Assembly: GCA_019685655.1 (NCBI GenBank)
Contig: JABFQP010000004.1
Location: 62,001 to 126,000, forward strand
Direction of reading: 5' to 3'
DNA: 64,000 bases
From: Candidatus Bathyarchaeota archaeon A05DMB-5
GTDB taxonomy: Archaea > Thermoproteota > Bathyarchaeia > Bathyarchaeales > Bathycorpusculaceae
Positions 1-64,000 of this stretch are shown here, piece by piece. Below the pieces are notes generated by a model. That model was not told the DNA's origin. It made no database searches and saw only the letters and a program-made list of their open reading frames with translations. Every line of letters starts with the position of its first letter. The first letter of the stretch is position 1. A program made the position numbers and the translations under genes.

Positions 1-225
1 ATCCCACTCGTTGCTTGCGCTCACGAAATTGCTCAAGCAGCAGCCGACTTGGCTGAAGAAGCAAGAGAAATTGAAAAATACTCTGACACGTTAGTTAGAC
101 GGCCGCACGCTAAAGATGGAAAACCAAAAATAAAGGATAAATTGTTGTTGCCGCCTTCTTTTGATGAGGAAATTTTTCAGAAATGGCTTAAAGGTTTTAG
201 GTTATCAGCAGAAAACGTAACCTAA
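1..225 (+). CDS. mtd: F420-dependent methylene-H4MPT dehydrogenase (Mtd), C-terminal end
   Basis: Partial gene entering from the left edge; 74 residues are visible before the TAA at 223-225. The stretch IPLVACAHEI...AADLAEEAREIEKYSDTLVRRPHAKDGK resembles the conserved C-terminal end of archaeal Mtd (for example the Methanopyrus enzyme, which has PIVASAHEM..., ELADEARELEKSND and RTPHAPDGK in the same order). Mtd reversibly reduces methenyl-H4MPT to methylene-H4MPT with reduced F420 in the cytoplasm. The next gene on the same strand is a second, NAD(P)-type methylene-H4MPT dehydrogenase, which supports the call. Identification rests on remembered motif similarity; the N-terminal part lies outside the window. 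Confidence 0.75.
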   Translation: MPLVACAHEIAQAAADLAEEAREIEKYSDTLVRRPHAKDGKPKIKDKLLLPPSFDEEIFQKWLKGFRLSAENVT

Positions 226-280
226 AGATAGGAATTCGTTTTATATACGTTATTAGTATGTATATATGGTATTTCGATTA

Positions 281-295
281 GGTATATATATTTTG
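281..295 (+). promoter_or_regulatory. TATA-box promoter for the fused dehydrogenase gene
   Basis: A run TATATATATTTTGC lies 35-48 bases before the ATG at 329. A transcription start about 25 bases downstream would leave a leader of about 20 bases carrying the AAAGGTGA ribosome binding site at 314-321. Confidence 0.45.
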
Positions 296-328
296 CACTT
301 AACCTATACATCCAAAGGTGACAAGTCC

Positions 329-2062
329 ATGAAATCACTTGAAATAACTCCATTAGAAGGAAAAACGTTAAGGGTCATAATTGTAGAAAAAGAATACAGC
401 GAGCCCTTCTGGCTTACAGAACCACAAAACAACTGCACCCCCAAAAACCCCCTTTCATCCGTTTTTAAACCATCCATCGCCTTCACTAATTTCCTCGAAA
501 AACTTGTTGACGAGGCAAACCCTGACATTGCAACAGAAGAACAGGGAAACCGTTCTGTCGAGAAACTGGGCCAAAATAATGTTATTGCCCAATTGTTCCA
601 GAAAAAAAGAATCCCCTTCTCGCTGGTAGACATTGACGAAAACGCTAAAGGCTATCTAATTTCCCTAATCGAAGAAAAGAAGCAACTCAGAGACCGCATA
701 GTCGAAGCGCTAGAATCGCTACCATCCAAAGAAACCGACACACAAAGCATTGAAGAAGAATATCTTATGGCTTATGGGCAATGTTTGCAGCAAGAAATAG
801 ATGAAATGGAACGGGAAGCAAAGTTCTCAGTAAGGGAAAGTTGGATTGTAATGGGCATCCTTGAAAACGCTAAGAAAATCGAAAAAGAAGAAGTTACATG
901 CCTTCACCTATCCAGTCCAGAGCACGTCAACGGCGTAAAAAAGCTGCTGGAATCAGTGGATGTGGAAGTAGAAACAATTCAGCCTACAAAAAAATTACTT
1001 TTTTCAAACAAAAAAGCACCGCCAGAAGAACTTGAAGATTTGCTAAGGTCTATGCAAATTCAAATCAAACCTGTAATCAAAAAAACTGCGGAAGAAGCGC
1101 CAAACATACTCTTCTTTCTGGACACGGACAAAAGAGCAAGCCCCTTTGACATTTGCATGGCATACGACGCAGGATTCAGTGTAGTAGTGCCCTATGAGAA
1201 CGTGACGCCAGAAGAAGCAAAAAGAATAGTGCAAGACGCCATCTTCTCCAGAGACCCAAAAGGAATCAAACACACAACATTCTTCATAGGCGGAAAAGAC
1301 ATGGAAAAAGCCGAAGAAGTCTTAAAAGTTGCTCGTGACTCAATGTTTCCACCTTTTGAGGCCAGCACGATAATCGACCCAGCCGGAGCCTACACGACAG
1401 CTGCTGCCATGATAGCGAAAGTCGAAGAAGCCTTAACGCGTTCAAAACTTGGAAACCTAAAGGACAAACGTTGCGCAATTTTTGGCACAGGCGCTATTGG
1501 AAGAGTTGCGGCTATTCTTCTGGCAAGACTTGGATGTGATGTCAAAATTGTGAGTCCGAATCCAGACCGCGCTGACGGAGAAGAATACGTTGCAAAACTG
1601 GCGAGTATGCTTCAAAGCAAGTACGGTGTAACTGTGGAAGGAGTTTTCGCGCCGACACCAGCGAAGAAAGTGGAGGTTATAGAAAAATCAGATGTAATAT
1701 TCTGCGTCTCCGTAGCGGGTGTTCGAATAATCAGTAAAGAAATGCTTAATGAAATTAAGCTTGCAAAAGTAATTGCTGACGTAAACGCTGTCCCACCATT
1801 GGGAGTTGAAGGAATAAAACTTGAAGACGACATGAGAGAAATAGCTCCGGGAATCTTCGGCATTGGCGCATTAACCATTGGCAGGTTGAAATACAAGCTG
1901 GAGCGAGAAATTCTTAAGGAAGCACGAAGAAACGGAAAAGGCACAATATACAACTATAACTATGCATTCCAGTTAGCAAGAAAAATCTTGAAAGGAGAAA
2001 TCTCCCCTACCAAACTCGCTGTAACCCTAAGCTATCCTTCCAAAGAAAAGAAAGGCTCATGA
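329..2062 (+). CDS. Methylene-H4MPT dehydrogenase (MtdA/MtdB type) fused to an uncharacterised N-terminal domain
   Basis: 577-residue protein. Residues about 258-560 match the NAD(P)-dependent methylene-tetrahydromethanopterin dehydrogenase family: an Mtd_N-like segment (NILFFLDTDKRASPFDICMA, then YDAGF, VTPEEAKRIVQDAIFSR and FIGGKD), the conserved TTAAAMIAKVEEA junction and a Rossmann domain with GTGAIG at 386-391. The usual family member is only about 290 residues, so the first roughly 255 residues are an added domain of unknown function (mixed alpha/beta, containing SSPEHVNGVKKLLESVDVEV). The ATG at 329 was chosen over an in-frame ATG at 266 because AAAGGTGAC precedes it at good spacing and the TATA-like element at 281-295 would lie inside the longer form. 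It directly follows mtd, so two enzymes for the same C1 step with different hydride carriers are adjacent. The catalytic-domain call is strong; the role of the fusion is unknown. Confidence 0.8.
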   Translation: MKSLEITPLEGKTLRVIIVEKEYSEPFWLTEPQNNCTPKNPLSSVFKPSIAFTNFLEKLVDEANPDIATEEQGNRSVEKLGQNNVIAQLFQKKRIPFSLVDIDENAKGYLISLIEEKKQLRDRIVEALESLPSKETDTQSIEEEYLMAYGQCLQQEIDEMEREAKFSVRESWIVMGILENAKKIEKEEVTCLHLSSPEHVNGVKKLLESVDVEVETIQPTKKLLFSNKKAPPEELEDLLRSMQIQIKPVIKKTAEEAPNILFFLDTDKRASPFDICMAYDAGFSVVVPYENVTPEEAKRIVQDAIFSRDPKGIKHTTFFIGGKDMEKAEEVLKVARDSMFPPFEASTIIDPAGAYTTAAAMIAKVEEALTRSKLGNLKDKRCAIFGTGAIGRVAAILLARLGCDVKIVSPNPDRADGEEYVAKLASMLQSKYGVTVEGVFAPTPAKKVEVIEKSDVIFCVSVAGVRIISKEMLNEIKLAKVIADVNAVPPLGVEGIKLEDDMREIAPGIFGIGALTIGRLKYKLEREILKEARRNGKGTIYNYNYAFQLARKILKGEISPTKLAVTLSYPSKEKKGS

Positions 2063-2068
2063 ACAAGT

Positions 2069-3085
2069 TCAAAAAGATGGCTTGTAAGAGCGGTTAATAG
2101 TAATTTCAGCAATATCCGCCGCAAACTCTGCTATTCGCCGAATGCTATCCCGTAAAGAACAACAAGCACAAATAACCTCAGTGCTTTTCTCTTTCGAAAA
2201 AGCCAAAGCCGCTATGTCTTGGTCTAATTTTTCTATTTTTGCTTGACTTTCAATGATTTCGTCAGAACACTTCACATCATTCGTGAGCAAGGCGTTTACA
2301 GCTTTGTCGTAAGAAACCAGAGCATCGCAACCTGCAGCGTACATTTTCTCCAAAAGCTGCTCGGAAACTTTCTTTCTTCTTCCTTCAAGCATTATGAGGT
2401 GTTTAGCTATGTTAGCAGCTTGGTCTGCAACTTGTTCAATGCGGTGTACGAGAGTTTGATAGTCGAGGCAGTCGATGGGTTCAAGGTCAAGTTGATTAGC
2501 TAATGTGGAGTCGACTGCTGCTCTGCGAAGTAGACGCAGTAGGAAGAAGGAGAAGTGGTCAACTTCATCGTCAAGTGTGAAAACCGATTTTGCAAGTGCT
2601 GCATCTTGATTTTTTAGGGCTGTGAAGGCGTCGCGGCACATGGAGCTGGATATCTTGTACATTCTGGTGATTCCAGCTTGGATTGACGCTTTGGACTCGT
2701 CTATTAGCGTTGCGATTTGCATCTCTTTCGTGTCAGCTTCCATGATGCGCATGTAAAGCATCTGAACTATTCCGCGAATGGCTTTTTGTTGGGCTACAGT
2801 GAAAAATTTGGTTGAGACTAACTTTATTGTTGAATAGCCGTTTAAGTAACAGGCGATTATGCTGCGTATCACGAAAATATCTTTCTCGTCTGGTTCTACG
2901 TGAAGGGTTATTTTGCCTGTTTCCCTTTCTTTTTTTGCGCCGGGGAAAACAACGAGTGAGCGGTCACGGTTTATGGCTATTGAGACGACGTCTCCTTGTT
3001 TTAGTTCGTTAAGTTGAGTCCAGTGTTTTGGTAGAGAAACCACAAGTGAAGAGCGTCCGAGGGACATGATTTTTCTTTGTTCCAT
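2069..3085 (-). CDS. AbrB/SpoVT domain plus PhoU domains, phosphate-uptake-type regulator
   Basis: 338 residues. Residues 1-50 form a swapped-hairpin AbrB DNA-binding domain (MSLGRSSLVVSLPKHW, then LKQGDVVSIAINRDRSLVVFP). Residues about 120-335 are two helical PhoU-type repeats rich in DE/H clusters (DDEVDHFSFFLLRLLRRA, HRIEQVADQAANIAKHL). This AbrB-PhoU architecture is a common archaeal form of the phosphate uptake regulator. No pst transporter genes are adjacent, so the regulon is not shown here. A TATA-like element (TCTATAAAAG, about 3132-3141 read on the minus strand) lies upstream. The convergent upstream neighbour ends six bases away. Confidence 0.8.
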   Translation of the reverse strand: MEQRKIMSLGRSSLVVSLPKHWTQLNELKQGDVVSIAINRDRSLVVFPGAKKERETGKITLHVEPDEKDIFVIRSIIACYLNGYSTIKLVSTKFFTVAQQKAIRGIVQMLYMRIMEADTKEMQIATLIDESKASIQAGITRMYKISSSMCRDAFTALKNQDAALAKSVFTLDDEVDHFSFFLLRLLRRAAVDSTLANQLDLEPIDCLDYQTLVHRIEQVADQAANIAKHLIMLEGRRKKVSEQLLEKMYAAGCDALVSYDKAVNALLTNDVKCSDEIIESQAKIEKLDQDIAALAFSKEKSTEVICACCSLRDSIRRIAEFAADIAEITINRSYKPSF

Positions 3086-3235
3086 GTCTGGTTCACTTCA
3101 CTGTATTAGTGTGAAGATTGAGATATATACTTTTATAGACTGTATAGCGTCGCATGTTCCAGTATACTTGTGAATATTTTTAAATAATAACTGGCTCATA
3201 TGTTCTCTTTAGGATGCATAGGAGAGTGAACATGT

Positions 3236-3445
3236 TTGACAGAAGTTGTTGAAAAAGGATTAAGAAAAATTGGCATAACAGTTTCCAAACCAATCTTGGC
3301 TGCAATCTGCATAGTATTCGGCATAATAGTCATAGCCTGGAGCGAGTTTCTAAACCTCGTAGTCGGCATATTCTTCATAATAGAAGGCGTCTTACTGTTA
3401 ACTGATTACTTAGAAGTCAAACGACAACAGCCAACATCATCTTAA
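3236..3445 (+). CDS. Small two-helix membrane protein
   Basis: 69 residues, TTG start at 3236 preceded by GGAGAG at 3221-3226. Two predicted membrane segments (KPILAAICIVFGIIVIAW and NLVVGIFFIIEGVLLLTDYL) with a short basic tail. A TATA-like TATTTTTAAATAA at 3174-3186 would place transcription start just upstream. No family recognised; small orphan membrane proteins of this kind are common in archaea. Confidence 0.6.
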   Translation: MTEVVEKGLRKIGITVSKPILAAICIVFGIIVIAWSEFLNLVVGIFFIIEGVLLLTDYLEVKRQQPTSS

Positions 3446-3516
3446 GCCAAAATTTATTATTCTTTCCATTTTTCTTTTCTACTATTAATAATTAGGTTCG
3501 CTCAAGGTAAAAGTAA

Positions 3517-4734
3517 TTGCAAGAAACTGAAATTCAAAATTTATTGGTAATCGGAATCGACACAGTTGCCATCGCTAAATCTGCAACAAGAGCAGGCTAC
3601 AAAGTTTATGTAGTGGACTTTTTTGGTGATTTAGACCTCAAGCGAGTATGCGTGTCTTGTAAGTCAATAGTTAAACAGAAACGTGGAAAAAGCTACGGCA
3701 AAATAGAATCCAAGTTGAAATCTGAGGCTTTTTTAAAGATAGCGAAGGCGTGGCTTAAAGAGCATAAAATAGATGCGATTCTGCTTTCTTCCGGCTTAGA
3801 TGATGATTTTGAAGTGTTAAATGATTTAAACGATATTGCTCCAATCTTGGGCAACTCGCCGAAAATCATTAAGAAAGTTAGAGAAAGACACTGCTTTTTC
3901 GAAGAACTCAAGCGTTTAGGCATCGAACATCCAGTGACAACTATTGTTAAAAATGCTTACGAGGCAAGAAATGCAGCTGAAAAAATGGGATATCCAGTTG
4001 TGTTTAAACCTGTCAAAGGTTTTGGAGGAGCTAACATAAGAACTGTGCAAGATTCTGGAGAGGTAGAAAGAGTATTTAATCAAACCTCAAACGCTAGTGA
4101 GTATGTTTTGGTTCAGAAATTTATTGATGGCATCCATGCAAGCGTGTCTTTCATAGCAAATGGTGATGATGTTAAGCTTCTGACACTGAATGAGCAGTTA
4201 TTGGGATTACGTTTTCTTAGTCAAGAAGAACCTTTTGGATATTGTGGAAATATTGTCCCGTTAAAATGTTCTAGTAGAGTTATTGAAAGATGCGAGCATA
4301 TCGCCGAGAAAGTCGCTTTACGCTTTGGTCTTAAGGGTTTAAACGGCATTGACTTGGTAATTTCTAAAGATGGCAATCTATGCGTGGTAGAGGTGAATCC
4401 TAGATTTCAGGGAACCTTTGAATGTATTGAAAAAGTTTTAGGAATTAATTTGGTGGAGTCACACATTAATGCATGCTTACATGGTTCTCTCCCCACCATA
4501 AAAGAGCAAGCCTCAATCTATTGCACACGATTAATTTTATACGCGCCTAGACGCATCGCTGTCCCCGATTTGACAGTGTTTCCTGAAATTCGAGATATAC
4601 CATTTCCAGAAACCATAATCGAGAAAGGAGAACCCTTATGTTCAATCATCACAGAGGGAAAAACGCGTGATGTCTCATTTCAGAAAGCCAAAAAACTAGC
4701 CAAATCGATTTACAGTTTGCTCCATCCAGCTTAA
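3517..4734 (+). CDS. ATP-grasp family carboligase-like protein
   Basis: 405 residues, TTG start with AGGTAAA upstream. The N-terminal Rossmann-like part (LLVIGIDTVAIAKSATRAGY, VYVVDFFGDLD) is followed by an ATP-grasp core: PVVFKPVKGFGGANIRTV (phosphate-binding loop), EYVLVQKFIDGIHASVSFI, and the metal site VVEVNPRFQGTFECIE. It resembles the archaeal COG2232 group of predicted ATP-dependent carboligases. The acceptor substrate is unknown. The 3' end overlaps the convergent neighbour's 3' end by four bases. Confidence 0.7.
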   Translation: MQETEIQNLLVIGIDTVAIAKSATRAGYKVYVVDFFGDLDLKRVCVSCKSIVKQKRGKSYGKIESKLKSEAFLKIAKAWLKEHKIDAILLSSGLDDDFEVLNDLNDIAPILGNSPKIIKKVRERHCFFEELKRLGIEHPVTTIVKNAYEARNAAEKMGYPVVFKPVKGFGGANIRTVQDSGEVERVFNQTSNASEYVLVQKFIDGIHASVSFIANGDDVKLLTLNEQLLGLRFLSQEEPFGYCGNIVPLKCSSRVIERCEHIAEKVALRFGLKGLNGIDLVISKDGNLCVVEVNPRFQGTFECIEKVLGINLVESHINACLHGSLPTIKEQASIYCTRLILYAPRRIAVPDLTVFPEIRDIPFPETIIEKGEPLCSIITEGKTRDVSFQKAKKLAKSIYSLLHPA

Positions 4735-5471
4735 TCGTCTAAAAGAGAAAAGTGCATTTTACGAATAACACTAATTATTGGGAGCCCAACCATTACTGTT
4801 ATCGCTGCGGACATTGCGGACTTTATTGATGTTTCAACTGCGCCTAGCGCCCATATGGCTTGGAGATCTTGCACTCCGTAACCATAGAATAGTTGGTAGG
4901 TTTGGCATGGTACAAAAACGAAAATGCGAAAGAGGACATCAGCTTCTAATCCTATGAAAGTGCTAAGTGCTAGAATGTATAGCAGACTTGCCTTAGATTT
5001 TATATTCCATAGGTTTTTCCATTTCGTCAACACGATAACTAAAATTAAAAGGCATCCAAAGGCGAAAAACACGTCCCACATGCCCCAGAACGCCACATCT
5101 CCTAGCTGCCATACAACTGGTGTGGCGAGAAAAGCGCTAAGCAAAATCGTATAATAGATTAATGGTATTTTCCATTTTCCTCTGAAAACAAGAGCAGACA
5201 TCATAGCTCCGATTGGAGCGCCGAGAGTGAATAGAAATTCGTAAACGTCCCGAAAGTAGATGAAATGTCCAATCATCACTCCTATAAAGTTTGAAAAGAA
5301 GCCGGTTAATGGTCCTAGTATTATTCCTGTTATGGGTTCGGATATGAAAACCCAACTGTACCAGACGCCTGAAAAAGGCAGAGGCGGTCTTACTAATGAA
5401 TCGCATATGATGTTGAATGCGGCAAAAACTGCGACTAGCGTTATGAACTTTGAATCTTTTATTTTCTTCAT
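4731..5471 (-). CDS. ECF-transporter S-component-like membrane protein
   Basis: 246 residues with about six hydrophobic helices and the N-terminal pattern ITLVAVFAAFNIICDSL, followed by FISEPITGIILGPLTGFFSNFIGVMIGHFI, which resembles substrate-binding (S) components of energy-coupling-factor vitamin transporters. No ECF ATPase or T-component gene is adjacent, as is usual when modules are shared. Substrate cannot be inferred. Confidence 0.55.
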   Translation of the reverse strand: MKKIKDSKFITLVAVFAAFNIICDSLVRPPLPFSGVWYSWVFISEPITGIILGPLTGFFSNFIGVMIGHFIYFRDVYEFLFTLGAPIGAMMSALVFRGKWKIPLIYYTILLSAFLATPVVWQLGDVAFWGMWDVFFAFGCLLILVIVLTKWKNLWNIKSKASLLYILALSTFIGLEADVLFRIFVFVPCQTYQLFYGYGVQDLQAIWALGAVETSIKSAMSAAITVMVGLPIISVIRKMHFSLLDD

Positions 5472-5555
5472 TAAGGCACCAAGGTTTTTAGTGATATTTC
5501 CGAAATCTTTTGCGTTAAAGTATCTTAAGCCTTATTATTAACTTTTTAAGTGTCT

Positions 5556-6152
5556 TTATAAGAGTTGGATTAGCAGGATTATTATTGCTGTAAAAGCGCC
5601 CACAGTAAGCATAACCACACCATAAAACCATCCGTTTTCTTTTGCTATTTTTCCAAGGTATATGCCTAGCAAGAAAAGAGTAGCTAGCGAGAGAGCTAAA
5701 GAGATGAAATAGGCGTTCCAGATGGGTATGAGTCCCATCGAGACGAGGATGAAGGGTATCAGAGAAATGATTGCCGTTAAGGTTGGTGATAGCCCATCGA
5801 TGATTGCTACATACAATGTTACGAATCTTGCGGCTTCGTAGTGTATTGGGTGGACATTGTCGTTTGTTGCTTCCTCCATCTCTTTTAAGTGGCGTTCTCT
5901 CTCTGCTTTTTCCGCCATGTAAGCTCCAAAAAAGCCAGAAAGCCCCATTGCTAAGCATGCTCCTAAACCTGCCAGCACGATTATTTCTGATTTCAAAACT
6001 CCAGCTATCAATGAGCCTAAAACTATGCCGAAAACAGTCATGGCGCCGTCGAATCCGTTCATGACAAAGTATCTTCTGGCTATGCCGCTTGCCTTCGTTA
6101 TGCGTAGGTACGCCTTAGCCTTTTCGGAAAACTTTCTAAAAGATTTACTCAA
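5556..6152 (-). CDS. VIT1/CCC1-family membrane transporter
   Basis: About 198 residues from the chosen TTG. Contains the family signature ARRYFVMNGFDGAMTVFGIV followed by LGSLIAG, and GLSGFFGAYMAEKAERERHL, then three further membrane helices. Members export Fe2+ or Mn2+ from the cytosol in eukaryotes and plants; archaeal members are predicted metal transporters. An upstream GTG at 6221 is also open, but a minus-strand TATA-like ACTTTATATT (about 6240-6231) would then lie too close, and the TTG at 6152 follows a GGGTGA site, so the shorter form is preferred. Divergent from the M42 peptidase gene. Confidence 0.75.
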   Translation of the reverse strand: MSKSFRKFSEKAKAYLRITKASGIARRYFVMNGFDGAMTVFGIVLGSLIAGVLKSEIIVLAGLGACLAMGLSGFFGAYMAEKAERERHLKEMEEATNDNVHPIHYEAARFVTLYVAIIDGLSPTLTAIISLIPFILVSMGLIPIWNAYFISLALSLATLFLLGIYLGKIAKENGWFYGVVMLTVGAFTAIIILLIQLL

Positions 6153-6275
6153 TGAGTATCTCTTCACCCTTGTAAGGGCGAAATGTAATAGCCCATGTCG
6201 GATTCGGGTTCTATTTACCACAATTGTTTAATATAAAGTTTTAGAATTCTAGCTAAACTCATTGGAGATGAATTA

Positions 6276-7319
6276 ATGGTGCTTGCTGAAATTTTAGAGA
6301 AACTCTCTAATGCTTGTGGCGTTGCAGGTAGAGAGGAAGAAGTTAGAAATTTAATGAAGAAGTTCATGAAGCCCCACGTGGACGAGATTAAAGAAGACAA
6401 GCTTGGAAACGTTATCGGAATCAGAAAGGGAAAGAAAAACGCGCCTAAAGTGATGCTTGCGGGACACATGGACGAAATAGGATTACTAGTGAAAACAATT
6501 TCGAAAGAAGGCTTCCTGCAGTTCACAAAAATTGGCGGAATAGACGACAGAATCCTTCTCGGTCAGAAAGTCATAGTGTACGCGGAAAAAGGTCCTTTGC
6601 ATGGGATAATTGGTTCGAAACCGCCGCATATACAGAAAGAAGAAGAACGCAAGAGGGTAATAACTTGCGATGAACTGTTCATAGACATCGGAGCTGGAAG
6701 TCAAGAAGAAGTCAAAAAAATGGGCGTGAGAATCGGAGACCCAGTCGGCTTTGACATTAAATTCGCCAAGATTGGAAAAAACATTGTCATCGGCAAGGCT
6801 TTTGATGACCGTGTTGGATGCGCTGTTATGGCTGAAGCGATTGAACGTTTGGAAAAAACGGAATGTACAGTGTATGCGGTTGGCACGGTGCAAGAAGAGG
6901 TTGGATTGAGAGGAGCGACAACCGCTGCGTTTGGCATATGCCCAGATGTCGGCATTGCACTTGACGTAACCATTGCCGGAGATGTTCCTGGCGTAAAGGA
7001 AGTTGAGGCGCCTGTAAAACTGGGAAGAGGTCCAGCATTGACTGTTGCTGATTATGGATTGATTACTCATCCTAAGGTTTTGCGGTTGTTGATTGATTCT
7101 GCTGAAGAAAGCAAGATTCCGTATCAGCTTGAAACGGGGTTGCCAGGGTCAACTGATGCGGCACGTATATCTTTGACTCGAGAAGGTGTGCCAAGCGGTG
7201 TTATATCGGTGCCAACGCGTTACATTCATAGTCCAGCTTCGCTTTTGAGTCTTGATGATGCTGAAAAAGCTGTGAAACTTTTGGTTGCGGCAATTAAGAA
7301 GATTCCAAAATACTTCTAA
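6276..7319 (+). CDS. M42-family metallo-aminopeptidase
   Basis: 347 residues, ATG start with GGAG at 6263-6266. Hallmarks of the M42 (tetrahedral aminopeptidase/FrvX) family: N-terminal SNACGVAGREEEVR, metal ligands in MLAGHMDEIGLLV, in KAFDDRVGCAVMAEA, catalytic glutamate and ligand in VGTVQEEVGLRGA, D in IALDVTIAGD, and the C-terminal TRYIHSPASLLSLDDAE. These cytoplasmic di-metal enzymes trim peptides released by the proteasome and other proteases and assemble into dodecamers. Full family length. Confidence 0.9.
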   Translation: MVLAEILEKLSNACGVAGREEEVRNLMKKFMKPHVDEIKEDKLGNVIGIRKGKKNAPKVMLAGHMDEIGLLVKTISKEGFLQFTKIGGIDDRILLGQKVIVYAEKGPLHGIIGSKPPHIQKEEERKRVITCDELFIDIGAGSQEEVKKMGVRIGDPVGFDIKFAKIGKNIVIGKAFDDRVGCAVMAEAIERLEKTECTVYAVGTVQEEVGLRGATTAAFGICPDVGIALDVTIAGDVPGVKEVEAPVKLGRGPALTVADYGLITHPKVLRLLIDSAEESKIPYQLETGLPGSTDAARISLTREGVPSGVISVPTRYIHSPASLLSLDDAEKAVKLLVAAIKKIPKYF

Positions 7320-7381
7320 CATCCTTTTTTCCTTGAAGAATTAAGGAACCATTTCATAGGACAATGTAGGTAAACGCGAAT

Positions 7382-7837
7382 ATGACTAGCAAAAGCATGC
7401 TAGGTGAAAAGGCAGTAAAACATTTTCTTGACGGATACAACTGTGCTCAAAGTGTCTTGTTAACAATTTTTGAGCATTGGAACATTAGGAATGATTTAGT
7501 TCCGAAAATTGCCACGGGTTTCGGCGGAGGAATGGGAAGATGCGGTTCTGTCTGCGGAGCATTAGTGGGTGGTGTAATGGCTATAGGCGTTAAATATGGC
7601 ACAGATGAACCATCACTTGAAAAGAGACTAAAAGCCTACGGGCTCGCGAATGAACTTTACAAAAAATTTGAGAAGCAACATGGAAGTGTTCTATGTCGAG
7701 AATTAATCGGATATAACTTATCCAATCCTAAAGAATTGAGAAGAGCTCAGCAATCCAAAGTTTTCGAGAAGAAGTGTACCATTTTTGTAAGAACCGTGAT
7801 AGGAAACCTGATGGAACTTGACAAGTACGCAAAATAA
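7382..7837 (+). CDS. C_GCAxxG_C_C family redox-type protein
   Basis: 151 residues. Shows the defining family pattern: NCAQSVLL near the N terminus and GFGGGMGRCGSVCGALVGGVMAIG at about 45-70, then a late cysteine pair (CREL...KKCTIFV). The family is predicted to bind a metal or carry redox-active cysteines; no reaction is established. It sits alone between the peptidase and the channel homologue. Confidence 0.85.
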   Translation: MTSKSMLGEKAVKHFLDGYNCAQSVLLTIFEHWNIRNDLVPKIATGFGGGMGRCGSVCGALVGGVMAIGVKYGTDEPSLEKRLKAYGLANELYKKFEKQHGSVLCRELIGYNLSNPKELRRAQQSKVFEKKCTIFVRTVIGNLMELDKYAK

Positions 7838-7867
7838 TTTTTGAGTTAAGCGTGTTTTGCTGGAAAA

Positions 7868-7877
7868 ATTTTTATAC
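7868..7877 (+). promoter_or_regulatory. TATA-box promoter for the ligand-gated channel gene
   Basis: ATTTTTATAC lies about 55 bases before the chosen GTG at 7928, which gives a predicted start near 7897 and a roughly 30-base leader containing GAGGTGG. Confidence 0.4.
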
Positions 7878-7927
7878 GTGAAAATTGGTAAGAAACGGAA
7901 TCTGCTTCAGCTACTGAGGTGGCTTCC

Positions 7928-8863
7928 GTGAAAATTAAATGGTTAATATTGCCTTTCCTAATACTGTGTAGTTTTCCTCTGTTCGCTGCCAATGGTAACT
8001 CTAATGCTTCTCCAGAAAGCCCCGCGATAGTTGATGTTGGAATTTGGCTTGTTAACGTTGAAAAGGTTGATTTATCTGCGAACAGTTACAAACTAGACTT
8101 TTATTTATGGTTTAGATTTAACTCCTCCGAAATAAGCGCAGATAATGTGGCGAATTTTGAATTTGTCAACGGTGCCCCTTCAATGTACGTGGTAAGCAGA
8201 GAAGAAGATTATTTAGAATACCGTGTTAGAGGAGACTTCATTAAAACGTTTGATTTTAGGCAATATCCTTTCGAAACTCATAAACTGACTGTGGAATTGG
8301 AACACAAAAATCTTGATGTTTCTAGTTTAGTTTTCAGAGAAGACCCGACGTCAAAAATTGATGAAACAGTAAACGTGGCTGGCTGGTCTGTTGGCGATTT
8401 TGAAACAGCAGTTGTGGAGCATTCTTATGGTGAAGAAACATATTCACGTTTTGTCTTTAGCATTACTTTAGGACGACCAACGCTCTCCGCATTTGTTAAA
8501 AGTGTTTTACCAATAACCGTCATAACCACCATATCGTTGCTTGCCTTTTTCATATCGCCGCAGAACTTTTCTCAAAGGATAGGTTTAGGTGTCACAACAC
8601 TTCTTTCTGCAACAGCCTTTCACCTTTCGCTTTTAAGCGGTATTCCACCGACTGGATATCTCACTTTAGCAGATAGGATTATGCTGTCCGTTTACATAAT
8701 CTTTCTCTACAACCTTTCTGCTTCAGTTTACATCATGCGTCTTGTAGACGCAAAGAAAACAGAAGAAGCTACAAAATTCAACTCAAAGGCGCTTAAAACT
8801 CTACCAATCCTAATAATCATCCTCGTAGTAATTCAAACGGTTGCCACTCTGTTAGCTTTCTAA
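7928..8863 (+). CDS. Pentameric ligand-gated ion channel homologue (prokaryotic Cys-loop receptor superfamily)
   Basis: 311 residues. A signal peptide (KIKWLILPFLILCSFPLFAA) is followed by a beta-rich extracellular domain with YKLDFYLWFRF and FDFRQYPFETHKLTVELEHK, the counterpart of the loop joined by two cysteines in animal receptors; no cysteines occur here, as in other prokaryotic members. Four membrane segments follow: M1 with its conserved proline (VKSVLPITVITTISLLAFFI), pore-lining M2 (IGLGVTTLLSATAFHLSLL), the M2-M3 linker GIPPTGYLTLADRI, M3 (LSVYIIFLYNLSASVYIM) and M4 at the very C terminus. The GTG at 7928 was preferred over GTG 7919 because GAGGTGG (7916-7922) lies at ribosome-binding distance. 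Predicted plasma-membrane cation or anion channel; ligand unknown. Confidence 0.85.
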   Translation: MKIKWLILPFLILCSFPLFAANGNSNASPESPAIVDVGIWLVNVEKVDLSANSYKLDFYLWFRFNSSEISADNVANFEFVNGAPSMYVVSREEDYLEYRVRGDFIKTFDFRQYPFETHKLTVELEHKNLDVSSLVFREDPTSKIDETVNVAGWSVGDFETAVVEHSYGEETYSRFVFSITLGRPTLSAFVKSVLPITVITTISLLAFFISPQNFSQRIGLGVTTLLSATAFHLSLLSGIPPTGYLTLADRIMLSVYIIFLYNLSASVYIMRLVDAKKTEEATKFNSKALKTLPILIIILVVIQTVATLLAF

Positions 8864-8913
8864 AACAAATGATTTTAAAACCAAAAGACCATATTATCCA
8901 TTTGGCTGAAGCT

Positions 8914-9351
8914 ATGCGGGCTAAGAAACGCTTCGAGTTTTTGGAACACACGGCAGACGCTTACATTGCTGCTTACGGAAAAGACTTGGCAGAAGCTTTT
9001 GAAAACGCCGCACTTGCACTGTTTGAAGTTATGACAGATGTTGAAAAAGTCAATCCGCAGATTGAAGATTACGTTGAAGTTTCAGCAGAAGACGAGTATG
9101 CACTTCTTTACAGTTGGCTTGAAGCTTTGCTTATAAAATTTGAAACAAACGGAATTCTCTATTCAAAATTCAAAATTTTAGAACTCGATAAAACCCCAAG
9201 CGGTTTCCAATTAAAAGCAAAAATCTGGGGAGAAAAATACAATCCACAAAAACATCCACAAAAAGTCGGCGTCAAAGCCGTCACATACCACCGCATGAAA
9301 ATCATCAAAACACCAAACAAAACCACGTTACGATTCATCCTTGATATATAA
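8914..9351 (+). CDS. Archease, RtcB cofactor
   Basis: About 145 residues from the ATG at 8914. The family starts with KRFEFLEHTADAYIAAYGKD, has AFENAALALFEVMTD and EDEYALLYSWLEALLIKFET, and ends GVKAVTYHRMKI...LRFILDI, with the conserved acidic metal-binding residues. Archease activates the RNA ligase RtcB, allowing turnover and broader NTP use. An ATG at 8869 is also open in frame, but other archeases begin right before FEFLEHTAD, so the shorter form is preferred. rtcB lies 2.3 kb downstream and three intron-containing tRNAs are in this window. Confidence 0.9.
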   Translation: MRAKKRFEFLEHTADAYIAAYGKDLAEAFENAALALFEVMTDVEKVNPQIEDYVEVSAEDEYALLYSWLEALLIKFETNGILYSKFKILELDKTPSGFQLKAKIWGEKYNPQKHPQKVGVKAVTYHRMKIIKTPNKTTLRFILDI

Positions 9352-9355
9352 AGAG

Positions 9356-9374
9356 TATTTATAAGGGGGGTCTA
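9356..9374 (+). repeat. Intergenic G6 element, copy 1
   Basis: TATTTATAAGGGGGGTCTA, lying between the 3' ends of archease (plus) and adk (minus). The 19-base sequence is identical to copies 2 and 4 and nearly so to copy 3. The AT part resembles a TATA box but no gene follows it in the same direction. Confidence 0.7.
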
Positions 9375-9389
9375 TCACCAAAAAGCACA

Positions 9390-10043
9390 CTAAACCATCT
9401 TCAACTCCTTCAAGCCTTTCAGAATTTCTTCCACAGCTACGTCAGGCGGCAAATCAATCTTCTCACATTTAAACTCCACAAAAGGAACTTTCTTTTCTCT
9501 ATAATACTGCAGAATCGGTTGAGTTTGTCGCTCGTAAACGTCAATTCGGTTCTTAATCACATCCGGCGTGTCATCTGGACGCTGATAGAGTGGTCCACCA
9601 CATTTGTCGCATATCATGTCCTTTTTTGGTTTTAAATAGCGTAAGTTGTAGACTTCGCCGCAGTTCTTGCAAATTCTCCGCGTGGACAAGCGCTCAATAA
9701 TTATCCAGTCTGGCACAGTCAATTGAATAACAACATCTATCTTCACAATTTTCTCCAACGCTTTCGCTTGCTCAATAGTGCGTGGAAAACCATCCAAAAT
9801 GAAGCCTTTCGCTGACTGCGCCTTTGCTAAGCGATTTTTCAAAACTTCAATTACGACATCATCCGGAACCAGCAAACCCTTCTCAACGTATCCCTTCACC
9901 TTCCTGCCCAAAGAAGTATCTTCCTTCATTATCTCCCGAAAAATGTCGCCCATAGCAATAACATCAACACCAAGCTTAGATTGCAGCCGCGAAGCATACG
10001 TTCCCTTACCAGAACCTGGCGCGCCGAAAATCAACGCCTTCAA
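9390..10043 (-). CDS. adk: Adenylate kinase, zinc-LID type
   Basis: 217 residues; TTG start with GGAGAG upstream. P-loop GAPGSGKGTYASRL at 7-20, NMP-binding MGDIFREIMKED, DGFPRTIEQA, and a long LID carrying a four-cysteine zinc site (CKNCGEVYNLRYLKPKK then CDKCGG), followed by RPDDTPDVIKNRIDVYERQT. This is the bacterial-type long-form Adk rather than the short archaeal AdkA. It catalyses ATP + AMP = 2 ADP in the cytoplasm. Convergent with archease. Confidence 0.93.
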   Translation of the reverse strand: MKALIFGAPGSGKGTYASRLQSKLGVDVIAMGDIFREIMKEDTSLGRKVKGYVEKGLLVPDDVVIEVLKNRLAKAQSAKGFILDGFPRTIEQAKALEKIVKIDVVIQLTVPDWIIIERLSTRRICKNCGEVYNLRYLKPKKDMICDKCGGPLYQRPDDTPDVIKNRIDVYERQTQPILQYYREKKVPFVEFKCEKIDLPPDVAVEEILKGLKELKMV

Positions 10044-10116
10044 TCTTCTTACTCTCCTTTTGCTTGTTCTGCGTCTGTTATTAGTGTTAATAATTAAGTA
10101 TTACTGTAAACCCTGC

Positions 10117-10587
10117 CTAACGAATTAAGAAAGTTATCTCCTTCACAAGAGTTTCTGGAACAAAAATTCTACCCTTTCGCTTATTCATTCTCACAAAACC
10201 AAGCTTAGCAAGCGCCTGCAAATCCTGATAGACATTTTTCACATCTCTCCTTATTTTTTGAGCCAAATCATTTATTGACTCAGCCCTCAAAGCGGCAATC
10301 TGAAACAACAATTCTATCCTTTTAGGCGTTAACAAAGCAATTTGTTGCGATTTAAAGTCTCTAATTTCTTCAATTGCATAGTCAAGAGTCCCTTCTTCAA
10401 CGTAACCCTTATAACTGTCAACAAGCTCAGCCCATTCAAAATAAGCCTTTGCAGACTTAGCATCCAACTTATGTTTGAGAAAAAGCTCCTCAAACTTTTC
10501 AAACTGCATACCAAACTCTTTCTCAAATCGCCTTATTCGCCCTTCAACTTCTTCAGGCGTTAAATCCCGGATGATTCTGAGAAGCAT
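10117..10587 (-). CDS. Winged-helix regulator with N-terminal helical domain
   Basis: 156 residues from the ATG at 10587 (a TTG at 10599 is also open). Residues about 90-150 form a winged helix (RIELLFQIAALRAESINDLAQKI, VKNVYQDLQALAKLGFVRMNKRKGRIFVPE). The N-terminal part is acidic and helical (EVEGRIRRFEKEFGMQFEKFEELF). A TATA-like AACATTTAAACAG lies at 10622-10634, so the mRNA may be almost leaderless. Family not named with certainty; likely a DNA-binding transcription regulator. Confidence 0.6.
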   Translation of the reverse strand: MLLRIIRDLTPEEVEGRIRRFEKEFGMQFEKFEELFLKHKLDAKSAKAYFEWAELVDSYKGYVEEGTLDYAIEEIRDFKSQQIALLTPKRIELLFQIAALRAESINDLAQKIRRDVKNVYQDLQALAKLGFVRMNKRKGRIFVPETLVKEITFLIR

Positions 10588-10699
10588 AAGCGTCCACAAT
10601 TGTAAAATGTGCTATTCTGTTTAAATGTTCTTAATGAAAATGTTTAAAGCAGTAACTGGAAACTTTAAGATTCTACCAAAGCCAATGGAATGACACAAA

Positions 10700-11617
10700 A
10701 TGCACGTAAGCAAAATTGAAGAACACCTTTACCTAATCGATGTCGAAACCGGCGGAATCGAAAATTTCGTTGCTAGCTACGTCTTAAAAGGAAAACAAAC
10801 AGTCATCATTGAAACAGGTCCAACCTCTTCCATACCTAACCTGCTTTCAGCCCTTAAAGAATTAAACGTAAAACCCGAACAAGTAGCGTATGTAGCAGTT
10901 TCGCACATTCACCTCGACCATGGCGGAGGCGCAGGTGCACTGTTAAGGCACCTACCTAAAGCAAAAGTTGTCGTTCATCCGAGAGGCGCACCACATTTAG
11001 TGAATCCAGAAAAACTTTGGCAACAATCAAGACAAGTTCTCGGAAACATAACTGAAATTTATGGACCACCAGAACCTGTTCCTGAAGAGAGAATCATCGC
11101 AGCAAATGATGGCATGATTCTCGACGTTGGAAACGATGTCAAATTGAAGGTCATAGAAACTTTGGGACACGCTTCGCATCATTTAAGCTATTATGAACCG
11201 TTAACTGAAGGTATTTTTCCCGGAGACGCAGCAGGAATTTACCTAAACAAGATTGGTGTGATTGTGCCCACAACTCCGTCACCCTTCCGTTTAGACATTG
11301 CTTTGGCATCCTTGGATAAACTAATCAATCTAAAACCTAAAGTTTTGTATTATAGCCATTTTGGCAAAGCAGAAAATGCCATGGAAAAGCTTCAAACCTA
11401 CGTGAATCAGCTTAAGCTTTGGGCGAGGATTGCGAAGCAAGGTTTAGAAAACGGAGAAGACTTGGCTGATATAAGCAAAAGGATACTTGAAAGTGATGAA
11501 GCGATTAGAAAAGCTAGGGATTACATTCAATCACATGCTGTTTTGAGTGAAACTGTGCTTGGCGAAAGTGTGCAAGGCGTTGTTGATTTTGTGGAGAAGT
11601 TTAAGCAAATTCCATAA
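10700..11617 (+). CDS. MBL-fold metallo-hydrolase
   Basis: 305 residues. The metallo-beta-lactamase signature SHIHLDHGGGAGAL occupies 68-81 with ligands H69, H71, D73 and H74; further ligands are in VIETLGHASHHLSYY and GIFPGDAAG, and the last histidine in VLYYSHFGKA. Closest in feel to glyoxalase II-like hydrolases, with an extra helical C-terminal region from about 225. Substrate unknown. Confidence 0.85.
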   Translation: MHVSKIEEHLYLIDVETGGIENFVASYVLKGKQTVIIETGPTSSIPNLLSALKELNVKPEQVAYVAVSHIHLDHGGGAGALLRHLPKAKVVVHPRGAPHLVNPEKLWQQSRQVLGNITEIYGPPEPVPEERIIAANDGMILDVGNDVKLKVIETLGHASHHLSYYEPLTEGIFPGDAAGIYLNKIGVIVPTTPSPFRLDIALASLDKLINLKPKVLYYSHFGKAENAMEKLQTYVNQLKLWARIAKQGLENGEDLADISKRILESDEAIRKARDYIQSHAVLSETVLGESVQGVVDFVEKFKQIP

Positions 11618-11689
11618 TGATTTTGTTTTGGTGTAAACGCCAAAATCACTTATATTGCCCAAAAACATCTTTGACTATTAGGTGAAAAC

Positions 11690-13168
11690 ATGGAAGAAGG
11701 AGAAGGCCGTGCTCCTTCAGAAAAAGTTCCACTCGAAAAACTAGACAGTTACATGTGGCGAATCCCAAAATACAAACCAGGCATGCGCGTCCCAGGCGTT
11801 ATTTTCGCAGATAAAAACCTACTCGAGAAAATGCAGACAGACCGCACACTAGAACAATGCGCAAACGTTGCACATTTACCAGGAATTTACAAGTATTCCA
11901 TAACTTTACCAGACGGTCATGAAGGCTACGGTTTCCCAATAGGCGGTGTTGCCGCAACCGACTATGATGAAGGCGTCATCAGTCCAGGCGGTGTAGGCTA
12001 CGACATAAACTGTGGAGTACGTTTGTTAACCACGAATCTTTCAGAAGAGGACATAAGACCGAAACTTGCCGACTTATCAAACACCATCTTTGAGAATGTG
12101 CCTTGCGGACTTGGAAGCCGCAGAAAAGACCTCAAAGTGACGGCACATGATTTGGATAGGCTGGTTGTTGAGGGTGTCCAATGGGTTATTGATCAAGGTT
12201 TAGGTTGGCATGAGGACACTGAGCATTGTGAAGAACGCGGATGCATGAAAAACGCGAATCCAGACAAAGTTTCAACGACAGCCAAAAACAGAGGACTAAC
12301 ACAAATCGGCACGTTAGGTTCAGGAAACCACTTTCTCGAAATCCAGAAAATCGACAAAATCTACGATTCTGCAATAGCCAAAACTTTTGGAATTACGCAT
12401 GAAGGTCAAGTAACAGCAATGATTCACTGTGGTTCTAGGGGTTTTGGTCATCAAATATGTTCAGATTATCTGCGAGTTATGGAAAGAGCCGTTCACAAAT
12501 ACAAAATTGTTCTGCCAGACCGAGAACTTGCTTGCGCACCGGGAAACAGCAATGAAGCCGAAGATTATTACCAAGCAATGGCTTGTGCTGTGAATTATGC
12601 GTTTGCTAATCGTCAAGCTATAATGCATTGGGTTAGACAGAGTTTCCAACAAGTCTTTAGGCAAGACCCGGAAAAGTTTGGGCTCAAACTTGTTTACGAC
12701 GTAGCCCACAATATTGCAAAAATAGAAAACCACAAGGTTAATGGAGACCAAAAGAAAGTTTGGGTTCACAGAAAAGGCGCAACCAGAGCTTTTCCACCCA
12801 TGCATCCAGAAATTCCGTCAGATTACCGTTCCGCTGGGCAACCCGTGCTTATTCCTGGCAGCATGGGAACAAGTTCTTGGCTTCTGGTCGGCACAGAAAA
12901 GGCTATGCAATTAAGTTTCGGTTCTACAGCGCATGGTGCGGGAAGAATGCTAAGTCGGAACGCTGCCAAACGACGATTCTGGGGTGGCGACATCAAAAAG
13001 GCTTTGGAACAACGTGGAATCTTTGTTAGAGCTGCAAGTTCGGTGGTTTTGGCTGAAGAAGCAGATCCAGCTTACAAGAATGTGGATGTGGTTGCTGATG
13101 TCAGCGACAAAGTTGGAATTGCAACGAAAGTTGCAAGGATTGTTCCTTTGGCGGTTGTGAAGGGCTGA
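11690..13168 (+). CDS. rtcB: RNA-splicing ligase RtcB
   Basis: 492 residues, no intein. Contains LPDGHEGYGFPIGGVAATDY, the metal-binding cysteine in GGVGYDINCGVRLL (C108), the HCGSRGFGHQ motif, and the guanylylated histidine in FGSTAHGAGRML (H415). RtcB joins 2',3'-cyclic phosphate and 5'-hydroxyl ends of tRNA halves using GTP and Mn2+. The window supplies plausible substrates: tRNA-Asn, tRNA-Pro(UGG) and tRNA-Met have introns. Archease lies nearby upstream. Confidence 0.95.
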   Translation: MEEGEGRAPSEKVPLEKLDSYMWRIPKYKPGMRVPGVIFADKNLLEKMQTDRTLEQCANVAHLPGIYKYSITLPDGHEGYGFPIGGVAATDYDEGVISPGGVGYDINCGVRLLTTNLSEEDIRPKLADLSNTIFENVPCGLGSRRKDLKVTAHDLDRLVVEGVQWVIDQGLGWHEDTEHCEERGCMKNANPDKVSTTAKNRGLTQIGTLGSGNHFLEIQKIDKIYDSAIAKTFGITHEGQVTAMIHCGSRGFGHQICSDYLRVMERAVHKYKIVLPDRELACAPGNSNEAEDYYQAMACAVNYAFANRQAIMHWVRQSFQQVFRQDPEKFGLKLVYDVAHNIAKIENHKVNGDQKKVWVHRKGATRAFPPMHPEIPSDYRSAGQPVLIPGSMGTSSWLLVGTEKAMQLSFGSTAHGAGRMLSRNAAKRRFWGGDIKKALEQRGIFVRAASSVVLAEEADPAYKNVDVVADVSDKVGIATKVARIVPLAVVKG

Positions 13169-13174
13169 GTGCGT

Positions 13175-13546
13175 TTAAGTAATTTTCTCTTTTCTTTTGA
13201 TTTGTTGTTCTTCTCTCGCATGTGCCCTGTGTAGTTCCTTCATGTACCATGCTCTTTCTCTTGCATAGTGAATGCTTAAACCAATTCCTAGGGATAAGAG
13301 GACAATACCAAGAGCAGTTAGGGCTATTCCTAAAAGGCTGTATGGATGCTGTGTTATGTGATATGGGAAGATGAGGAACCATTCTGGGTTTTCTGCAGTT
13401 ATCACAGTTTCAAGTAAGCCTCCAACGAAAAACACTGAACCCATCATGGCTAGTAAGTATCCAACAGTCTCATTATGTCTTGATTCTTCCGCTTTCTCGT
13501 GGAGATATTCGCTAAAAAGCATTGAATTCCACTGTTTGAGCACCAT
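13175..13546 (-). CDS. Two-helix membrane protein
   Basis: 123 residues with two membrane segments (TVGYLLAMMGSVFFVGGLLETVI and YSLLGIALTALGIVLLSLGIGLSI) and a long basic, histidine-rich cytoplasmic tail (HYARERAWYMKELHRAHARE). No family recognised. Convergent with rtcB, six bases apart. Confidence 0.6.
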   Translation of the reverse strand: MVLKQWNSMLFSEYLHEKAEESRHNETVGYLLAMMGSVFFVGGLLETVITAENPEWFLIFPYHITQHPYSLLGIALTALGIVLLSLGIGLSIHYARERAWYMKELHRAHAREEQQIKRKEKIT

Positions 13547-13662
13547 TAGAATGGTTCTCTATAAGTATTATCGCAGTTTTCGAATAATTTTGGGTCACGC
13601 TTATATGAGAAAATTCTATTTTTAATAATGCATAAGCCGTGTCGCCTCTGTTTGTGGTTTAG

Positions 13663-14325
13663 ATGCCGTTAAAAGACGAATGCGGAATCTGCGGTAGAGT
13701 ATTGCCTTACAGTTTTCTTAAACGATGCTATCGCTGTGGAAGACTCTACTGCAGGGACTGCATGGTGCCGGACGTTTCTACTGGTGACACAATGCGAATG
13801 TTGTGTCTTCACTGTGCCAGAAAGATTGTTTCTCCAAAATTAACCAGTAAATATGGCGAGCTTACGCGTTATTTGAGGTTTAGGGGAGATTTTACGGATA
13901 CTGTTAAGCTTCCTTTTGCGAAAATAGATGGTATAATCGGTGACAACTTGCCGATGAGCGCGTATAAAACTGAAGGTTGGTGGAGCAACTCTCCTAACAG
14001 TCCACATGCGAAGGCTTGGTTGGATGCCGGTTGGAACGTGCAAGAAGTGAATTTGAAAGAGGCTTATGTAGTTTTCAAGAAAGTAAAAGAACCACAAACG
14101 CGCAGAAAGCGAAAGGCTTCGCGTAGCGAAATTAAAAAGCCTTTTACGCCAGTTCGCGTTCGCACGCCCAAACGGAAAACTCCGTCAAAAACAAAAGTTT
14201 CTAAGCTTTATGCTCGGATTAAGAATTTGGAGCGGCAGAGAGCATCAATGCCTCGATATGTGGGTGGTTTTAAGTCGAAGCCAATGCATGAGAAGAAGTT
14301 GTATAAGTCAGAAGAGAAACCGTAA
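13663..14325 (+). CDS. Zinc-finger protein with HAxAWLDAGW-type domain and basic tail
   Basis: 220 residues. Residues 6-50 hold a treble-clef/RING-like cysteine cluster (CGICGRVLPYSFLKRCYRCG, YCRDC, CLHC). Residues about 65-140 resemble the DUF7662 domain, with the pattern LTRYLRFRGD, LPFAKIDGIIGDNLPMSAY, WWSNSPNSPHAKAWLDAGW, VVFKKV. The last 75 residues are very basic (RRKRKASRSEIKK, RVRTPKRKTPSKTK) and suggest nucleic-acid binding. The DUF assignment is from remembered pattern and needs a profile search. Function unknown. Confidence 0.65.
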   Translation: MPLKDECGICGRVLPYSFLKRCYRCGRLYCRDCMVPDVSTGDTMRMLCLHCARKIVSPKLTSKYGELTRYLRFRGDFTDTVKLPFAKIDGIIGDNLPMSAYKTEGWWSNSPNSPHAKAWLDAGWNVQEVNLKEAYVVFKKVKEPQTRRKRKASRSEIKKPFTPVRVRTPKRKTPSKTKVSKLYARIKNLERQRASMPRYVGGFKSKPMHEKKLYKSEEKP

Positions 14326-14376
14326 TGTACGAGCGTATTCGCTGTTTGATTTGGTATTTTGATGAAACGAGAGAAT

Positions 14377-14796
14377 CTATGATGTGCGGCTTGAAGAAGC
14401 CACAGTCAAGTTGTCGTTAACCCACAATGTTACGGTTGTCCCTTTCAACTCTTTTAGACGGCCTTCAATGATTGCTTGAATTTGTGTTCTAAGTTTATCA
14501 TCGTATGATGGGGTTATCCTTTCTATTTTTTTGGCAAGCTCAGAATCGCCAAGAGTTTTTTCAATCCAGTTCTTAAAATCTTTTCTCTGGTGATGGAATA
14601 ATATAGTTTCCAGTTTTGCAGATTTTATTTTTTCAAGGAAATCGATGAGGTTTCTGGCATTTTCTCCTGTGGGCTTTCCAATGTCTTCGTAGAAATAGAA
14701 AGCTTCGTTCTCGCTTACGGTTCTTAGAATTCTTGATGGATCTACATTAATTTTTGATTTTCTGTTTTTTGGAGTTTTCTTCTTTTTTATACTCAT
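14377..14796 (-). CDS. DUF5752-family protein
   Basis: 139 residues with a basic N terminus (SIKKKKTPKNRKSK) and the pattern AFYFYEDIGKPTGENARNLIDFLEKI, then ETILFHHQRKDFKNWIEKTLGDSELAKKI, which resembles the DUF5752 family of small archaeal proteins. Function unknown. Confidence 0.6.
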   Translation of the reverse strand: MSIKKKKTPKNRKSKINVDPSRILRTVSENEAFYFYEDIGKPTGENARNLIDFLEKIKSAKLETILFHHQRKDFKNWIEKTLGDSELAKKIERITPSYDDKLRTQIQAIIEGRLKELKGTTVTLWVNDNLTVASSSRTS

Positions 14797-15202
14797 GGGT
14801 TGGTCATAGATTGATGGTTTGGGTTTGAGATAATCTTTTTGAATTTTGAATTTGGATTGTAAATGCTGATTCTGTCTTCTTAAATCAAATATCTAACAAT
14901 TACTCATGCAAAAGTAGGGTTTGAAAATTGAACAGTGAAGGCGAAAAGACTTCTGAAGCTAAAAGTGCTAATTCCCTAAACAGTGTTTCCAGAAAAGAAA
15001 GAAAAAGAGACGCAAGCAAACCTTTATACTTGACTCGCTATGAGTAAACTTCTATATCTCAAGATTTAAATGCTAATTGTTAATTGATGATGTTTTAAGC
15101 AAAGTGTTTGTAGACGAACATGCTTTTTGAAAACTTAAAGCGTTTAAGTTTAATTAAGGTGTTTGTAATTTTCTCTTTACCTGAAACCTTAACACGGCAA
15201 AA
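14797..15202. other. 406-base AT-rich spacer before tRNA-Gly
   Basis: No long gene. Holds one candidate 39-codon reading frame (listed separately at 14928-15047) and AT-rich stretches such as ATTTAAATG near 15064-15072. Nothing else recognised. Confidence 0.5.
14928..15047 (+). CDS. Possible very small basic protein (39 residues)
   Basis: TTG-initiated frame reading MNSEGEKTSEAKSANSLNSV and then SRKERKRDASKPLYLTRYE before a TAA. The composition (charged, with a basic middle) is protein-like, but the ribosome binding site (AGGGTT) is weak. Could be chance. Confidence 0.3.
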   Translation: MNSEGEKTSEAKSANSLNSVSRKERKRDASKPLYLTRYE

Positions 15203-15281
15203 GCGGTCGTCGTCTAGTCTGGTTTAGGACACAAGCCTTCCAAGCTTGCGATCCCGGGTTCAAATCCCGGCGACCGCACCA
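15203..15281 (+). tRNA. tRNA-Gly(UCC), CCA encoded
   Basis: Acceptor GCGGTCG/CGACCGC, anticodon stem CAAGC/GCTTG with loop CTTCCAA (anticodon TCC), T arm CCGGG-TTCAAAT-CCCGG. The gene encodes CCA at 15279-15281. No intron. A T6 run follows at once. Confidence 0.95.
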
Positions 15282-15285
15282 ACAA

Positions 15286-15291
15286 TTTTTT
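15286..15291 (+). terminator. T-run terminator after tRNA-Gly
   Basis: Six consecutive Ts five bases after the CCA end, typical of archaeal RNA-polymerase termination after tRNA genes. Confidence 0.6.
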
Positions 15292-15360
15292 GTGTAGTTG
15301 GTGTTGGTTGTGCCGTAAGCTATTTTATTTTATTGTGCTATCAAGCATGGTGTGGGATGA

Positions 15361-15732
15361 ATGTTGGATGAGCTTGAAGAGTTTAGGCGTTATCGTGAAC
15401 GTATGAATAAGCGCATTTTGTCTGTTGGCAATTTGGGGATTAAGCGGTTTTTTGCTTTGGATTCGCGTGTGTATGAGAAGGGTGCTTTGGATGTTAAAAC
15501 GAAGGAACTGCTTGGCTTAGTAGCTTCTACTGTTCTGCGCTGTAATGATTGCATAACCTATCATGTTATTCGTTGCGTTCAAGAAGGGGTTTCTGAAGAA
15601 GAGTTTTTCGAAGCCTTGAACATTGCGCTTGTTGTTGGCGGTTCGATTACTATTCCTCATTTGCGTCGTGCAGTTGAAATGTTTGACCAGTGTGAGGAAA
15701 AACAGCGGAAGGGTAAGTCTGTTAAACTTTGA
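15361..15732 (+). CDS. Carboxymuconolactone decarboxylase-family (AhpD-like) protein
   Basis: 123 residues. Typical CMD helical core with the CxxC redox pair followed by histidine (LRCNDCITYHVIRCVQEGVSEEE) and EALNIALVVGGSITIPHLRRAVEM. Members with CxxC-H act as peroxidase reductants or thiol-disulfide enzymes; those lacking it are decarboxylases. The cysteine pair favours a redox role. Starts GATG at 15361, isolated downstream of tRNA-Gly. Confidence 0.85.
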   Translation: MLDELEEFRRYRERMNKRILSVGNLGIKRFFALDSRVYEKGALDVKTKELLGLVASTVLRCNDCITYHVIRCVQEGVSEEEFFEALNIALVVGGSITIPHLRRAVEMFDQCEEKQRKGKSVKL

Positions 15733-15792
15733 TGCGTATTAGAAACTATGCTTAATGTTTGTGTTGTTGAGTGTGTTAGCTGTTCTGTTTGA

Positions 15793-15819
15793 CTAGACCC
15801 CCCTTATAAATAGGTTGAA
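15793..15819 (-). repeat. Intergenic G6 element, copy 2
   Basis: Reading the minus strand, the core TATTTATAAGGGGGGTCTA spans 15812-15794. A 27-base stretch here is identical to copy 4 at 50866-50892. It lies between the 3' end of the AhpD-like gene (plus) and the 3' end of the SRP RNA (minus), a convergent spacer. Confidence 0.75.
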
Positions 15820-15879
15820 GCTTCAATGCTCTTATTGTTTCGGTGGTGAGTTGAATATTTCACGTTAATGATAAGCTTG

Positions 15880-16204
15880 TGGAAAGGCGGCGGGTCACTG
15901 AGGTTCGACGCCCAGAATCCGCCACTCCCTCAAACCCTACACTCGTACCCGCACCCCTTGAGCGCTGAACGCCCAGACTTAGGTTGCTCCCTCCCGGGCC
16001 TGGCCAGGTTCGCCTGACAAACGTTGAAATCGATTTCCCTACGGAAACCGTTCAACGCCCGCCAGCCCCAAGGGACGGATAGTCTTCGCTTCGGAAGTGA
16101 GGGTTTAGGCAGCCACGGACGCCTCTGCCTCAGCTTTCGGCCCATCCTATAGAGGGTTTATGGTACAGGGGACCCCTAGCCCCCCGCCTAAGACCCACCG
16201 CCAA
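15880..16204 (-). ncRNA. Archaeal signal recognition particle 7S RNA
   Basis: A GC-rich block of about 325 bases in AT-rich surroundings. On the minus strand it begins GGCGGTGGGTC (16202-16192), which pairs with GACCCGCCGCC at its 3' end (15896-15886). The Alu-domain part has GGGGTCCCCTGTACC and GGGCCGAAAGCTGAGG as in archaeal 7S RNAs. The SRP54-binding helix 8 appears as CCTGGCCAGGCCCGGGAGGG followed by AGCAACC, matching the universal CAGGUC...GGAAGGAAGCAG pattern with a GNAR-type tetraloop. SRP RNA scaffolds SRP19 and SRP54 for co-translational membrane targeting. Ends are estimated from the closing helix. Confidence 0.92.
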
Positions 16205-16220
16205 AACATTCAAAGCCATT

Positions 16221-16236
16221 TCAAAACTATAAAACT
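16221..16236 (-). promoter_or_regulatory. TATA-box promoter for SRP RNA
   Basis: On the minus strand AGTTTTATAGTTTTGA sits with its centre about 26 bases upstream of the predicted RNA 5' end at 16204, the standard archaeal spacing. Confidence 0.6.
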
Positions 16237-16374
16237 TTATGTTCAGAAAAATGTGACACGCTTATAATTGTTGAGCTTTTTACTCAATAGGTCGGTCATT
16301 TGGAAACTTGCGCTATTTTGGATTTTTGACCAGACAACCAAAGTTGTTAAACACTGGGCCTTCAGAATATTGAA

Positions 16375-16728
16375 GTGTTTAAACTTAATGGGCTAAGAAT
16401 ATTGAAGTCAAGCAAAAGCTCTTATCATATAGTCTTTAGCCGTAAGATTTCATGGAAAGAGAATGTTAAAATTATGGCGTGGGTTAGTTTACTTTCTCAG
16501 AACAAAGCGTTAACTAAATGGTTTATTATGCAGTGCATTAAACAAGCTTCTACATTGCGGGTTTCTCCTAAGAGGGAAAAGGGTTCTCCTAGAATTGTTT
16601 ACCGTTATGGTTCTCAGTCTAACCAGATTAGAGAGTTTCTAGTTTACCGTAAACTCGTTAAAAACATGGTTCACAGACTAGAAACAGAAAACAGCTTAAA
16701 GGAAACTGTATACCGCTTAACCAATTAA
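16375..16728 (+). pseudogene. Possible truncated mobile-element protein
   Basis: A 117-codon frame from a GTG at 16375 in an AT-rich patch. The text GLRILKSSKSSYHIVFSRKI, KIMAWVSLLSQNKALTKW, TLRVSPKREKGSPRIVYRYG, then GSQSNQIREFLVYRKLV reads like the central part of a larger protein, with no convincing start: the frame stays open upstream to a TAA at 16348 without a better start codon and no ribosome binding site. It resembles replication or conjugation-type proteins in archaeal integrated elements, but no family is certain. The location just behind the SRP RNA fits a mobile remnant. Confidence 0.4.
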
Positions 16729-16870
16729 CAAACAAACTTCAGTAAATTTTCCATTACATTCCCAATAAACCAAAAACTGTTTCCTATGTTCATGCACAGT
16801 TCATAAACTGTTTACATAACATTTTTTACAGTTTCCTTCAAATGTTAACTCGTTTGGGTTTGGGTTTAAA

Positions 16871-16879
16871 ATTTTATAT
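16871..16879 (+). promoter_or_regulatory. TATA box for the DUF4258/DUF2283 pair
   Basis: TTTTATATA, about 45 bases before the chosen TTG at 16920; the predicted start near 16901 falls after the alternative TTG at 16893 and so supports the later start. Confidence 0.45.
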
Positions 16880-16919
16880 ATCGTTTAGATGATTGCAGTC
16901 TATTGGAGAAAGTAAATCT

Positions 16920-17183
16920 TTGGTTGATGTTTCGGAGGTTAAATTTACTAGACACGCACTTGAGAAGTTTGATTCTTTGAAACGTTATGGTTTTCAAATC
17001 AGCGAGAGTCAAGTTGTTGATGTTATTCTTAATCCAAAGCGCATTGAAAGAAGAGACAACCAGTTTTTCGCTGTAAAACTAATTGATTTCAAACATGCTT
17101 TAAGGGTCGTTTACGAGAAAAGAAAAGGCTTTTTAGTTGTCATTACTTTTTATCCTGTTAGGCGGGAGCGTTATGACTTATAA
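16920..17183 (+). CDS. DUF4258-family putative toxin
   Basis: 87 residues. Shows the DUF4258 pattern VKFTRHALEKFDSLKRYGFQ, VVDVILNPKRIERRDNQFFA, ALRVVYEKRKGFLVVITFYP, a small BECR/RelE-like fold often found as the toxin of a two-gene module. The TTG at 16920 follows GGAG at 16905-16908 and the TATA box; TTG 16893 is the alternative. The end overlaps the next gene by 11 bases. Confidence 0.7.
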   Translation: MVDVSEVKFTRHALEKFDSLKRYGFQISESQVVDVILNPKRIERRDNQFFAVKLIDFKHALRVVYEKRKGFLVVITFYPVRRERYDL

Positions 17184-17385
17184 GATCAAGTATGATGGAG
17201 ACGCTGATGTATTGACCATTGTCCTTAAAGAGAAAGGCAAGCTTTCTCATGCAGAGGAGATAGGCGACATCATAGTTCACTTCGATAAAAATGGAAAACC
17301 TCTTTTTATGGAGATACTTAAAGCTAGCAAGATAGTACCCTTAATGGTTGAGGGCTTAGCTAAAAAAGAAATTGTAGTAGCATAA
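17173..17385 (+). CDS. DUF2283-family putative antitoxin
   Basis: 70 residues from the ATG at 17173, preceded by GGCGGGAG. MTYKIKYDGDADVLTIVL, ...SHAEEIGDIIVHFDKNGKPL, FMEILKASKIV matches the DUF2283 family, widely paired with DUF4258 genes. The 11-base overlap with the upstream gene indicates translational coupling. Confidence 0.75.
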   Translation: MTYKIKYDGDADVLTIVLKEKGKLSHAEEIGDIIVHFDKNGKPLFMEILKASKIVPLMVEGLAKKEIVVA

Positions 17386-17672
17386 CCTTAGATATAATCC
17401 TCTCCTAAGACTCGCCGCCAATCAAACAAACACAACTCAAATAATATAAAAGTTACACAACACAAACCGACAGCAATCAACTATCTTCAATTCAGTACAA
17501 AACCAAAACATATCAGCATCCTATTTGGCTTCAAATAGAGGACTAGAAATTATTGCATCTACAAATATTCTACTCAGATTTAGATTCGTCTTTAATTTCT
17601 TCAATCCATATTTCTAATTAGTTTAACATATATCCGTCTCAAGACACTCATAACAATAAGAAGGAGTGCTCC

Positions 17673-18635
17673 TTGAAAACCATCGGCGTGGTTACAAGCG
17701 GCGGAGACGCACCCGGCATGAACGCCGCCATCCGAGCAGTCACACGCTTAGCCTACGCAAAAGACTTCCAAGTTTTAGGTTTCGAGAAAGGCTGGGAAGG
17801 CTTAATGACAAGCACGTTCAGAGCGTTAACGCCGCGTTCAGTAGGCGGCATAATGCAGTTAGGCGGCACAATCCTTCTAACATCACGATGCCCGCACTTC
17901 AGAAAACCAGAAAGCATTAAAAAAGCAGCGGAAACTCTCGCCTCAAACAAGGTAGACGGTTTAATCGTCATCGGCGGCAACGGCTCCTTCAAAGCAGCAC
18001 ATGAACTAAGCCAAAAAACAAGCACACTCATTGTAGGCGTTCCAGCAACAATCGACAACGACGTTTACGGCACAGACGAAACCATCGGCTTCGACACTGC
18101 GGTGAACACTGCAGTAGCTGAAATCGACAAAATCCGCGACACAGCAATTTCCCATGAAAGAATCTTCATAGTCGAAGTCATGGGAAGAACAAGAGGCTTC
18201 CTAGCATTAACAGTTGGTATCACAGTCGGAGCCGAAACAATCCTAGTCCCAGAAGTCAAAACTCCCATCGAAGAAATCTTAAGGAACATTAAAGAAAACA
18301 GCGAAAAAGGAAAAAGGTCTGGGATAATAGTAGCCGCAGAAGGCGTGGGCGACACGCGCAAAATCGCAAACGAAATTGAAACACGCACAGGCGCAGAAGT
18401 AAGACTCAGCATCATAGGCTATGCACAAAGAGGCGGGTCTCCAACAGCCAGAAGCCGACTACTAGCCAATCTATTCGCAAACGAGGCAGTTGAGTTATTA
18501 GCCAAGGGACAGGGAAACAGAGTAGTTGGACTGCAAAACGGCAAAATAACAAGTATAGAACTTGAGAAATCATGTCAGATGGAAAAGCCTTTAGACTTGA
18601 GCTTACTTAAAATGGCAAGAACACTGGCAACATAA
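17673..18635 (+). CDS. pfkA: 6-phosphofructokinase, PfkA family with atypical donor-site residues
   Basis: 320 residues, TTG start with AAGGAGTG at 17660-17667. N-terminal VVTSGGDAPGMNAAIRAV, then VIGGNGSFKAA (101-109), VPATIDNDVYGTDETIGFDT with the catalytic aspartate, and EVMGRTRGFLA. Compared with E. coli PfkA (GGDGS, G104, PGTIDND) the D103 position is N here while G104 is kept, and A replaces G in the VPxTIDND loop. G at 104 favours ATP over pyrophosphate. Convergent with a second paralogue that has the PPi-type signature. Confidence 0.85.
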   Translation: MKTIGVVTSGGDAPGMNAAIRAVTRLAYAKDFQVLGFEKGWEGLMTSTFRALTPRSVGGIMQLGGTILLTSRCPHFRKPESIKKAAETLASNKVDGLIVIGGNGSFKAAHELSQKTSTLIVGVPATIDNDVYGTDETIGFDTAVNTAVAEIDKIRDTAISHERIFIVEVMGRTRGFLALTVGITVGAETILVPEVKTPIEEILRNIKENSEKGKRSGIIVAAEGVGDTRKIANEIETRTGAEVRLSIIGYAQRGGSPTARSRLLANLFANEAVELLAKGQGNRVVGLQNGKITSIELEKSCQMEKPLDLSLLKMARTLAT

Positions 18636-18637
18636 AT

Positions 18638-19037
18638 CTATAGTTTTCTTCCATAAAGAGCAAGTATGAAACTAGCTACTGGTAATCCCCAACCTAACAA
18701 GAAAGCTACAAGGTCATATAGAACCAACGGCATTAAACTCTGAGGACCATAAATAAGTCCGGGAACCAAAATGAGCAAAGCGCCAACAATTACGGTTTTC
18801 TTTTTTTAAAACCAAAATGCTGCCGAGAATAATCAGTAAACCAACAATAACTAAGAATGCCCCAACCACACCGACAGGACCATGCGCCGGCCACGGAGCA
18901 TAAATATACTTAATTCCCGTCACTAATGCAGCTAACCCAAGAAGAATGCCGAGAAGGAAGCTAACAAATAAATACACATTCATGTCAGAAAAGTAAGGCT
19001 GATTTATAGTAGAGGGCTCGTTTAAATCGTCTTTCAT
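18638..19037 (-). pseudogene. Four-helix membrane protein gene split by a frameshift
   Basis: Starts at 19037, overlapping the stop of the upstream PFK gene by four bases. The first frame reads well through two membrane segments (VYLFVSFLLGILLGLAALVTG and GPVGVVGAFLVIVGLLIILGSI) to LVLKKEN, then turns into non-membrane text. Removing one A from the A7 run (plus-strand T7 at 18801-18807) restores KKKTVIVGALLILVPGLIYG, then LMPLVLYDLVAFLLGWGLPV, ASFILALYGRKL and a stop at 18638. The span (400 bases) is one base over a multiple of three. Either a sequencing/assembly error or a true broken or slippery gene. Function unknown. Confidence 0.7.
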
Positions 19038-20062
19038 CCGAAAAACACGCTCGCTATTTCGTAAAGTTCCAAATCCACAGGTTTACGCTTACCAACAACA
19101 GTTTTAAGCGGAACCGAAACAATCTTGTTCCCTTGAATGGCAACCATGCGCCCAAACTTTCCTTCATGAACAAAGTCTACTGCGGCTATCCCAAACCGCG
19201 TGGCTAATATTCTATCAAAAGCCGTTGGAGAACCGCCGCGTTGAAGATGCCCCAAAACCACTACACGCGTTTCTATACCCGTACACTTTTCAATCTCTTT
19301 CCCAAGAAAATAACCAACACCGCCAAGACTTATGTGCCCAAACTCATCTATGCTTTCGCTGTAAACAATCTCTTTTCCACCCTTCGGTTTAGCCCCTTCA
19401 GCAACAACAATCAAACTGAAGTTTCTGCCACGCTCCTGCCTACGCCTAATATACCTGCAAACTTCATCTATGTCAAAAGGTTTCTCCGGAATCAAAATAA
19501 CATCAGCGCCACCAGCAAGTCCCACTTCCAAAGCAATGTGACCAGTGTATCTCCCCATTACTTCGAGAATTATTACTCGATTGTGGGCTTCTGCTGTCGT
19601 GTGAAGTCTATCAAGAGCTTCAGTGGCAATTGCAACAGCCGTGTTGAAGCCAAAAGTGTAATCAGTGCCAGACAAATCATTATCGATAGTTTTTGGAACC
19701 CCAACGCATTTAAGCCCAAAATCTCCCATCTTAAACGCCACACTTAACGTGTCATCGCCGCCAATAACAACCACAGCCTCAATACCCGTCTTCTCAGCAT
19801 TTTTCATAATCGTCTCTGGTCCCTTTTCACGTTTAAACGGGTTCGTCCTCGAAGTGCCTAATATAGAGCCACCACGCGGAAGAATACCCGACACAGCATT
19901 CAAACTTAAAGGCAAAAACTCGCCCTCAAGCAGTCCACGCCAACCATCTTTTACACCAACAACCTCATAACCATAATTTTGAATGCCTTTTCTAACAACT
20001 GCTCGAATAACAGCGTTAATTCCCGGAGCATCGCCTCCACCACTTAAAACTCCAACTTTCAT
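19034..20062 (-). CDS. pfp: Phosphofructokinase with pyrophosphate-type signature
   Basis: 342 residues. VLSGGGDAPGINAVIRAV, then VVVIGGDDTLSVA with D104, and VGVPKTIDNDLSGTDYTFGF with K124. The D104/K124 pair is the recognised marker of PPi-dependent or group III PFKs, whereas ATP enzymes have glycines at both sites. EVMGRYTGHIALEVGLAGGA and LGHLQRGGSPTAFDRILATR complete the substrate site. It would interconvert fructose 6-phosphate and fructose 1,6-bisphosphate reversibly. Followed by the class II aldolase gene upstream on the same strand (20 bases apart), so the two probably form an operon. Confidence 0.87.
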   Translation of the reverse strand: MKVGVLSGGGDAPGINAVIRAVVRKGIQNYGYEVVGVKDGWRGLLEGEFLPLSLNAVSGILPRGGSILGTSRTNPFKREKGPETIMKNAEKTGIEAVVVIGGDDTLSVAFKMGDFGLKCVGVPKTIDNDLSGTDYTFGFNTAVAIATEALDRLHTTAEAHNRVIILEVMGRYTGHIALEVGLAGGADVILIPEKPFDIDEVCRYIRRRQERGRNFSLIVVAEGAKPKGGKEIVYSESIDEFGHISLGGVGYFLGKEIEKCTGIETRVVVLGHLQRGGSPTAFDRILATRFGIAAVDFVHEGKFGRMVAIQGNKIVSVPLKTVVGKRKPVDLELYEIASVFFG

Positions 20063-20081
20063 ATGCGCTTTTCACCATTAA

Positions 20082-20999
20082 CTATGCTTTCCCAGAACTC
20101 CCAAACAACCGCATTTTACCCTTAACAACCTCTTTCATCGCTTCCTTAGCCGGACCCAAAATTTTTCTCGGGTCAAACTCCTTCGGCGTTTTCGCCAAAA
20201 CCTCGCGGACGGTAGCTGTAAAAGCCAATCTCAAATCAGTGTCAATGTTTATTTTTGCAATTCCCAAAGAAATCGCCTTCTTAATGTGCTCTTCTGGGAT
20301 GCCCTTCGCCCCAGCTAATTCAGCTCCGTATTTCACGGCTTTCTCAATAATCCACTGAGGAACACTCGAAGCGCCATGCAACACAAGCGGCACATCCACC
20401 TTTTCCCTAATCTCCCTCAACCTTTCAAAATCAAGTTTCGGCTCAGCCTTAAACTTGTAAGCACCATGAGACGTCCCTATCGCCACTGCAAGAGCGTCCA
20501 CCCCAGTTTTTTCAACAAATTCTTTCGCCGTTTCAGGATCAGTTAAAACAGCCTCTTTCTCCTCAACCGTCTTCTCCTCCACACCCGCAAGCCTTCCAAG
20601 CTCAGCCTCAACCGCCACCCCTTTCGGATGCGCCAAATCAACCACACGCCTCGTCAAAGCAACATTCTCCTCAAACTTCAAAAAAGAACCGTCAATCATA
20701 ACAGACGTGAAACCAGCACCAACACACTTCGAAACTATCTCAAAGTCCTCGCCATGGTCAAGGTGAAGCGCCATGGGCACCGGCACCGATTTCGCGGCAG
20801 TCTTCACAATTTCTGACAAGTAAGCCAAACCACCATACTTAATCGCGCTCGGCGTGACAGCAACTATAACAGGCGATTTCTCCTCAACAGCCGCCTCACT
20901 AACAGCCAACAAAGCCTCCAAATTATTTATGTTAAAAGCGCCAACAGCATAACCATTCCGACTAGCCGGCACCAACAAATCCTTGTTCGTAACAAGCAT
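20082..20999 (-). CDS. Class II fructose-bisphosphate aldolase
   Basis: 305 residues from the ATG at 20999 (a GTG at 21008 is also open; GGTGGGG suits the ATG). NGYAVGAFNINNLE at the N terminus, zinc ligands in MALHLDHGEDFE, in IGTSHGAYKFK and in LVLHGASSVP, and KINIDTDLRLAFT are class II hallmarks. Cleaves fructose 1,6-bisphosphate to DHAP and glyceraldehyde 3-phosphate. Most archaea use a class I-type aldolase or the bifunctional FBP aldolase/phosphatase, so this bacterial-type enzyme suggests transfer. Operon with the PPi-type PFK. Confidence 0.9.
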   Translation of the reverse strand: MLVTNKDLLVPASRNGYAVGAFNINNLEALLAVSEAAVEEKSPVIVAVTPSAIKYGGLAYLSEIVKTAAKSVPVPMALHLDHGEDFEIVSKCVGAGFTSVMIDGSFLKFEENVALTRRVVDLAHPKGVAVEAELGRLAGVEEKTVEEKEAVLTDPETAKEFVEKTGVDALAVAIGTSHGAYKFKAEPKLDFERLREIREKVDVPLVLHGASSVPQWIIEKAVKYGAELAGAKGIPEEHIKKAISLGIAKINIDTDLRLAFTATVREVLAKTPKEFDPRKILGPAKEAMKEVVKGKMRLFGSSGKA

Positions 21000-21060
21000 C
21001 TTCCCCACCGCAGTCTGTTATTAACTAAATCGATATAAATCATTTACACTGCACCAGAAA

Positions 21061-21540
21061 CTAATGTGGTCTTCCCATAAGAATAAAAGCTGCAACCGCA
21101 GCCACACAAACTGCCGCGATTACCAGCGTAAAGAAAAGCGTTTGTGGAATTCCGAAAATGTAGTGTTGAATTTCATAATTTAACGTGACAAGCACATCCT
21201 GCGATGAATATTTATTAAAAAAATGCAAAACATATTCGCCTTTCAAATCGCAGACAAACCTGTAATCAAGAGACGCTCTTCTGCCAAACGCCTTCACGGT
21301 TCCGTTAGGAAACGTCATGTAAAAATCAATGGTGCCTTCGGTTAATCCGCCGACCGTAAATATTATCGTAACGTGATCTTCAACTGTGAGGTCTAGAATT
21401 TCTGTTATTTCTTCGCCGCTTTGCACTGTAAAGCTTTTGGTTGCCGCTCTAACCTGACATATAGTGCCCAATAGCATAATCGTGAGAAAAAGAAAAGTCA
21501 ATGCCATTCTGATTCGGAACATCACATATTTTTGGCACAT
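21061..21540 (-). CDS. Exported single-pass protein with GOLD/emp24-like domain
   Basis: 159 residues: signal peptide (MALTFLFLTIMLLGTICQVRA), a beta-sandwich of about 85 residues, and a C-terminal membrane helix (LFFTLVIAAVCVAAVAAFIL). The pattern SFTVQSGEEITEILDLTVED, GTIDFYMTFPNGTV, YRFVCDLKGEYVLHFFNKYS followed by VTLNYEI resembles p24/GOLD lumenal domains. The internal ATG at residue 12 is a credible alternative start. A weak-similarity call; other all-beta exported domains are possible. Confidence 0.55.
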   Translation of the reverse strand: MCQKYVMFRIRMALTFLFLTIMLLGTICQVRAATKSFTVQSGEEITEILDLTVEDHVTIIFTVGGLTEGTIDFYMTFPNGTVKAFGRRASLDYRFVCDLKGEYVLHFFNKYSSQDVLVTLNYEIQHYIFGIPQTLFFTLVIAAVCVAAVAAFILMGRPH

Positions 21541-21654
21541 TCAAAATCAATAACCATTGCGAATCTCAAATACAGACAGATAATAAGAATTTGTAAGGCA
21601 ACTTTAGAAAGCTATATGGGCTAAAGAGTCAATTATTATTTAGAGGCATGTGCT

Positions 21655-21873
21655 GTGACTTGTTATTTCAGACATCTTAAAGAAATTTTCAAAAAAGCAG
21701 GAATACAAGTTACGAACGAGAACAGAAAAGAAATTGACAAAATAATCCACAGCACCGTCCATGTGGATTATAAAGATTGCTCGGCTACGTGGAAAGAAGT
21801 GAAAAAGCAAATTGCAGAAAACGAGGAAGACTTTGTTTCGAAATTGAAAGAAGCATGGAATAAACAAGCATAA
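21655..21873 (+). CDS. Small conserved helical protein
   Basis: 72 residues from a GTG. MTCYFRHLKEIFKKAGIQVT, NRKEIDKIIHSTVHVDYKDC, WKEVKKQIAENEEDFVSKLK; a charged helical protein that looks like a conserved archaeal family, but I cannot name it. Upstream AGAGG is a weak ribosome binding site. Confidence 0.6.
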   Translation: MTCYFRHLKEIFKKAGIQVTNENRKEIDKIIHSTVHVDYKDCSATWKEVKKQIAENEEDFVSKLKEAWNKQA

Positions 21874-21883
21874 GCGTAACTGT

Positions 21884-22024
21884 TTACTTCTTAGTTTTCG
21901 GCTTCATCTCTTTCATGGGGACACCGCAACAAATCAAATCGCAAGTGGCACATCCACACGCTTTATCAATAATCACAACAAGCCCGCATTCTTCACATTT
22001 ATGCTTCGAACCTTTCTTTGCCAT
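21884..22024 (-). CDS. 46-residue cysteine-rich (desulforedoxin/zinc-ribbon-like) protein
   Basis: Reads MAKKGSKHKCEECGLVVIID, then KACGCATCDLICCGVPMKEM, then KPKTKK. The CxxCG...CGC..CD..CCGxPM spacing resembles desulforedoxin and the metal-binding tail of superoxide-reductase-type proteins. A strong GGGAGTGA ribosome binding site lies just upstream of the ATG at 22024. Predicted to bind iron or zinc through its cysteines. Confidence 0.7.
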   Translation of the reverse strand: MAKKGSKHKCEECGLVVIIDKACGCATCDLICCGVPMKEMKPKTKK

Positions 22025-22192
22025 TCACTCCCACTCCCTTCACTATTTTTTAGCCAATCCTTCTACATTGATTATGCAAAAATAAAACTAGCCAATGCTT
22101 ACTACGCGACAATTGCATTGAAAAATCTTATAAGAAAAAATGAAACATAAACTCTAAAACTGGCATGTTCACTAAATCACGGGGTGATTAGC

Positions 22193-22384
22193 ATGGTAAA
22201 ACTAAACAAGATTGATGAACTCGTCATTGCAACATTAAAAAGCTCTGATAAGCCCTTGACACTTGCAGAAATCGCCCAGAAAACCGGAGAGTCTGAAAAG
22301 AAAATTTTTAAGGCTTTGCGTAAGCTGTTTGAGAATGAAATGGTTGACTGCCAGAACCGCCAATACAAACTGGCAAATTGCTAG
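22193..22384 (+). CDS. Small winged-helix protein
   Basis: 63 residues; ATG at 22193 preceded by GGGGTG at 22180-22185. LNKIDELVIATLKSSDKPLT, LAEIAQKTGESEKKIFKALR, KLFENEMVDCQNRQYKLA is one wHTH unit with nothing else. Likely a DNA-binding regulator or a subunit of one. Confidence 0.7.
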   Translation: MVKLNKIDELVIATLKSSDKPLTLAEIAQKTGESEKKIFKALRKLFENEMVDCQNRQYKLANC

Positions 22385-22549
22385 CTAATTTTTGGCGTTT
22401 TTTCTGTGTTCTCAGTAATTGCTTTGGTGCAAGATTCGGTTAGTGTATTTGGTTTGTTTTGGTGGTCGCAAAGTGTTGATTATTAAATCGCAATATTTAA
22501 GTTATCAAATATTCACAAGTACAACTAACCAAACGAGTCGTGCAGGTAA

Positions 22550-22945
22550 TTGAGAATACTTAGAAAACAGAAATCTGGCTACGCGCTGGGAATAGCGCTT
22601 TGCCTAGTAGGATTAGTTCTTATTTCCGTAACCATTTGGGAAATTTGGCCTAACATTTCCGCTCAAAATCCAGTCCAAAGTTTCTGGATAGCTATTTGGA
22701 CTCAAAAGCTTGATTTCATTCCAATTATCGAATTCAAACTAGCATACTTGATAATCTCTGGAATTGCGCTGATCTCTGCAGGCGTCATAGTATTAATTTT
22801 AAGTCGGCAATGGCTAACTGTCTACAGCGGCACCATACTATTTCAATGCCCCTTCTGCAAAAAACGCTGGAGAGCCCTACGCGACAAAGGGCTAGTGCAC
22901 TGTCCACACTGTAATCAACTAATTCATCCTATAATGGTCGAATAA
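22550..22945 (+). CDS. Two-helix membrane protein with C-terminal zinc ribbon
   Basis: 131 residues from a TTG with GCAGGTAA upstream. Two membrane segments (YALGIALCLVGLVLISVTIW and LAYLIISGIALISAGVIVLIL) then a zinc ribbon FQCPFCKKRWRALRDKGLVH, CPHCNQ. Topology places the ribbon inside the cell. No family named. Confidence 0.6.
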   Translation: MRILRKQKSGYALGIALCLVGLVLISVTIWEIWPNISAQNPVQSFWIAIWTQKLDFIPIIEFKLAYLIISGIALISAGVIVLILSRQWLTVYSGTILFQCPFCKKRWRALRDKGLVHCPHCNQLIHPIMVE

Positions 22946-22949
22946 GCTG

Positions 22950-23038
22950 TGGCGCGGGGTGCGGGATTTGAACCCGCGCGGCCGTTACCGACCACAGGCT
23001 TAGCAGGCCTGCCCCCTACCAGGCTAGGGCAACCCCGC
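22950..23038 (-). tRNA. tRNA-Ser(GCU), CCA encoded
   Basis: Minus-strand acceptor GCGGGGT/ACCCCGC, anticodon stem CAGGC/GCCTG with loop CTGCTAA (anticodon GCT), long type II variable arm (TGGTCGGTAACGGCCGC region), T loop TTCAAAT. CCA is encoded at 22952-22950. No intron. Confidence 0.95.
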
Positions 23039-23180
23039 CCAGTTTTGGTTTTGTATGGTTTTCTATCGTGTTTGTTGTTTATTTACATTTTCTGAGGTTT
23101 GGAAGTTGAAGGGTAAAGGTTGTGGGTTGGTGGCAAGGTTTTTAGCTTCTTTGAGTTATTGTTGAACTGGTGAGTGATGT

Positions 23181-25088
23181 TTGTCTTCGTTGAGTGATTC
23201 GGTTACGCGGACTAGCAATATGCTTAGGTTGGGTGCTTCTAGGCAGGTTTTGGATTATGAGCAACGCTTTTCGTGTCTCAAGAATCTTTATGACAGTTTG
23301 CTTTCAAACCTTGTGATAACTGATTTGAATCCGGAAGAAGCGTGCAAAACAGCCAAAGAATTTTTCGGCGCTTCGAAGGTTCGTTTTGCTGGAATAGACG
23401 GGACAATGTATTCGCGTCCGTTGTTTGATTTGGTAATTTTTTTCGGTGGTGCTTACGCTTCTACGGGCACGATAATTTTTTCTGAAAAGGACAAGCCTAA
23501 GGTGGAGTATGATGAAAGAACGGTTCAGCAGGGCGCTGGCATTTCAAGCGTTGTGCCCGTTTACGTGAATGAAGTTCCAGAGATAGACCAGACTTTTTTT
23601 GAGGTGAGACAGCCGGATGAGGTTAACTTGGATAGGTTGTTGACTGATGAGTCGATTATTAATAATGCTACGATTGCGAATTGGATAATGACTTTTGCCG
23701 AGTATTATCTTGCTTATAAGTTTGCTACTGATTCGGAGCGTGAAGTGCGTGTTATTTTTTTGGATAGGAGTTTGTCTGTTGAGCGGGCGAGTTTGCTTTA
23801 TGATACTTCGAGGAGTGATTTGTGGAAGGCGAAAAGTAGCATCGTTGGATACGAGGTTGATGGCGAATCCTTTGACGTTAATGATTTGACTATTGCGCGA
23901 CAGTGGATTTGTAATCAGGCTTTGGGTTTGCCACCTGCGAGAGCTGATTATTTGCGTTATGCAGTGGTTGATTTAGCCAAGCGAAAAGTAGCTTTAACGG
24001 TTAAGCAGGTTTTGGCGGAGTTTGGGATAACTGATGAGAAAAGAGCCAAAAGGGTGGAAAGATGTGTTAGGCATCTTGTTGAAAGGGGAATATTAACTGA
24101 GAAACATGGAAATTACGTTTTGAATCCGAAGTATGTGACTACGTGGGAACGTGTTAGAAAGCTTGTGACAAGTCTTGGTGACCGTTTCTTTTTTGCTAAA
24201 AAATTGGAGACAGAGACTGCTAATTTGATGAAGATTGTGAAGGGTGGTAAGGAGCATTGGTTGACGACTCTTGATATTGCGTTTTTGACGCTTTTTACTC
24301 TGCATTTGCTTATGGAGGAGTGCTGGAAAAGGCGTATTCTGCTTGTTGGCATTACGAAGGATACCGCCGCGAGAGATTTTAAACGGCAGTTAATTCCAAT
24401 AATGCAAAATGAAGGTTTATTGAAAACGAGCATTTCGCGGGAAGTTTTTGATAAGCTGCCAAACACGGACCGTATGATATTGCAGTCTGCGAGTATCTTT
24501 AACCCAGAAAAGATTAAGCCGCCATGGAGCTTAATCGAGTATGATTCTGCTTTTAGGACGATGGTTTCGGATAGGCAGAACCGTAAGGGTTTCGTTTCTG
24601 GCGCGATAAAGAATAAGATTGGACTTGAGAAGGTTTTTGTTAAGACTTATGTGCAGTTAAGCCAAGCTAAAACGGACCCTTTGTTGCGGAGTAATGTGTT
24701 GCTTGTTGACCGTTTGGTTTATCCAGAGTATGATTGTAAGCCTGAGAGTGTTGTGAGGTTTTGGAATGAGCTGAGTGATGGCACGAGGGAGCCTTTGGAG
24801 GTGATTTTGTTTAGGGATAAGAGCGTGCCTAATAAGTTGCAAGGTTTGGTTTTGAGTGTTTTGGCGGTTATGGCGCCTTCGAGTATTCCTGAAGCGTTTG
24901 GGCATAATAAGGCGTTGTTTGTTGCTGATAAGATTGCGAAGTGGAATTATGGGCAGTTTAAATGTGTTGTGGATACTACGGCTGATTGGATATTGAATAA
25001 TCATAAGTTGAGGAGGTTCATTTTTTACATGAGCACTTTTAGGGAGAGAAGAGCGTCAATAGAAGCGGCAAGGAGAGAGCAGGGTTAG
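23181..25088 (+). CDS. nurA: NurA-domain nuclease with internal winged helix
   Basis: 635 residues from a TTG. The NurA active-site region is FAGIDGTMYSRP (D73) with VRVIFLDRSLSVERA (D195) and the C-terminal PEAFGHNKALFVADKIAKWN. A winged-helix segment of about 55 residues (KVALTVKQVLAEFGIT...RCVRHLVERGILTEKHGNYV, about 266-320) interrupts the domain, and the protein is much longer than ordinary archaeal NurA (about 300-450). NurA is a 5'-3' nuclease that works with HerA in DNA-end resection; here a HerA-type ATPase follows 160 bases downstream, but no mre11/rad50 is adjacent. Nuclease assignment is by motif; the function of this variant is inferred. Confidence 0.75.
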   Translation: MSSLSDSVTRTSNMLRLGASRQVLDYEQRFSCLKNLYDSLLSNLVITDLNPEEACKTAKEFFGASKVRFAGIDGTMYSRPLFDLVIFFGGAYASTGTIIFSEKDKPKVEYDERTVQQGAGISSVVPVYVNEVPEIDQTFFEVRQPDEVNLDRLLTDESIINNATIANWIMTFAEYYLAYKFATDSEREVRVIFLDRSLSVERASLLYDTSRSDLWKAKSSIVGYEVDGESFDVNDLTIARQWICNQALGLPPARADYLRYAVVDLAKRKVALTVKQVLAEFGITDEKRAKRVERCVRHLVERGILTEKHGNYVLNPKYVTTWERVRKLVTSLGDRFFFAKKLETETANLMKIVKGGKEHWLTTLDIAFLTLFTLHLLMEECWKRRILLVGITKDTAARDFKRQLIPIMQNEGLLKTSISREVFDKLPNTDRMILQSASIFNPEKIKPPWSLIEYDSAFRTMVSDRQNRKGFVSGAIKNKIGLEKVFVKTYVQLSQAKTDPLLRSNVLLVDRLVYPEYDCKPESVVRFWNELSDGTREPLEVILFRDKSVPNKLQGLVLSVLAVMAPSSIPEAFGHNKALFVADKIAKWNYGQFKCVVDTTADWILNNHKLRRFIFYMSTFRERRASIEAARREQG

Positions 25089-25117
25089 TATGTGCGTGTT
25101 CTCTCTGTGTGGCAAGT

Positions 25118-25137
25118 TAGTACCCCCCTTATAAATA
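25118..25137 (-). repeat. Intergenic G6 element, copy 3
   Basis: Minus strand reads TATTTATAAGGGGGGTACTA, differing from the other copies only by one inserted A after GGGGGGT. It lies between nurA and herA, both plus strand, unlike the other three copies, which are in convergent spacers. Confidence 0.65.
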
Positions 25138-25248
25138 CCTTGAATTTCTGGTTAGAACTTGAGTATAATGCTCTTCTGTATTGGACGAGAATAGCTTAAA
25201 TTGAAAAAGTAATCTATACACATCATAATTTCAGAGGCGAACAATGTC

Positions 25249-27126
25249 TTGAATGCGCGGAGAGAAAACACGTTGAACACGTTTTGTTTTACAGATTTTG
25301 ACGGCAAGTTTCACGCGAGACTGGCTGCGGTGATTCCGAGATATTTTGGTGCTGCAGAAGAGTCGAAGCTTGCAGGCACAAGTGCACGTTATCAGTGCCG
25401 TGTCAAAGTTGAGTATCAGAAGGATTTGATGGGCTTGCTTGAGGAAGGGATGCTTTTGGCTGTTAAGAATTTTAAACAAGCGGGACAAGGCGAAGAGCGT
25501 TTTACGCTTATGGAGATTAGCCGTGTATGGCCGGAACATTTTGGTTTGCGTGGGTTGTCTGACCATGGCTACTATCCCATGCAGTTTGAGATTATTGAAC
25601 AGTCGGAAGAGGATTGGCAGACGGATGACAAGTCTACGATGATGATTCAGATAGACGCAATACCAATAAACTACGATCTAATCTTGAACGAGAAATGCGA
25701 TTTCCAATTTGTTAAGGGCTTTTCTTATCCAGTTGTGGGAAGCAAAGTCTACCTATTAAACAGCGAAATGATAAATCGCATGTACAACCAAAAAATAGCT
25801 CAAGCGTTCGGCATCGACCCGTCCAAAACTGTGCAAGACGCAAGAAGCGACCCAAGGCTTGGCTTGATAAAAATGTTCCAAGCAAGCGAAACGGTGATTC
25901 CCATTTACGTGGACTTCGAAAAGCTTGTGCGTTATCATTTTGGCGTTTTTGCTTTCACCGGCGGTGGAAAAAGCAATTTGATGTCAAACATTCTGCGAAG
26001 GATTCTACTACACACTAGCGATACGAAGGTTTTAGTTTTTGACATAAGCTGTGAATACGTGTTCTTGCTTTTGGATTTGCTTGCTGACCCTGCTTTTCCA
26101 GCGAAGGTTGTCATGGAAAACAAAATTGAATCTTTAGAGCAGTTCTTCAACTCTGTCGTGAAGCCCAGAGAGTATGAGGCAGACGAGCGAATCAAAGCGG
26201 GACTAGGGCAGATAATGAAGCAAGGCAAACTCGCTTATTACAGAAGACCAAGACGCAAAGTTCCAACATACAGCCAGTTCATGGACGAGCTCAACGAGCA
26301 AAGAAGAGGCGCATCAGACAAGCCTAACTACATTAACGCTATTGACGAGATTCACGACGCAATTTTAGCGTACATGGAAGAACACAGCGCCATGGAAAAT
26401 CAGGAAGTAACCGAAGACTTCGTCAACTACATCGATGAAGTTGCAAGAGCCAAAGTTGAAGAGTTTAAAGTTCACGAAAAAAGCGGATTATACGCGTGGG
26501 GAACAACAAGAAACATGCTCATCGACAGAATAAGAAGGAAAGATGAAATTGAGGAGACAGACACGGGCGGTTTAGCAATCGAAAAAATCAGAGATTTGCT
26601 AGAAGACAAGAAGACAAGGCTTGTTTGCATTTCTATTGCTGACCCCTACACAATAAAAGATTTAGTGTTAACCCTAACACAGGATTTGCTTGTTCGTAGA
26701 AAACGCCGATTCCAAGTTAAACCCTACATACTGCTCGTTTTCGACGAAGCGCAAGAGTTTATTCCAAGCAACGCATCTGGCATAGAAGCCAAATGCTCCA
26801 TGCATGTTGAAACTTTGCTTAGGCAAGGCAGAAAATATGGCTTAGGCGCATGCATAGCCACGCAACGTGTTGCTTATCTGAACACGAACGCACTGCAGCA
26901 ACTTCACACCTATTTTGTTGGCACTTTGCCGCGTCCATACGACCGTCAAGTAATAAGCGAAACTTTCATGCTAGACAAAGGCATACTTGAAAAGACTTTG
27001 GAATTTGCGCCAGGCGAATGGCTCTTGTCAAGCTACATTGCTACTGGCATGGAAAATGTGCCCATATTTATAAAGGCTGATAATGCAGAAAACGAAATAG
27101 AAAAATACCTAAAAGAAAACAGCTAA
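25249..27126 (+). CDS. herA: HerA-type DNA translocase ATPase
   Basis: 625 residues from a TTG with GAGGCGA at 25233-25239. Beta-rich N-terminal HAS-like region, Walker A AFTGGGKSNLMS (K241), a helical insertion of roughly 150 residues, Walker B ILLVFDEAQEF (D499, E500), then the sensor/arginine region RQGRKYGLGACIATQR and RPYDRQVISETF. HerA forms hexameric rings that pump DNA and activate NurA. It follows the NurA-like gene on the same strand, which supports a joint complex. Confidence 0.85.
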   Translation: MNARRENTLNTFCFTDFDGKFHARLAAVIPRYFGAAEESKLAGTSARYQCRVKVEYQKDLMGLLEEGMLLAVKNFKQAGQGEERFTLMEISRVWPEHFGLRGLSDHGYYPMQFEIIEQSEEDWQTDDKSTMMIQIDAIPINYDLILNEKCDFQFVKGFSYPVVGSKVYLLNSEMINRMYNQKIAQAFGIDPSKTVQDARSDPRLGLIKMFQASETVIPIYVDFEKLVRYHFGVFAFTGGGKSNLMSNILRRILLHTSDTKVLVFDISCEYVFLLLDLLADPAFPAKVVMENKIESLEQFFNSVVKPREYEADERIKAGLGQIMKQGKLAYYRRPRRKVPTYSQFMDELNEQRRGASDKPNYINAIDEIHDAILAYMEEHSAMENQEVTEDFVNYIDEVARAKVEEFKVHEKSGLYAWGTTRNMLIDRIRRKDEIEETDTGGLAIEKIRDLLEDKKTRLVCISIADPYTIKDLVLTLTQDLLVRRKRRFQVKPYILLVFDEAQEFIPSNASGIEAKCSMHVETLLRQGRKYGLGACIATQRVAYLNTNALQQLHTYFVGTLPRPYDRQVISETFMLDKGILEKTLEFAPGEWLLSSYIATGMENVPIFIKADNAENEIEKYLKENS

Positions 27127-27131
27127 AATTT

Positions 27132-27893
27132 TCATGTTCTTATGGAAAGGTATGTCCTATATGGTTTGAAGCCTACTTTTGAGTATGCACGGATGGCTGG
27201 AGCATTGTCCGCTATGACATGAATCAACGCAATTGGAGACCTCTTCAGAATCTCTTGAACAAGTGCGGAGACAATCGACGTAGCGTATCCCATGTTTCTG
27301 TAACGTTCTTCGGTGGCTACTACTCCGATGTTACTTGCAAAATTCACGAATCGTGTGTTTCCAACGGAAACAGGCTTTCCTTCCTTTTTTATTCCAAGCC
27401 AAAACACGTTTCCCCATCTCTGTTTCAACTGTTCAGCTGTAATTTCGCCCCACCATTTAGGGTCACATCTCCTCATAAGAGCTGCTACTTCTTCAGCATC
27501 TTCAACATTAAGCCTTACAGGAGTTTCAGTTAAGCGAACATGTTCCTCTCCCCGATTCAAATGCATCAGCACCATGTTCTGCTTGACACGTGGCTTATAT
27601 TTCTGGCAAATAATATCTTCGCAGTCTGGCGGCGCCTGCAACTCAACCTTCTCAAGATTAGCATACTCGAGCAATTTCTGCACAGCCTCCCGACTACCCC
27701 TAAACTGTGTAATATAATCAGCGAAAATCAAAAGCGACCCTAAAACTTTGTTTTGCTCAATTGCCAAGAATATCTTCGTTTGTTCCTTGCGTTGAGCCCA
27801 ATCAAGTATGAAAAAATAGTAATCTAAAGGGTCGCAGTTCACGTGGTCCCAGAACATCCGTTCGTAGCCTTCAGCCACAGAAACAATTTTCAT
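27132..27893 (-). CDS. GNAT-family N-acetyltransferase
   Basis: 253 residues from the ATG at 27893 (GGAG seven bases upstream). C-terminal GNAT core: VGNTRFVNFASNIGVVATEE, acetyl-CoA loop RYRNMGYATSIVSALV, IALIHVIADNAPAIRAYSKV, GFKPY. The N-terminal half is a degenerate GNAT-like region. Last gene downstream of the por operon. Substrate unknown. Confidence 0.82.
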   Translation of the reverse strand: MKIVSVAEGYERMFWDHVNCDPLDYYFFILDWAQRKEQTKIFLAIEQNKVLGSLLIFADYITQFRGSREAVQKLLEYANLEKVELQAPPDCEDIICQKYKPRVKQNMVLMHLNRGEEHVRLTETPVRLNVEDAEEVAALMRRCDPKWWGEITAEQLKQRWGNVFWLGIKKEGKPVSVGNTRFVNFASNIGVVATEERYRNMGYATSIVSALVQEILKRSPIALIHVIADNAPAIRAYSKVGFKPYRTYLSIRT

Positions 27894-27951
27894 AGTGGAA
27901 TCTCCAAACAGATAATAAAGCGTAAGGCGGAAATAATAAAGTTTGAGAATT

Positions 27952-28941
27952 TCACGCTGTTGTCTTTGCCCGCTGCTCCACTCCGCATTTTTTGAGTAGA
28001 CGTTTCCACCGTTCATCTGTTACTCGCTGAATTTCCTCGGTTAATTTCTCAAATTTCGGCGTGAACAAATGCCTAAAACGTCCTTGCACTTGCAAATACT
28101 CCTTGACTGGCTTCTTCTTTTGTGGAGCTAAAGCGAAAACTTTGCTCGGTGTTGAAAGCTGATAATCGCCGTTTACGGCTTCCCACAACGGAAATATGCA
28201 TGTTTCTACTGCCAAACGCGAAAGCTCTATAGACTTAGCTGGGTCGCTTCTCCATCCACGCGGACAAGGCGCAAACACATGCAAAAACGCTGGTCCATTC
28301 ACTTCTAAGCCTTTTCTGACCTTCACAAGCAAATCACGCCAGTAGTAAGGCGAAGCCGTAGCTACATAAGGCATGTCATGAGCCACCATAATATCGGCAA
28401 TGGGTTTTTTATGCTCTAACTTGCCCGGAATAACTGTGCCGGCTGGCGAAGTGGTTGTTGAAGCGCCTAATGGTGTTCCTCCGCTGCGTTGTATGCCTGT
28501 GTTCATGTAAGCCTCATTATCATAGAGCACGTAGAGAAAGTCGTGTCCTCTTTCAACCGCGCCTGAAAGCGCTTGTATGCCAATGTCGTAGGTGCCGCCG
28601 TCTCCTGCCAAGGCAATAATGTCTACATGCTCGTGCTTAATTCTTCTTTTCTTCTTCAAAATCTTCAATGCAGCGTCAATTCCCGAAGCATTCGCAGCAG
28701 CATTCTCAAACGCCGTGTGCAGCCACGGAACAGCCCAAGAAGTGTACGGATAAATCGACGAAACAACCTCCATACACCCTGTCGCATTCGTAACTATTGT
28801 GGGTCCTCTAACCGCTTTCATTATTAGTCTCAAGACGGTTGCTGGTCCACAACCCGCGCATGCTCTGTGTCCCGAAAGGAACAAGTCTGGTTTTTCAGCG
28901 ATGTCTTTTGCGGTGAATTTCCATTCAGTTTCTGTTTGCAT
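27952..28941 (-). CDS. porB: Pyruvate:ferredoxin oxidoreductase, beta subunit
   Basis: 329 residues with a strong GGAGGAGATG upstream. SGHRACAGCGPATVLRLIMK and GDGGTYDIGIQALSGAVERG, then YDNEAYMNTGIQRSGGTPLG mark the TPP-binding subunit with cysteines for a 4Fe-4S cluster. Oxidises pyruvate and CoA to acetyl-CoA and CO2, or runs in reverse for CO2 fixation. Last subunit gene in the porC-D-A-B order. Confidence 0.93.
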   Translation of the reverse strand: MQTETEWKFTAKDIAEKPDLFLSGHRACAGCGPATVLRLIMKAVRGPTIVTNATGCMEVVSSIYPYTSWAVPWLHTAFENAAANASGIDAALKILKKKRRIKHEHVDIIALAGDGGTYDIGIQALSGAVERGHDFLYVLYDNEAYMNTGIQRSGGTPLGASTTTSPAGTVIPGKLEHKKPIADIMVAHDMPYVATASPYYWRDLLVKVRKGLEVNGPAFLHVFAPCPRGWRSDPAKSIELSRLAVETCIFPLWEAVNGDYQLSTPSKVFALAPQKKKPVKEYLQVQGRFRHLFTPKFEKLTEEIQRVTDERWKRLLKKCGVEQRAKTTA

Positions 28942-28955
28942 ATTTTCATCTCCTC

Positions 28956-30188
28956 CTATTCTCTTAATCCCAAATGCTGCACGCGTGTTTCAACGCGTTT
29001 TGTTCGCAGAATCTTCTGTAAATCCTCGTAAATCTTGCGAACCTGCATTGGACTGGTGTCTCTTCCGCCTAAACCGTAAATGTAATTTACAATGTAAGGA
29101 TGCTTTTCAGCGTCATAGAGTGCATGGCGGACTTCATGGAAGACGGGTCCGCCGTTTCCGCCGAAACTCATGCTTCGGTCCATAACAGCCACAGCCTTCA
29201 CATTTTTCAACGTATCAACTATTCTTTCAACGGGTAATGGTCGGAAAGTGCGAATTCTAAGCAATCCAGCCTTGACGCCTTCCGCTCTCAACTCGTCCAC
29301 AACAGCTTTCACGGTGCCCGCCGTTGAGCCTAAACAGACAATGGCTACTTCCGCATCCTCAACATGGTACGCATCAACCAGTCCGTCTCCGTAGCTTCTG
29401 CCACTAATCGCGGCGTATTCTTTGTTTACGTCTTGAATTACTTTCAAAGCATTTTTCATGGCTTCTTCCTGTTGCCGCTTAAACTCAAAATAGTAATTCG
29501 GCAACGCTATCGGACCCATACTCGTTGGATTGTTTGGGTCAAGCTTAAACGGAACAGTTTTGCCCTCATGATTCGTGACGTTGATGAACTTGCGGGTTCC
29601 AACAAACCTTTTAACCGCATCATCCGAGAGCACATGCACGTTTTCTAACGTGTGGCTCAACGTGAAACCATCCAAACCCACAATCACAGGCAAAAGCACA
29701 TCTGTGTTTTCAGCTATCCTAAACGCTTGAATAACCGAATCATACGCTTCCTGCGCGTTTTCAACGTAGATTTGTATCCATCCGCTGTCACGTTCCGTCA
29801 TAGTGTCAGAGTGGTCGCCATGAATATTCAATGGCGCAGACAAAGCTCTGTTTGCAATCGCCATGACCACGGGTGCGCGGCATCCAGAAGTCACAAAGAG
29901 CATTTCATGCATCAAAGCTAAGCCAGCTGAAGCGCTGGCTGTGAAGGTTCTTGCACCGGTTACTGACGCTGCTAAGCAAGCAGTTAAAGCGCTGTGTTCG
30001 GATTCTGTGCATACAAATTCGGTTTCAACTTCGCCGTTGGCAACGTACTCGCTGAATCTTTCCACGATGATGGTTTGCGGAGTTATTGGGTAAGCTGCTA
30101 CGACGTCAACGTCTGACTGTTTAGCGGCGAAAGCGACTGCTTCGTCTCCGTTTAAGGCTAAAACTTCCTGTTTAACAACACTTTTCAT
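28956..30188 (-). CDS. porA: Pyruvate:ferredoxin oxidoreductase, alpha subunit
   Basis: 410 residues from the ATG at 30188 (GGAAGGTG upstream; GTG 30200 is also open). LNGDEAVAFAAKQSDVDVVA, AYPITPQTIIVERFSEYV, ESEHSALTACLAASVTGART, FTASASAGLALMHEML, NIHGDHSDTMTERDSGWIQI, and MDRSMSFGGNGGPVFHEV are PorA hallmarks. Provides part of the TPP and CoA sites. Confidence 0.93.
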   Translation of the reverse strand: MKSVVKQEVLALNGDEAVAFAAKQSDVDVVAAYPITPQTIIVERFSEYVANGEVETEFVCTESEHSALTACLAASVTGARTFTASASAGLALMHEMLFVTSGCRAPVVMAIANRALSAPLNIHGDHSDTMTERDSGWIQIYVENAQEAYDSVIQAFRIAENTDVLLPVIVGLDGFTLSHTLENVHVLSDDAVKRFVGTRKFINVTNHEGKTVPFKLDPNNPTSMGPIALPNYYFEFKRQQEEAMKNALKVIQDVNKEYAAISGRSYGDGLVDAYHVEDAEVAIVCLGSTAGTVKAVVDELRAEGVKAGLLRIRTFRPLPVERIVDTLKNVKAVAVMDRSMSFGGNGGPVFHEVRHALYDAEKHPYIVNYIYGLGGRDTSPMQVRKIYEDLQKILRTKRVETRVQHLGLRE

Positions 30189-30205
30189 TTTGTCATACAC
30201 CTTCC

Positions 30206-30484
30206 CTATTCAAGTTTCATTTCTATCGCTTTGGCTGGACACTCGTTAGCGCATATTCCGCAGCCTTTGCAAAAGTTGTAGTCAAATTCTATGTCTCCTT
30301 TTTCAGGCTTCCAGTGTATTGCGCCGTCTGGACAGAAAAGTACGCATAATAAGCATCGCGTGCACTTTTCTAAATCCCTCACGGGTTTGTAGGTTTTCCA
30401 GTCTCCAGTCAAAAATTGAGTGCTGGCTTTCCAGCATACGCCTGCCGGAGAAATTTCTTTCCAACTTTTTTCTTTTGCTGTCAC
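30206..30484 (-). CDS. porD: Pyruvate:ferredoxin oxidoreductase, delta (ferredoxin) subunit
   Basis: 92 residues, GTG start overlapping the porC stop by four bases. Two 4Fe-4S motifs: CTRCLLCVLFCPDGAI and CKGCGICANECPAKAI. Carries electrons from the TPP site to soluble ferredoxin. Confidence 0.93.
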   Translation of the reverse strand: MTAKEKSWKEISPAGVCWKASTQFLTGDWKTYKPVRDLEKCTRCLLCVLFCPDGAIHWKPEKGDIEFDYNFCKGCGICANECPAKAIEMKLE

Positions 30485-31041
30485 TCTGATTTTACCTCCT
30501 CATAAGCTTCTTTTATTACCGCAAAATTTTTCTCGGCAAGGTCTTTTCTGAATCGTTCTTTAACGACTTTTTCGATGCTTTCTAATTTGACAATTTCCGT
30601 AACGCGTGCCACGGCTCCGAGCATGGCTGTGTTGCCTATGGGCATTCCTAAAATTTTTATTGCTATTTCTGTTGCGGGAACACTCCACACCTTACCTTTA
30701 TTTGAGTTGAGCATTTTTCTAATTTCTGTTGGAGCGTCTTTCGAGTTAACTATGATTGTTCCTTCTCTACCTAGTCCTTCGGCGACAGGAACGGTTTTCA
30801 GTAGTGTAGGGTCGATTACGGCTACGATGTCTGGATTGTAGACTGCGCAGTGAATTTTTATTGGTTCAGTGCTTATTCGCGTAAATGCTGTGACTGGCGC
30901 GCCCATTCTTTCTGGACCAAACTCGGGAAAAGATTGAATGTATTTTCCTTCATGAATAGCCGCGCGTGCCAGTAATTCGCTTGCTGTCCATGCTCCTTGG
31001 CCGCCTCTTCCGTGCCATCTAACTTCCATGATTTTTTTCAA
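30481..31041 (-). CDS. porC: Pyruvate:ferredoxin oxidoreductase, gamma subunit
   Basis: 186 residues. EVRWHGRGGQGAWTASELLA, FPEFGPERMGAPVTAFTRIS, and the C-terminal helical tail are typical PorC. A TTG at 31041 has GGAGAG nine bases upstream and is chosen over ATG 31029. First gene of the por operon; divergent from the radical SAM gene. Confidence 0.92.
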   Translation of the reverse strand: MKKIMEVRWHGRGGQGAWTASELLARAAIHEGKYIQSFPEFGPERMGAPVTAFTRISTEPIKIHCAVYNPDIVAVIDPTLLKTVPVAEGLGREGTIIVNSKDAPTEIRKMLNSNKGKVWSVPATEIAIKILGMPIGNTAMLGAVARVTEIVKLESIEKVVKERFRKDLAEKNFAVIKEAYEEVKSE

Positions 31042-31243
31042 TTTTTTGTTCTCTCCATTGGTCTTTCAGCTTAATTGGGAAGTCTAACATATACCTTTTT
31101 CTCAGTAAGAGGGAAAAAGAACATGGCAATGAGTCGTGAATAACCATGCAAGGTCAAGCTGTTACCATAAGCATTAAGTAGAAAGTGCATCAAAATTTAA
31201 ATCTCTAAAATTTGGAATTAAAATATTTGGAGCCGACGGCGAT

Positions 31244-32734
31244 TTGCCAAAGAAACAAGCCAACAATGGCAAGATAATATTGACTGCTGACCGAACCTTG
31301 ATGAGTGATTACCATAAAAACATATTCTTAGGATTCGGAACTTGTGCTCCACCCAACTTTCTTCCCGACTGGTTTTATAGTTGGCTCTTTTTCCCGCCGA
31401 TTAAGACAAGAAAGGGCATTCCAGAAGCTGCGCCGTATGGCTTAAGGAAGGTTGAGGCTCAGCTTTTAAGTGAAGGTTTTGATGTTTTGACTGTGTCGCC
31501 GTTGCACGTGAGTGAGTACATTGACGAGGCGAAGGTTTTAGGAATTCACGTGATGGACCCTTTCGGTTTAGGTCCGGCTTCAACCACTTTCGCTTTCGTT
31601 TTGAAAAAGGAGCCTTATCTTGCACAGCATTTTCGTGCGTTGTTGGCTACTCCGGAAATTAGGGAAGCTAAAAAACGTGGGTTAAAGATTATTGTTGGCG
31701 GTCAAGGTGTTTGGCAATTTTTGCATCGTCCAAAGTTTGTTGAAGAATACGGGATAGACTGCATAATTTCTGGTGAAGCTGAGAAAGTGGTGGGAAGAAT
31801 TTTTAGGGCTGCCTTGAATGATGAGCCGCTTCCTAAGTATTATGAATCTACTGTTGAAGAAACGCCGAGTCTTGATGAGATACCCGATATTATGAAGCCT
31901 TCAGTTGATGGTTTGGTGGAAATTGGTCGTGGATGTTGCCGTGGATGCCAATTCTGTAGTGTGACTTTGCGTCCTTTGCGTTGGTATCCTGTTGAGAAGG
32001 TACTGCGTGAGATTGATGTGAATATGGAGAGCGGCTACACAAAAGGTGTAGCGCTTCATGCGGAGGATGTTATGCTTTACGGTTCCAAAAACACAATTCC
32101 GAATGACGAAAAACTCATAGAACTTCATGAAGTGGTTGCCAAGAAATGCGAGAGTGTAGGGTGGAGTCACTGTTCGCTTGCTGCAGTTGCGGCTAAGCCG
32201 AAGCTTCTGTCGAAGATTTCTGAAATTATTCTGCAGAAGCAAGCGTGGTGGGGTGCTGAGGTAGGAATAGAAACGGGTTCTGGAAGGCTTGCTAAGAAAA
32301 TCATGCCTGCGAAAGCGCATCCGTTCAAGCCGGAAGAGTGGCCGGAAGTTGTGCGTACTGGTATGGGGTTGATGCATGATAATAAGCTTGTTCCAGCGTG
32401 TACGCTTATTGTGGGTTCTCCAGAAGAGACTGAGGATGATTTGGTTAAGACTGTAGAGTTGATGGATGACCTTAAGGGTGTTAGAAGTTTGATTGTGCCG
32501 TTGTTTTTTGTGCCTATGGGTAGGTTGAAGAATGAGGATTGGTTTAAGGAGACTGAGATGACGGAGCTGCATAAGGAGCTTTTGCTTAAGTGTTTGAATC
32601 ATGGCTTGTACTGGATAAACGAGTTAATTGACATGTCGTTTACTGATAAATGGTATAGGCGTGTGATTCGGCAGTTCTACAGACTTTTTGCGGGAGTAGT
32701 TAAGTATAAAGTGAGAAAGGCTGGAATAGTTTAG
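31244..32734 (+). CDS. B12-binding-domain radical SAM protein
   Basis: 496 residues. The N-terminal half (TADRTLMSDYHKNIFLGFGT, KVEAQLLSEGFDVLTVSPLH, IIVGGQGVWQF) has a cobalamin-type Rossmann fold. The radical SAM CxxxCxxC is GRGCCRGCQFCSVTLRPLRW at about 222-241, followed by VEIGIETGSGR-like AEVGIETGSGRLAKKIMP and PACTLIVGSPEETEDD. Reaction unknown; such enzymes do methylations or lipid/cofactor radical chemistry. TTG start, no clear ribosome binding site. Confidence 0.85.
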   Translation: MPKKQANNGKIILTADRTLMSDYHKNIFLGFGTCAPPNFLPDWFYSWLFFPPIKTRKGIPEAAPYGLRKVEAQLLSEGFDVLTVSPLHVSEYIDEAKVLGIHVMDPFGLGPASTTFAFVLKKEPYLAQHFRALLATPEIREAKKRGLKIIVGGQGVWQFLHRPKFVEEYGIDCIISGEAEKVVGRIFRAALNDEPLPKYYESTVEETPSLDEIPDIMKPSVDGLVEIGRGCCRGCQFCSVTLRPLRWYPVEKVLREIDVNMESGYTKGVALHAEDVMLYGSKNTIPNDEKLIELHEVVAKKCESVGWSHCSLAAVAAKPKLLSKISEIILQKQAWWGAEVGIETGSGRLAKKIMPAKAHPFKPEEWPEVVRTGMGLMHDNKLVPACTLIVGSPEETEDDLVKTVELMDDLKGVRSLIVPLFFVPMGRLKNEDWFKETEMTELHKELLLKCLNHGLYWINELIDMSFTDKWYRRVIRQFYRLFAGVVKYKVRKAGIV

Positions 32735-32797
32735 AAGCTGTTGAATGACTAGACTTAAATACGACTGCAAAACCAAAATTCTTAAGCGCTCGTGTTT

Positions 32798-32900
32798 GCC
32801 GCCGTAGCTCAGTTCGGTAGAGCGGCTGGCTGTTAACCAGTCGGTCGTAGGTTCAAGAACAAGGAGGAGAAAACTCCTGTTGAAAATCCTACCGGCGGCG
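32798..32900 (+). tRNA. tRNA-Asn(GUU) with an intron in the T loop
   Basis: Acceptor GCCGCCG/CGGCGGC, D arm GCTC/GAGC, anticodon stem GCTGG/CCAGT with loop CTGTTAA (anticodon GTT). The T stem GTAGG/CCTAC is interrupted: after TTCAA (32852-32856) come about 29 extra bases (32857-32885) that fold into a hairpin with GGAG/CTCC and AACA/TGTT before AT and CCTAC. Removing them restores a 7-base T loop TTCAAAT and a 74-base tRNA. The exact intron ends can shift by a base or two. CCA not encoded. Confidence 0.9.
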
Positions 32901-32949
32901 CTTTCAGCGTTCCTTTTTGATTAATTGTTGTTTGACAAAAAAGTGAGGG

Positions 32950-33674
32950 TTAGGGTGTTGGTGGGGGCGGTGGTGGAGGCTGAGGGGGCTGTTCTTGTGG
33001 AGTTGGAGCAGGAGCAGCTGGAGCTACTGGAGGCTTTCTCTTGCGTAGCATTATGGCTGCAGCAACTATCACCACAACTATGACTACTATGATGACTATC
33101 CAAATCCACCAGTCCAAGCCCAAGAAGCCAGGACCAAACAATCCTCCACCCCACATGTTAGTCTCTGCTGGAGTAATTGTATAGGTATAACCACTATAAG
33201 AGACGCTTGTTTCTAATAGTACTCCGGTCGCTTGGTCCCAGTATATTTGTCCTGTTCCACCTGAGTATGGGTCGGTGGCTGTGGCGTAAATTGCTGTTCT
33301 GCCATGGCGGGTTGTTACGCCTTGCACGCTAACGCCTTCCCCTGGAATCGCTTGTCCTGTGTTTAGATTTGCTGGAATTATGAAACCGTTCATTGTACCG
33401 TAACCCGTTGCAATGTCAAGCGTGAAATCTAATTGTTGTATTTGTTGACCAGACATTCCTACAGTGTAGGTTCCTGTGACTTGTGTTCCGCTGACACTCT
33501 GAATTGTTATTTTAATCCATCCTTGAGCCGACATTCCTCCGCCCGACATGGTGAAGTTATATTTTATCCAGTCTCCACTTTGACGCCTACAGTGTACTGT
33601 GCCATCGCAGAACTGCCCATCGATAAACAGAAAGCCAACACAAAAAGCAAGACTTTTGCTTTAACATTTTTCAT
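32950..33674 (-). pseudogene. Exported C-terminally anchored protein gene split by a frameshift
   Basis: An ATG at 33674 opens a signal peptide (MKNVKAKVLLFVLAFCLSMG, SSAMA) and QYTVGVKV, then the frame hits a stop. One missing base near 33575-33579 would restore VGDWIKYNFTMSGGG, which joins the long frame ending at 32950 (WIKITIQSVSGTQVTGTYTV..., TM helix WWIWIVIIVVIVVVIVAAAI, basic stop-transfer, proline-rich tail). The span of 725 bases is one short of a multiple of three. The intact product would be a cell-surface protein of about 241 residues. Either an assembly error or a broken gene. Confidence 0.7.
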
Positions 33675-33801
33675 AATTTCAACTCTACCACAAGCAGTAA
33701 GCACATTGTCCTTTTATAATTTATGCAAACCCCAGAACATAACCAACCAAAAACATTTCATAAAAGACGAATTTAAAAAGAAAAATGTGAAAGTTAAGCA
33801 G

Positions 33802-34392
33802 CTACACGTATTTTTTGCATTTGTAGCAGTACCAACGTTGATACTGTTCAATGTAGGTTAATGGTCCGCCACAGGTGGGACAAACTTGTGCTCCTGGCGG
33901 TGGTGGAGGCGGCGGTGCACGAAGCATCCCTTCGAATTTGAGGATAGCTGGCATTGGAATTGGACGATTTTCAAGCATTCCAGACAGATATCCACCAATA
34001 GGATAGAAAATTATACCCCACACGAAAATTAAAGCCCAAGCAGTCATCACTGTACCTGCGCCACCACCCGCAAGCGCAGCCATTGTCACGAAGACAAATA
34101 ATGTGATGAAGAAGTGGACAATGAACGTCACAACGCCTGCGGCGAGTCCTTCCATTTCTTTCCTCTCTGTTTTATGTATTCTGAAGTTGAGATATCCAGC
34201 GACAAAGCCTCCAGGCAAGAACCCAAATATTCCTGAGACAACACCTAACGCGATGACTTCGCCCCACTTTGAATATGCAGCATAGAAAAGTATGTTGTAG
34301 GCAAGAGCGCCGACAATTGACATTCCCACTGCGAACCCGATTAGTCCAGCGGCAATGTAATCTTGTAAGTAGCCTTCTTCCTTTATACTCAT
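33802..34392 (-). CDS. Four-helix membrane protein with proline linker and zinc ribbon
   Basis: 196 residues: helices AAGLIGFAVGMSIVGALAYN, EVIALGVVSGIFGFLPGGFV, VVTFIVHFFITLFVFVTMAA, TAWALIFVWGIIFYPIGGYL, then a proline-rich linker and the zinc ribbon VCPTCGGPLTYIEQYQRWYC, YKCKKYV. The same ribbon ends the divergent PRC-barrel gene. Function unknown. Confidence 0.65.
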   Translation of the reverse strand: MSIKEEGYLQDYIAAGLIGFAVGMSIVGALAYNILFYAAYSKWGEVIALGVVSGIFGFLPGGFVAGYLNFRIHKTERKEMEGLAAGVVTFIVHFFITLFVFVTMAALAGGGAGTVMTAWALIFVWGIIFYPIGGYLSGMLENRPIPMPAILKFEGMLRAPPPPPPPGAQVCPTCGGPLTYIEQYQRWYCYKCKKYV

Positions 34393-34566
34393 ACAATTTT
34401 CTCCTTACCGTTTTGAATAGCATTCTTTACCTTAAAGTATTTAACATTTATTTACAAACGTTAACAACTAAACGTTCAACTAAATTCTGAAACGGAAATT
34501 GACATAAAAGAAAAATCTTATAAAACCAATCAATACAACCACCTTAACCAAGGAAGGATTCAGAAC

Positions 34567-34908
34567 ATGGTTAAACAGGAAAAAGCAGTCACAAAAGACA
34601 TGCTCGTCGGAATGCAAGTCATCGACGCCGAAGGACACATAGTCGGAACAGTAAAAGACGTCGCTTTTATGGTTGGAAAAATGGGCATATCCTTATACGT
34701 TGAAAGCAAGAAAGGAGGCGAAAGCCGAAACATCACATGGGAAGAAGTCCAAGCAGTCGGCGACTTCATAATATTAAAACCAGAACAACCCCAAGAAGCT
34801 CCTCCAGTTCAGCAAACTCCACAAGTTTGCCCAACATGTAAAGGTCCACTCACTTTCGTTCCGCAATATCAAAGATGGTACTGCTACAAATGCAAGAAGT
34901 ATGCATAA
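34567..34908 (+). CDS. PRC-barrel protein with C-terminal zinc ribbon
   Basis: 113 residues; ATG with AAGGAAGG upstream. Residues 7-75 are a PRC-barrel (TKDMLVGMQVIDAEGHIVGT, VKDVAFMVG, ISLYVESKKGGESRNITWEE, VGDFIILK). A short proline/glutamine linker joins it to VCPTCKGPLTFVPQYQRWYC, YKCKKYA. PRC-barrels act in RNA processing, photosystems and cell division (CdpB in archaea); this architecture could not be assigned further. Confidence 0.8.
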   Translation: MVKQEKAVTKDMLVGMQVIDAEGHIVGTVKDVAFMVGKMGISLYVESKKGGESRNITWEEVQAVGDFIILKPEQPQEAPPVQQTPQVCPTCKGPLTFVPQYQRWYCYKCKKYA

Positions 34909-34963
34909 ACTCCTTTTTTATTTGTCACTAACTGCTATTTTCCGCTGATTCTCAGTTGTAGGG

Positions 34964-35299
34964 TTAGGTTGATTCGTAGGATGTATGCAGTTTATCGAAA
35001 ATAGACACTTCAGCATTCTGCATCTGAGTTCTCGCTTCAGGCGCGCTAATGACTAGTGGACGTTTTTGTATGTGCTTGTATCCGCATCCGCACTCAAAAC
35101 CTACTATCTTATTTCTTCGTCTAATTTCTTTCCATTTTTTGGCGCTGCACTGACCAATTTGTTTGTGTATTTTCCAAAGCATTCTTGCTTCAGCATGGGT
35201 TATTGGGGCGTAGTGTTTTGCAGAAGTGAAGTACCATGTGGCGTATATAACGAAGCACGTCCATAACGAGAATAAGAGTATTTCAATCAGGCTAAACAT
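34964..35299 (-). CDS. Single-pass membrane protein with short cytoplasmic domain
   Basis: 111 residues from the ATG at 35299, which has AGGTGAG upstream. One membrane helix (FSLIEILLFSLWTCFVIYAT) then a basic segment with CGCG (GFECGCGYKHIQKRPLVISA). No family recognised; conserved elsewhere cannot be judged. Confidence 0.5.
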   Translation of the reverse strand: MFSLIEILLFSLWTCFVIYATWYFTSAKHYAPITHAEARMLWKIHKQIGQCSAKKWKEIRRRNKIVGFECGCGYKHIQKRPLVISAPEARTQMQNAEVSIFDKLHTSYEST

Positions 35300-35426
35300 G
35301 TTTTTCTCACCTGTATTTGTGTTAGACACACATACTTTATGTCTGCTTCCAGACATATCTAACTTCAGAATATTCTATCTTACGATATAAGCATTATCTC
35401 AAATTCCGAATACCCAAACACCAACA

Positions 35427-35891
35427 CTAAAACTGCTGAAGAACATCCTTCTTCTCCATGATATAACCACAATAATGACACTTCAAAAGCAAAGGCTCCT
35501 CACACTCTACATAAAACTTAGCTTGAACAGGCTCATTACTATTACTTATACAAGCCGGATTAGCACACTTAACAATATCCTCAATGACCTTCGGCAACTT
35601 AACCTCAAACTTTTTGACAACACCATAATCACGAATAATATTAATAGTCGCATGCGGCGCCAACAAAGCAATCTTATGCAGCTCCTGCGGCTTCAACTCT
35701 CTACCCTCAATCTTAACAATATCCTTCGCCTTAAGACGCTTACTCGGCACATTAACCGCAATAGTAAGCGTACCCTTCTCCTTCCCAGTAATCCCCAAAA
35801 TCTTAACAACATCCAACGCGTGACCACCAGTAATATGGTCAATAACAGTGCCATCCTTAATCTTAGAAACACGCAACTCCGTTTCACTCAC
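35427..35891 (-). CDS. pyrI: Aspartate carbamoyltransferase regulatory chain
   Basis: 154 residues, GTG start with GGGGGAT upstream. LRVSKIKDGTVIDHITGGHA, LDVVKILGI, and the C-terminal zinc site CANPACISNSNEPVQ...CHYC match PyrI. Forms the allosteric ATCase with PyrB. Encoded divergently from pyrB, 136 bases away. Confidence 0.95.
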   Translation of the reverse strand: MSETELRVSKIKDGTVIDHITGGHALDVVKILGITGKEKGTLTIAVNVPSKRLKAKDIVKIEGRELKPQELHKIALLAPHATINIIRDYGVVKKFEVKLPKVIEDIVKCANPACISNSNEPVQAKFYVECEEPLLLKCHYCGYIMEKKDVLQQF

Positions 35892-35997
35892 ACGAAATCC
35901 CCCTTAAACAAGGCTATACAGAAGAATGCGCATAAAAGATTTTAACTTTTGCACTTGCACAAATGGTCATTCGCTTTGCTCATAAAAAGTTATTTAG

Positions 35998-36948
<951 letters not shown>

Positions 36949-36972
36949 CAATCTGCTTATTCCTTCAAAAAT

Positions 36973-39186
36973 TTATACTGCCGCAAACTGGTCTAAGAAC
37001 GCCAATGTGCTTACCGCCCCGCAAGAGGGACATTTCTGCAATCTTCCAAACCAGCTTCTTTTACAGTTGACACAATAGGTTAGTTTGCGATTGTACGTGA
37101 AAAATTCTAGGCTGCCGCTTTCAAAAATCTGTTTGGTTAAATCCATAAGAGCTTCCGGCTTATGCTCGACTTCTCCAAGCTCTATTACCGAAAAATATCC
37201 GCCAGCATCAAACATTTTGCCCAGTTTCTCTTCAACCTTTAAAGCAGCCGGAAGAATTTCATTCTCTTTGAGAATCAACTTACTTGCTGCTGAATAAAAC
37301 GGCTTTTCCCGTGTTCCAGAAAAGCGCACTTTTGCAATACCATATCTCTCAATATCCAACTGTGCAAGTCTTTCAGAAGCTTCAACACTCGGCAATGCCG
37401 CCAAGGAAACATTTTTGCCATGTTTTATCACACTTTTGTTTGCATAATCTGAGGCTTGCTGGATTACTTCCTCAGCAAACGCCAAACTTTTCTCATCTTC
37501 ATAAATACTCTTCCCAGAAAATATCTCAGCAGCCTCTTTCAAGCCTATCAAATTTATTATGCGAGAACAATTTTCAAGTCTAAAATACTGGTCGCCATTG
37601 ACTTCTTGAGAGAGAAACGGAAGCAAACCTGCACAATGCTGTTTAAGCGCTCTATACTTAATCTCTAAAGCACGAGCTGCCATTTCTAACCGCTCTTTGA
37701 ATATTTCCAGAAATTTCGCCTTATCTTTTCCAGATTCAACCGCTATTCGTGGAAGGTTAACCCCTACTTTCCCAAGACAGCCAGTACGCAGAGTGTCAAT
37801 TTCCCAATCTCCACTAGTATCAGTTTTGAGCTTAAATCCGGAAGAAGAGAAAACAGATTCGTACTTGTTTCCTCCTAAAAGATTAGCAAAGTAGAATACG
37901 CCTTTTTCTGAAGCCAACTGATGCGCCTTTAAAAGCATTTTCTTTGCCTTTTCATCAGCAAACGCGTTCTCGCGCACCTTCAAGATTATCGCGGGATTAA
38001 ACAGAGGCTTACGCAAGCTTTCTTCAATAAATATTTCAAAGATAAGCGAAGCTAAAAGTTGGCTTTCTTCAACAAAATCTCCATATTTACCTAACACTTT
38101 TCCATCAGAACCGAGAACTTGTTTTCCAGCAATAAAATCTGGGACTGTTAGCTCCAGGCCAAAAGACGCTTTTACATGCTGATTTACCTCAAGAATGAAT
38201 AAACGCAAAGCCTCCTTAACCTCTGTGAGCTTTGCGTCTTTTGCAAAAGGCGCCAAAAAAACATTAAAATAATCAAAAGTTTGCGTTGCATCCACTTCTC
38301 TTGCAGAATGCAAAAGAACATTAAACGCAGTCGACAAAGCCGATTCCAAGCTGCTTGGAGAAGGTAAAGAAGACTTGAAAACGTTTATTCTTTCCAAATT
38401 GAAGCCATGCTGCAGGAAAAATCGCAAATCATGCATAATCTCGCTTGGCTTCAAAATCCACGAACCCAAACCTTCCACAAAAATTGAACCTGACAAATGC
38501 GCATCTGCAACATCTCTTGGAAACACATTCAAAAGCACATACTCTCTTAAAATTGTCTCTCCCAATTGTTCACCTACAGAACCCACTCGCCGAGCAGTTT
38601 TTTTCCCCTCTAACAAGCTGGCAACATCATACACAGGAAGCCCCAAACGCGTAAGCTTATGCCGATACTCCTCTAACCCCTTCTCTATCAAAACCGCATT
38701 CACAACCTCTCTCACAAGAGGAGCCGTCAAATACTTCGTTTTTGACTTTAACAGTCGCTTTTCAGCTTCTTTCGCCACCTTCTGCGCCAGTTCAGTCGGC
38801 ATTTTCGCCTCTCTAAAAAGAGAGCTTGCAATCTTGTTCGCGTCAAACTCTTCTAGCGCAAAACGCGAAGTGCGTATAAGCATACTTTTTGGTTTCAAGG
38901 CTTTCTTCTCAATCTTATCTGCAACATCAATAACCATCTTGCCAAGCTCAGTTAAACAATACTTCTTCGCTTCCACATCCGCCTCAATCAAGTCAGCCCT
39001 AAGCAAAAACTTCAAATGATAAGCAAACCTTCCCGCATCCCTCGTAGGATTCATCTTCAAAGAACTCATCAACTCAGTGTAAGAAAGAGGTCCCCTATCA
39101 AAAAGCAAATTTAAAATCTGCAATCTAAGAGACGAAGAAACCGCTTTAAGTATTTTTACTCCTCGCACACGATGTGGAACTGACAA
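36973..39186 (-). CDS. Winged-helix/ATP-cone/NrdD-like fusion lacking a visible glycyl-radical motif
   Basis: 737 residues. Residues about 10-85 are an ArsR-like winged helix (LRLQILNLLFDRGPLSYTEL, AYHLKFLLRADLIEADVEAK). Residues about 102-195 are an ATP-cone (LIRTSRFALEEFDANKIASS, YLTAPLVREVVNAVLIEKG). Residues 200-690 resemble the class III ribonucleotide reductase barrel, keeping the active-site cysteine in LRTGCLGKVGVNLPRI (C470) and a C-terminal four-cysteine zinc site (C705, C708, C719, C722). The protein ends 15 residues after CPSC with FLDQFAAV and no RxxGY glycyl-radical motif. No nrdG is adjacent. Could be a dNTP-sensing regulator or an enzyme needing another radical source. Confidence 0.75.
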   Translation of the reverse strand: MSVPHRVRGVKILKAVSSSLRLQILNLLFDRGPLSYTELMSSLKMNPTRDAGRFAYHLKFLLRADLIEADVEAKKYCLTELGKMVIDVADKIEKKALKPKSMLIRTSRFALEEFDANKIASSLFREAKMPTELAQKVAKEAEKRLLKSKTKYLTAPLVREVVNAVLIEKGLEEYRHKLTRLGLPVYDVASLLEGKKTARRVGSVGEQLGETILREYVLLNVFPRDVADAHLSGSIFVEGLGSWILKPSEIMHDLRFFLQHGFNLERINVFKSSLPSPSSLESALSTAFNVLLHSAREVDATQTFDYFNVFLAPFAKDAKLTEVKEALRLFILEVNQHVKASFGLELTVPDFIAGKQVLGSDGKVLGKYGDFVEESQLLASLIFEIFIEESLRKPLFNPAIILKVRENAFADEKAKKMLLKAHQLASEKGVFYFANLLGGNKYESVFSSSGFKLKTDTSGDWEIDTLRTGCLGKVGVNLPRIAVESGKDKAKFLEIFKERLEMAARALEIKYRALKQHCAGLLPFLSQEVNGDQYFRLENCSRIINLIGLKEAAEIFSGKSIYEDEKSLAFAEEVIQQASDYANKSVIKHGKNVSLAALPSVEASERLAQLDIERYGIAKVRFSGTREKPFYSAASKLILKENEILPAALKVEEKLGKMFDAGGYFSVIELGEVEHKPEALMDLTKQIFESGSLEFFTYNRKLTYCVNCKRSWFGRLQKCPSCGAVSTLAFLDQFAAV

Positions 39187-39293
39187 GTCTGCGTTAGCCT
39201 CCCCAAAGTGGTAAAGTAATATTACGAGGTAAAGGGTTTAAAGGTTAAGTAAGACTATATTTTTATGTTTTAAATGTAAAGATGAAGCATCAA

Positions 39294-39398
39294 GGGGCTG
39301 TCGGCTAGCTTGGTCTAGGCTTGGAGACTTGGGCTCTCTAAGCGCTGTGGCGTTTGCCACGTGCGGGAAGGACCCCGGTTCAAATCCGGGCAGCCCCA
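39294..39398 (+). tRNA. tRNA-Pro(UGG) with extra bases (probable intron) in the variable region
   Basis: Acceptor GGGGCTG/CAGCCCC, D stem GGCT/GGCT (with G-U pairs), anticodon stem GGAGA/TCTCT with loop CTTGGGC (anticodon TGG), T arm CCCGG-TTCAAAT-CCGGG. Between the anticodon stem and T stem lie 34 bases instead of about 5, containing the hairpin GTGGC-GTTT-GCCAC flanked by GCGC/GTGC. About 29 bases would be removed as an intron; exact ends not resolved. A T run follows (39399-39404). Confidence 0.85.
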
Positions 39399-39404
39399 TT
39401 TTTT
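39399..39404 (+). terminator. T-run terminator after tRNA-Pro(UGG)
   Basis: Six Ts directly after the discriminator base. Confidence 0.55.
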
Positions 39405-39413
39405 CGCTGCGTT

Positions 39414-40400
39414 TTAGGTTAAAAAGTGCTTATAGACTGGGTGCCCTTTGAATCGTAGGTTTGTTTCGGATTTTTCTATTGTCCCGCTTGGCAATCTTAT
39501 ACAGAGAGAGCTGACAATTGCTCCGTTTTTAACGAATCTTACGCCGTCTAGGAGTTCGCCTTTTGTCACACCTGAAGCCGCAAAAACCAACTCGTTGCCT
39601 TTAGCTAGTTCGTCTTCAGTATATGCTTTTTCTACATCAATGCCTTCCGCTTCTAGCCTATCCAGCCTTTTTGGGTCATCTTTTTTGTCTTTCCACACTT
39701 TCACTAGCATTGTGCCGCCTAAACACTTGACGGCGGTTGCTGCGATTGTTGCTTCTGGGCCGGCACCTGCGCCTATGAGAAGGTCAACGCCTGAGCTTGG
39801 AATGCATGTAACAACTGCTGCTGCGATGTCACCGTCTGGAATGAGAATTATTCGCACACCTAATTTTCTAAGAATGCTAAGAATGTCTGCGTGTCTTTCA
39901 CGCTCTAACATTATTACAGTGAAGTTTTCGAGAGGCAAGCCTTTTTCTCGAGCTACTGCTCGCACAATTTCCTCGACAGACATGTCCAGAGAAAGTTTTC
40001 CAGCAGAATGATGGTCTGTCGCCACTTTGAAATAGTATCCGTCGTCTGGAAGCACTTGAAAACATCCAGCAGGCGCGCATGCAAGAGCGGAAATGGCGTC
40101 TTTTCTGCCTTTGGAAGCGGCGGTTGTGCCGTCAACAGGGTCTACGACAAACTCGACTTTTGGACCTTTGCCAGTTCCCACTTTTTCTCTTTTTAGGAAT
40201 GCTGGGGCGTTGTCTTTGGGTCCTTCGCATGAGATGACTTCTCCTTCCACATCCGTCTGCGCTAGGACAGCTCTGGAAAATTCTACGGCGTTCGCGTCTA
40301 TCAAATCAGGGTTGCCTTGACCAATATGTAAGGCGGCGCCAACTGCTGCGGCTACTGTTATTCTGGTTAATGAAGGCGCTAAAGCCCTAAGAGAGACCAT
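39414..40400 (-). CDS. glpX: Class II fructose-1,6-bisphosphatase (GlpX type)
   Basis: 328 residues. VEFVVDPVDGTTAASKGRKD gives the metal site, VIMLERERHADIL the catalytic region, ILIPDGDIAAAVVTCIP and DLLIGAGAGPEATIAATAVK the substrate site. This is the bacterial GlpX family; archaea more often carry the bifunctional FBP aldolase/phosphatase. Hydrolyses fructose 1,6-bisphosphate in gluconeogenesis. Operon-like spacing with the downstream tRNA is coincidental (opposite strands). Confidence 0.88.
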   Translation of the reverse strand: MVSLRALAPSLTRITVAAAVGAALHIGQGNPDLIDANAVEFSRAVLAQTDVEGEVISCEGPKDNAPAFLKREKVGTGKGPKVEFVVDPVDGTTAASKGRKDAISALACAPAGCFQVLPDDGYYFKVATDHHSAGKLSLDMSVEEIVRAVAREKGLPLENFTVIMLERERHADILSILRKLGVRIILIPDGDIAAAVVTCIPSSGVDLLIGAGAGPEATIAATAVKCLGGTMLVKVWKDKKDDPKRLDRLEAEGIDVEKAYTEDELAKGNELVFAASGVTKGELLDGVRFVKNGAIVSSLCIRLPSGTIEKSETNLRFKGHPVYKHFLT

Positions 40401-40435
40401 TTACCATTATGCTCCTATTCACGGTAATAGTTAAC

Positions 40436-41539
40436 TTACTTGTAAATCATTTTCGGCTTTCCAAGCACTTGCTCATTTAACTCTTTTATGCCTAAGCCGT
40501 TTTCTTTAGGAAAAATTCGCATTGAATTTTTCACTTTTGTTCCGCCTTTTTTTGCAAGTTTGTCTTTCATTAAAATGTCGGAGTCAAGGTCTGCGTATTG
40601 TATGTTCTTTGTTGCAGCGGCGAGGTGAGTTCCGGCTGCTATGCCTATTTCCGATTCGCCCATGCACCCAATCATGCATGGTATGCCTGCTGCCTCAGCA
40701 ATCTCGGCTATTTTTCTGCCTTTCAGTATTCCGCCGCTTTTCATCAGTTTAATGTTTATTAGGTCTACGGCTTCAGCTTGTATTAAGCGTAAGGCGTCTT
40801 TTGGTGAGTGGACGCTTTCGTCAGCCATTATTGGTATTGGCGAGTTTTTCTTGACTTCCCTTAAGCCTTCGGTGTCTTCGGCTGAGACTGGTTGTTCGGC
40901 AAATTGGATGTTGAATTTTTCCATCTTGTTTAAGGCTTCTATTGCTTGTTTTGGTGTCCAGCCTTGGTTGGCATCAATTCTTATCTGTATCTCTTCGCCT
41001 ACTGCTTCTCGAATTAGTTTTATGCGTTCAAAATCTTCGTTGGGGTTTACTCCAACCTTTACTTTCAAGGCTTTGAACCCTTTTCTGAGGGCTTTAACAG
41101 CGTCTCTAGCCATTTCTTTAGGTGATTTTATGCTTAGGGTTAAGTCTGTTAAGACTTCGGTGCGGTATCCGCCGATTATTCTGTAGAGGGGTTTGCGGCA
41201 GGTTTTTCCTAGAATATCATATAGTGCCATGTCAATGGCTGCTTTTGCGGCAGGATTATCCTTCACAAGCGAATCCATCATTTCCACATCTTGCTCGATT
41301 CTAAGCGGACACATGCCGATAAGTTTTGGAGCAAATTTGCCCAGAACTTTTACGACTGTTTCTGGAGTTTCACCAGTCACCCGTCTAGACGGCGAGGATT
41401 CCCCCCATCCAATCACACCGTAATCTGTAAGTATTTTTACTATTACGTTGCGGCTTTCTGTGTTTGCGCCCGGTGCGATTCTGAAAGGCTCTTTATATTT
41501 TAAGGTAACCGTGTAAACTTCGATCTGCTGAATTCCCAA
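40436..41539 (-). CDS. Enolase-superfamily enzyme, dipeptide-epimerase-like
   Basis: 367 residues, TTG start with GGTGACA upstream. FKALKVKVG (KxK acid/base), QIRIDANQGWTPKQA (metal D), QFAEQPVSAEDTEGL (metal E), IMADESVHSP (metal D), LINIKLMKSGGI (second lysine) and ADLDSD near the end are typical of L-Ala-D/L-Glu and related dipeptide epimerases in the muconate-lactonizing group. Substrate cannot be fixed from sequence. Confidence 0.85.
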   Translation of the reverse strand: MGIQQIEVYTVTLKYKEPFRIAPGANTESRNVIVKILTDYGVIGWGESSPSRRVTGETPETVVKVLGKFAPKLIGMCPLRIEQDVEMMDSLVKDNPAAKAAIDMALYDILGKTCRKPLYRIIGGYRTEVLTDLTLSIKSPKEMARDAVKALRKGFKALKVKVGVNPNEDFERIKLIREAVGEEIQIRIDANQGWTPKQAIEALNKMEKFNIQFAEQPVSAEDTEGLREVKKNSPIPIMADESVHSPKDALRLIQAEAVDLINIKLMKSGGILKGRKIAEIAEAAGIPCMIGCMGESEIGIAAGTHLAAATKNIQYADLDSDILMKDKLAKKGGTKVKNSMRIFPKENGLGIKELNEQVLGKPKMIYK

Positions 41540-41581
41540 TTATTGTCACCAGTTACAAGTTCACGTTTCTTTGGAAAAGCT

Positions 41582-42880
41582 TTACTGAAACTCTTCCTTA
41601 GGTGTCTTTTCGCGTTTTCTTAACCCCTTAAACTTTAGTTTTGCTGTTAGGATTTTTTCGGTTGCGAATAATCGTGAAGCCACATACATTACGACCAGCG
41701 TGAAAGCGGTAACGTAGACTATGCCAATTATGGCTGTCAAGTAGTCGCCCATTATGACTGCTTTCGACGTGATAATTGGGTCGCTGTAGGGAATAGCGTA
41801 TAGAAGAATTTTCAAAGCGAGAGGCAACGTGTTAATGTCCAGATACATTAGGGCAAGCGCCGGAATGAATATCAAGGGGTAAATGTAGCCGACAATGGAC
41901 TGCGCGCTTCTCACATCTTCTACAAACGCAGACACAATAACCGCCAACGCCAACGCAGAGAGCAAGGTGACAAAAAGCGAAATTCCCAAGAGCAAATAAC
42001 CAAAAACTGACGGAACAAGCCCCAAAGCGGCTAGGTCTATAGACGTGCCCGCTGGGACCATCGACATTAAGGAGCCCATGTAATAGTTGAAGCCAACCAT
42101 GTATGCTAAGGCGCCTATGCCTGCCACAAGAATTGTTCCTGACAATTTTCCCATGAGAATTGCAAAGCGGTCCATTGGTAAAGTTAACAGTGTCTCTAGT
42201 GTTTTTTCTTCTTTTTCCATTGCCACTGAGGTTGCAGCTATTTGCATAGAGTAGGTGAGTAGAATCATAATGGTGATTGGCATGGCTATTGCTTGTGAAT
42301 ACATTAGGTTGGTCAGCATGTTTGGGTCAACGCCTTCCACAATATTTCCTTTGATAATTGTTGACTTGTTAATGGTAACATAATCCGGAGCTTGTGCTCT
42401 GTTAAATTGGTAGATTAAACTGTCAATTACTGAAGAACCGACATTCTCAAAAAGACTGGTCCCCGAAAAAGCTCCGTAAAATCTCACATAAGCAGTTATG
42501 CTTTTGTTACTCTCATGTTCTTCTATTTTTACGCTGAAGTCGCTGGGAATTTCGATAAGATAAGTTGTGTTGTATTTCGCCAGCAGCTCCAGAATCGTGT
42601 TATTATCAAGAACTTTATTGTTTTCAACGGAAACTCTTGCTGAAGAATTGAGAAACGCTATTAGAGAGGTTGAATTGGTTCCTTCATCATTGTTTACGAC
42701 AAGAATTGTTGCTTTCTGAGCTTGCTCTTGGGCAGACTGTATCGAATAACTCATTATGCTACCTAACAGAGGAAACATTAGCAATGGCACAATTATCATT
42801 CCCAAAAGTATTTTGGGGTCTCGGACAAGCTCTTTAAGCTCTTTAAACAGGAAATTTCCAAATCCCTTAAGCAAGCCCAA
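41582..42880 (-). CDS. ABC-2 type exporter permease (NatB-like)
   Basis: 432 residues, TTG start overlapping the ATPase gene by 14 bases with GGTGA ahead. One N-terminal helix (LGMIIVPLLMFPLLGSIMSY), a large extracellular part (about 45-210), then five membrane helices including AMEKEEKTLETLLTLPMDRF, the conserved ABC-2 coupling motif. Exports an unknown substrate, possibly sodium or a lipid/peptide. Confidence 0.85.
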   Translation of the reverse strand: MGLLKGFGNFLFKELKELVRDPKILLGMIIVPLLMFPLLGSIMSYSIQSAQEQAQKATILVVNNDEGTNSTSLIAFLNSSARVSVENNKVLDNNTILELLAKYNTTYLIEIPSDFSVKIEEHESNKSITAYVRFYGAFSGTSLFENVGSSVIDSLIYQFNRAQAPDYVTINKSTIIKGNIVEGVDPNMLTNLMYSQAIAMPITIMILLTYSMQIAATSVAMEKEEKTLETLLTLPMDRFAILMGKLSGTILVAGIGALAYMVGFNYYMGSLMSMVPAGTSIDLAALGLVPSVFGYLLLGISLFVTLLSALALAVIVSAFVEDVRSAQSIVGYIYPLIFIPALALMYLDINTLPLALKILLYAIPYSDPIITSKAVIMGDYLTAIIGIVYVTAFTLVVMYVASRLFATEKILTAKLKFKGLRKREKTPKEEFQ

Positions 42881-43598
42881 TCACCTTCGCAAAAACTTCT
42901 TCCAAATTTGCGCTTCCAAACTTTTCTTTCAGTTCGCCGGGCTTTCCTTCAGCAACAACCTTGCCCTTGTTTATCAACGCGACTCTATCGCATACGTGTT
43001 CAACTTCGAGCATGTTGTGGCTTGAAAGCAAAACTGTTACGCCATGCTCTTTCACATACCGCTTGATTATTTCTCTAACATGATACGCGTGCAGAACATC
43101 CAACCCGCTTGTTGGCTCGTCTAAGATGGCGAGTTTAGGCTTATTCATTAAGGCTCTTGCCACGAGAAGCCTTCTTTTCATTCCTTTGCTGTAAGTTTTA
43201 GTCTTATCCTTTAAGCGTTCGCCCAAACCAGTTATTTCAGCCGCTTCATTAACCATTTTTTGCGCTTCATTCTTGCTTTCAGTGTTAAATTTGGCCATAA
43301 ATTCCAGATACTCCCTGCCGGAGAGGTTTCGGTAAGCGCCTGCTTCTTCTGGAAGGTAAGTTATAATTTTGCGTACTTCAGCTGCTTCTTGAACAATATC
43401 CAACCCGAAAATTTTCATAGTGCCTGATGTTGGCAGAAGCAAAGTTGAAGCTATGCGCAGTGCGGTTGTTTTTCCAGCTCCGTTTGGACCGATAAGCCCA
43501 AAAATTTCTCCATTTTTTACATTAAAACTTAAGCCGTCCACTGCACGAATTTCACCGAAGACTTTAACAACATCCACTGCTTCAACAGCTAGACTCAA
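42867..43598 (-). CDS. ABC exporter ATPase (NatA-like)
   Basis: 243 residues, TTG start. Walker A GLIGPNGAGKTTALRIAST, Q-loop-like TYLPEEAGAYRNLSGREYLE, signature YSKGMKRRLLVARAL, Walker B KLAILDEPTSGLDV, H-loop LLSSHNMLEVEHV. Pairs with the overlapping permease gene. Confidence 0.93.
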   Translation of the reverse strand: MSLAVEAVDVVKVFGEIRAVDGLSFNVKNGEIFGLIGPNGAGKTTALRIASTLLLPTSGTMKIFGLDIVQEAAEVRKIITYLPEEAGAYRNLSGREYLEFMAKFNTESKNEAQKMVNEAAEITGLGERLKDKTKTYSKGMKRRLLVARALMNKPKLAILDEPTSGLDVLHAYHVREIIKRYVKEHGVTVLLSSHNMLEVEHVCDRVALINKGKVVAEGKPGELKEKFGSANLEEVFAKVIGLA

Positions 43599-43936
43599 AT
43601 TTTTGACACCGAGAGTTAAGCAATTTTGAGACTTTAAAAAATTTTGCTATAAGTCTTTCTTTAAACACCCAGTTCTGGGCTGTCTGAAAAGCTCAAACAT
43701 GCTTATTTTCGTAAAATAAGCTTTTGGTGGGGGCTTATAGGTTAGAGCCCACGTTTGAACCCACGGACAAGTGGAAATGTCTCCCACAAACCCTTCTTTT
43801 TTTGTTTTACAAACGAACGCGCAGAGGACCAGCGTATATGCATGATGACTGCAAATGCAAACGTGATTAAGGCTTTAGGTTTCAGGTTGAGCAAGTTCTA
43901 CTGATTCTGCACTTCTATTGGTTAGGTCCATCGCCT
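43599..43936. other. 338-base spacer with a perfect hairpin and repeated CCCAC blocks
   Basis: Contains GCTTATTTT-CGT-AAAATAAGC (43701-43721), then GTGGGGGCTTATAGGTTAGAGCCCAC-like pairing and three CCCAC blocks, ending in a T-rich run (about 43793-43801). It may encode a structured RNA on the plus strand, but no known family fits. The promoter for the ABC operon should also lie at its left end. Confidence 0.35.
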
Positions 43937-44245
43937 TTACACTGCTGAGCGTTCCTTTTTTCCAACGTTTAACTGCGTTTCGCCTCTGAATATGGACATT
44001 CTCGCATTCTGCAATTGAATAGTGTCTCCTATTGCTACTGCATTTATTTGTTCATTCCATAAGCATAGTTTAACTGTTCCAGTTTCATCGGCTATCAAAG
44101 CGTTGGTTACTTTAGCGTAGTTTCCAAACTGTGCAAGGACAAGTTTCTGTCTTGGAATTTCCAAAACTCTAGCTTTAAGATTAACCTCTATCATTCCCGC
44201 ACGTAAATCTCTGATTAGAAAAGAATATGACTCCTTATTCTTCAC
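43937..44245 (-). CDS. OB-fold single-stranded-DNA-binding-type protein
   Basis: 102 residues, GTG start overlapping the upstream gene by 11 bases. IRDLRAGMIEVNLKARVLEI, PRQKL, VTNALIADETGTVKLCLWNE, QINAVAIGDTIQLQNARMSI, GETQLNVGK match the single OB fold of archaeal RPA/SSB-like proteins. Last gene of a three-gene minus-strand cluster. Confidence 0.8.
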   Translation of the reverse strand: MKNKESYSFLIRDLRAGMIEVNLKARVLEIPRQKLVLAQFGNYAKVTNALIADETGTVKLCLWNEQINAVAIGDTIQLQNARMSIFRGETQLNVGKKERSAV

Positions 44246-44578
44246 TAATATATCTTTGAATAACGTCTGTTTTCATAAAATCTTTAATCCCATTGTTTTG
44301 TTCCATGAGAAACTCTGGGGGTATTGGAAACTGCGCAACAGCTCTAGAGTCCTTCATAATCAAAAAAATGGCTTTGTCTTGTGTTTTACCGCGACGCTCA
44401 ATTGAAAGGCTTCCACATTTGGATTTTCGGTTTTCTTCTGCTGAGACTGATGCATAAAAAATTTGTCTGGGTCAACTTCATATTTTACTGAAAGAAAAGC
44501 AAGATATTGACCTTGTGATGCTCTGTTTCTCAAGGCTTTTACACACTTCTCTTGTCTTACTTCCATTACAAAGATCAT
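44235..44578 (-). pseudogene. Conserved protein upstream of the OB-fold gene, split by a frameshift
   Basis: The start frame (MIFVMEVRQEKCVKALRNRA, SQGQYLAFLSVKYEVDPDKF F) runs into a T6 run (plus-strand A6 at 44456-44461). Adding one T gives a smooth continuation: FFYASVSAEENRKSKCGSLS, IERRGKTQDKAIFLIMKDSR, AVAQFPIPPEFLMEQNNGIK, DFMKTDVIQRYISEE and TAA at 44237-44235, which overlaps the OB-fold gene start as in translational coupling. Without the fix the frame ends early at HKTKPFF. The span of 344 bases is one short of a multiple of three. Function unknown; likely works with the ssDNA-binding protein. Confidence 0.6.
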
Positions 44579-44589
44579 TCTTGAAAAGC

Positions 44590-44790
44590 CTAGAGATCGT
44601 TTAGAAGGGTTAAGAGCTGATCTTTTTTATGAAAGTTTTTGTTCTTTTCTGCTTCTATTATAGCATGTTGCAACCAATTTTTCAGTTCAGAATCATAATC
44701 TACTTTGTGTGGATGTTTTTTTCCTGCTCTATTGATCCACTCTTGAGCAGGCGTGTTTACTTGCTTGTCTGTTAATTCCATAGTTTTCAC
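44590..44790 (-). CDS. Small charged protein, first gene of the OB-fold cluster
   Basis: 66 residues, ATG with GAGGTGA upstream. ELTDKQVNTPAQEWINRAGK, WLQHAIIEAEKNKNFHKKDQ; helical and soluble. Followed 11 bases later by the split gene and then the OB-fold gene, all minus strand. Confidence 0.6.
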   Translation of the reverse strand: MKTMELTDKQVNTPAQEWINRAGKKHPHKVDYDSELKNWLQHAIIEAEKNKNFHKKDQLLTLLNDL

Positions 44791-44938
44791 CTCATATTTC
44801 TTTAAGTAGAATAATTAAGAAAAATGACAAAATTCGTCATAGACCCTTTTGTCAATATTCTTTTCTGTGAGAATTCTACTCACTATACAATGCACTTCGT
44901 TACATATTAAGCTATGTGCAGATACATCACCAAGTAGC

Positions 44939-45247
44939 CTATCCCATTGTAAGGTAGCCATGGCTTCTCAACCATTCAGTTTGATTCTTCCTGTATCGCC
45001 AGAAAATGTCGCCTCTTTTGTCTGATTGGAAATCCCAAGGAGAAACCAAGACAATGTCTCCGTCTCTTATCCACACTCGTCTCTTCAACTTTCCTCGAAT
45101 TCTACACAGCCGCTCTTTACCGTCTTGACATTTCACCAAGATTCTGTCAAAGCCCAGCATTTTAACAGCCATGCCTAGTACGTCATTTGCGCTTGGTAAC
45201 ATCATGTTTTCTAGGTCTTCTTCGTTGATGACTTTCCTTTTACCCAA
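44939..45247 (-). CDS. eif1A: Translation initiation factor aIF-1A
   Basis: 102 residues from the TTG at 45247, which has a very strong GGAGGTGG five bases upstream; the open frame back to 45286 is therefore rejected. The OB (S1-like) core VLGMAVKMLGFDRILVKCQD, GKERLCRIRGKLKRRVWIRD, GDIVLVSPWDF matches archaeal/eukaryal IF-1A. Binds the ribosomal A site during initiation. Confidence 0.92.
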   Translation of the reverse strand: MGKRKVINEEDLENMMLPSANDVLGMAVKMLGFDRILVKCQDGKERLCRIRGKLKRRVWIRDGDIVLVSPWDFQSDKRGDIFWRYRKNQTEWLRSHGYLTMG

Positions 45248-45498
45248 TTTTCCACCTCCAAATCGTAAGAACGCAATTACATGCACTGGTCAGAACAATC
45301 AGAGAAAAAGTGAAACGGCATATGTAAACTCTTTCTCTAGAGAATCCTAACTGCTGGAAATAAGTACACTGCCAAGTATATTAATCTAGCTCAAGCAGAT
45401 TGGTGAAACATCATTGTTTCAGACTGAACATAGAAACTGAAGAGAACTAAGAGGCTAATCAGAGGCAACTATTGCGATCTTTGCGTGTTGCTAATTGA

Positions 45499-45630
45499 TT
45501 ATTTCTTGCCTTTAGTATGCTTTGTAGGAAGCGCAATGTTCTTTCTCTGTTTCCTTTTTAGTTCCTTAGCTCTTTGCAATTGCTTATGCTTTTCCAGACC
45601 TGCAACCTTATCTTTCTTGCTTTTGGGCAT
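45499..45630 (-). CDS. 43-residue lysine-rich protein
   Basis: MPKSKKDKVAGLEKHKQLQR, AKELKRKQRKNIALPTKHTK, GKK. ATG with GGTGG upstream. Strongly basic, probably RNA- or DNA-binding. Family not known to me. Confidence 0.5.
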   Translation of the reverse strand: MPKSKKDKVAGLEKHKQLQRAKELKRKQRKNIALPTKHTKGKK

Positions 45631-45872
45631 GTTTTAACCACCGAAAGGCATTATGGCATTGGTGATATCCTTTAAAAACATTGCTATCCTTTCTTTGAGA
45701 CCAGAAAGAATTGGGAGGATATAAAAGGAGATTATCTCTCTTTCACAAAGGTTAATAAGAAAGGCGGCATATCTTAGGTTAGGCGGTTAGTCTTTTCCGA
45801 AGAAGGTATAACGGCTACAGACGTTCTTACTTTTGAGGACAAGTATAGCTGGAAATTAACTGAGGTGATAAA

Positions 45873-46103
45873 ATGTCGTACGGATTAGGAAGAAACGGAC
45901 CAGGATACAACTTAAAGAAACCTGTCGAAGTTGACAAGCAATACGAGGCTGAAATTCAGGATATGAGCAGAAAAGGCGACGGAATCGCAAAGATTGAAGG
46001 CTTCATAATATTTGTACCAAACGCTAAACAAGGAGAACATGTGACGTTCAAAATAACCAGCGTTGGAAACAGGTTCGCTATCGGAGAACTAGCGCAAGCT
46101 TGA
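45873..46103 (+). CDS. TRAM-domain RNA-binding protein
   Basis: 76 residues, ATG with GAGGTGA at spacing 4. PVEVDKQYEAEIQDMSRKGD, GIAKIEGFIIFVPNAKQGEH, VTFKITSVGNRFAIGEL is a stand-alone TRAM domain, a common abundant archaeal RNA chaperone form. Confidence 0.93.
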   Translation: MSYGLGRNGPGYNLKKPVEVDKQYEAEIQDMSRKGDGIAKIEGFIIFVPNAKQGEHVTFKITSVGNRFAIGELAQA

Positions 46104-46157
46104 TCTGAAACATCAGGAACGTGAAGCTGAAGAAGGCTTCAGAGAACTAAACGTTCG

Positions 46158-46562
46158 CTAACAAACTTTGCCTTTTCTAGTTGTATTTCCGTGGGAAGTT
46201 GCTTCGCTGTCTATTCTTTGAATAAGCTCCATTACCTTTTTACCTTTCCTTTTAAGTTCTGATTCCGAGATGGTGTTTTTCATCGGGCAAAGGTTATCCA
46301 CCACTATTCCTTCTAGTTCGCTGTAGATTACTGGATAGATTCGACATCCTAAAGGTCTATGTCTATATATCTTGCAACGACATTTTTCAACATCGTAGAA
46401 GACGCAAAACCCACGGCGATTTTTTAGTCTGACAAAACCATTCTTGGCATGTCGCATGAACTTCTGTCTGTCATAGCCTGCTCTTTCCAAACGTTTAACA
46501 TCTACACTGGAAAGCAGCATTTCAGTCTTTTCACGGCATAATCCGCAATGGGAACAATACAT
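46158..46562 (-). CDS. YkgJ-family cysteine-cluster protein
   Basis: 134 residues. YCSHCGLCREKTEMLLSSVD, CVFYDVEKCRCKIYRHRPLG, CRIYPVIY, and a late cysteine (DNLCPM) match the YkgJ/CxxCxxCC family, thought to bind zinc or an Fe-S cluster. A second member lies at 60585-61025. Confidence 0.8.
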   Translation of the reverse strand: MYCSHCGLCREKTEMLLSSVDVKRLERAGYDRQKFMRHAKNGFVRLKNRRGFCVFYDVEKCRCKIYRHRPLGCRIYPVIYSELEGIVVDNLCPMKNTISESELKRKGKKVMELIQRIDSEATSHGNTTRKGKVC

Positions 46563-47074
46563 GAGTAATTCTACGCTAACATCTTTTTATTAGTTTTTAT
46601 TAATTTCTCCCTCGTTTAAACGCTAGTTACTGTGAGAAATGCTTAGGCAAAGTCTAGGCGTGAAACTTATAATAGATGTCTCAGTCAAAAGGGCTGGTGT
46701 GTTGATTACAACACCCTCCCAGATGAAGAAATCTCCTGCAACAGCTCTCCTCTTTTTCTATTGTTGAAATTCTCGTTGGTTGAAGTAAAGTTTTGTCTCT
46801 CAGTAACACTTTTTACCCAGAAACCCTTTAGTCCTAAATGGGTTTCCTGGTTCAGTCCAAAAATTGCAGCTGGTGCCTGTCAGTCTGCTACAGGATTGAA
46901 TCGTTGGAAACCCTCTATTTTCCTTTTGAGACGCTTTAGGGGCTTCAGGCTTGCAAGTGACTTTTTCAGCAGCAAGTTTTCTTGCAAAATAAAAATCAAG
47001 GCGCTTTTGAGAATGTTAGAGACATTGTCAGTTGCTACAATTTGAAATACGCCTTCTATTAGCGTGCACGCTGG
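46563..47074. other. 512-base spacer without a convincing gene
   Basis: Several short hairpins: GTGTTG-ATTA-CAACAC near 46698-46713, CCAGAAACCC with GGGTTTCCTGG near 46818-46851, CCTGT with ACAGG near 46877-46895, and GCAAGTTTTCTTGC near 46971-46984. On the minus strand two broken frames read QAPAAIFGLNQETHLGLKGF and LKRLKRKIEGFQRFNPVAD, which may be a decayed gene. Neither reading is established. Confidence 0.3.
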
Positions 47075-47296
47075 CTACCTTTTTTGTTTTTTAAGGTAGG
47101 CAACAGTGAACATTCTGCCGTCGGGCAGGCTAATGTCTTGGACGCTGACAAGTTCCCATCCTTCATTGCCTAGAGCATTCAAGTCATTTTGAATATTATC
47201 TATAATTGGCTTGCTGTCGGCTTGGAAATGATCTGAATGAATCCGCGTTTTTATCGGGACCACCTTATACTCCCACTTAGCCAAGTCAAACAACAC
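47075..47296 (-). CDS. DUF4177-like small protein
   Basis: 73 residues. KWEYKVVPIKTRIHSDHFQA, DLNALGNEGWELVSVQDISL, PDGRMFTVAYLKKQ follows the DUF4177 pattern (WEYK..., LNxxGxEGWELV..., aYLKR). Function unknown. Confidence 0.7.
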   Translation of the reverse strand: MLFDLAKWEYKVVPIKTRIHSDHFQADSKPIIDNIQNDLNALGNEGWELVSVQDISLPDGRMFTVAYLKKQKR

Positions 47297-47603
47297 CTCA
47301 AATATAGATAATATTAAACCTCAAATTAGAAAACTTTAGCGTTTCTACAGCTCTTAAAGCCAAAGAAATAGCTCTGGCACCTGTGAATATCCCTTTATTG
47401 AAACTGCTTGGCCAGCGCATGCCGTCAAGTTGGTTCATAACGACAAATAGTCTTCTTGGCATTTTTAGTCTTGCTATCACTTGTCTACACGATATTCAGC
47501 AGTTGCGGTTGCTTGGACAGAACTATTGAACTTTTCGTGACCTACTGCGCCAGAATGGTCAACATGAGCTTATTTTCGAAAAATGAAGCAGAAACGGGTC
47601 AAT
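47297..47603. other. 307-base spacer downstream of tRNA-Pro(GGG)
   Basis: No supported gene. Contains CTTATTTTCGAAAAATGAAGC near 47561-47581, similar to the perfect hairpin at 43701-43721. A 60-codon minus-strand frame here lacks a ribosome binding site and family. Confidence 0.35.
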
Positions 47604-47680
47604 GTGGGGTCGCTGGGATTTGAACCCAGGACCGCCAGCGCCCCAGGCTGGTATCCTAGTCCAAACTAGACGACGACCCC
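47604..47680 (-). tRNA. tRNA-Pro(GGG)
   Basis: Minus-strand acceptor GGGGTCG/CGACCCC, anticodon stem CCAGC/GCTGG with loop CTGGGGC (anticodon GGG), T arm CTGGG-TTCAAAT-CCCAG. No intron; CCA not encoded. Confidence 0.95.
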
Positions 47681-47766
47681 GTCGGGCTTGTGAATGGTAA
47701 AATTGTTAAGGGGTTATTAAAGCTTAAAAGTTTGTTAATCTATCTTTTGAGTCGTGGTTTGGAACG

Positions 47767-47991
47767 ATGCCGCGTGAAGATGGGTTTATGGGTGGTTTTT
47801 TGGTTTTGAGTTTTGTTGTTTTTATTGCTGGGTTTTTGGTTGGGATGTTGGCTATTATGGTTATGCCTGTAAGTGTGGATATGACGATGCTGGGGCTGCT
47901 TTTTTTGGCTCTTGGGTTTGTTGTTGGGATTTTGGCGGTTGGTTTGGTATGGCTGATGTTTAAACGTAGAAAATCAGCAGCAAAGTCTTAG
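47767..47991 (+). CDS. Small two-helix membrane protein
   Basis: 74 residues. Two long helices (FLVLSFVVFIAGFLVGMLAI and GLLFLALGFVVGILAVGLVW) and a basic tail KRRKSAAK. Overlaps the convergent neighbour by four bases. No family. Confidence 0.5.
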   Translation: MPREDGFMGGFLVLSFVVFIAGFLVGMLAIMVMPVSVDMTMLGLLFLALGFVVGILAVGLVWLMFKRRKSAAKS

Positions 47992-48308
47992 TTTGATTGT
48001 TTTTTGTTTTCTTTAGTTTCTTCTTTGATGGGTTTTGTGGAAATTTCGCGGATTAACGGTTCTTTTCTGCCGCCTTCTATCTCGATTTCAGCATTTGGAT
48101 ATTTCTGTTGAAGTTGCCTTCGGAGCGCATCTGCGTCCGCGTCTTTTCCGATTTTAGCGCGGACTTTTGTTCCTTCTGGCGTTTGTGTAACGCTTATGGA
48201 GTATCCGCTTTCTGGAAATTCGTTGAAGAAGCTTTCTGTTTCTTCGAAGATTGAGTCTCCGAAGAGGTCGTCTATTATGCTTCTTCTGCGTTTCATGCGG
48301 GAAGACAT
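47988..48308 (-). CDS. Conserved archaeal protein with acidic core
   Basis: 106 residues. SIIDDLFGDSIFEETESFFN, SVTQTPEGTKVRAKIGKDAD, ALRRQLQQKYPNAEIEIEGG. Resembles a widespread small archaeal protein with an HSP20-like short beta region, but unassigned. Function unknown. Confidence 0.65.
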   Translation of the reverse strand: MSSRMKRRRSIIDDLFGDSIFEETESFFNEFPESGYSISVTQTPEGTKVRAKIGKDADADALRRQLQQKYPNAEIEIEGGRKEPLIREISTKPIKEETKENKKQSN

Positions 48309-48401
48309 TAGGTAATGCCCTCCAAAATGAAAAACTAAAGTTCGGGTTTAAAAATTTTAATTAGTAGTTCTTGTAGCAGTGTAGTTGTTTAGGTGGTGTG
48401 A

Positions 48402-48881
48402 ATGAAGGGTAAGGTTGTTGTGTTGATGGGTTCGGAGCGTGATGTTGAGTTTTGTCGCGAAATAGCCAAGACTTTGAAGATGTTAAGCGTTGATTATGAG
48501 TTTCGGGTGGCGTCTGCACATAAAACGCCTTTGAAGGTTTTGGAGATTTTGAAGGAGTATGAGAAGGAACGGGTTGTTTACATTACGGTTGCTGGACGCT
48601 CCAATGCGCTTAGTGCTTTTGTTGATGCGAACACTGCTAAGCCCGTCATTGCTTGTCCGCCTTACAGTGACAAATTTGCGGGTGCAGACATTTATTCTTC
48701 GCTTAGGGTTCCAAGTGGTGTGGGTTCGGTTGTGACTGTTGAGCCTGAAGGCGCTGCGATTGCGGCTGCGAAGATTTTTGCTTTGGAAGATAAGGAGTTA
48801 GCAAAGCGCGTTAGCGAGTATCAGTCTGCGAAGAAGAGTGAGATTGAGAAGGCGGATAAGTCTGTCAAGAAATTAAAGTAG
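48402..48881 (+). CDS. purE: AIR carboxylase PurE, class II-like
   Basis: 159 residues. VVLMGSERDVEFCREIAKTL, RVASAHKTPLKVLEI, VYITVAGRSNALSAFVDANT, VIACPPYSDKF, DIYSSLRVPSGVGSVVTVEP. AGRSNALS and the CPP-DIYSSLR features resemble class II (CO2-using, eukaryotic PAICS-type) PurE. purC follows one base after the stop. Confidence 0.9.
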   Translation: MKGKVVVLMGSERDVEFCREIAKTLKMLSVDYEFRVASAHKTPLKVLEILKEYEKERVVYITVAGRSNALSAFVDANTAKPVIACPPYSDKFAGADIYSSLRVPSGVGSVVTVEPEGAAIAAAKIFALEDKELAKRVSEYQSAKKSEIEKADKSVKKLK

Positions 48882-48882
48882 C

Positions 48883-49956
48883 GTGCCAAAGCCTATGGGT
48901 AGCGTTAAGGATTTAGAAGTTGTTAAGAAACCAACGAAAGACGTTATGGGTGTTGGGCGTTTTCATTTTTCTGACCGTTACTCAGTTTTTGATTGGGGCG
49001 AAATGCCAGACCTTATAGACGGTAAAGGCGCCGCCTTGTGTATGATGGGCGCGTATTGTTTTGAGAAGCTTGAAGAGAAGGGCATTAGAACGCATTATCG
49101 TGGGTTAGTGGATAAGAGCGGTAAGGTTGTGCGTTTTGACGAGTTGGAAGAGCCTTCCAGCATTATGGAGATTAATTTAGTGAACGTTTACAAGCCTAGG
49201 GCTTATGTTGAAAATGGCAAACTCAAATATGACTACAGCCTTTACACATCGGCTTTGCGTAACTTTTTGATTCCGCTTGAAATAATCTACCGTAACGGCT
49301 TGCCAGAAGGCTCATCAGTTTTTAAACGTCTAGAGAAGGGCTTGGTTACGTTTGAAGAGTTGGGGTTAGACCATTATCCAAAGGCGGGCGAGAGGCTTGC
49401 GAAGCCTATTTTTGATGTGAGCACGAAGTTGGAGGAGGGCGACCGTTATGTGAGTTGGAGTGAGGCGCTGCGTATTGCGGGTTTGACGGATAGGGAATTG
49501 GTTGAAGTTAAGGATTTGTTGTTGCGTGTGGATGAGACGATTACAGAAATAGCCGCTCCTGCGGGTTTGGTGAATGAGGACGGGAAGATTGAGTTGGCTT
49601 TTGACCCGCAGCGGAGGCTTATGGTTGTTGATGTTGTCGGCACATTGGACGAGTGTAGATTCACATATAACGGGTTGCATGTGAGCAAGGAGATAGCGAG
49701 AATATATTATAGAGGGACGGAATGGGCGAGGGAAGTTGAAGAAGCAAAGAAAAGGGCTGTTGCTGAAGGCGTAAAAGACTGGAAACGATTAGTTAAGAGT
49801 AAACCGCCAAGGCTGGATTCAACATTGAAAAATATAATAAAGCAAATGTATATGGCGGCAGCAAACGAAGTTACAAAAAAGAAAATTTTTGATGTTCCAA
49901 AACTCGCTGAAATAGTCAAAGAGTATGAAAAACGTCAACCACCAAAGGGTGATTAA
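48883..49956 (+). CDS. purC: SAICAR synthetase PurC
   Basis: 357 residues, GTG start immediately after purE. VGRFHFSDRYSVFDWGEMPD, MEINLVNVYKPRAYV, RNFLIPLEIIYRNGLPEGSS, DRYVSWSEAL, and VVDVVGTLDECRFTYNGLHV are the SAICAR synthetase features (long archaeal form). Catalyses ATP-dependent addition of aspartate to CAIR. The purE-purC order is the same as in fused PAICS (in reverse). Confidence 0.9.
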   Translation: MPKPMGSVKDLEVVKKPTKDVMGVGRFHFSDRYSVFDWGEMPDLIDGKGAALCMMGAYCFEKLEEKGIRTHYRGLVDKSGKVVRFDELEEPSSIMEINLVNVYKPRAYVENGKLKYDYSLYTSALRNFLIPLEIIYRNGLPEGSSVFKRLEKGLVTFEELGLDHYPKAGERLAKPIFDVSTKLEEGDRYVSWSEALRIAGLTDRELVEVKDLLLRVDETITEIAAPAGLVNEDGKIELAFDPQRRLMVVDVVGTLDECRFTYNGLHVSKEIARIYYRGTEWAREVEEAKKRAVAEGVKDWKRLVKSKPPRLDSTLKNIIKQMYMAAANEVTKKKIFDVPKLAEIVKEYEKRQPPKGD

Positions 49957-49971
49957 GAGGACATAATTAAC

Positions 49972-50766
49972 GTGACCACGGAATACGAGTTTCCTAAAAA
50001 GACTCCTAAGTTTGTTAGAGACTTTCTGGAAGAGGCGTTTACTAGTGTTCATTCTGTCCTTCGAGACAACTTGGTCGGCATTTACTTGTATGGTTCCCTT
50101 GCCATGGGATGTTTTAATCCAAAATCAAGCGACATAGACATAATTCTCGTTGTGAAGAAAGGGTTGTCAAAGGAGCAGAGGAACAAGGTAGTTGAGTATT
50201 TGAAAGGAATAAGCTCAAAGGACAGACGTATAGAATTGAGCATAATTCGCGAGAGTGTTGTTCGAAATCCACGGTACCCGATAATGGTGGATTTGCACTT
50301 TGAATATTGGGGAGAAGTCTTCGAAAATGAAAGGGACAACGAAATCCTATCCAACTTATACACTACGAGAAAGAGAGGATTTTGCGTCTGGGGCAAACCA
50401 ATAGACAATGTCTTCTCAAAAATCCCCGCTGAATATCACCTCAGGTCGGTGATAGAGGATTTGGAGCACACGAGAAAATACTTGCATGAGAATCCCGAAA
50501 ATGTTGGATACGACCCGGCAGTCTATTGGATACTTGGTTCATGCAGAATTCTAGCTTTCATAAGAGAAGAGAAAGTGCTTTCCAAACTGGAAGGAGGACA
50601 ATGGGGGTTAGCTAATTTACCTAAAGAATACCATGACTTGATTGAACAAGCACTCGCCCATTACCAAGGAAAAAAGAAAAAGCAGATTCGGAACCATGAA
50701 AAATTGGAAGCCTTTGCTGATTACATGACTACAGTTATTCTTAGAGAGTCGGCTCTCGATAAGTGA
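49972..50766 (+). CDS. Nucleotidyltransferase, AadA/DUF4111-like
   Basis: 264 residues, GTG start. VGIYLYGSLAMGCFNPKSSD followed by IDIILVV is the polymerase-beta-type GS...DxD active site; the C-terminal helical part (EDLEHTRKYLHENPENVGYD, YWILGSCRILAFIREEKVLS, KEYHDLIEQALAHYQG) matches DUF4111 of streptomycin adenylyltransferases. Substrate unknown; archaeal members may act on other small molecules. Confidence 0.82.
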   Translation: MTTEYEFPKKTPKFVRDFLEEAFTSVHSVLRDNLVGIYLYGSLAMGCFNPKSSDIDIILVVKKGLSKEQRNKVVEYLKGISSKDRRIELSIIRESVVRNPRYPIMVDLHFEYWGEVFENERDNEILSNLYTTRKRGFCVWGKPIDNVFSKIPAEYHLRSVIEDLEHTRKYLHENPENVGYDPAVYWILGSCRILAFIREEKVLSKLEGGQWGLANLPKEYHDLIEQALAHYQGKKKKQIRNHEKLEAFADYMTTVILRESALDK

Positions 50767-50865
50767 ATCACCCGAATTGTGCTCGTAGTATTGTTTGGCG
50801 TTTGGGCTAATTGATTTTCGTAATGAAACTATTCTTCGGTTTCCTTAGCATGAAATAATCTAAAA

Positions 50866-50892
50866 TTCAACCTATTTATAAGGGGGGTCTAG
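50866..50892 (+). repeat. Intergenic G6 element, copy 4
   Basis: Contains TATTTATAAGGGGGGTCTA at 50873-50891; the full 27 bases are identical to copy 2 on the other strand. Lies in the convergent spacer between the nucleotidyltransferase gene (plus) and the PurP-like gene (minus). Confidence 0.75.
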
Positions 50893-50954
50893 CGTCTTCC
50901 GAGCAGATAGCTCTAAAACTATGCAAAAAAATGATGGATATGTTATGGCATTGT

Positions 50955-52388
50955 TTATGTTACTAGTTCATGCAGCTGCTTCGTCTTCAACGCTCTTCTA
51001 ATCTCCATCGCTATCCTATCGCCTGTGCTCATCCGCTTCTTATACTTCGCGTTCGCATACTGTGAGCCCAAACCCATGTGAACATTTGTTCCACCACCAT
51101 GCCTTAACGCTACGTCCTGCGTCACTGGAATATGCATGTATGGGTCTGCTTCGCCATGAATATCATACAAGCCATAATCCGTAGCTTTCTTCGCTTCCGC
51201 GCCAACAGTCACATCCAACTTCACACTCGGCTTAAGCTCATACTTGCTAACACGGTCCCAAGTAATCAATGTCTGCAGACACCAAGCACCAATAATCCCC
51301 GGGTATGCATGTTCCCTACAAGCAAGCAAAAAGCGGTCAGCGTATCTGTGCAAATCCTTCAGCAAAGATTCCCTAAGACTAAGAATCGCATGCGCAGTAA
51401 CCTCAAACGAAGGAACACGCTTAATCTTCTCCTGAACATCACTAGGCAAACGCTTTAAACCATCAAGAATCGTTTCACGCCGCTCATCAATAGACAAAAA
51501 CTGATTAGCCAAGCAAATCCGCGCTTCCTCAACACTCACATTGTAAAGCTTAGAGAACCACTCTTCAGTGTCGCCCCACTCACCCTTAGCATCCAAAGGC
51601 GAAAAGAAAAAGTTAAAATTCGCATGCGGACCAAGCACAATCTGCTCCACACGACCATTCTCTAAGGCTTCCCTATTCAAGTTTCCAGCAGCAACCTCCC
51701 TAGCAACTTTCTCTTCCAAATCACGCGAATCCGCAGCAAAAATAAACTCACGCTCAAAAGCCCTATGCGCATGTTCAGCCTTCAAAATCATTGGCTCATC
51801 AATAGGCTCCTTAAAACGTATTCCGCCTTCGTAAACCTCGTATTTGTAAGATTTCGGATAAGGAATTCCCGCTTGCTCCGCAAACCAATAGTAATCCTTC
51901 TCAATTTCGCCTCTGTTCTCAATCTTCAACAATTGCCTAGAACCAAGAATCGGCACTGCATAATCATTCTCAATAACGCTACAGTATTCGTCGCCGCCAA
52001 CGTAAACCGCAAAAGCCCTATTAGTAATCTGCAAACACTCCAAATCCACAAGCACATCAGTATACTTCACAATGTCCGAATACTTATCCAAAACCACAAT
52101 AGCACTTCGCCAATCGCCAGTTTTCCTAATATCCTTAGGGTCATTAACAACACGAATGTCACGCTTCACGAGAACCGGCAAATCCTCAACCGGCTCATCA
52201 GGCTTGCCAACCATAGGATTCTGCAGATAAATCCTTGCTCTGCCAGGAGTCGTGTAAATAATGCTCCTTATGCCATAGTTGCGTTGTCCTTGCCAAGCAT
52301 CCAAAGCCGAATGCGAACCCAGATTTAATCCAATAGGCTCCTGATACCGTTTGACTATTTCCTGCATCTCTTCTCTACTAATCGCCAT
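50955..52388 (-). CDS. PurP-like ATP-grasp formyl-AICAR synthetase
   Basis: 477 residues. NLGSHSALDAWQGQRNYGIR, SIIYTTPGRARIYLQNPMVG, PILGSRQLLKIENR, EPMILKAEHAHRAFEREFIF, VLGPHANFNFFFSPLDAKGE, LDVTVGAEAKKATDYGLYDI, HGGGTNVHMGLGSQYANAKY match the archaeal PurP family, which makes FAICAR from AICAR and formate. The protein is longer than typical PurP (about 360), so it may belong to the PurP2/PurP-like branch. Close to purE-purC. Confidence 0.8.
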   Translation of the reverse strand: MAISREEMQEIVKRYQEPIGLNLGSHSALDAWQGQRNYGIRSIIYTTPGRARIYLQNPMVGKPDEPVEDLPVLVKRDIRVVNDPKDIRKTGDWRSAIVVLDKYSDIVKYTDVLVDLECLQITNRAFAVYVGGDEYCSVIENDYAVPILGSRQLLKIENRGEIEKDYYWFAEQAGIPYPKSYKYEVYEGGIRFKEPIDEPMILKAEHAHRAFEREFIFAADSRDLEEKVAREVAAGNLNREALENGRVEQIVLGPHANFNFFFSPLDAKGEWGDTEEWFSKLYNVSVEEARICLANQFLSIDERRETILDGLKRLPSDVQEKIKRVPSFEVTAHAILSLRESLLKDLHRYADRFLLACREHAYPGIIGAWCLQTLITWDRVSKYELKPSVKLDVTVGAEAKKATDYGLYDIHGEADPYMHIPVTQDVALRHGGGTNVHMGLGSQYANAKYKKRMSTGDRIAMEIRRALKTKQLHELVT

Positions 52389-52580
52389 AGTTATTACACC
52401 ATTTTTTGGTTAGGAATCTAAAAATTCAATGCTTTAAACCTTTTTTACACTAAACCATCAAAACAGTGGAAAACTAACTCACACATAGAGTTTTCCTCCA
52501 GAACACTCTTCTATCCTTTTTTTACATACCCAATTATAAAGGACAAAAAGAAATTTTCTAATTGAAAGGGGAGAAAGGAG

Positions 52581-52766
52581 ATGGCAGAAGCTTGCGGTTG
52601 GATATTCGTAGACCATATTCCACTGCTTTATGATAAAAGAAGAGTAGCAAGACAGTACCAAGTGGAAATGTGGCTTGACCTTACACAGTTAGTCAAAGAG
52701 TTAGGCATTGAAAAACTAAACGAAAACAACCATAACTCACGTTCAAAAACGGACTATGTTGTGTAG
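52581..52766 (+). CDS. Small protein with strong ribosome binding site
   Basis: 61 residues. AAAGGGGAGAAAGGAG lies directly upstream of the ATG. CGWIFVDHIPLLYDKRRVAR, QYQVEMWLDLTQLVKELGIE. No family recognised. Its 3' end overlaps the kinase gene by 24 bases on the other strand. Confidence 0.5.
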   Translation: MAEACGWIFVDHIPLLYDKRRVARQYQVEMWLDLTQLVKELGIEKLNENNHNSRSKTDYVV

Positions 52767-53510
52767 AAGACCACACGCACTCAAAATTCTTTCAAAATTC
52801 TCGCGTGTCCTATTACGCTTGTAACATCTTAAAACGTCAACAACAGCCTCCTTATCCTTCACGTCAAGCTTCTTAACTACTAAACCAGCAACTTCACCAC
52901 TAACAAAAAGAAACTGACAAACCGCAGTCACATTCGACGGTCTACGATTCACGCTGGCAGTTTCAAAATCAACAATAAACGGTTTGCCACTCTCCTCAAC
53001 AATCACATGTTTCGGCGCATGGCTTAACTCTCCATGATCCAAACCAGCCACATCCAAACGCCAACACTGCTCCAAAACATCACGCAAAACACATTTCACA
53101 CTTGTTTTGCTCTTGCATTTTTTCAGCCATTCAGGAAGCAATTTGCCATCAACAAACTGCATAACAAGAAAATTGGCGCTAACACCCAAAAGCTTCGGTC
53201 CGACATCCACAGAATTCGCTTTCTCAAGCATTTCCGCTTCGCGTAGCATTCCCTCACGGTCAGCATCCACTCTCCGAATCTTCAAAGCCACTTTCTCCCC
53301 ATTCACATAAGCCACTGTAACAATACCCACGCAACCCTTACCCAGAACAGACACGCCGAACACTTCTTTATCCCCACAAAACTCCACAGCAATCACGCCT
53401 AATCTACGCAACTCCACCAAACGCTTCCTAACCTCCGCCTTGCATGCTCGCGGATAACACAATATGGACGCGTAAGGCTCTTTGCCAAGTTTTTCAATAG
53501 TCACTCTCAA
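52743..53510 (-). CDS. Archaeal COG2112-type serine/threonine protein kinase
   Basis: 255 residues, TTG start. An N-terminal winged-helix-like part (KAEVRKRLVELRRLGVIAVE) precedes a kinase domain: glycine-loop VLGKGCVGIVTVAYVNGEKV, K in VALKIRR, catalytic LDHGELSHAPKHVIV, metal motif VDFETAS (DFE instead of DFG), as in the archaeal COG2112 kinases. Substrate unknown. Divergent from EF-2. Confidence 0.8.
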   Translation of the reverse strand: MRVTIEKLGKEPYASILCYPRACKAEVRKRLVELRRLGVIAVEFCGDKEVFGVSVLGKGCVGIVTVAYVNGEKVALKIRRVDADREGMLREAEMLEKANSVDVGPKLLGVSANFLVMQFVDGKLLPEWLKKCKSKTSVKCVLRDVLEQCWRLDVAGLDHGELSHAPKHVIVEESGKPFIVDFETASVNRRPSNVTAVCQFLFVSGEVAGLVVKKLDVKDKEAVVDVLRCYKRNRTRENFERILSACGLLHNIVRF

Positions 53511-53594
53511 CCTTAACCCTCAAACAGCCCCACTCTACATCTACCGAAATAAACATAAAAGCATCGCAAAGTTAATAGAAAAAAGGAGCAAAAA

Positions 53595-55805
53595 ATGCCA
53601 AGATTCAAGCAAACCGCCGAAATACTCAAATTAATGAATAAAAAAGAAAGCATACGCAACATCGGCATAATCGCCCACATAGACCACGGAAAAACAACCC
53701 TAACAGACTCGCTACTGGCAGGAGCTGGACTATTACCGCCAAGCGTAGCAGGCGAAGCCAAAGTTCTCGATTACTTGGAAGAAGAACAAAAACGCGGAAT
53801 CACAATAAAAACCGCCAACATATCACTCCTACACGAAACAAAAGAAAACGCATACATCATCAACCTAATCGACACACCCGGACACGTGGACTTCACAGGC
53901 AAAGTAACACGAGCCCTACGCGCAATAGACAGCGCAATCGTCGTCGTGGACGCAGTGGAAGAAATTATGGCTCAAACAGAAACAGTCACACGCCAAGCAC
54001 TCGAAGAAAGAGTCAAACCAGTTCTTTTTATAAACAAAGTCGACAGACTAATCAAAGAATTAAAACTTACTCCAGAAAAAATCCAAGAAAAATTCGCCCG
54101 CATAATCAGCAACTTCAACAACCTAATAGAAATTTACGCAGAACCAGAATTCAAGAAAAAGTGGAAAGTTGACCCAGCAAAAGAAACAGTTGCTTTTGGT
54201 TCTGCTCTCCATAAATGGGGATTCACCCTAAACGTAGCCAAACAAAAAGGAGTAAAATTCACAGACATAGTAAACGCATACGCTAACGATGACTATCAAA
54301 CACTTTCACGGTTACTTCCACTTCACCACACACTGCTCCACATGATAGTCGAAAAAACGCCAAACCCAACAGACGCCCAAAAATACAGACTGCCAAAAAT
54401 CTGGAAAGGCGAAATAGACTCGGAAATAGGACAAGCAATGCTGAAATGCGACGACAAAGGACCCACAGTAATGTGTATAATAAACGCTCAAATAGACCCA
54501 AAAACCGGGCTTGTCGCAACTGGGAGAATCTTCTCAGGCTCGGTTAAAGAAGGAGACCACGTTTACCTTGTCGGCGCAAAAAAAGACTACCACATTCAGC
54601 AAGTGTTCATGTATATGGGTGCCTTCAAAGAAACTGTTGACCAAATCACTGTAGGCAATATAGCTGCTTTATCAAATCTTGAACGGGCAAGAGCCGGCGA
54701 AACGCTCGTCGATATCGCATACAAGGATGTCATGGTTCCTTTTGAACGCGTAAAATACATTTCAGAACCCGTCATAAGCATAGCCATAGAACCAAAAAAC
54801 CCTAAAGAACTGCCACGCTTGGTGGAAGCAATTAACCGCCTTGTCATAGAAGACCCAAACCTCGCTACCACCATAGACAAGGAAACAGGACAGTGCCTCC
54901 TCAGCGGAATGGGAGAACTCCATTTAGAAATCGCATTGAAGTTCTTAGAACAATACAGCGAGAAAATGAAGCTAACAACTTCAAGCCCAATAGTAACCTA
55001 TAGAGAAAGCATTTTGAAACCAAGCAAAACCGTTATGGCAAAAACTTCTAACATGCGCAATAAACTATTCGTGCGAGTAGCGCCTCTCGAAACCGAACTT
55101 GCGAAATTGATGGAAAAGGACGAGCTCACAGAAGGAATGGAACAGAAGCGAATAGACGATGTTGCCCGAAGGGCATTAACGCAGGTTACTGAAGAAAACG
55201 CTAAAATTTTGGCCTTAAACAAACACGGAAACATACTCATAGATTTAACCGAAAACATTCAGAGCACGCCAGAAATAAAAGAAAACGTCATCATGGGATT
55301 TCATTGGGCATGCGACACTGGACCATTATGCGCAGAACCGCTAAGAAATGTAAAAGTCACCCTTGTAAAAGCCCAAATTCACGAGAACCCAACACAACGT
55401 GAACCTACACAGATAATGCGAGCAACGAGCAGAGCAATTTTAGGCGCAGTTCTAACAGCCAAACCAGTGCTTCTCGAACCAATCTATAAGATTGAAGTGT
55501 CTGTTCCAGTCGAATGGTTCGGCACTTGCACAAGCATCATAACACGAAAACGAGGAAAAATATTAGCTTCCGAAAACAAAGGTATTTTGGCGATTATTAC
55601 AGGTTACATTCCAGTAGCCGAAACTTTCGGCTTATCGGCAGAAATGCGCGCAGCAACTTCTGGACGCGCCTTCTGGCAGTGCACTTTCTCTCATTGGGAA
55701 CAAGTCCCAGAGGACATGGCAACGCAAACAATAAGGCAAATTCGGGAAAGAAGAGGATTACCGCTTGAAATTCCTAAACCAGAAAAATTCGTAGAGAAGG
55801 AATAA
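53595..55805 (+). CDS. fusA: Elongation factor 2, divergent in the diphthamide region
   Basis: 736 residues. All GTPase motifs are intact: AHIDHGKTTLTDSLL, KRGITIKTANI, DTPGHVDF, NKVDR, GSALHKWGF. Domains II, III, IV and V follow (CLLSGMGELHLEIAL, ILAIITGYIPVAETFGLSAE, MRAATSGRAFWQ). In domain IV, ordinary archaeal EF-2 has LHxDAIHRGxxQ around the diphthamide histidine; here the text is TLVKAQIHENPTQREPTQIM (H596) with extra residues. The usual SPNKHNK segment is replaced by TSNMRNKLF. It may be the aEF-2 paralogue type that lacks diphthamide. Translocation of tRNA-mRNA on the ribosome is the family role. Confidence 0.9.
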   Translation: MPRFKQTAEILKLMNKKESIRNIGIIAHIDHGKTTLTDSLLAGAGLLPPSVAGEAKVLDYLEEEQKRGITIKTANISLLHETKENAYIINLIDTPGHVDFTGKVTRALRAIDSAIVVVDAVEEIMAQTETVTRQALEERVKPVLFINKVDRLIKELKLTPEKIQEKFARIISNFNNLIEIYAEPEFKKKWKVDPAKETVAFGSALHKWGFTLNVAKQKGVKFTDIVNAYANDDYQTLSRLLPLHHTLLHMIVEKTPNPTDAQKYRLPKIWKGEIDSEIGQAMLKCDDKGPTVMCIINAQIDPKTGLVATGRIFSGSVKEGDHVYLVGAKKDYHIQQVFMYMGAFKETVDQITVGNIAALSNLERARAGETLVDIAYKDVMVPFERVKYISEPVISIAIEPKNPKELPRLVEAINRLVIEDPNLATTIDKETGQCLLSGMGELHLEIALKFLEQYSEKMKLTTSSPIVTYRESILKPSKTVMAKTSNMRNKLFVRVAPLETELAKLMEKDELTEGMEQKRIDDVARRALTQVTEENAKILALNKHGNILIDLTENIQSTPEIKENVIMGFHWACDTGPLCAEPLRNVKVTLVKAQIHENPTQREPTQIMRATSRAILGAVLTAKPVLLEPIYKIEVSVPVEWFGTCTSIITRKRGKILASENKGILAIITGYIPVAETFGLSAEMRAATSGRAFWQCTFSHWEQVPEDMATQTIRQIRERRGLPLEIPKPEKFVEKE

Positions 55806-55816
55806 GTGAGAATCAA

Positions 55817-56689
55817 ATGAAAATACTGCTAAGTCACTCATGCCCATTCAACCTTGACGTCACACTTTGTTGTGGTCAAGTTTTCAGATGGGATAAGATA
55901 GGCGAGTGGTGGTTTGGCGTTATCGGAGAAAAAATCTTTAAAATACGTCAGATTAATGAGGAACTGGAATTTGAGAATGCTAGTGAAGATTTTGTAAGAG
56001 AATATTTTGGGCTAAATGACAATTTGCCAAAAATCCTTTCACAAATAAGCAAAGATAAATATGTCGAGACTGCAGCAGAGAAGTTTAAAGGTTTACGAAT
56101 TCTCCGTCAAGACCCGTGGGAATGTTTGATTTCATACATTTGCGCAACATACAAGAACATCCCAGCCATAAAGAAAATGCTTCTTAACCTTTCAAGAAAA
56201 TTCGGAAAAAAAGTAGTTTTTGAGGGACTTAATTTTTACACTTTTCCAACTCCAGCGACTCTTGTAAAGGCAAACAAGCAAGAATTGCATAAATGTGGTT
56301 TAGGTTATAGAGCAGAGTATGTTTTGGAAACTGCAAAAATGGTACATGAGGGCAATTTCTGTCTTGAGGATTTAACGAAGACAAGTTACATGAAGGCACG
56401 TAGCGAATTGCTTAAGCTTCCAGGAGTCGGTTTGAAAGTTGCAGATTGCGTTTCGCTTTTTTCTCTCGAAAAATTGGAAGCTTTTCCAGTCGACGTGTGG
56501 ATAAAACGCATAATCTTAAAGTATTACGCGGACCATTTTGGAAGTGAATTTATCAAGAGACTCTCATCTCAAAAATCGTTTGGAAAAGCGGAATATGAGA
56601 AATTGAGCTTGTTTGGACGAAGGTATTTTGGCGAATATGCTGGTTATGCTCAGGAATACTTGTATCATTACGAAAGGTCGCAGCGCTAG
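55817..56689 (+). CDS. ogg: 8-oxoguanine DNA glycosylase/lyase, OGG1 type
   Basis: 290 residues. N-terminal beta domain (CPFNLDVTLCCGQVFRWDKI, WWFGVIGEK), helix-hairpin-helix LLKLPGVGLKVADCVSLFS with catalytic lysine K207 and PVDVWIKRI with catalytic D226. QDPWECLISYICATYKNIPA matches the OGG1 family. Removes 8-oxoguanine opposite C. Starts 12 bases after EF-2, so possibly co-transcribed. Confidence 0.9.
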   Translation: MKILLSHSCPFNLDVTLCCGQVFRWDKIGEWWFGVIGEKIFKIRQINEELEFENASEDFVREYFGLNDNLPKILSQISKDKYVETAAEKFKGLRILRQDPWECLISYICATYKNIPAIKKMLLNLSRKFGKKVVFEGLNFYTFPTPATLVKANKQELHKCGLGYRAEYVLETAKMVHEGNFCLEDLTKTSYMKARSELLKLPGVGLKVADCVSLFSLEKLEAFPVDVWIKRIILKYYADHFGSEFIKRLSSQKSFGKAEYEKLSLFGRRYFGEYAGYAQEYLYHYERSQR

Positions 56690-57078
56690 ATGAAGTTGTT
56701 CTTTTTCAGTGTTTCGGCTGCTTGATTTCCGCTTGTTGTTGTAAGCGATATTGCCTCAGAAACAAGCTTCACCGAGTTAGCATAATTGTGCTGTTTCGTT
56801 TGTTCAATAGCATCTTCAAGCTTTACACTCACGTCTCGAAAACCTTGAACACCCGAAGCGTTTGCGGCAATGTTAACTTCTTGAATGAGAGCGTTAAAAT
56901 AAGCAACCAAAAGCTTCTCCGCACCAGCAATCTCTTCATCTTTAAAACTTTCTAAAATACTCAAAAGACTAGAAGTAATGATTAGGTTTGATTTGATTTT
57001 TTCTGCGTAATGAAAAATAATTATGGCATTTTTAATTTCTGACAAAGCTTTTCTCTCAAAATGTGATATGCCTATCAT
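56686..57078 (-). CDS. Helical protein of unknown function
   Basis: 130 residues from the ATG at 57078 (a TTG one codon earlier is also possible). HFERKALSEIKNAIIIFHYA, LESFKDEEIAGAEKLLVAYF, VKLEDAIEQTKQHNYANSVK. Predicted all-helical. No family recognised. Confidence 0.55.
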   Translation of the reverse strand: MIGISHFERKALSEIKNAIIIFHYAEKIKSNLIITSSLLSILESFKDEEIAGAEKLLVAYFNALIQEVNIAANASGVQGFRDVSVKLEDAIEQTKQHNYANSVKLVSEAISLTTTSGNQAAETLKKNNFI

Positions 57079-57103
57079 CAAGGATAAGCTTTACGTGCTA
57101 AAT

Positions 57104-57385
57104 CTACTCTTTGGACGCACGCGCCTTCCATTTCTCCAATCTTCTACTAACTTCCTCCTCAAGCTTTTCCTTGGAAATGAACCGCCCACGCACAATGACT
57201 TCTTCATCAATAGCAATACTCGGAGTACTCATAATAGCATAAGCCAACCCTTCCTTTGCACCTTCTTCAGTCGCCATATTAACCTCTTTAAAAGCTATCC
57301 CAAACTTCTGCGCCACTTCAAAAGCAAACGTTTTAGCTAACGGGCAAGTTGGACAAGTAGGCAACGTGAAAACCTTCAATTCCAT
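57104..57385 (-). CDS. Thioredoxin/glutaredoxin-like small redox protein
   Basis: 93 residues from the ATG at 57385 (TTG 57400 is also open). ELKVFTLPTCPTCPLAKTFA with a CPTC active site, then AYAIMSTPSIAIDEEVIVRG with the cis-proline and the fold-terminating helix. Likely disulfide reductase partner. Confidence 0.85.
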   Translation of the reverse strand: MELKVFTLPTCPTCPLAKTFAFEVAQKFGIAFKEVNMATEEGAKEGLAYAIMSTPSIAIDEEVIVRGRFISKEKLEEEVSRRLEKWKARASKE

Positions 57386-57509
57386 AAGGTTTCTCTCCAA
57401 AATCTAATCTTAACAGCAAACAACCCTTTTAAATCTTTCACGAACGCCTATAAGCAGAAAACGTTTAAATTAACTCTGAAATAGCATATAAAATGCGAAC
57501 GAACAGCAC

Positions 57510-57601
57510 GGGCCCGTAGCTCAGCTAGGTTAGAGCGACAGGCTCATAAACGCATGCGCTGAGAGACCTGTTGGTCAGGCGTTCAAATCGCCTCGGGCCC
57601 A
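57510..57601 (+). tRNA. tRNA-Met(CAU) with canonical 37/38 intron
   Basis: Acceptor GGGCCCG/CGGGCCC, D arm GCTC/GAGC, anticodon stem ACAGG/CCTGT. Loop CTCATA is followed by 17 bases (57549-57565, AACGCATGCGCTGAGAG) and then A, the standard intron position. Anticodon CAT. It could be elongator Met or the Ile2 precursor; the sequence suits elongator Met. CCA not encoded. Confidence 0.9.
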
Positions 57602-57610
57602 TTATGCAAA

Positions 57611-58090
57611 TTATGTGGTCAGTTTTGTGGCGAGATTGGCTACACGCTTTCCCAACTCTTTACAAGACTCCAGCCCTTTTTCATGTGGAGAGCCAACAAC
57701 AGCAGCTCCATAGTGTTTATCGTTTGCACGACCCTGAACAATCATGCCGTGCACAAGCATAGCTTGCAATATGGATAGTATGGTGGTTTCTGCGCCTGTT
57801 GCTGTTCCACCTGAGCTTGTGAAGGCTGCGCCTACTTTTCCCTCAAGTTTTCCATGAACTTTAACAGACTCATCAAACAGAGCCTTGAGCTTGGCAGACA
57901 TTAACCCATAATACGTTGGCGACCCCATAACTATTCCATCAGCACCAAGCAAATCTTCAACTGTTGTTTGGTCAACTTTCTTCACGTCCACAGTCACACC
58001 TTTAATTTCTTTTGCGCCTTCAGCAACAGCAAACGCCATCTTCTCTGTGTTGCCACTCTTAGAATCGTAAACAACCAAAATCTTCGCCAT
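57611..58090 (-). CDS. Flavodoxin/WrbA-like NAD(P)H:quinone oxidoreductase
   Basis: 159 residues from the ATG at 58090. ILVVYDSKSGNTEKMAFAVA (FMN phosphate loop), VMGSPTYYGLMSAKLKALFD, GAAFTSSGGTATGAETTILS match the WrbA/flavodoxin group. Reduces quinones or ferredoxin partners. Confidence 0.85.
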   Translation of the reverse strand: MAKILVVYDSKSGNTEKMAFAVAEGAKEIKGVTVDVKKVDQTTVEDLLGADGIVMGSPTYYGLMSAKLKALFDESVKVHGKLEGKVGAAFTSSGGTATGAETTILSILQAMLVHGMIVQGRANDKHYGAAVVGSPHEKGLESCKELGKRVANLATKLTT

Positions 58091-58114
58091 TTCAAACACA
58101 CTCTTAACCATCAA

Positions 58115-58424
58115 TTGGCATAACCATTTACTTTAAACCTTTCCGGTGCATCTGCATGTCTTAAAATGGGTACTAGAAGATTGTTCCACAAGCTATAAGT
58201 GTCTAAAAATGTATTAAATTGGTCGTGAGGAGAACGGTAGGCAACTTATAAGGGGAGAAAGGAGAGGGGATAAAATTATTTTTCTACCATTCTCCTCACA
58301 CAATCTTCAATATGCATGCATAGGTTGCTTTTAAATTTTTCTTTGCATCTCGAATTTAACCTAGAAAAATAGCCTTTTTCCCGTTTTTAAGCCCAGCGTT
58401 TGCTTGATTTTCTTCGGAGAAAAA
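58115..58424. other. 310-base spacer with a long inverted repeat
   Basis: No gene. Dominated by the inverted repeats listed at 58176-58308. A minus-strand promoter for the flavodoxin gene should lie at its left end. Confidence 0.5.
58176..58308. repeat. Nested inverted repeat in spacer
   Basis: Left arms GAAGATTGT (58176-58184) and GTGAGGAGAACGGTAG (58225-58240); right arms CTACCATTCTCCTCAC (58284-58299) and ACAATCTTC (58300-58308). The 16-base pair has one G-U-tolerated mismatch and a 43-base purine-rich loop (GGGGAGAAAGGAGAGGGG). Could form a stable RNA hairpin on either strand. Confidence 0.7.
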
Positions 58425-58988
58425 TTAGGATTTGCCAAATTCCTTTATGATTTGGTCTACGGTCATTATTTTTGCGTTGTAAACGTATTCTAGATATTTC
58501 AGTCCTTGTTCGTGGTCTTCCTGCGTGAAGGCTTCTACTCCGTCTTTGGCTATTATTATTTTGTATCCTCTGAAGAAAGCGTCCGCAGCCGTGTGTCTAA
58601 CGCATATGTTTGTGTGTAATCCACCTAAAATGACTGTTTTAGCACCTTCTCCGTTGTATAGACTTCTCAGTAACGGTTCTAAGCCAGTTTCGTAGAAGCC
58701 GCTGTAAGTGCGCTTCTCAACAACGTAATCTTTCGCTGTAGGCTTAAGTTCAAGGATTACTTCTGCTCCTTTTGTGCCTTTTATGGCGTGTTTCCCCCAT
58801 TTTTCAACAACTTCAACATCTTGTGGATAGTGCGCATCGTTGCTGTAGATGACGGGAACGCCGTGTTTGCGTGCAGCCTCAATCAGTTTTTTTAGGTTTG
58901 GAATTATGGGTTTGGCTCTTTCGCATTTTAAATCTCCAGTTACAAAATCGTTAAGCATGTCAATTATTATGACTGCCATGTTTTTCAT
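58425..58988 (-). CDS. Isochorismatase/nicotinamidase-family cysteine hydrolase
   Basis: 187 residues, ATG with GGAGAC upstream. Catalytic triad: D10 in VIIIDMLNDFVTGD, K in VVEKRTYSGFY, C in GLHTNICVRHTAADAF. Cleaves amides or vinyl ethers of unknown substrate; nicotinamidase is plausible. Confidence 0.87.
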   Translation of the reverse strand: MKNMAVIIIDMLNDFVTGDLKCERAKPIIPNLKKLIEAARKHGVPVIYSNDAHYPQDVEVVEKWGKHAIKGTKGAEVILELKPTAKDYVVEKRTYSGFYETGLEPLLRSLYNGEGAKTVILGGLHTNICVRHTAADAFFRGYKIIIAKDGVEAFTQEDHEQGLKYLEYVYNAKIMTVDQIIKEFGKS

Positions 58989-59040
58989 GGTTGATGTCTC
59001 CTCAAGTAGTAATTAATGACATATGGCATATTTAAATTGT

Positions 59041-60114
59041 TTACTTTGCAACCTCTAAGCTGTACAAGCCATCAGTGAATTTTTCACCTTTACGCTTCTG
59101 CACCAAAACAGTGTCCTCGATGCGGAAACCGCCAAAACCAGCAAGGTAAATGCCAGGTTCATTCGTAACAACATTGCCAACCACAAGTTTATCCTTGCTT
59201 TCTGGACTCAATACTGGCGGTTCATGAACTTCCAAGCCTACACCATGACCTAAACCGTGAACGAAATATTCTCCGTAGCCGGCATCTGTTATCACTTTTC
59301 TGGCTGCTGCGTCGACTTCTTTTGCTTTTGCTTTGGGTTTTATGGCTTGATAGGCTTTCTCTTGAGCCAGCCTCACAATTTCGTAGATTTTCCTTTGCTT
59401 TTCTGACGGTTTTCCCGCCGCAAAGGTTCTCGTCATATCTGAGCGATAGAAGCGATATATGGCACCTATGTCAACAACAACCAAGTCGCCTTTTCTGATT
59501 TCTCTATCAGTGCAGCCACCATGAGGAAAAGCAGAGCGAACGCCCGAAGCCACAATGGTGTCGAAGGCTGTGCCCCAGCAACCACACTTTCGCATTGCAT
59601 ACTCGATTTCTGCGGCTACCTCATACTCCTTCACTCCGGGTCTTATCGTTTCATGCGCAACTTTCATTCCTTGAGTCGTGAGTTCTCCGGCTTTTCGCAT
59701 CAGCTCAAGCTCTTTTTCGTCTTTCACTTTGCGAAGTTCCCAAACTAGCTTGCCTTGAATTTTCAGTTTTGCTTTGCCTCTCATAGCTTTTGCAAAAAGG
59801 CGATAACTATCATAACTAAGTGTGTCTACTGCGAGTTTTTTGATTTTGCACTCCTTCATTTGTATGCCTAGTTTTTCGGGCAATTTTTCGCCGCGTTTTA
59901 CAAGTTCGACTTTGAAGTCTTTTCCCTCAGCTTTTGCTTGCTCGTAGTTAACGCCGTAAACGTAAATTGTATTTTCGCCCTTTTTCGGAATTAATAAGCA
60001 AGCGGCACCTGGAAAGCCTGTGAGATATACGAGGTTGGTTTCGTTTGTGACTAAAAATCCGTCGAAACCTTTCTTTTCAAAGGCTATTTGCTTTAAAGTG
60101 TTTATTCTTTTCAA
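59041..60114 (-). CDS. pepQ: Xaa-Pro dipeptidase, M24 family
   Basis: 357 residues. N-terminal creatinase-type domain (DGFLVTNETNLVYLTGFPGA) and pita-bread domain with metal ligands VVVDIGAIYRFYRSDMTRTF, HGLGHGVGLEVHEPPVL, VVTNEPGIYLAGFGGFRIED. Hydrolyses X-Pro dipeptides with two metals. Complete. Confidence 0.9.
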   Translation of the reverse strand: MKRINTLKQIAFEKKGFDGFLVTNETNLVYLTGFPGAACLLIPKKGENTIYVYGVNYEQAKAEGKDFKVELVKRGEKLPEKLGIQMKECKIKKLAVDTLSYDSYRLFAKAMRGKAKLKIQGKLVWELRKVKDEKELELMRKAGELTTQGMKVAHETIRPGVKEYEVAAEIEYAMRKCGCWGTAFDTIVASGVRSAFPHGGCTDREIRKGDLVVVDIGAIYRFYRSDMTRTFAAGKPSEKQRKIYEIVRLAQEKAYQAIKPKAKAKEVDAAARKVITDAGYGEYFVHGLGHGVGLEVHEPPVLSPESKDKLVVGNVVTNEPGIYLAGFGGFRIEDTVLVQKRKGEKFTDGLYSLEVAK

Positions 60115-60172
60115 GATTTTTCACCCGTGAAAGAAACTCTTATTGTTGCTTTTAACCTAAAACGTTTTTGTT

Positions 60173-60463
60173 TCAGCCGCCACTCACGATTGGCAATAGA
60201 ATAACGTGGTCTCCATGTTTGAGTTTGGTTTTTACGCCGTCTAACTGGTTCAGCAGATAACCGTTCACGGTGATGATGTAATTTGCCTTCACGTCAGCGC
60301 CTTTGGGTTCGTAGACAGCCTTTCGGAAGGGTTCTCCATACTTCTCAGAAAGCAGTTCTAACAAGTCGGCGATTGAGGCGTCTTTTTGAATTTCAACCTC
60401 TTCTTCTCGCATACTGCGAATTATGTTTTTTATGTGACCGAGATATTCGACTTTTATTTTCAA
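60173..60463 (-). CDS. MoaD/ThiS-like ubiquitin-fold protein (SAMP candidate)
   Basis: 96 residues ending in the C-terminal GG (LLPIVSGG). IKVEYLGHIKNIIRSMREEE, ADLLELLSEKYGEPFRKAVY, NYIITVNGYLLNQLDG, KLKHGDHVILLPIVSGG. Acts as a sulfur carrier for molybdopterin/thiolation or as a small archaeal modifier protein. Follows pepQ upstream. Confidence 0.85.
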   Translation of the reverse strand: MKIKVEYLGHIKNIIRSMREEEVEIQKDASIADLLELLSEKYGEPFRKAVYEPKGADVKANYIITVNGYLLNQLDGVKTKLKHGDHVILLPIVSGG

Positions 60464-60584
60464 CGATGAACTTCCTTAGGAGTCTATAATATTTATGATT
60501 TAGAGTTGTTATATATTCATTTCAGTCAAGCCTAAAGTTTTATTTACTTTTGAGTGATGGCAAGTTATTTGAGAGTATAGCATA

Positions 60585-61025
60585 TTGAGCTTTGAATATC
60601 CCAAACATGTTCGTTTTGTTTGTGAACGCTGCTCTATTTGCTGTGGTGACACCAAAGTAAGAGTTAGGCAAATTCTTCTTTTGAAAATTGAAGCTGAACG
60701 CATATCGCGGAACACTTCGAAGAACATTGAGGTTTTTGCTGAAAAAATTAAGGGTTCAGAACCTTATGCATATCGTATGAAAAAGAACACAGAAGGGAAA
60801 TGTGTATTCTTAAAGGATAATCTATGTATGATTTATGAAGCGAGACCGCTAATTTGCAGGTTCTATCCTTTCCAACTTGAAAATAAGGGAGACAACAAAT
60901 TCGCATTCACATACACAAGCGAATGCCCAGGCATTGGAAAAGGACCGAGACTAAAGAGAAACTTTTTTGAAAAGCTGTTCAAAGAATCTGCAAAAATCAT
61001 GACAGAAGATGCCGAAAACGTTTAA
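60585..61025 (+). CDS. YkgJ-family cysteine-cluster protein
   Basis: 146 residues, TTG start. VRFVCERCSICCGDTKVRVR, KCVFLKDNLCMIYEARPLIC, RFYPFQLE, YTSECPGIGKG give the CxxCxxCC and later cysteines of the zinc/iron-chelating YkgJ family. Second member in the window. Confidence 0.82.
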   Translation: MSFEYPKHVRFVCERCSICCGDTKVRVRQILLLKIEAERISRNTSKNIEVFAEKIKGSEPYAYRMKKNTEGKCVFLKDNLCMIYEARPLICRFYPFQLENKGDNKFAFTYTSECPGIGKGPRLKRNFFEKLFKESAKIMTEDAENV

Positions 61026-61050
61026 ATGAACAGTTGATTTATCTAAGTCC

Positions 61051-61671
61051 ATGAAATCAAAATTAAAAATTTTGGCGATTATTGGCTCTCATAGGAAAAA
61101 CGGAAATTCCTATGCGCTTGCAAAAGCCGTTCTCGAACCAACGGGGGCCGATTATGAAATAATCCAGTTGGCTAATAAGAAAATAGAGTTCTGCAATCTA
61201 TGCGAAAAATGCGTAAGCAACAATTGTATTTTGGAAGACGATGTAAACAGTATCATAAAGAAAATTAAAAGTGCAGATGGAATAGTTTTTGTTATTCCGA
61301 AATATCTTTTCGTGGCTTCTAAGTTCTTATGCTTCTTAGAAAGATTAGACACTATTCAGCACATGCGGACTCATGAAGGATATCAACACACAGCTAAAAA
61401 TCCGGATTATCGGCTTTTTTCTGAGGAAAAACCCTTCTGCATTTTTATTACGTCGGGCACGGGAAAGGTTGAAAAAGGAACGCTGAAGATTGTCGCAGAT
61501 TACATTGAGTATTTGGGATTGAAATTAGTGCGTAGTGATAAGCCACCTTGCCTTGGAGCCGCCGTCAAAGCCGGTGACGCCAAGGGTGAGGTTCTCAGAA
61601 ACAAGAAAGGCGTTAAAGAATGCAAGAATATGGTTGAGAAACTCATCTGTTCGATTAGAGATAGTGAATAA
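61051..61671 (+). CDS. NADPH-dependent FMN reductase/iron-sulfur flavoprotein-like
   Basis: 206 residues. ILAIIGSHRKNGNSYALAKA (FMN loop), IEFCNLCEKCVSNNCILEDD with a compact CxxCxxC...C cluster, VFVIPKYLFVASKFLCFLER. Resembles iron-sulfur flavoproteins, in which the cysteines hold a 4Fe-4S cluster. Gene follows the YkgJ-like gene by 25 bases. Confidence 0.8.
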   Translation: MKSKLKILAIIGSHRKNGNSYALAKAVLEPTGADYEIIQLANKKIEFCNLCEKCVSNNCILEDDVNSIIKKIKSADGIVFVIPKYLFVASKFLCFLERLDTIQHMRTHEGYQHTAKNPDYRLFSEEKPFCIFITSGTGKVEKGTLKIVADYIEYLGLKLVRSDKPPCLGAAVKAGDAKGEVLRNKKGVKECKNMVEKLICSIRDSE

Positions 61672-61888
61672 AAGGGAAGTTGTGGATAGAACTGTAAATC
61701 CAAAGGTTTATCCCGTAAGCACTGCGAAGCATTATAATATATATATAGGGTCAGTGATGCTAATTTTTGGCTTATAAAAATAGTTGAATAGAATAACTGG
61801 ATGTTTGTTTTAGTCGTAGGACAAGAGTAATTCTGCTAATAATTCTTTTATGTTTCAGTCAACAGTCTAGTTTCAAGGTGTACTGAAA

Positions 61889-63568
61889 ATGTTTGATAGG
61901 CACAAGTTGGAGGAAATCCGCAAGCTAAAGGAGAAGTGGGAGAAGGAAACAGTTGCTAAGAGTTTTGAGAAACTCCCTGAAAAAGGAGAATTCACAACCA
62001 CCTCCGACATTCCAGTTAATCGAGTTTACACCCCTGTTGACATTGCAGAACATGATTATCTGCGAGATTTAGGGTTTCCAGGCGAGTATCCATTTACTCG
62101 CGGTGTTTATCCAACCATGTATCGCGCTAGATTGTGGACCATGCGCCAATATGCAGGTTTTGGCACGGCAGAACAAACGAACAAACGTTTCAAATATTTG
62201 CTGGAACAAGGACAAAAGGGCTTGAGTGTCGCTTTTGATTTTCCAACGCAAGTTGGCTATGATTGTGACCATCCTATGGCGCGTGGTGAAGTAGGTAAGG
62301 CTGGCGTGAGTGTTAGCACTTTGCGGGATATGGAAACTGTCTTTGATGGAATTCCTTTGGATAAAATTACGACTTCTATGACGATAAATGCGCCTACAAA
62401 CGTTTTGCTTGCAATGTATATTGCTGTTGCGCAGAAGCAGGGCGTTGAACAATCCAAACTTGGCGGAACTGTCCAAAACGACGTTTTAAAGGAATACGTT
62501 GCTAGAGGCATGTACATTTTTCCGCCGAAGCCTTCAATGCGCATGGTTACGGATATTTTTGAATACTGCTCTCAGCACATGCCACAATGGAACACGATAA
62601 GCATAAGCGGCTACCACATTCGCGAAGCAGGCGCTACTGCGGTTCAAGAAATTGCCTTTACGTTTGCAAATGCAATCGCCTATGTACAAGCGGCAATTAA
62701 TCGTGGTTTAGACCTTGACAAGTTCGCTGGCAGATTATCCTTCTTCTTTGCTGCGCACAACAACTTTTTTGAGGAAATAGCCAAGTTCCGTGCAGCACGT
62801 AAACTTTGGGCAAAAATTATGCGTGAACGTTTTGGTGCAAAAAATCCGTCTTCGTGGATGTTGCGTTTTCACACGCAAACTTCAGGCGTTTTGCTTACTG
62901 CTCAGCAACCATACAACAACATTGTTAGAACGACGCTTCACGCTTTAGCTTCTGTTTTGGGTGGAACACAGTCATTACACACGAATTCGTTTGATGAAGC
63001 TTACGCGTTGCCCAGTGATCAAGCTGTGCTGGTTGCGCTTAGGACGCAGCAGATTATTGCGTATGAAAGTGGTGTAGTGGATACTGTTGACCCTTTGGCT
63101 GGTTCGTATTACATTGAGTATTTGACGAATGAAATTGAGGAGAAAGCCCAAAAGTATATTGAACAAATTGACGGTATGGGTGGAGCTGTAGCTGCTATTG
63201 AAAAGGGCTTCATGCAACGCGAGATCACGGAAAGTGCTTATCTCTATCAGAAGGAGGTTGAGAGCAAGAAACGAATAGTTGTGGGTGTGAATGAGTTCAT
63301 AACGGAAGAAGAGATTCCGATAAAAATTATGCAGATAGACCCGAAAATTGAAAAAACCTTGATTGGTAGGCTGCAACGGATAAAAAGAGAAAGGAATAAC
63401 GCTAAAGTGAGTGAAGTTTTAAGCAAATTGCGCAAAGCCGCAGAAAACGAAAAAGTGAATCTCATGCCTTTCGTTCTTGGCGCAGTAAAAGAATATGCAA
63501 CGTTAGGTGAGATTTGCGGGGTTCTACGTGAAATTTTTGGCGAATACAAACCTTCAACAATTTTCTAG
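61889..63568 (+). CDS. mcmA1: Methylmalonyl-CoA mutase, catalytic (N-terminal) subunit
   Basis: 559 residues, ATG with AAGGTG upstream. [17 protein letters not shown]-type start ([20 protein letters not shown]), [80 protein letters not shown] are the substrate-binding barrel of the mutase. The B12-binding domain is absent, so a separate small subunit is expected elsewhere. Interconverts methylmalonyl-CoA and succinyl-CoA. Confidence 0.95.
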
Positions 63569-63987
63569 CCGATAACGAAAAGGATTTCGCCTTCACTTAC
63601 TGAAGACCCCTCAGAAACGTTAGCTTCTTGGATTACTCCATTTTTTGGCGCGGTTATCTCGTTTTCCATTTTCATGGCTTCGATGATGCAGAGCACTTGA
63701 CCAGTCTTTACTTGGTCGCCTTTCTTAACTTTGACTGCGATTACTTTGCCTGTCATTGGCGCAGCTACGGCGCCTTCGATGGTTTGTCTTTGTGTTGTTG
63801 TTCGTTTTGTGGGTTGAAGTAGAACTGACTGATAGGCAGTCAGCATTGGTTTAGTTGTTGGCGTTTTTATTTCCGCTTTAAATGTTGCTTCTTCAACTTT
63901 CACTTGGAAAGGTTTTTCTCGGTCGATTTTTGGCAGTTCTATTTTGTATGTTTTGTCGTTTATTTTTATGCAGAACTGCTTTTCCAA
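63565..63987 (-). CDS. Biotin carboxyl carrier protein
   Basis: 140 residues from a TTG at 63987; the frame is open to the right edge, so it may start further upstream outside the window. The C-terminal biotinyl domain has [20 protein letters not shown] and [11 protein letters not shown] (biotinylated K106), preceded by a flexible linker. Probably the carrier subunit of a methylmalonyl/propionyl-CoA (de)carboxylase, given the adjacent mutase. Overlaps the mutase 3' end by four bases. Confidence 0.9.
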
Positions 63988-64000
63988 CGCGGATGTATCG

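What the first reader, a model, noticed from the sequence alone, without database searches (positions are those of the whole stretch)
36973..39186. Class III ribonucleotide-reductase-like protein with a fused winged helix and no glycyl-radical motif
A DNA-binding wHTH, an ATP-cone and an NrdD-like barrel with its active-site cysteine occur in one protein, but the C terminus stops shortly after the zinc site without RxxGY. An ATP-cone joined to a DNA-binding domain recalls NrdR, so it could be a nucleotide-sensing repressor derived from NrdD. In the +1 frame the last codons read GKHIGVLRPVCGSINF, which does not contain RxxGY either.
Basis: partly seen in the sequence, partly recalled or inferred. 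Interest (0 to 1): 0.65.

Follow-up and report, generated by a model that had tools for sequence, protein, structure and literature searches.

The report
Dead ribonucleotide reductase turned gene regulator
This archaeal gene makes a DNA-binding protein built from a disabled copy of the enzyme that makes DNA building blocks; it is conserved across a large archaeal phylum, often sits beside the genes of the working enzyme, and so probably controls them.

Summary
Window 36973-39186 (-) encodes one 737-aa protein: an ArsR/MarR-type winged helix, an ATP-cone and a full class III RNR (NrdD) barrel that keeps the zinc site and ends just after it. It is neither a frameshift nor a decayed gene. One copy occurs in nearly every Bathyarchaeia relative sampled, and in many other families of the phylum, including ammonia oxidisers with no class III RNR. 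It is under purifying selection, strongest on the winged helix.

One correction: the active-site cysteines are gone too. The Cys79 equivalent and RxxGY are absent in all 105 homologues; the Cys290 equivalent is F here and Cys in only 21/105. All 26 compared NrdD enzymes keep all three residues. The dead proteins form one clade (100/100).

The gene lies next to nrdD in four families, and next to class II nrdJ in four others. Two nrdD subtypes occupy that locus within one genus. This linkage, and its persistence without NrdD, makes an RNR transcription regulator the best reading. DNA binding, operator and nucleotide sensing are inferred, not shown. It is not NrdR, which the window's genome has separately. 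No paper found in the held library describes it.

The parts
36973..39186 (-). Complete gene: wHTH - ATP-cone - catalytically dead NrdD barrel, 737 aa
   Evidence: homologues in nearly all relatives
38896..39174 (-). Winged helix domain (residues 5-97), ArsR/MarR-type fold
   Evidence: HTH_5 over cut-off; AF2 pLDDT 90.8; best structural matches CzrA Z 12.5 (rmsd 2.0, 91 residues), CadC, HlyU
38662..38880 (-). ATP-cone domain (about residues 103-175)
   Evidence: PF03477 29.7 bits
38866..38871 (-). T106-S107, in place of the Lys-Arg of standard ATP-cones (near-invariant RTS signature)
   Evidence: T 102/105 and S 104/105; K50/R51 contact phosphates in NrdR
37087..38595 (-). NrdD-type alpha/beta barrel (about residues 198-700)
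   Evidence: AF2 model pLDDT 85; PDB class III RNRs Z 29-33
38440..38442 (-). E249, at the position of catalytic Cys79 (T4 NrdD numbering)
37834..37836 (-). F451, at the position of the thiyl-radical Cys290 (T4 NrdD numbering)
37021..37074 (-). Zinc site C705-xx-C708 ... C719-xx-C722, retained; the glycyl-radical loop that follows it in NrdD is missing
   Evidence: invariant in 42-sequence alignment A2
39232..39248 (-). Upstream element TTAACCTTTAAACCCTT, variants conserved upstream of relatives; probably BRE/TATA, possibly also the protein's own operator
   Evidence: single occurrence in own genome at up to 1 mismatch
36028..36948 (+). pyrB, convergent neighbour; marks the locus where relatives carry nrdD between pyrB and this gene

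Best explanation
The protein is a transcription regulator of ribonucleotide reductase genes made by fusing an ArsR/MarR-type winged helix to an ancient class III RNR that then lost catalysis. The dead barrel and cone most likely serve as dimerisation and nucleotide-sensing module, and the winged helix binds DNA at the promoter of the RNR operon and of its own gene, tuning RNR expression to dNTP or NTP levels. Shown: architecture, loss of catalytic residues, single origin, conservation, linkage to class III and class II RNR genes. Inferred: DNA binding, the target, repression rather than activation, and the ligand. In the window's own family the gene is no longer beside an RNR gene, so its present target there (nrdR-nrdD-nrdG operon, class II nrdJ, or only itself) is open.
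For: Domains and fold. Catalytic loss: Cys79 equivalent 0/105, RxxGY 0/105, against 26/26 enzymes intact. One clade, 100/100. Conservation across relatives; dN/dS to the nearest relative 0.035 wHTH, 0.061 cone, 0.168 barrel. Next to nrdD in families f2, f4, f6, f7, with a glutaredoxin gene between in f4 and most of f6; next to nrdJ in f10, f17, f45, f48; 20 of 74 genomes and 6 of 29 families in the 80-genome sample, rough chance estimate 7e-9. G041 and G060, one genus, hold different NrdD subtypes at the same place. Ammonia oxidisers (amoA) keep it with class II RNR only, so it is no subunit of NrdD there. In 23 such genomes GATC is the most enriched 4-mer in both the region upstream of this gene (8.7x) and the nrdJ upstream region (5.0x).
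Against: No DNA-binding, ligand or expression data exist here. The cone's phosphate-binding Lys-Arg is replaced. In most families, including the window's, the gene is not beside an RNR gene. No operator shared by this gene and the RNR genes was found in Bathyarchaeia. The GATC signal is strong in some genera and weak in others, the genomes are related, and GATC clusters also occur elsewhere. The window's genome already has NrdR.
Confidence: 0.72

Rival explanations
1. It is a DNA-bound or soluble protein partner that regulates RNR enzymes directly (a pseudoenzyme subunit), the winged helix being for protein contact or localisation at replication sites.
For: Gene order next to RNR genes; retained NrdD fold and NLPR segment could form mixed oligomers with NrdD.
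Against: It persists in ammonia oxidisers without NrdD; the wHTH is the part under strongest purifying selection.
Confidence: 0.13
2. It regulates other genes, such as the neighbouring pyrimidine genes pyrBI or a wider set linked to growth or DNA replication, with nucleotides as signal.
For: pyrB and pyrI flank the locus in the window and in several other families.
Against: pyrB is convergent with this gene, and in ammonia oxidisers the neighbour is nrdJ.
Confidence: 0.1
3. It is a class III RNR with unusual chemistry, still catalytic by another radical route.
For: Barrel and zinc site kept; Cys at the Cys290 position in 21/105 homologues.
Against: Both catalytic cysteines and the glycyl loop are missing in the window protein; canonical nrdD-nrdG and class II RNR exist elsewhere in the genome.
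Confidence: 0.02
4. It is a frameshifted or decaying nrdD gene, or an assembly error.
For: The glycyl-radical motif is missing.
Against: Same architecture and end in 105 homologues; dN/dS 0.14; no RxxGY in other frames.
Confidence: 0.01

Closest known systems
Class III anaerobic RNR, NrdD (PF13597; T4 1h7b, P. copri 8p2s, S. thermophilus 9d3x)
   Same: Fold of the barrel, ATP-cone plus barrel order, zinc site, NLPR segment
   Different: No Cys79, no Cys290 in this copy, no glycyl radical loop, no nrdG beside it, extra N-terminal winged helix
NrdR (TIGR00244)
   Same: Probable role as RNR regulator; joins a DNA-binding domain to an ATP-cone
   Different: wHTH instead of Zn-ribbon; whole dead RNR barrel attached; different cone residues; no NrdR family match; the window's genome has a separate NrdR
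ArsR/MarR-type wHTH repressors (CzrA, CadC, HlyU, HxlR)
   Same: Winged helix fold of about 95 residues
   Different: Effector part is a 540-residue dead enzyme with an ATP-cone

Membership tests
Class III RNR (NrdD) | NrdD-type alpha/beta barrel | tested here: met
   PF13597 241.6 bits; Z 29-33 to class III RNR structures
Class III RNR (NrdD) | Cys79-type active-site cysteine | tested here: not met
   E249 here; 0/105 homologues have Cys; 26/26 enzymes have it
Class III RNR (NrdD) | Cys290-type thiyl-radical cysteine | tested here: not met
   F451 here; Cys in 21/105 homologues, 26/26 enzymes
Class III RNR (NrdD) | C-terminal glycyl-radical motif RxxGY | tested here: not met
   0/105 homologues; other frames none; two early-branching homologues keep a Gly in KxxGR
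Class III RNR (NrdD) | Zinc site of four cysteines near the C terminus | tested here: met
   C705, C708, C719, C722 invariant in A2
Class III RNR (NrdD) | Activase gene nrdG beside it | tested here: not met
   No nrdG-like ORF beside it; nrdG lies behind the canonical nrdD
NrdR | N-terminal Zn-ribbon DNA-binding domain | tested here: not met
   wHTH instead
NrdR | ATP-cone | tested here: met
   PF03477 over cut-off
NrdR | Cone Lys-Arg that bind phosphates (K50, R51) | tested here: not met
   T106-S107 (residues from PMC9110341)
NrdR | Match to TIGR00244 | tested here: not met
   No NrdR hit in NCBIfam scan; true NrdR elsewhere, G000:C3:79271-79699
ArsR/MarR-type wHTH regulator | Winged helix fold | tested here: met
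   HTH_5 24.8 bits over 22; CzrA Z 12.5
ArsR/MarR-type wHTH regulator | Sequence-specific DNA binding | not testable with these tools
   needs EMSA, footprinting or ChIP-seq
RNR regulator (by function) | Gene linkage to RNR genes of more than one class | tested here: met
RNR regulator (by function) | Shared operator upstream of itself and an RNR gene | tested here: inconclusive
   GATC enriched upstream of both in ammonia oxidisers; none found in Bathyarchaeia

The most novel reading that the evidence does not exclude
A phylum-wide archaeal family of RNR repressors in which the sensor is a dead copy of the RNR itself, so the cell reads its dNTP pool with the same allosteric fold that makes dNTPs. 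It is independent of NrdR, and it follows the RNR gene when the enzyme class is swapped from III to II.
Probability: 0.5. Interest if true: 0.85.

Novelty: new variant of a known kind. Interest (0 to 1): 0.72.

Why it matters
How most archaea regulate ribonucleotide reductase is largely unknown, as NrdR is found in only some of them (PMC9110341). Here 12 of 80 sampled genomes of the phylum had a true NrdR, all in the window's family, while about 74 had this protein. If it binds DNA in answer to nucleotides, it would be a second, independently evolved RNR regulator, with the enzyme itself recycled as sensor. The versions in ammonia-oxidising archaea, some of which can be cultured, make it testable.

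Tried and rejected
Frameshift or decay: rejected by homologues, dN/dS and frame check. NrdR membership: rejected. Subunit of NrdD: disfavoured because genomes without NrdD keep it. Viral origin: no relative in viral contigs. Shared operator in Bathyarchaeia between this gene, nrdR-nrdD and nrdJ: none seen; the conserved element TTAACCTTTAAACCCTT is unique in the genome and may be only BRE/TATA. Triple TGATC clusters: present at the locus in 6 of 10 ammonia-oxidiser genomes but also elsewhere. Literature: eight searches of the held library, plus passages from four papers, gave nothing on a wHTH-NrdD protein; subscription journals are mostly missing. Outside the phylum the family could not be searched with the remaining caps.

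Full report
Observation. The ORF at window 36973-39186 (-) is real, 737 aa, and holds a winged helix, an ATP-cone and an NRDD domain that stops at profile position 529 of 562. TIGR02487, the NrdD equivalog, falls below its cut-off. The protein ends 15 residues after the last zinc cysteine, and no RxxGY or RxxGF exists in any minus-strand frame at the 3' end.

The genome. The window lies in a 1.5 Mb archaeal genome, 98.6% complete. The relatives found in named records are labelled almost all Candidatus Bathyarchaeota or Bathycorpusculum. The genome has a canonical nrdD with RVVGYLRP in an nrdR-nrdD-nrdG arrangement and a class II RNR. This protein is therefore not the cell's RNR.

Catalytic residues. 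In 105 distinct homologues Cys79 is never Cys, Cys290 is Cys in 21, and RxxGY never occurs, while NLPR is kept in all and the zinc cysteines in about 100. All 26 catalytic NrdDs compared keep both cysteines and the glycine. Some early-branching homologues still carry a tail that aligns with the glycyl loop (YYTKAFGRYKSSRAW, HYGRLTTRYETISSWDYGK), which looks like stepwise decay. The dead proteins form one clade with 100/100 support; long branches inside it (ammonia oxidisers, L124, L125) make its inner order unsure.

Structure. AlphaFold2 with 42 homologues gave pLDDT 85. The barrel matches class III RNR structures at Z 29-33 (rmsd 2.3-3.6 in most rows), well above other RNRs and glycyl radical enzymes at about 19-21. 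The winged helix folded alone (pLDDT 90.8) matches CzrA, CadC, HlyU and HxlR at Z 11-12.5. Foldseek's own E-values for that small domain are weak (about 1e-3), so the class assignment rests on the fold together with Pfam HTH_5.

The cone. In NrdR, K50 and R51 bind phosphates (PMC9110341). Here the same positions are Thr and Ser in nearly all homologues. Catalytic NrdDs of some relatives carry the same RTS, so nucleotide binding by this cone is neither shown nor excluded; the specificity site or the old active site could be the sensor instead.

Conservation. In a sample of relatives the gene occurs about once per genome with 41-88% identity. In the phylum-wide search 155 of 250 genomes match at E 1e-60; this count includes a few hits that are catalytic NrdDs. 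Between the window and its nearest relative dN/dS is 0.035 for the wHTH, 0.061 for the cone and 0.168 for the barrel.

Linkage. In families f4 and f6 the order is this gene, then a glutaredoxin-like gene, then nrdD, with convergent pyrB beyond it in several; in f7 and f2 nrdD follows directly. G041 and G060, of one genus, hold different NrdD subtypes at that place. In f10 (a Bathyarchaeia genome with no class III RNR) and in f17, f45 and f48, the neighbour downstream is class II nrdJ. Sampled genomes of f17, f45 and f48 carry archaeal amoA, so these are ammonia oxidisers. In all, 20 of 74 carrier genomes (my count, leaving out six genomes without the dead protein) and 6 of 29 families in the 80-genome sample are linked; a simple binomial puts chance at about 7e-9, or 1e-5 if only four families are counted (families are not fully independent). 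In the window's family nrdD and glutaredoxin are absent from between this gene and pyrB, and a true NrdR sits with nrdD elsewhere: NrdR was over cut-off in 12 of 12 genomes of this family and 0 of 68 others.

Operator. In 23 ammonia-oxidiser genomes GATC is the most enriched 4-mer in both upstream regions, 8.7x and 5.0x over control intergenic DNA. Single-genome Poisson values range from 1e-8 to 0.15, and TGATC triplets also occur elsewhere. This is a candidate only. In Bathyarchaeia the upstream element around TTTAAACT is conserved and unique in the genome but may be the basal promoter.

Reading. The simplest account is a regulator of RNR genes made from an RNR. It works like NrdR in concept but is not a member of it. 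It is not a member of NrdD either, as three defining features were tested and not met. DNA binding, ligand and sign of control remain to be shown at the bench.

Noticed in passing
L113 5263-8531 (own genome G000:C3): True NrdR, canonical nrdD (start overlaps the nrdR stop) and nrdG form one operon; NrdR is confined to the window's family in the sample (12/12 against 0/68).
   Followed up: partly
L116 and L171 (G041, G060): Two genomes of one genus carry different NrdD subtypes, one with and one without a glutaredoxin gene, at the same locus between pyrB and the dead-RNR gene.
   Followed up: partly
window 17673-21008 and 39414-40400: Two PFK-type phosphofructokinases, a class II fructose-bisphosphate aldolase and a GlpX-type FBPase: bacterial-type sugar enzymes in an archaeal genome.
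   Followed up: no
window 39296-39399: tRNA-like stretch (GGGGCTG...CAGCCCC with a T-arm), perhaps intron-bearing, upstream of the gene and also upstream in several relatives, called by neither ARAGORN nor Rfam.
   Followed up: partly
window 57510-57601: ARAGORN reports a tRNA with an unusual four-base anticodon call (ataa), possibly an intron-bearing tRNA.
   Followed up: no
L119, L120 and other ammonia-oxidiser loci: A short zinc-ribbon ORF (ending ...DVQEN or similar) lies just upstream of the regulator gene in many ammonia oxidisers.
   Followed up: no
L173-L192, upstream of the gene: Dense GATC/TGATC clusters before the TATA element, also before nrdJ.
   Followed up: partly
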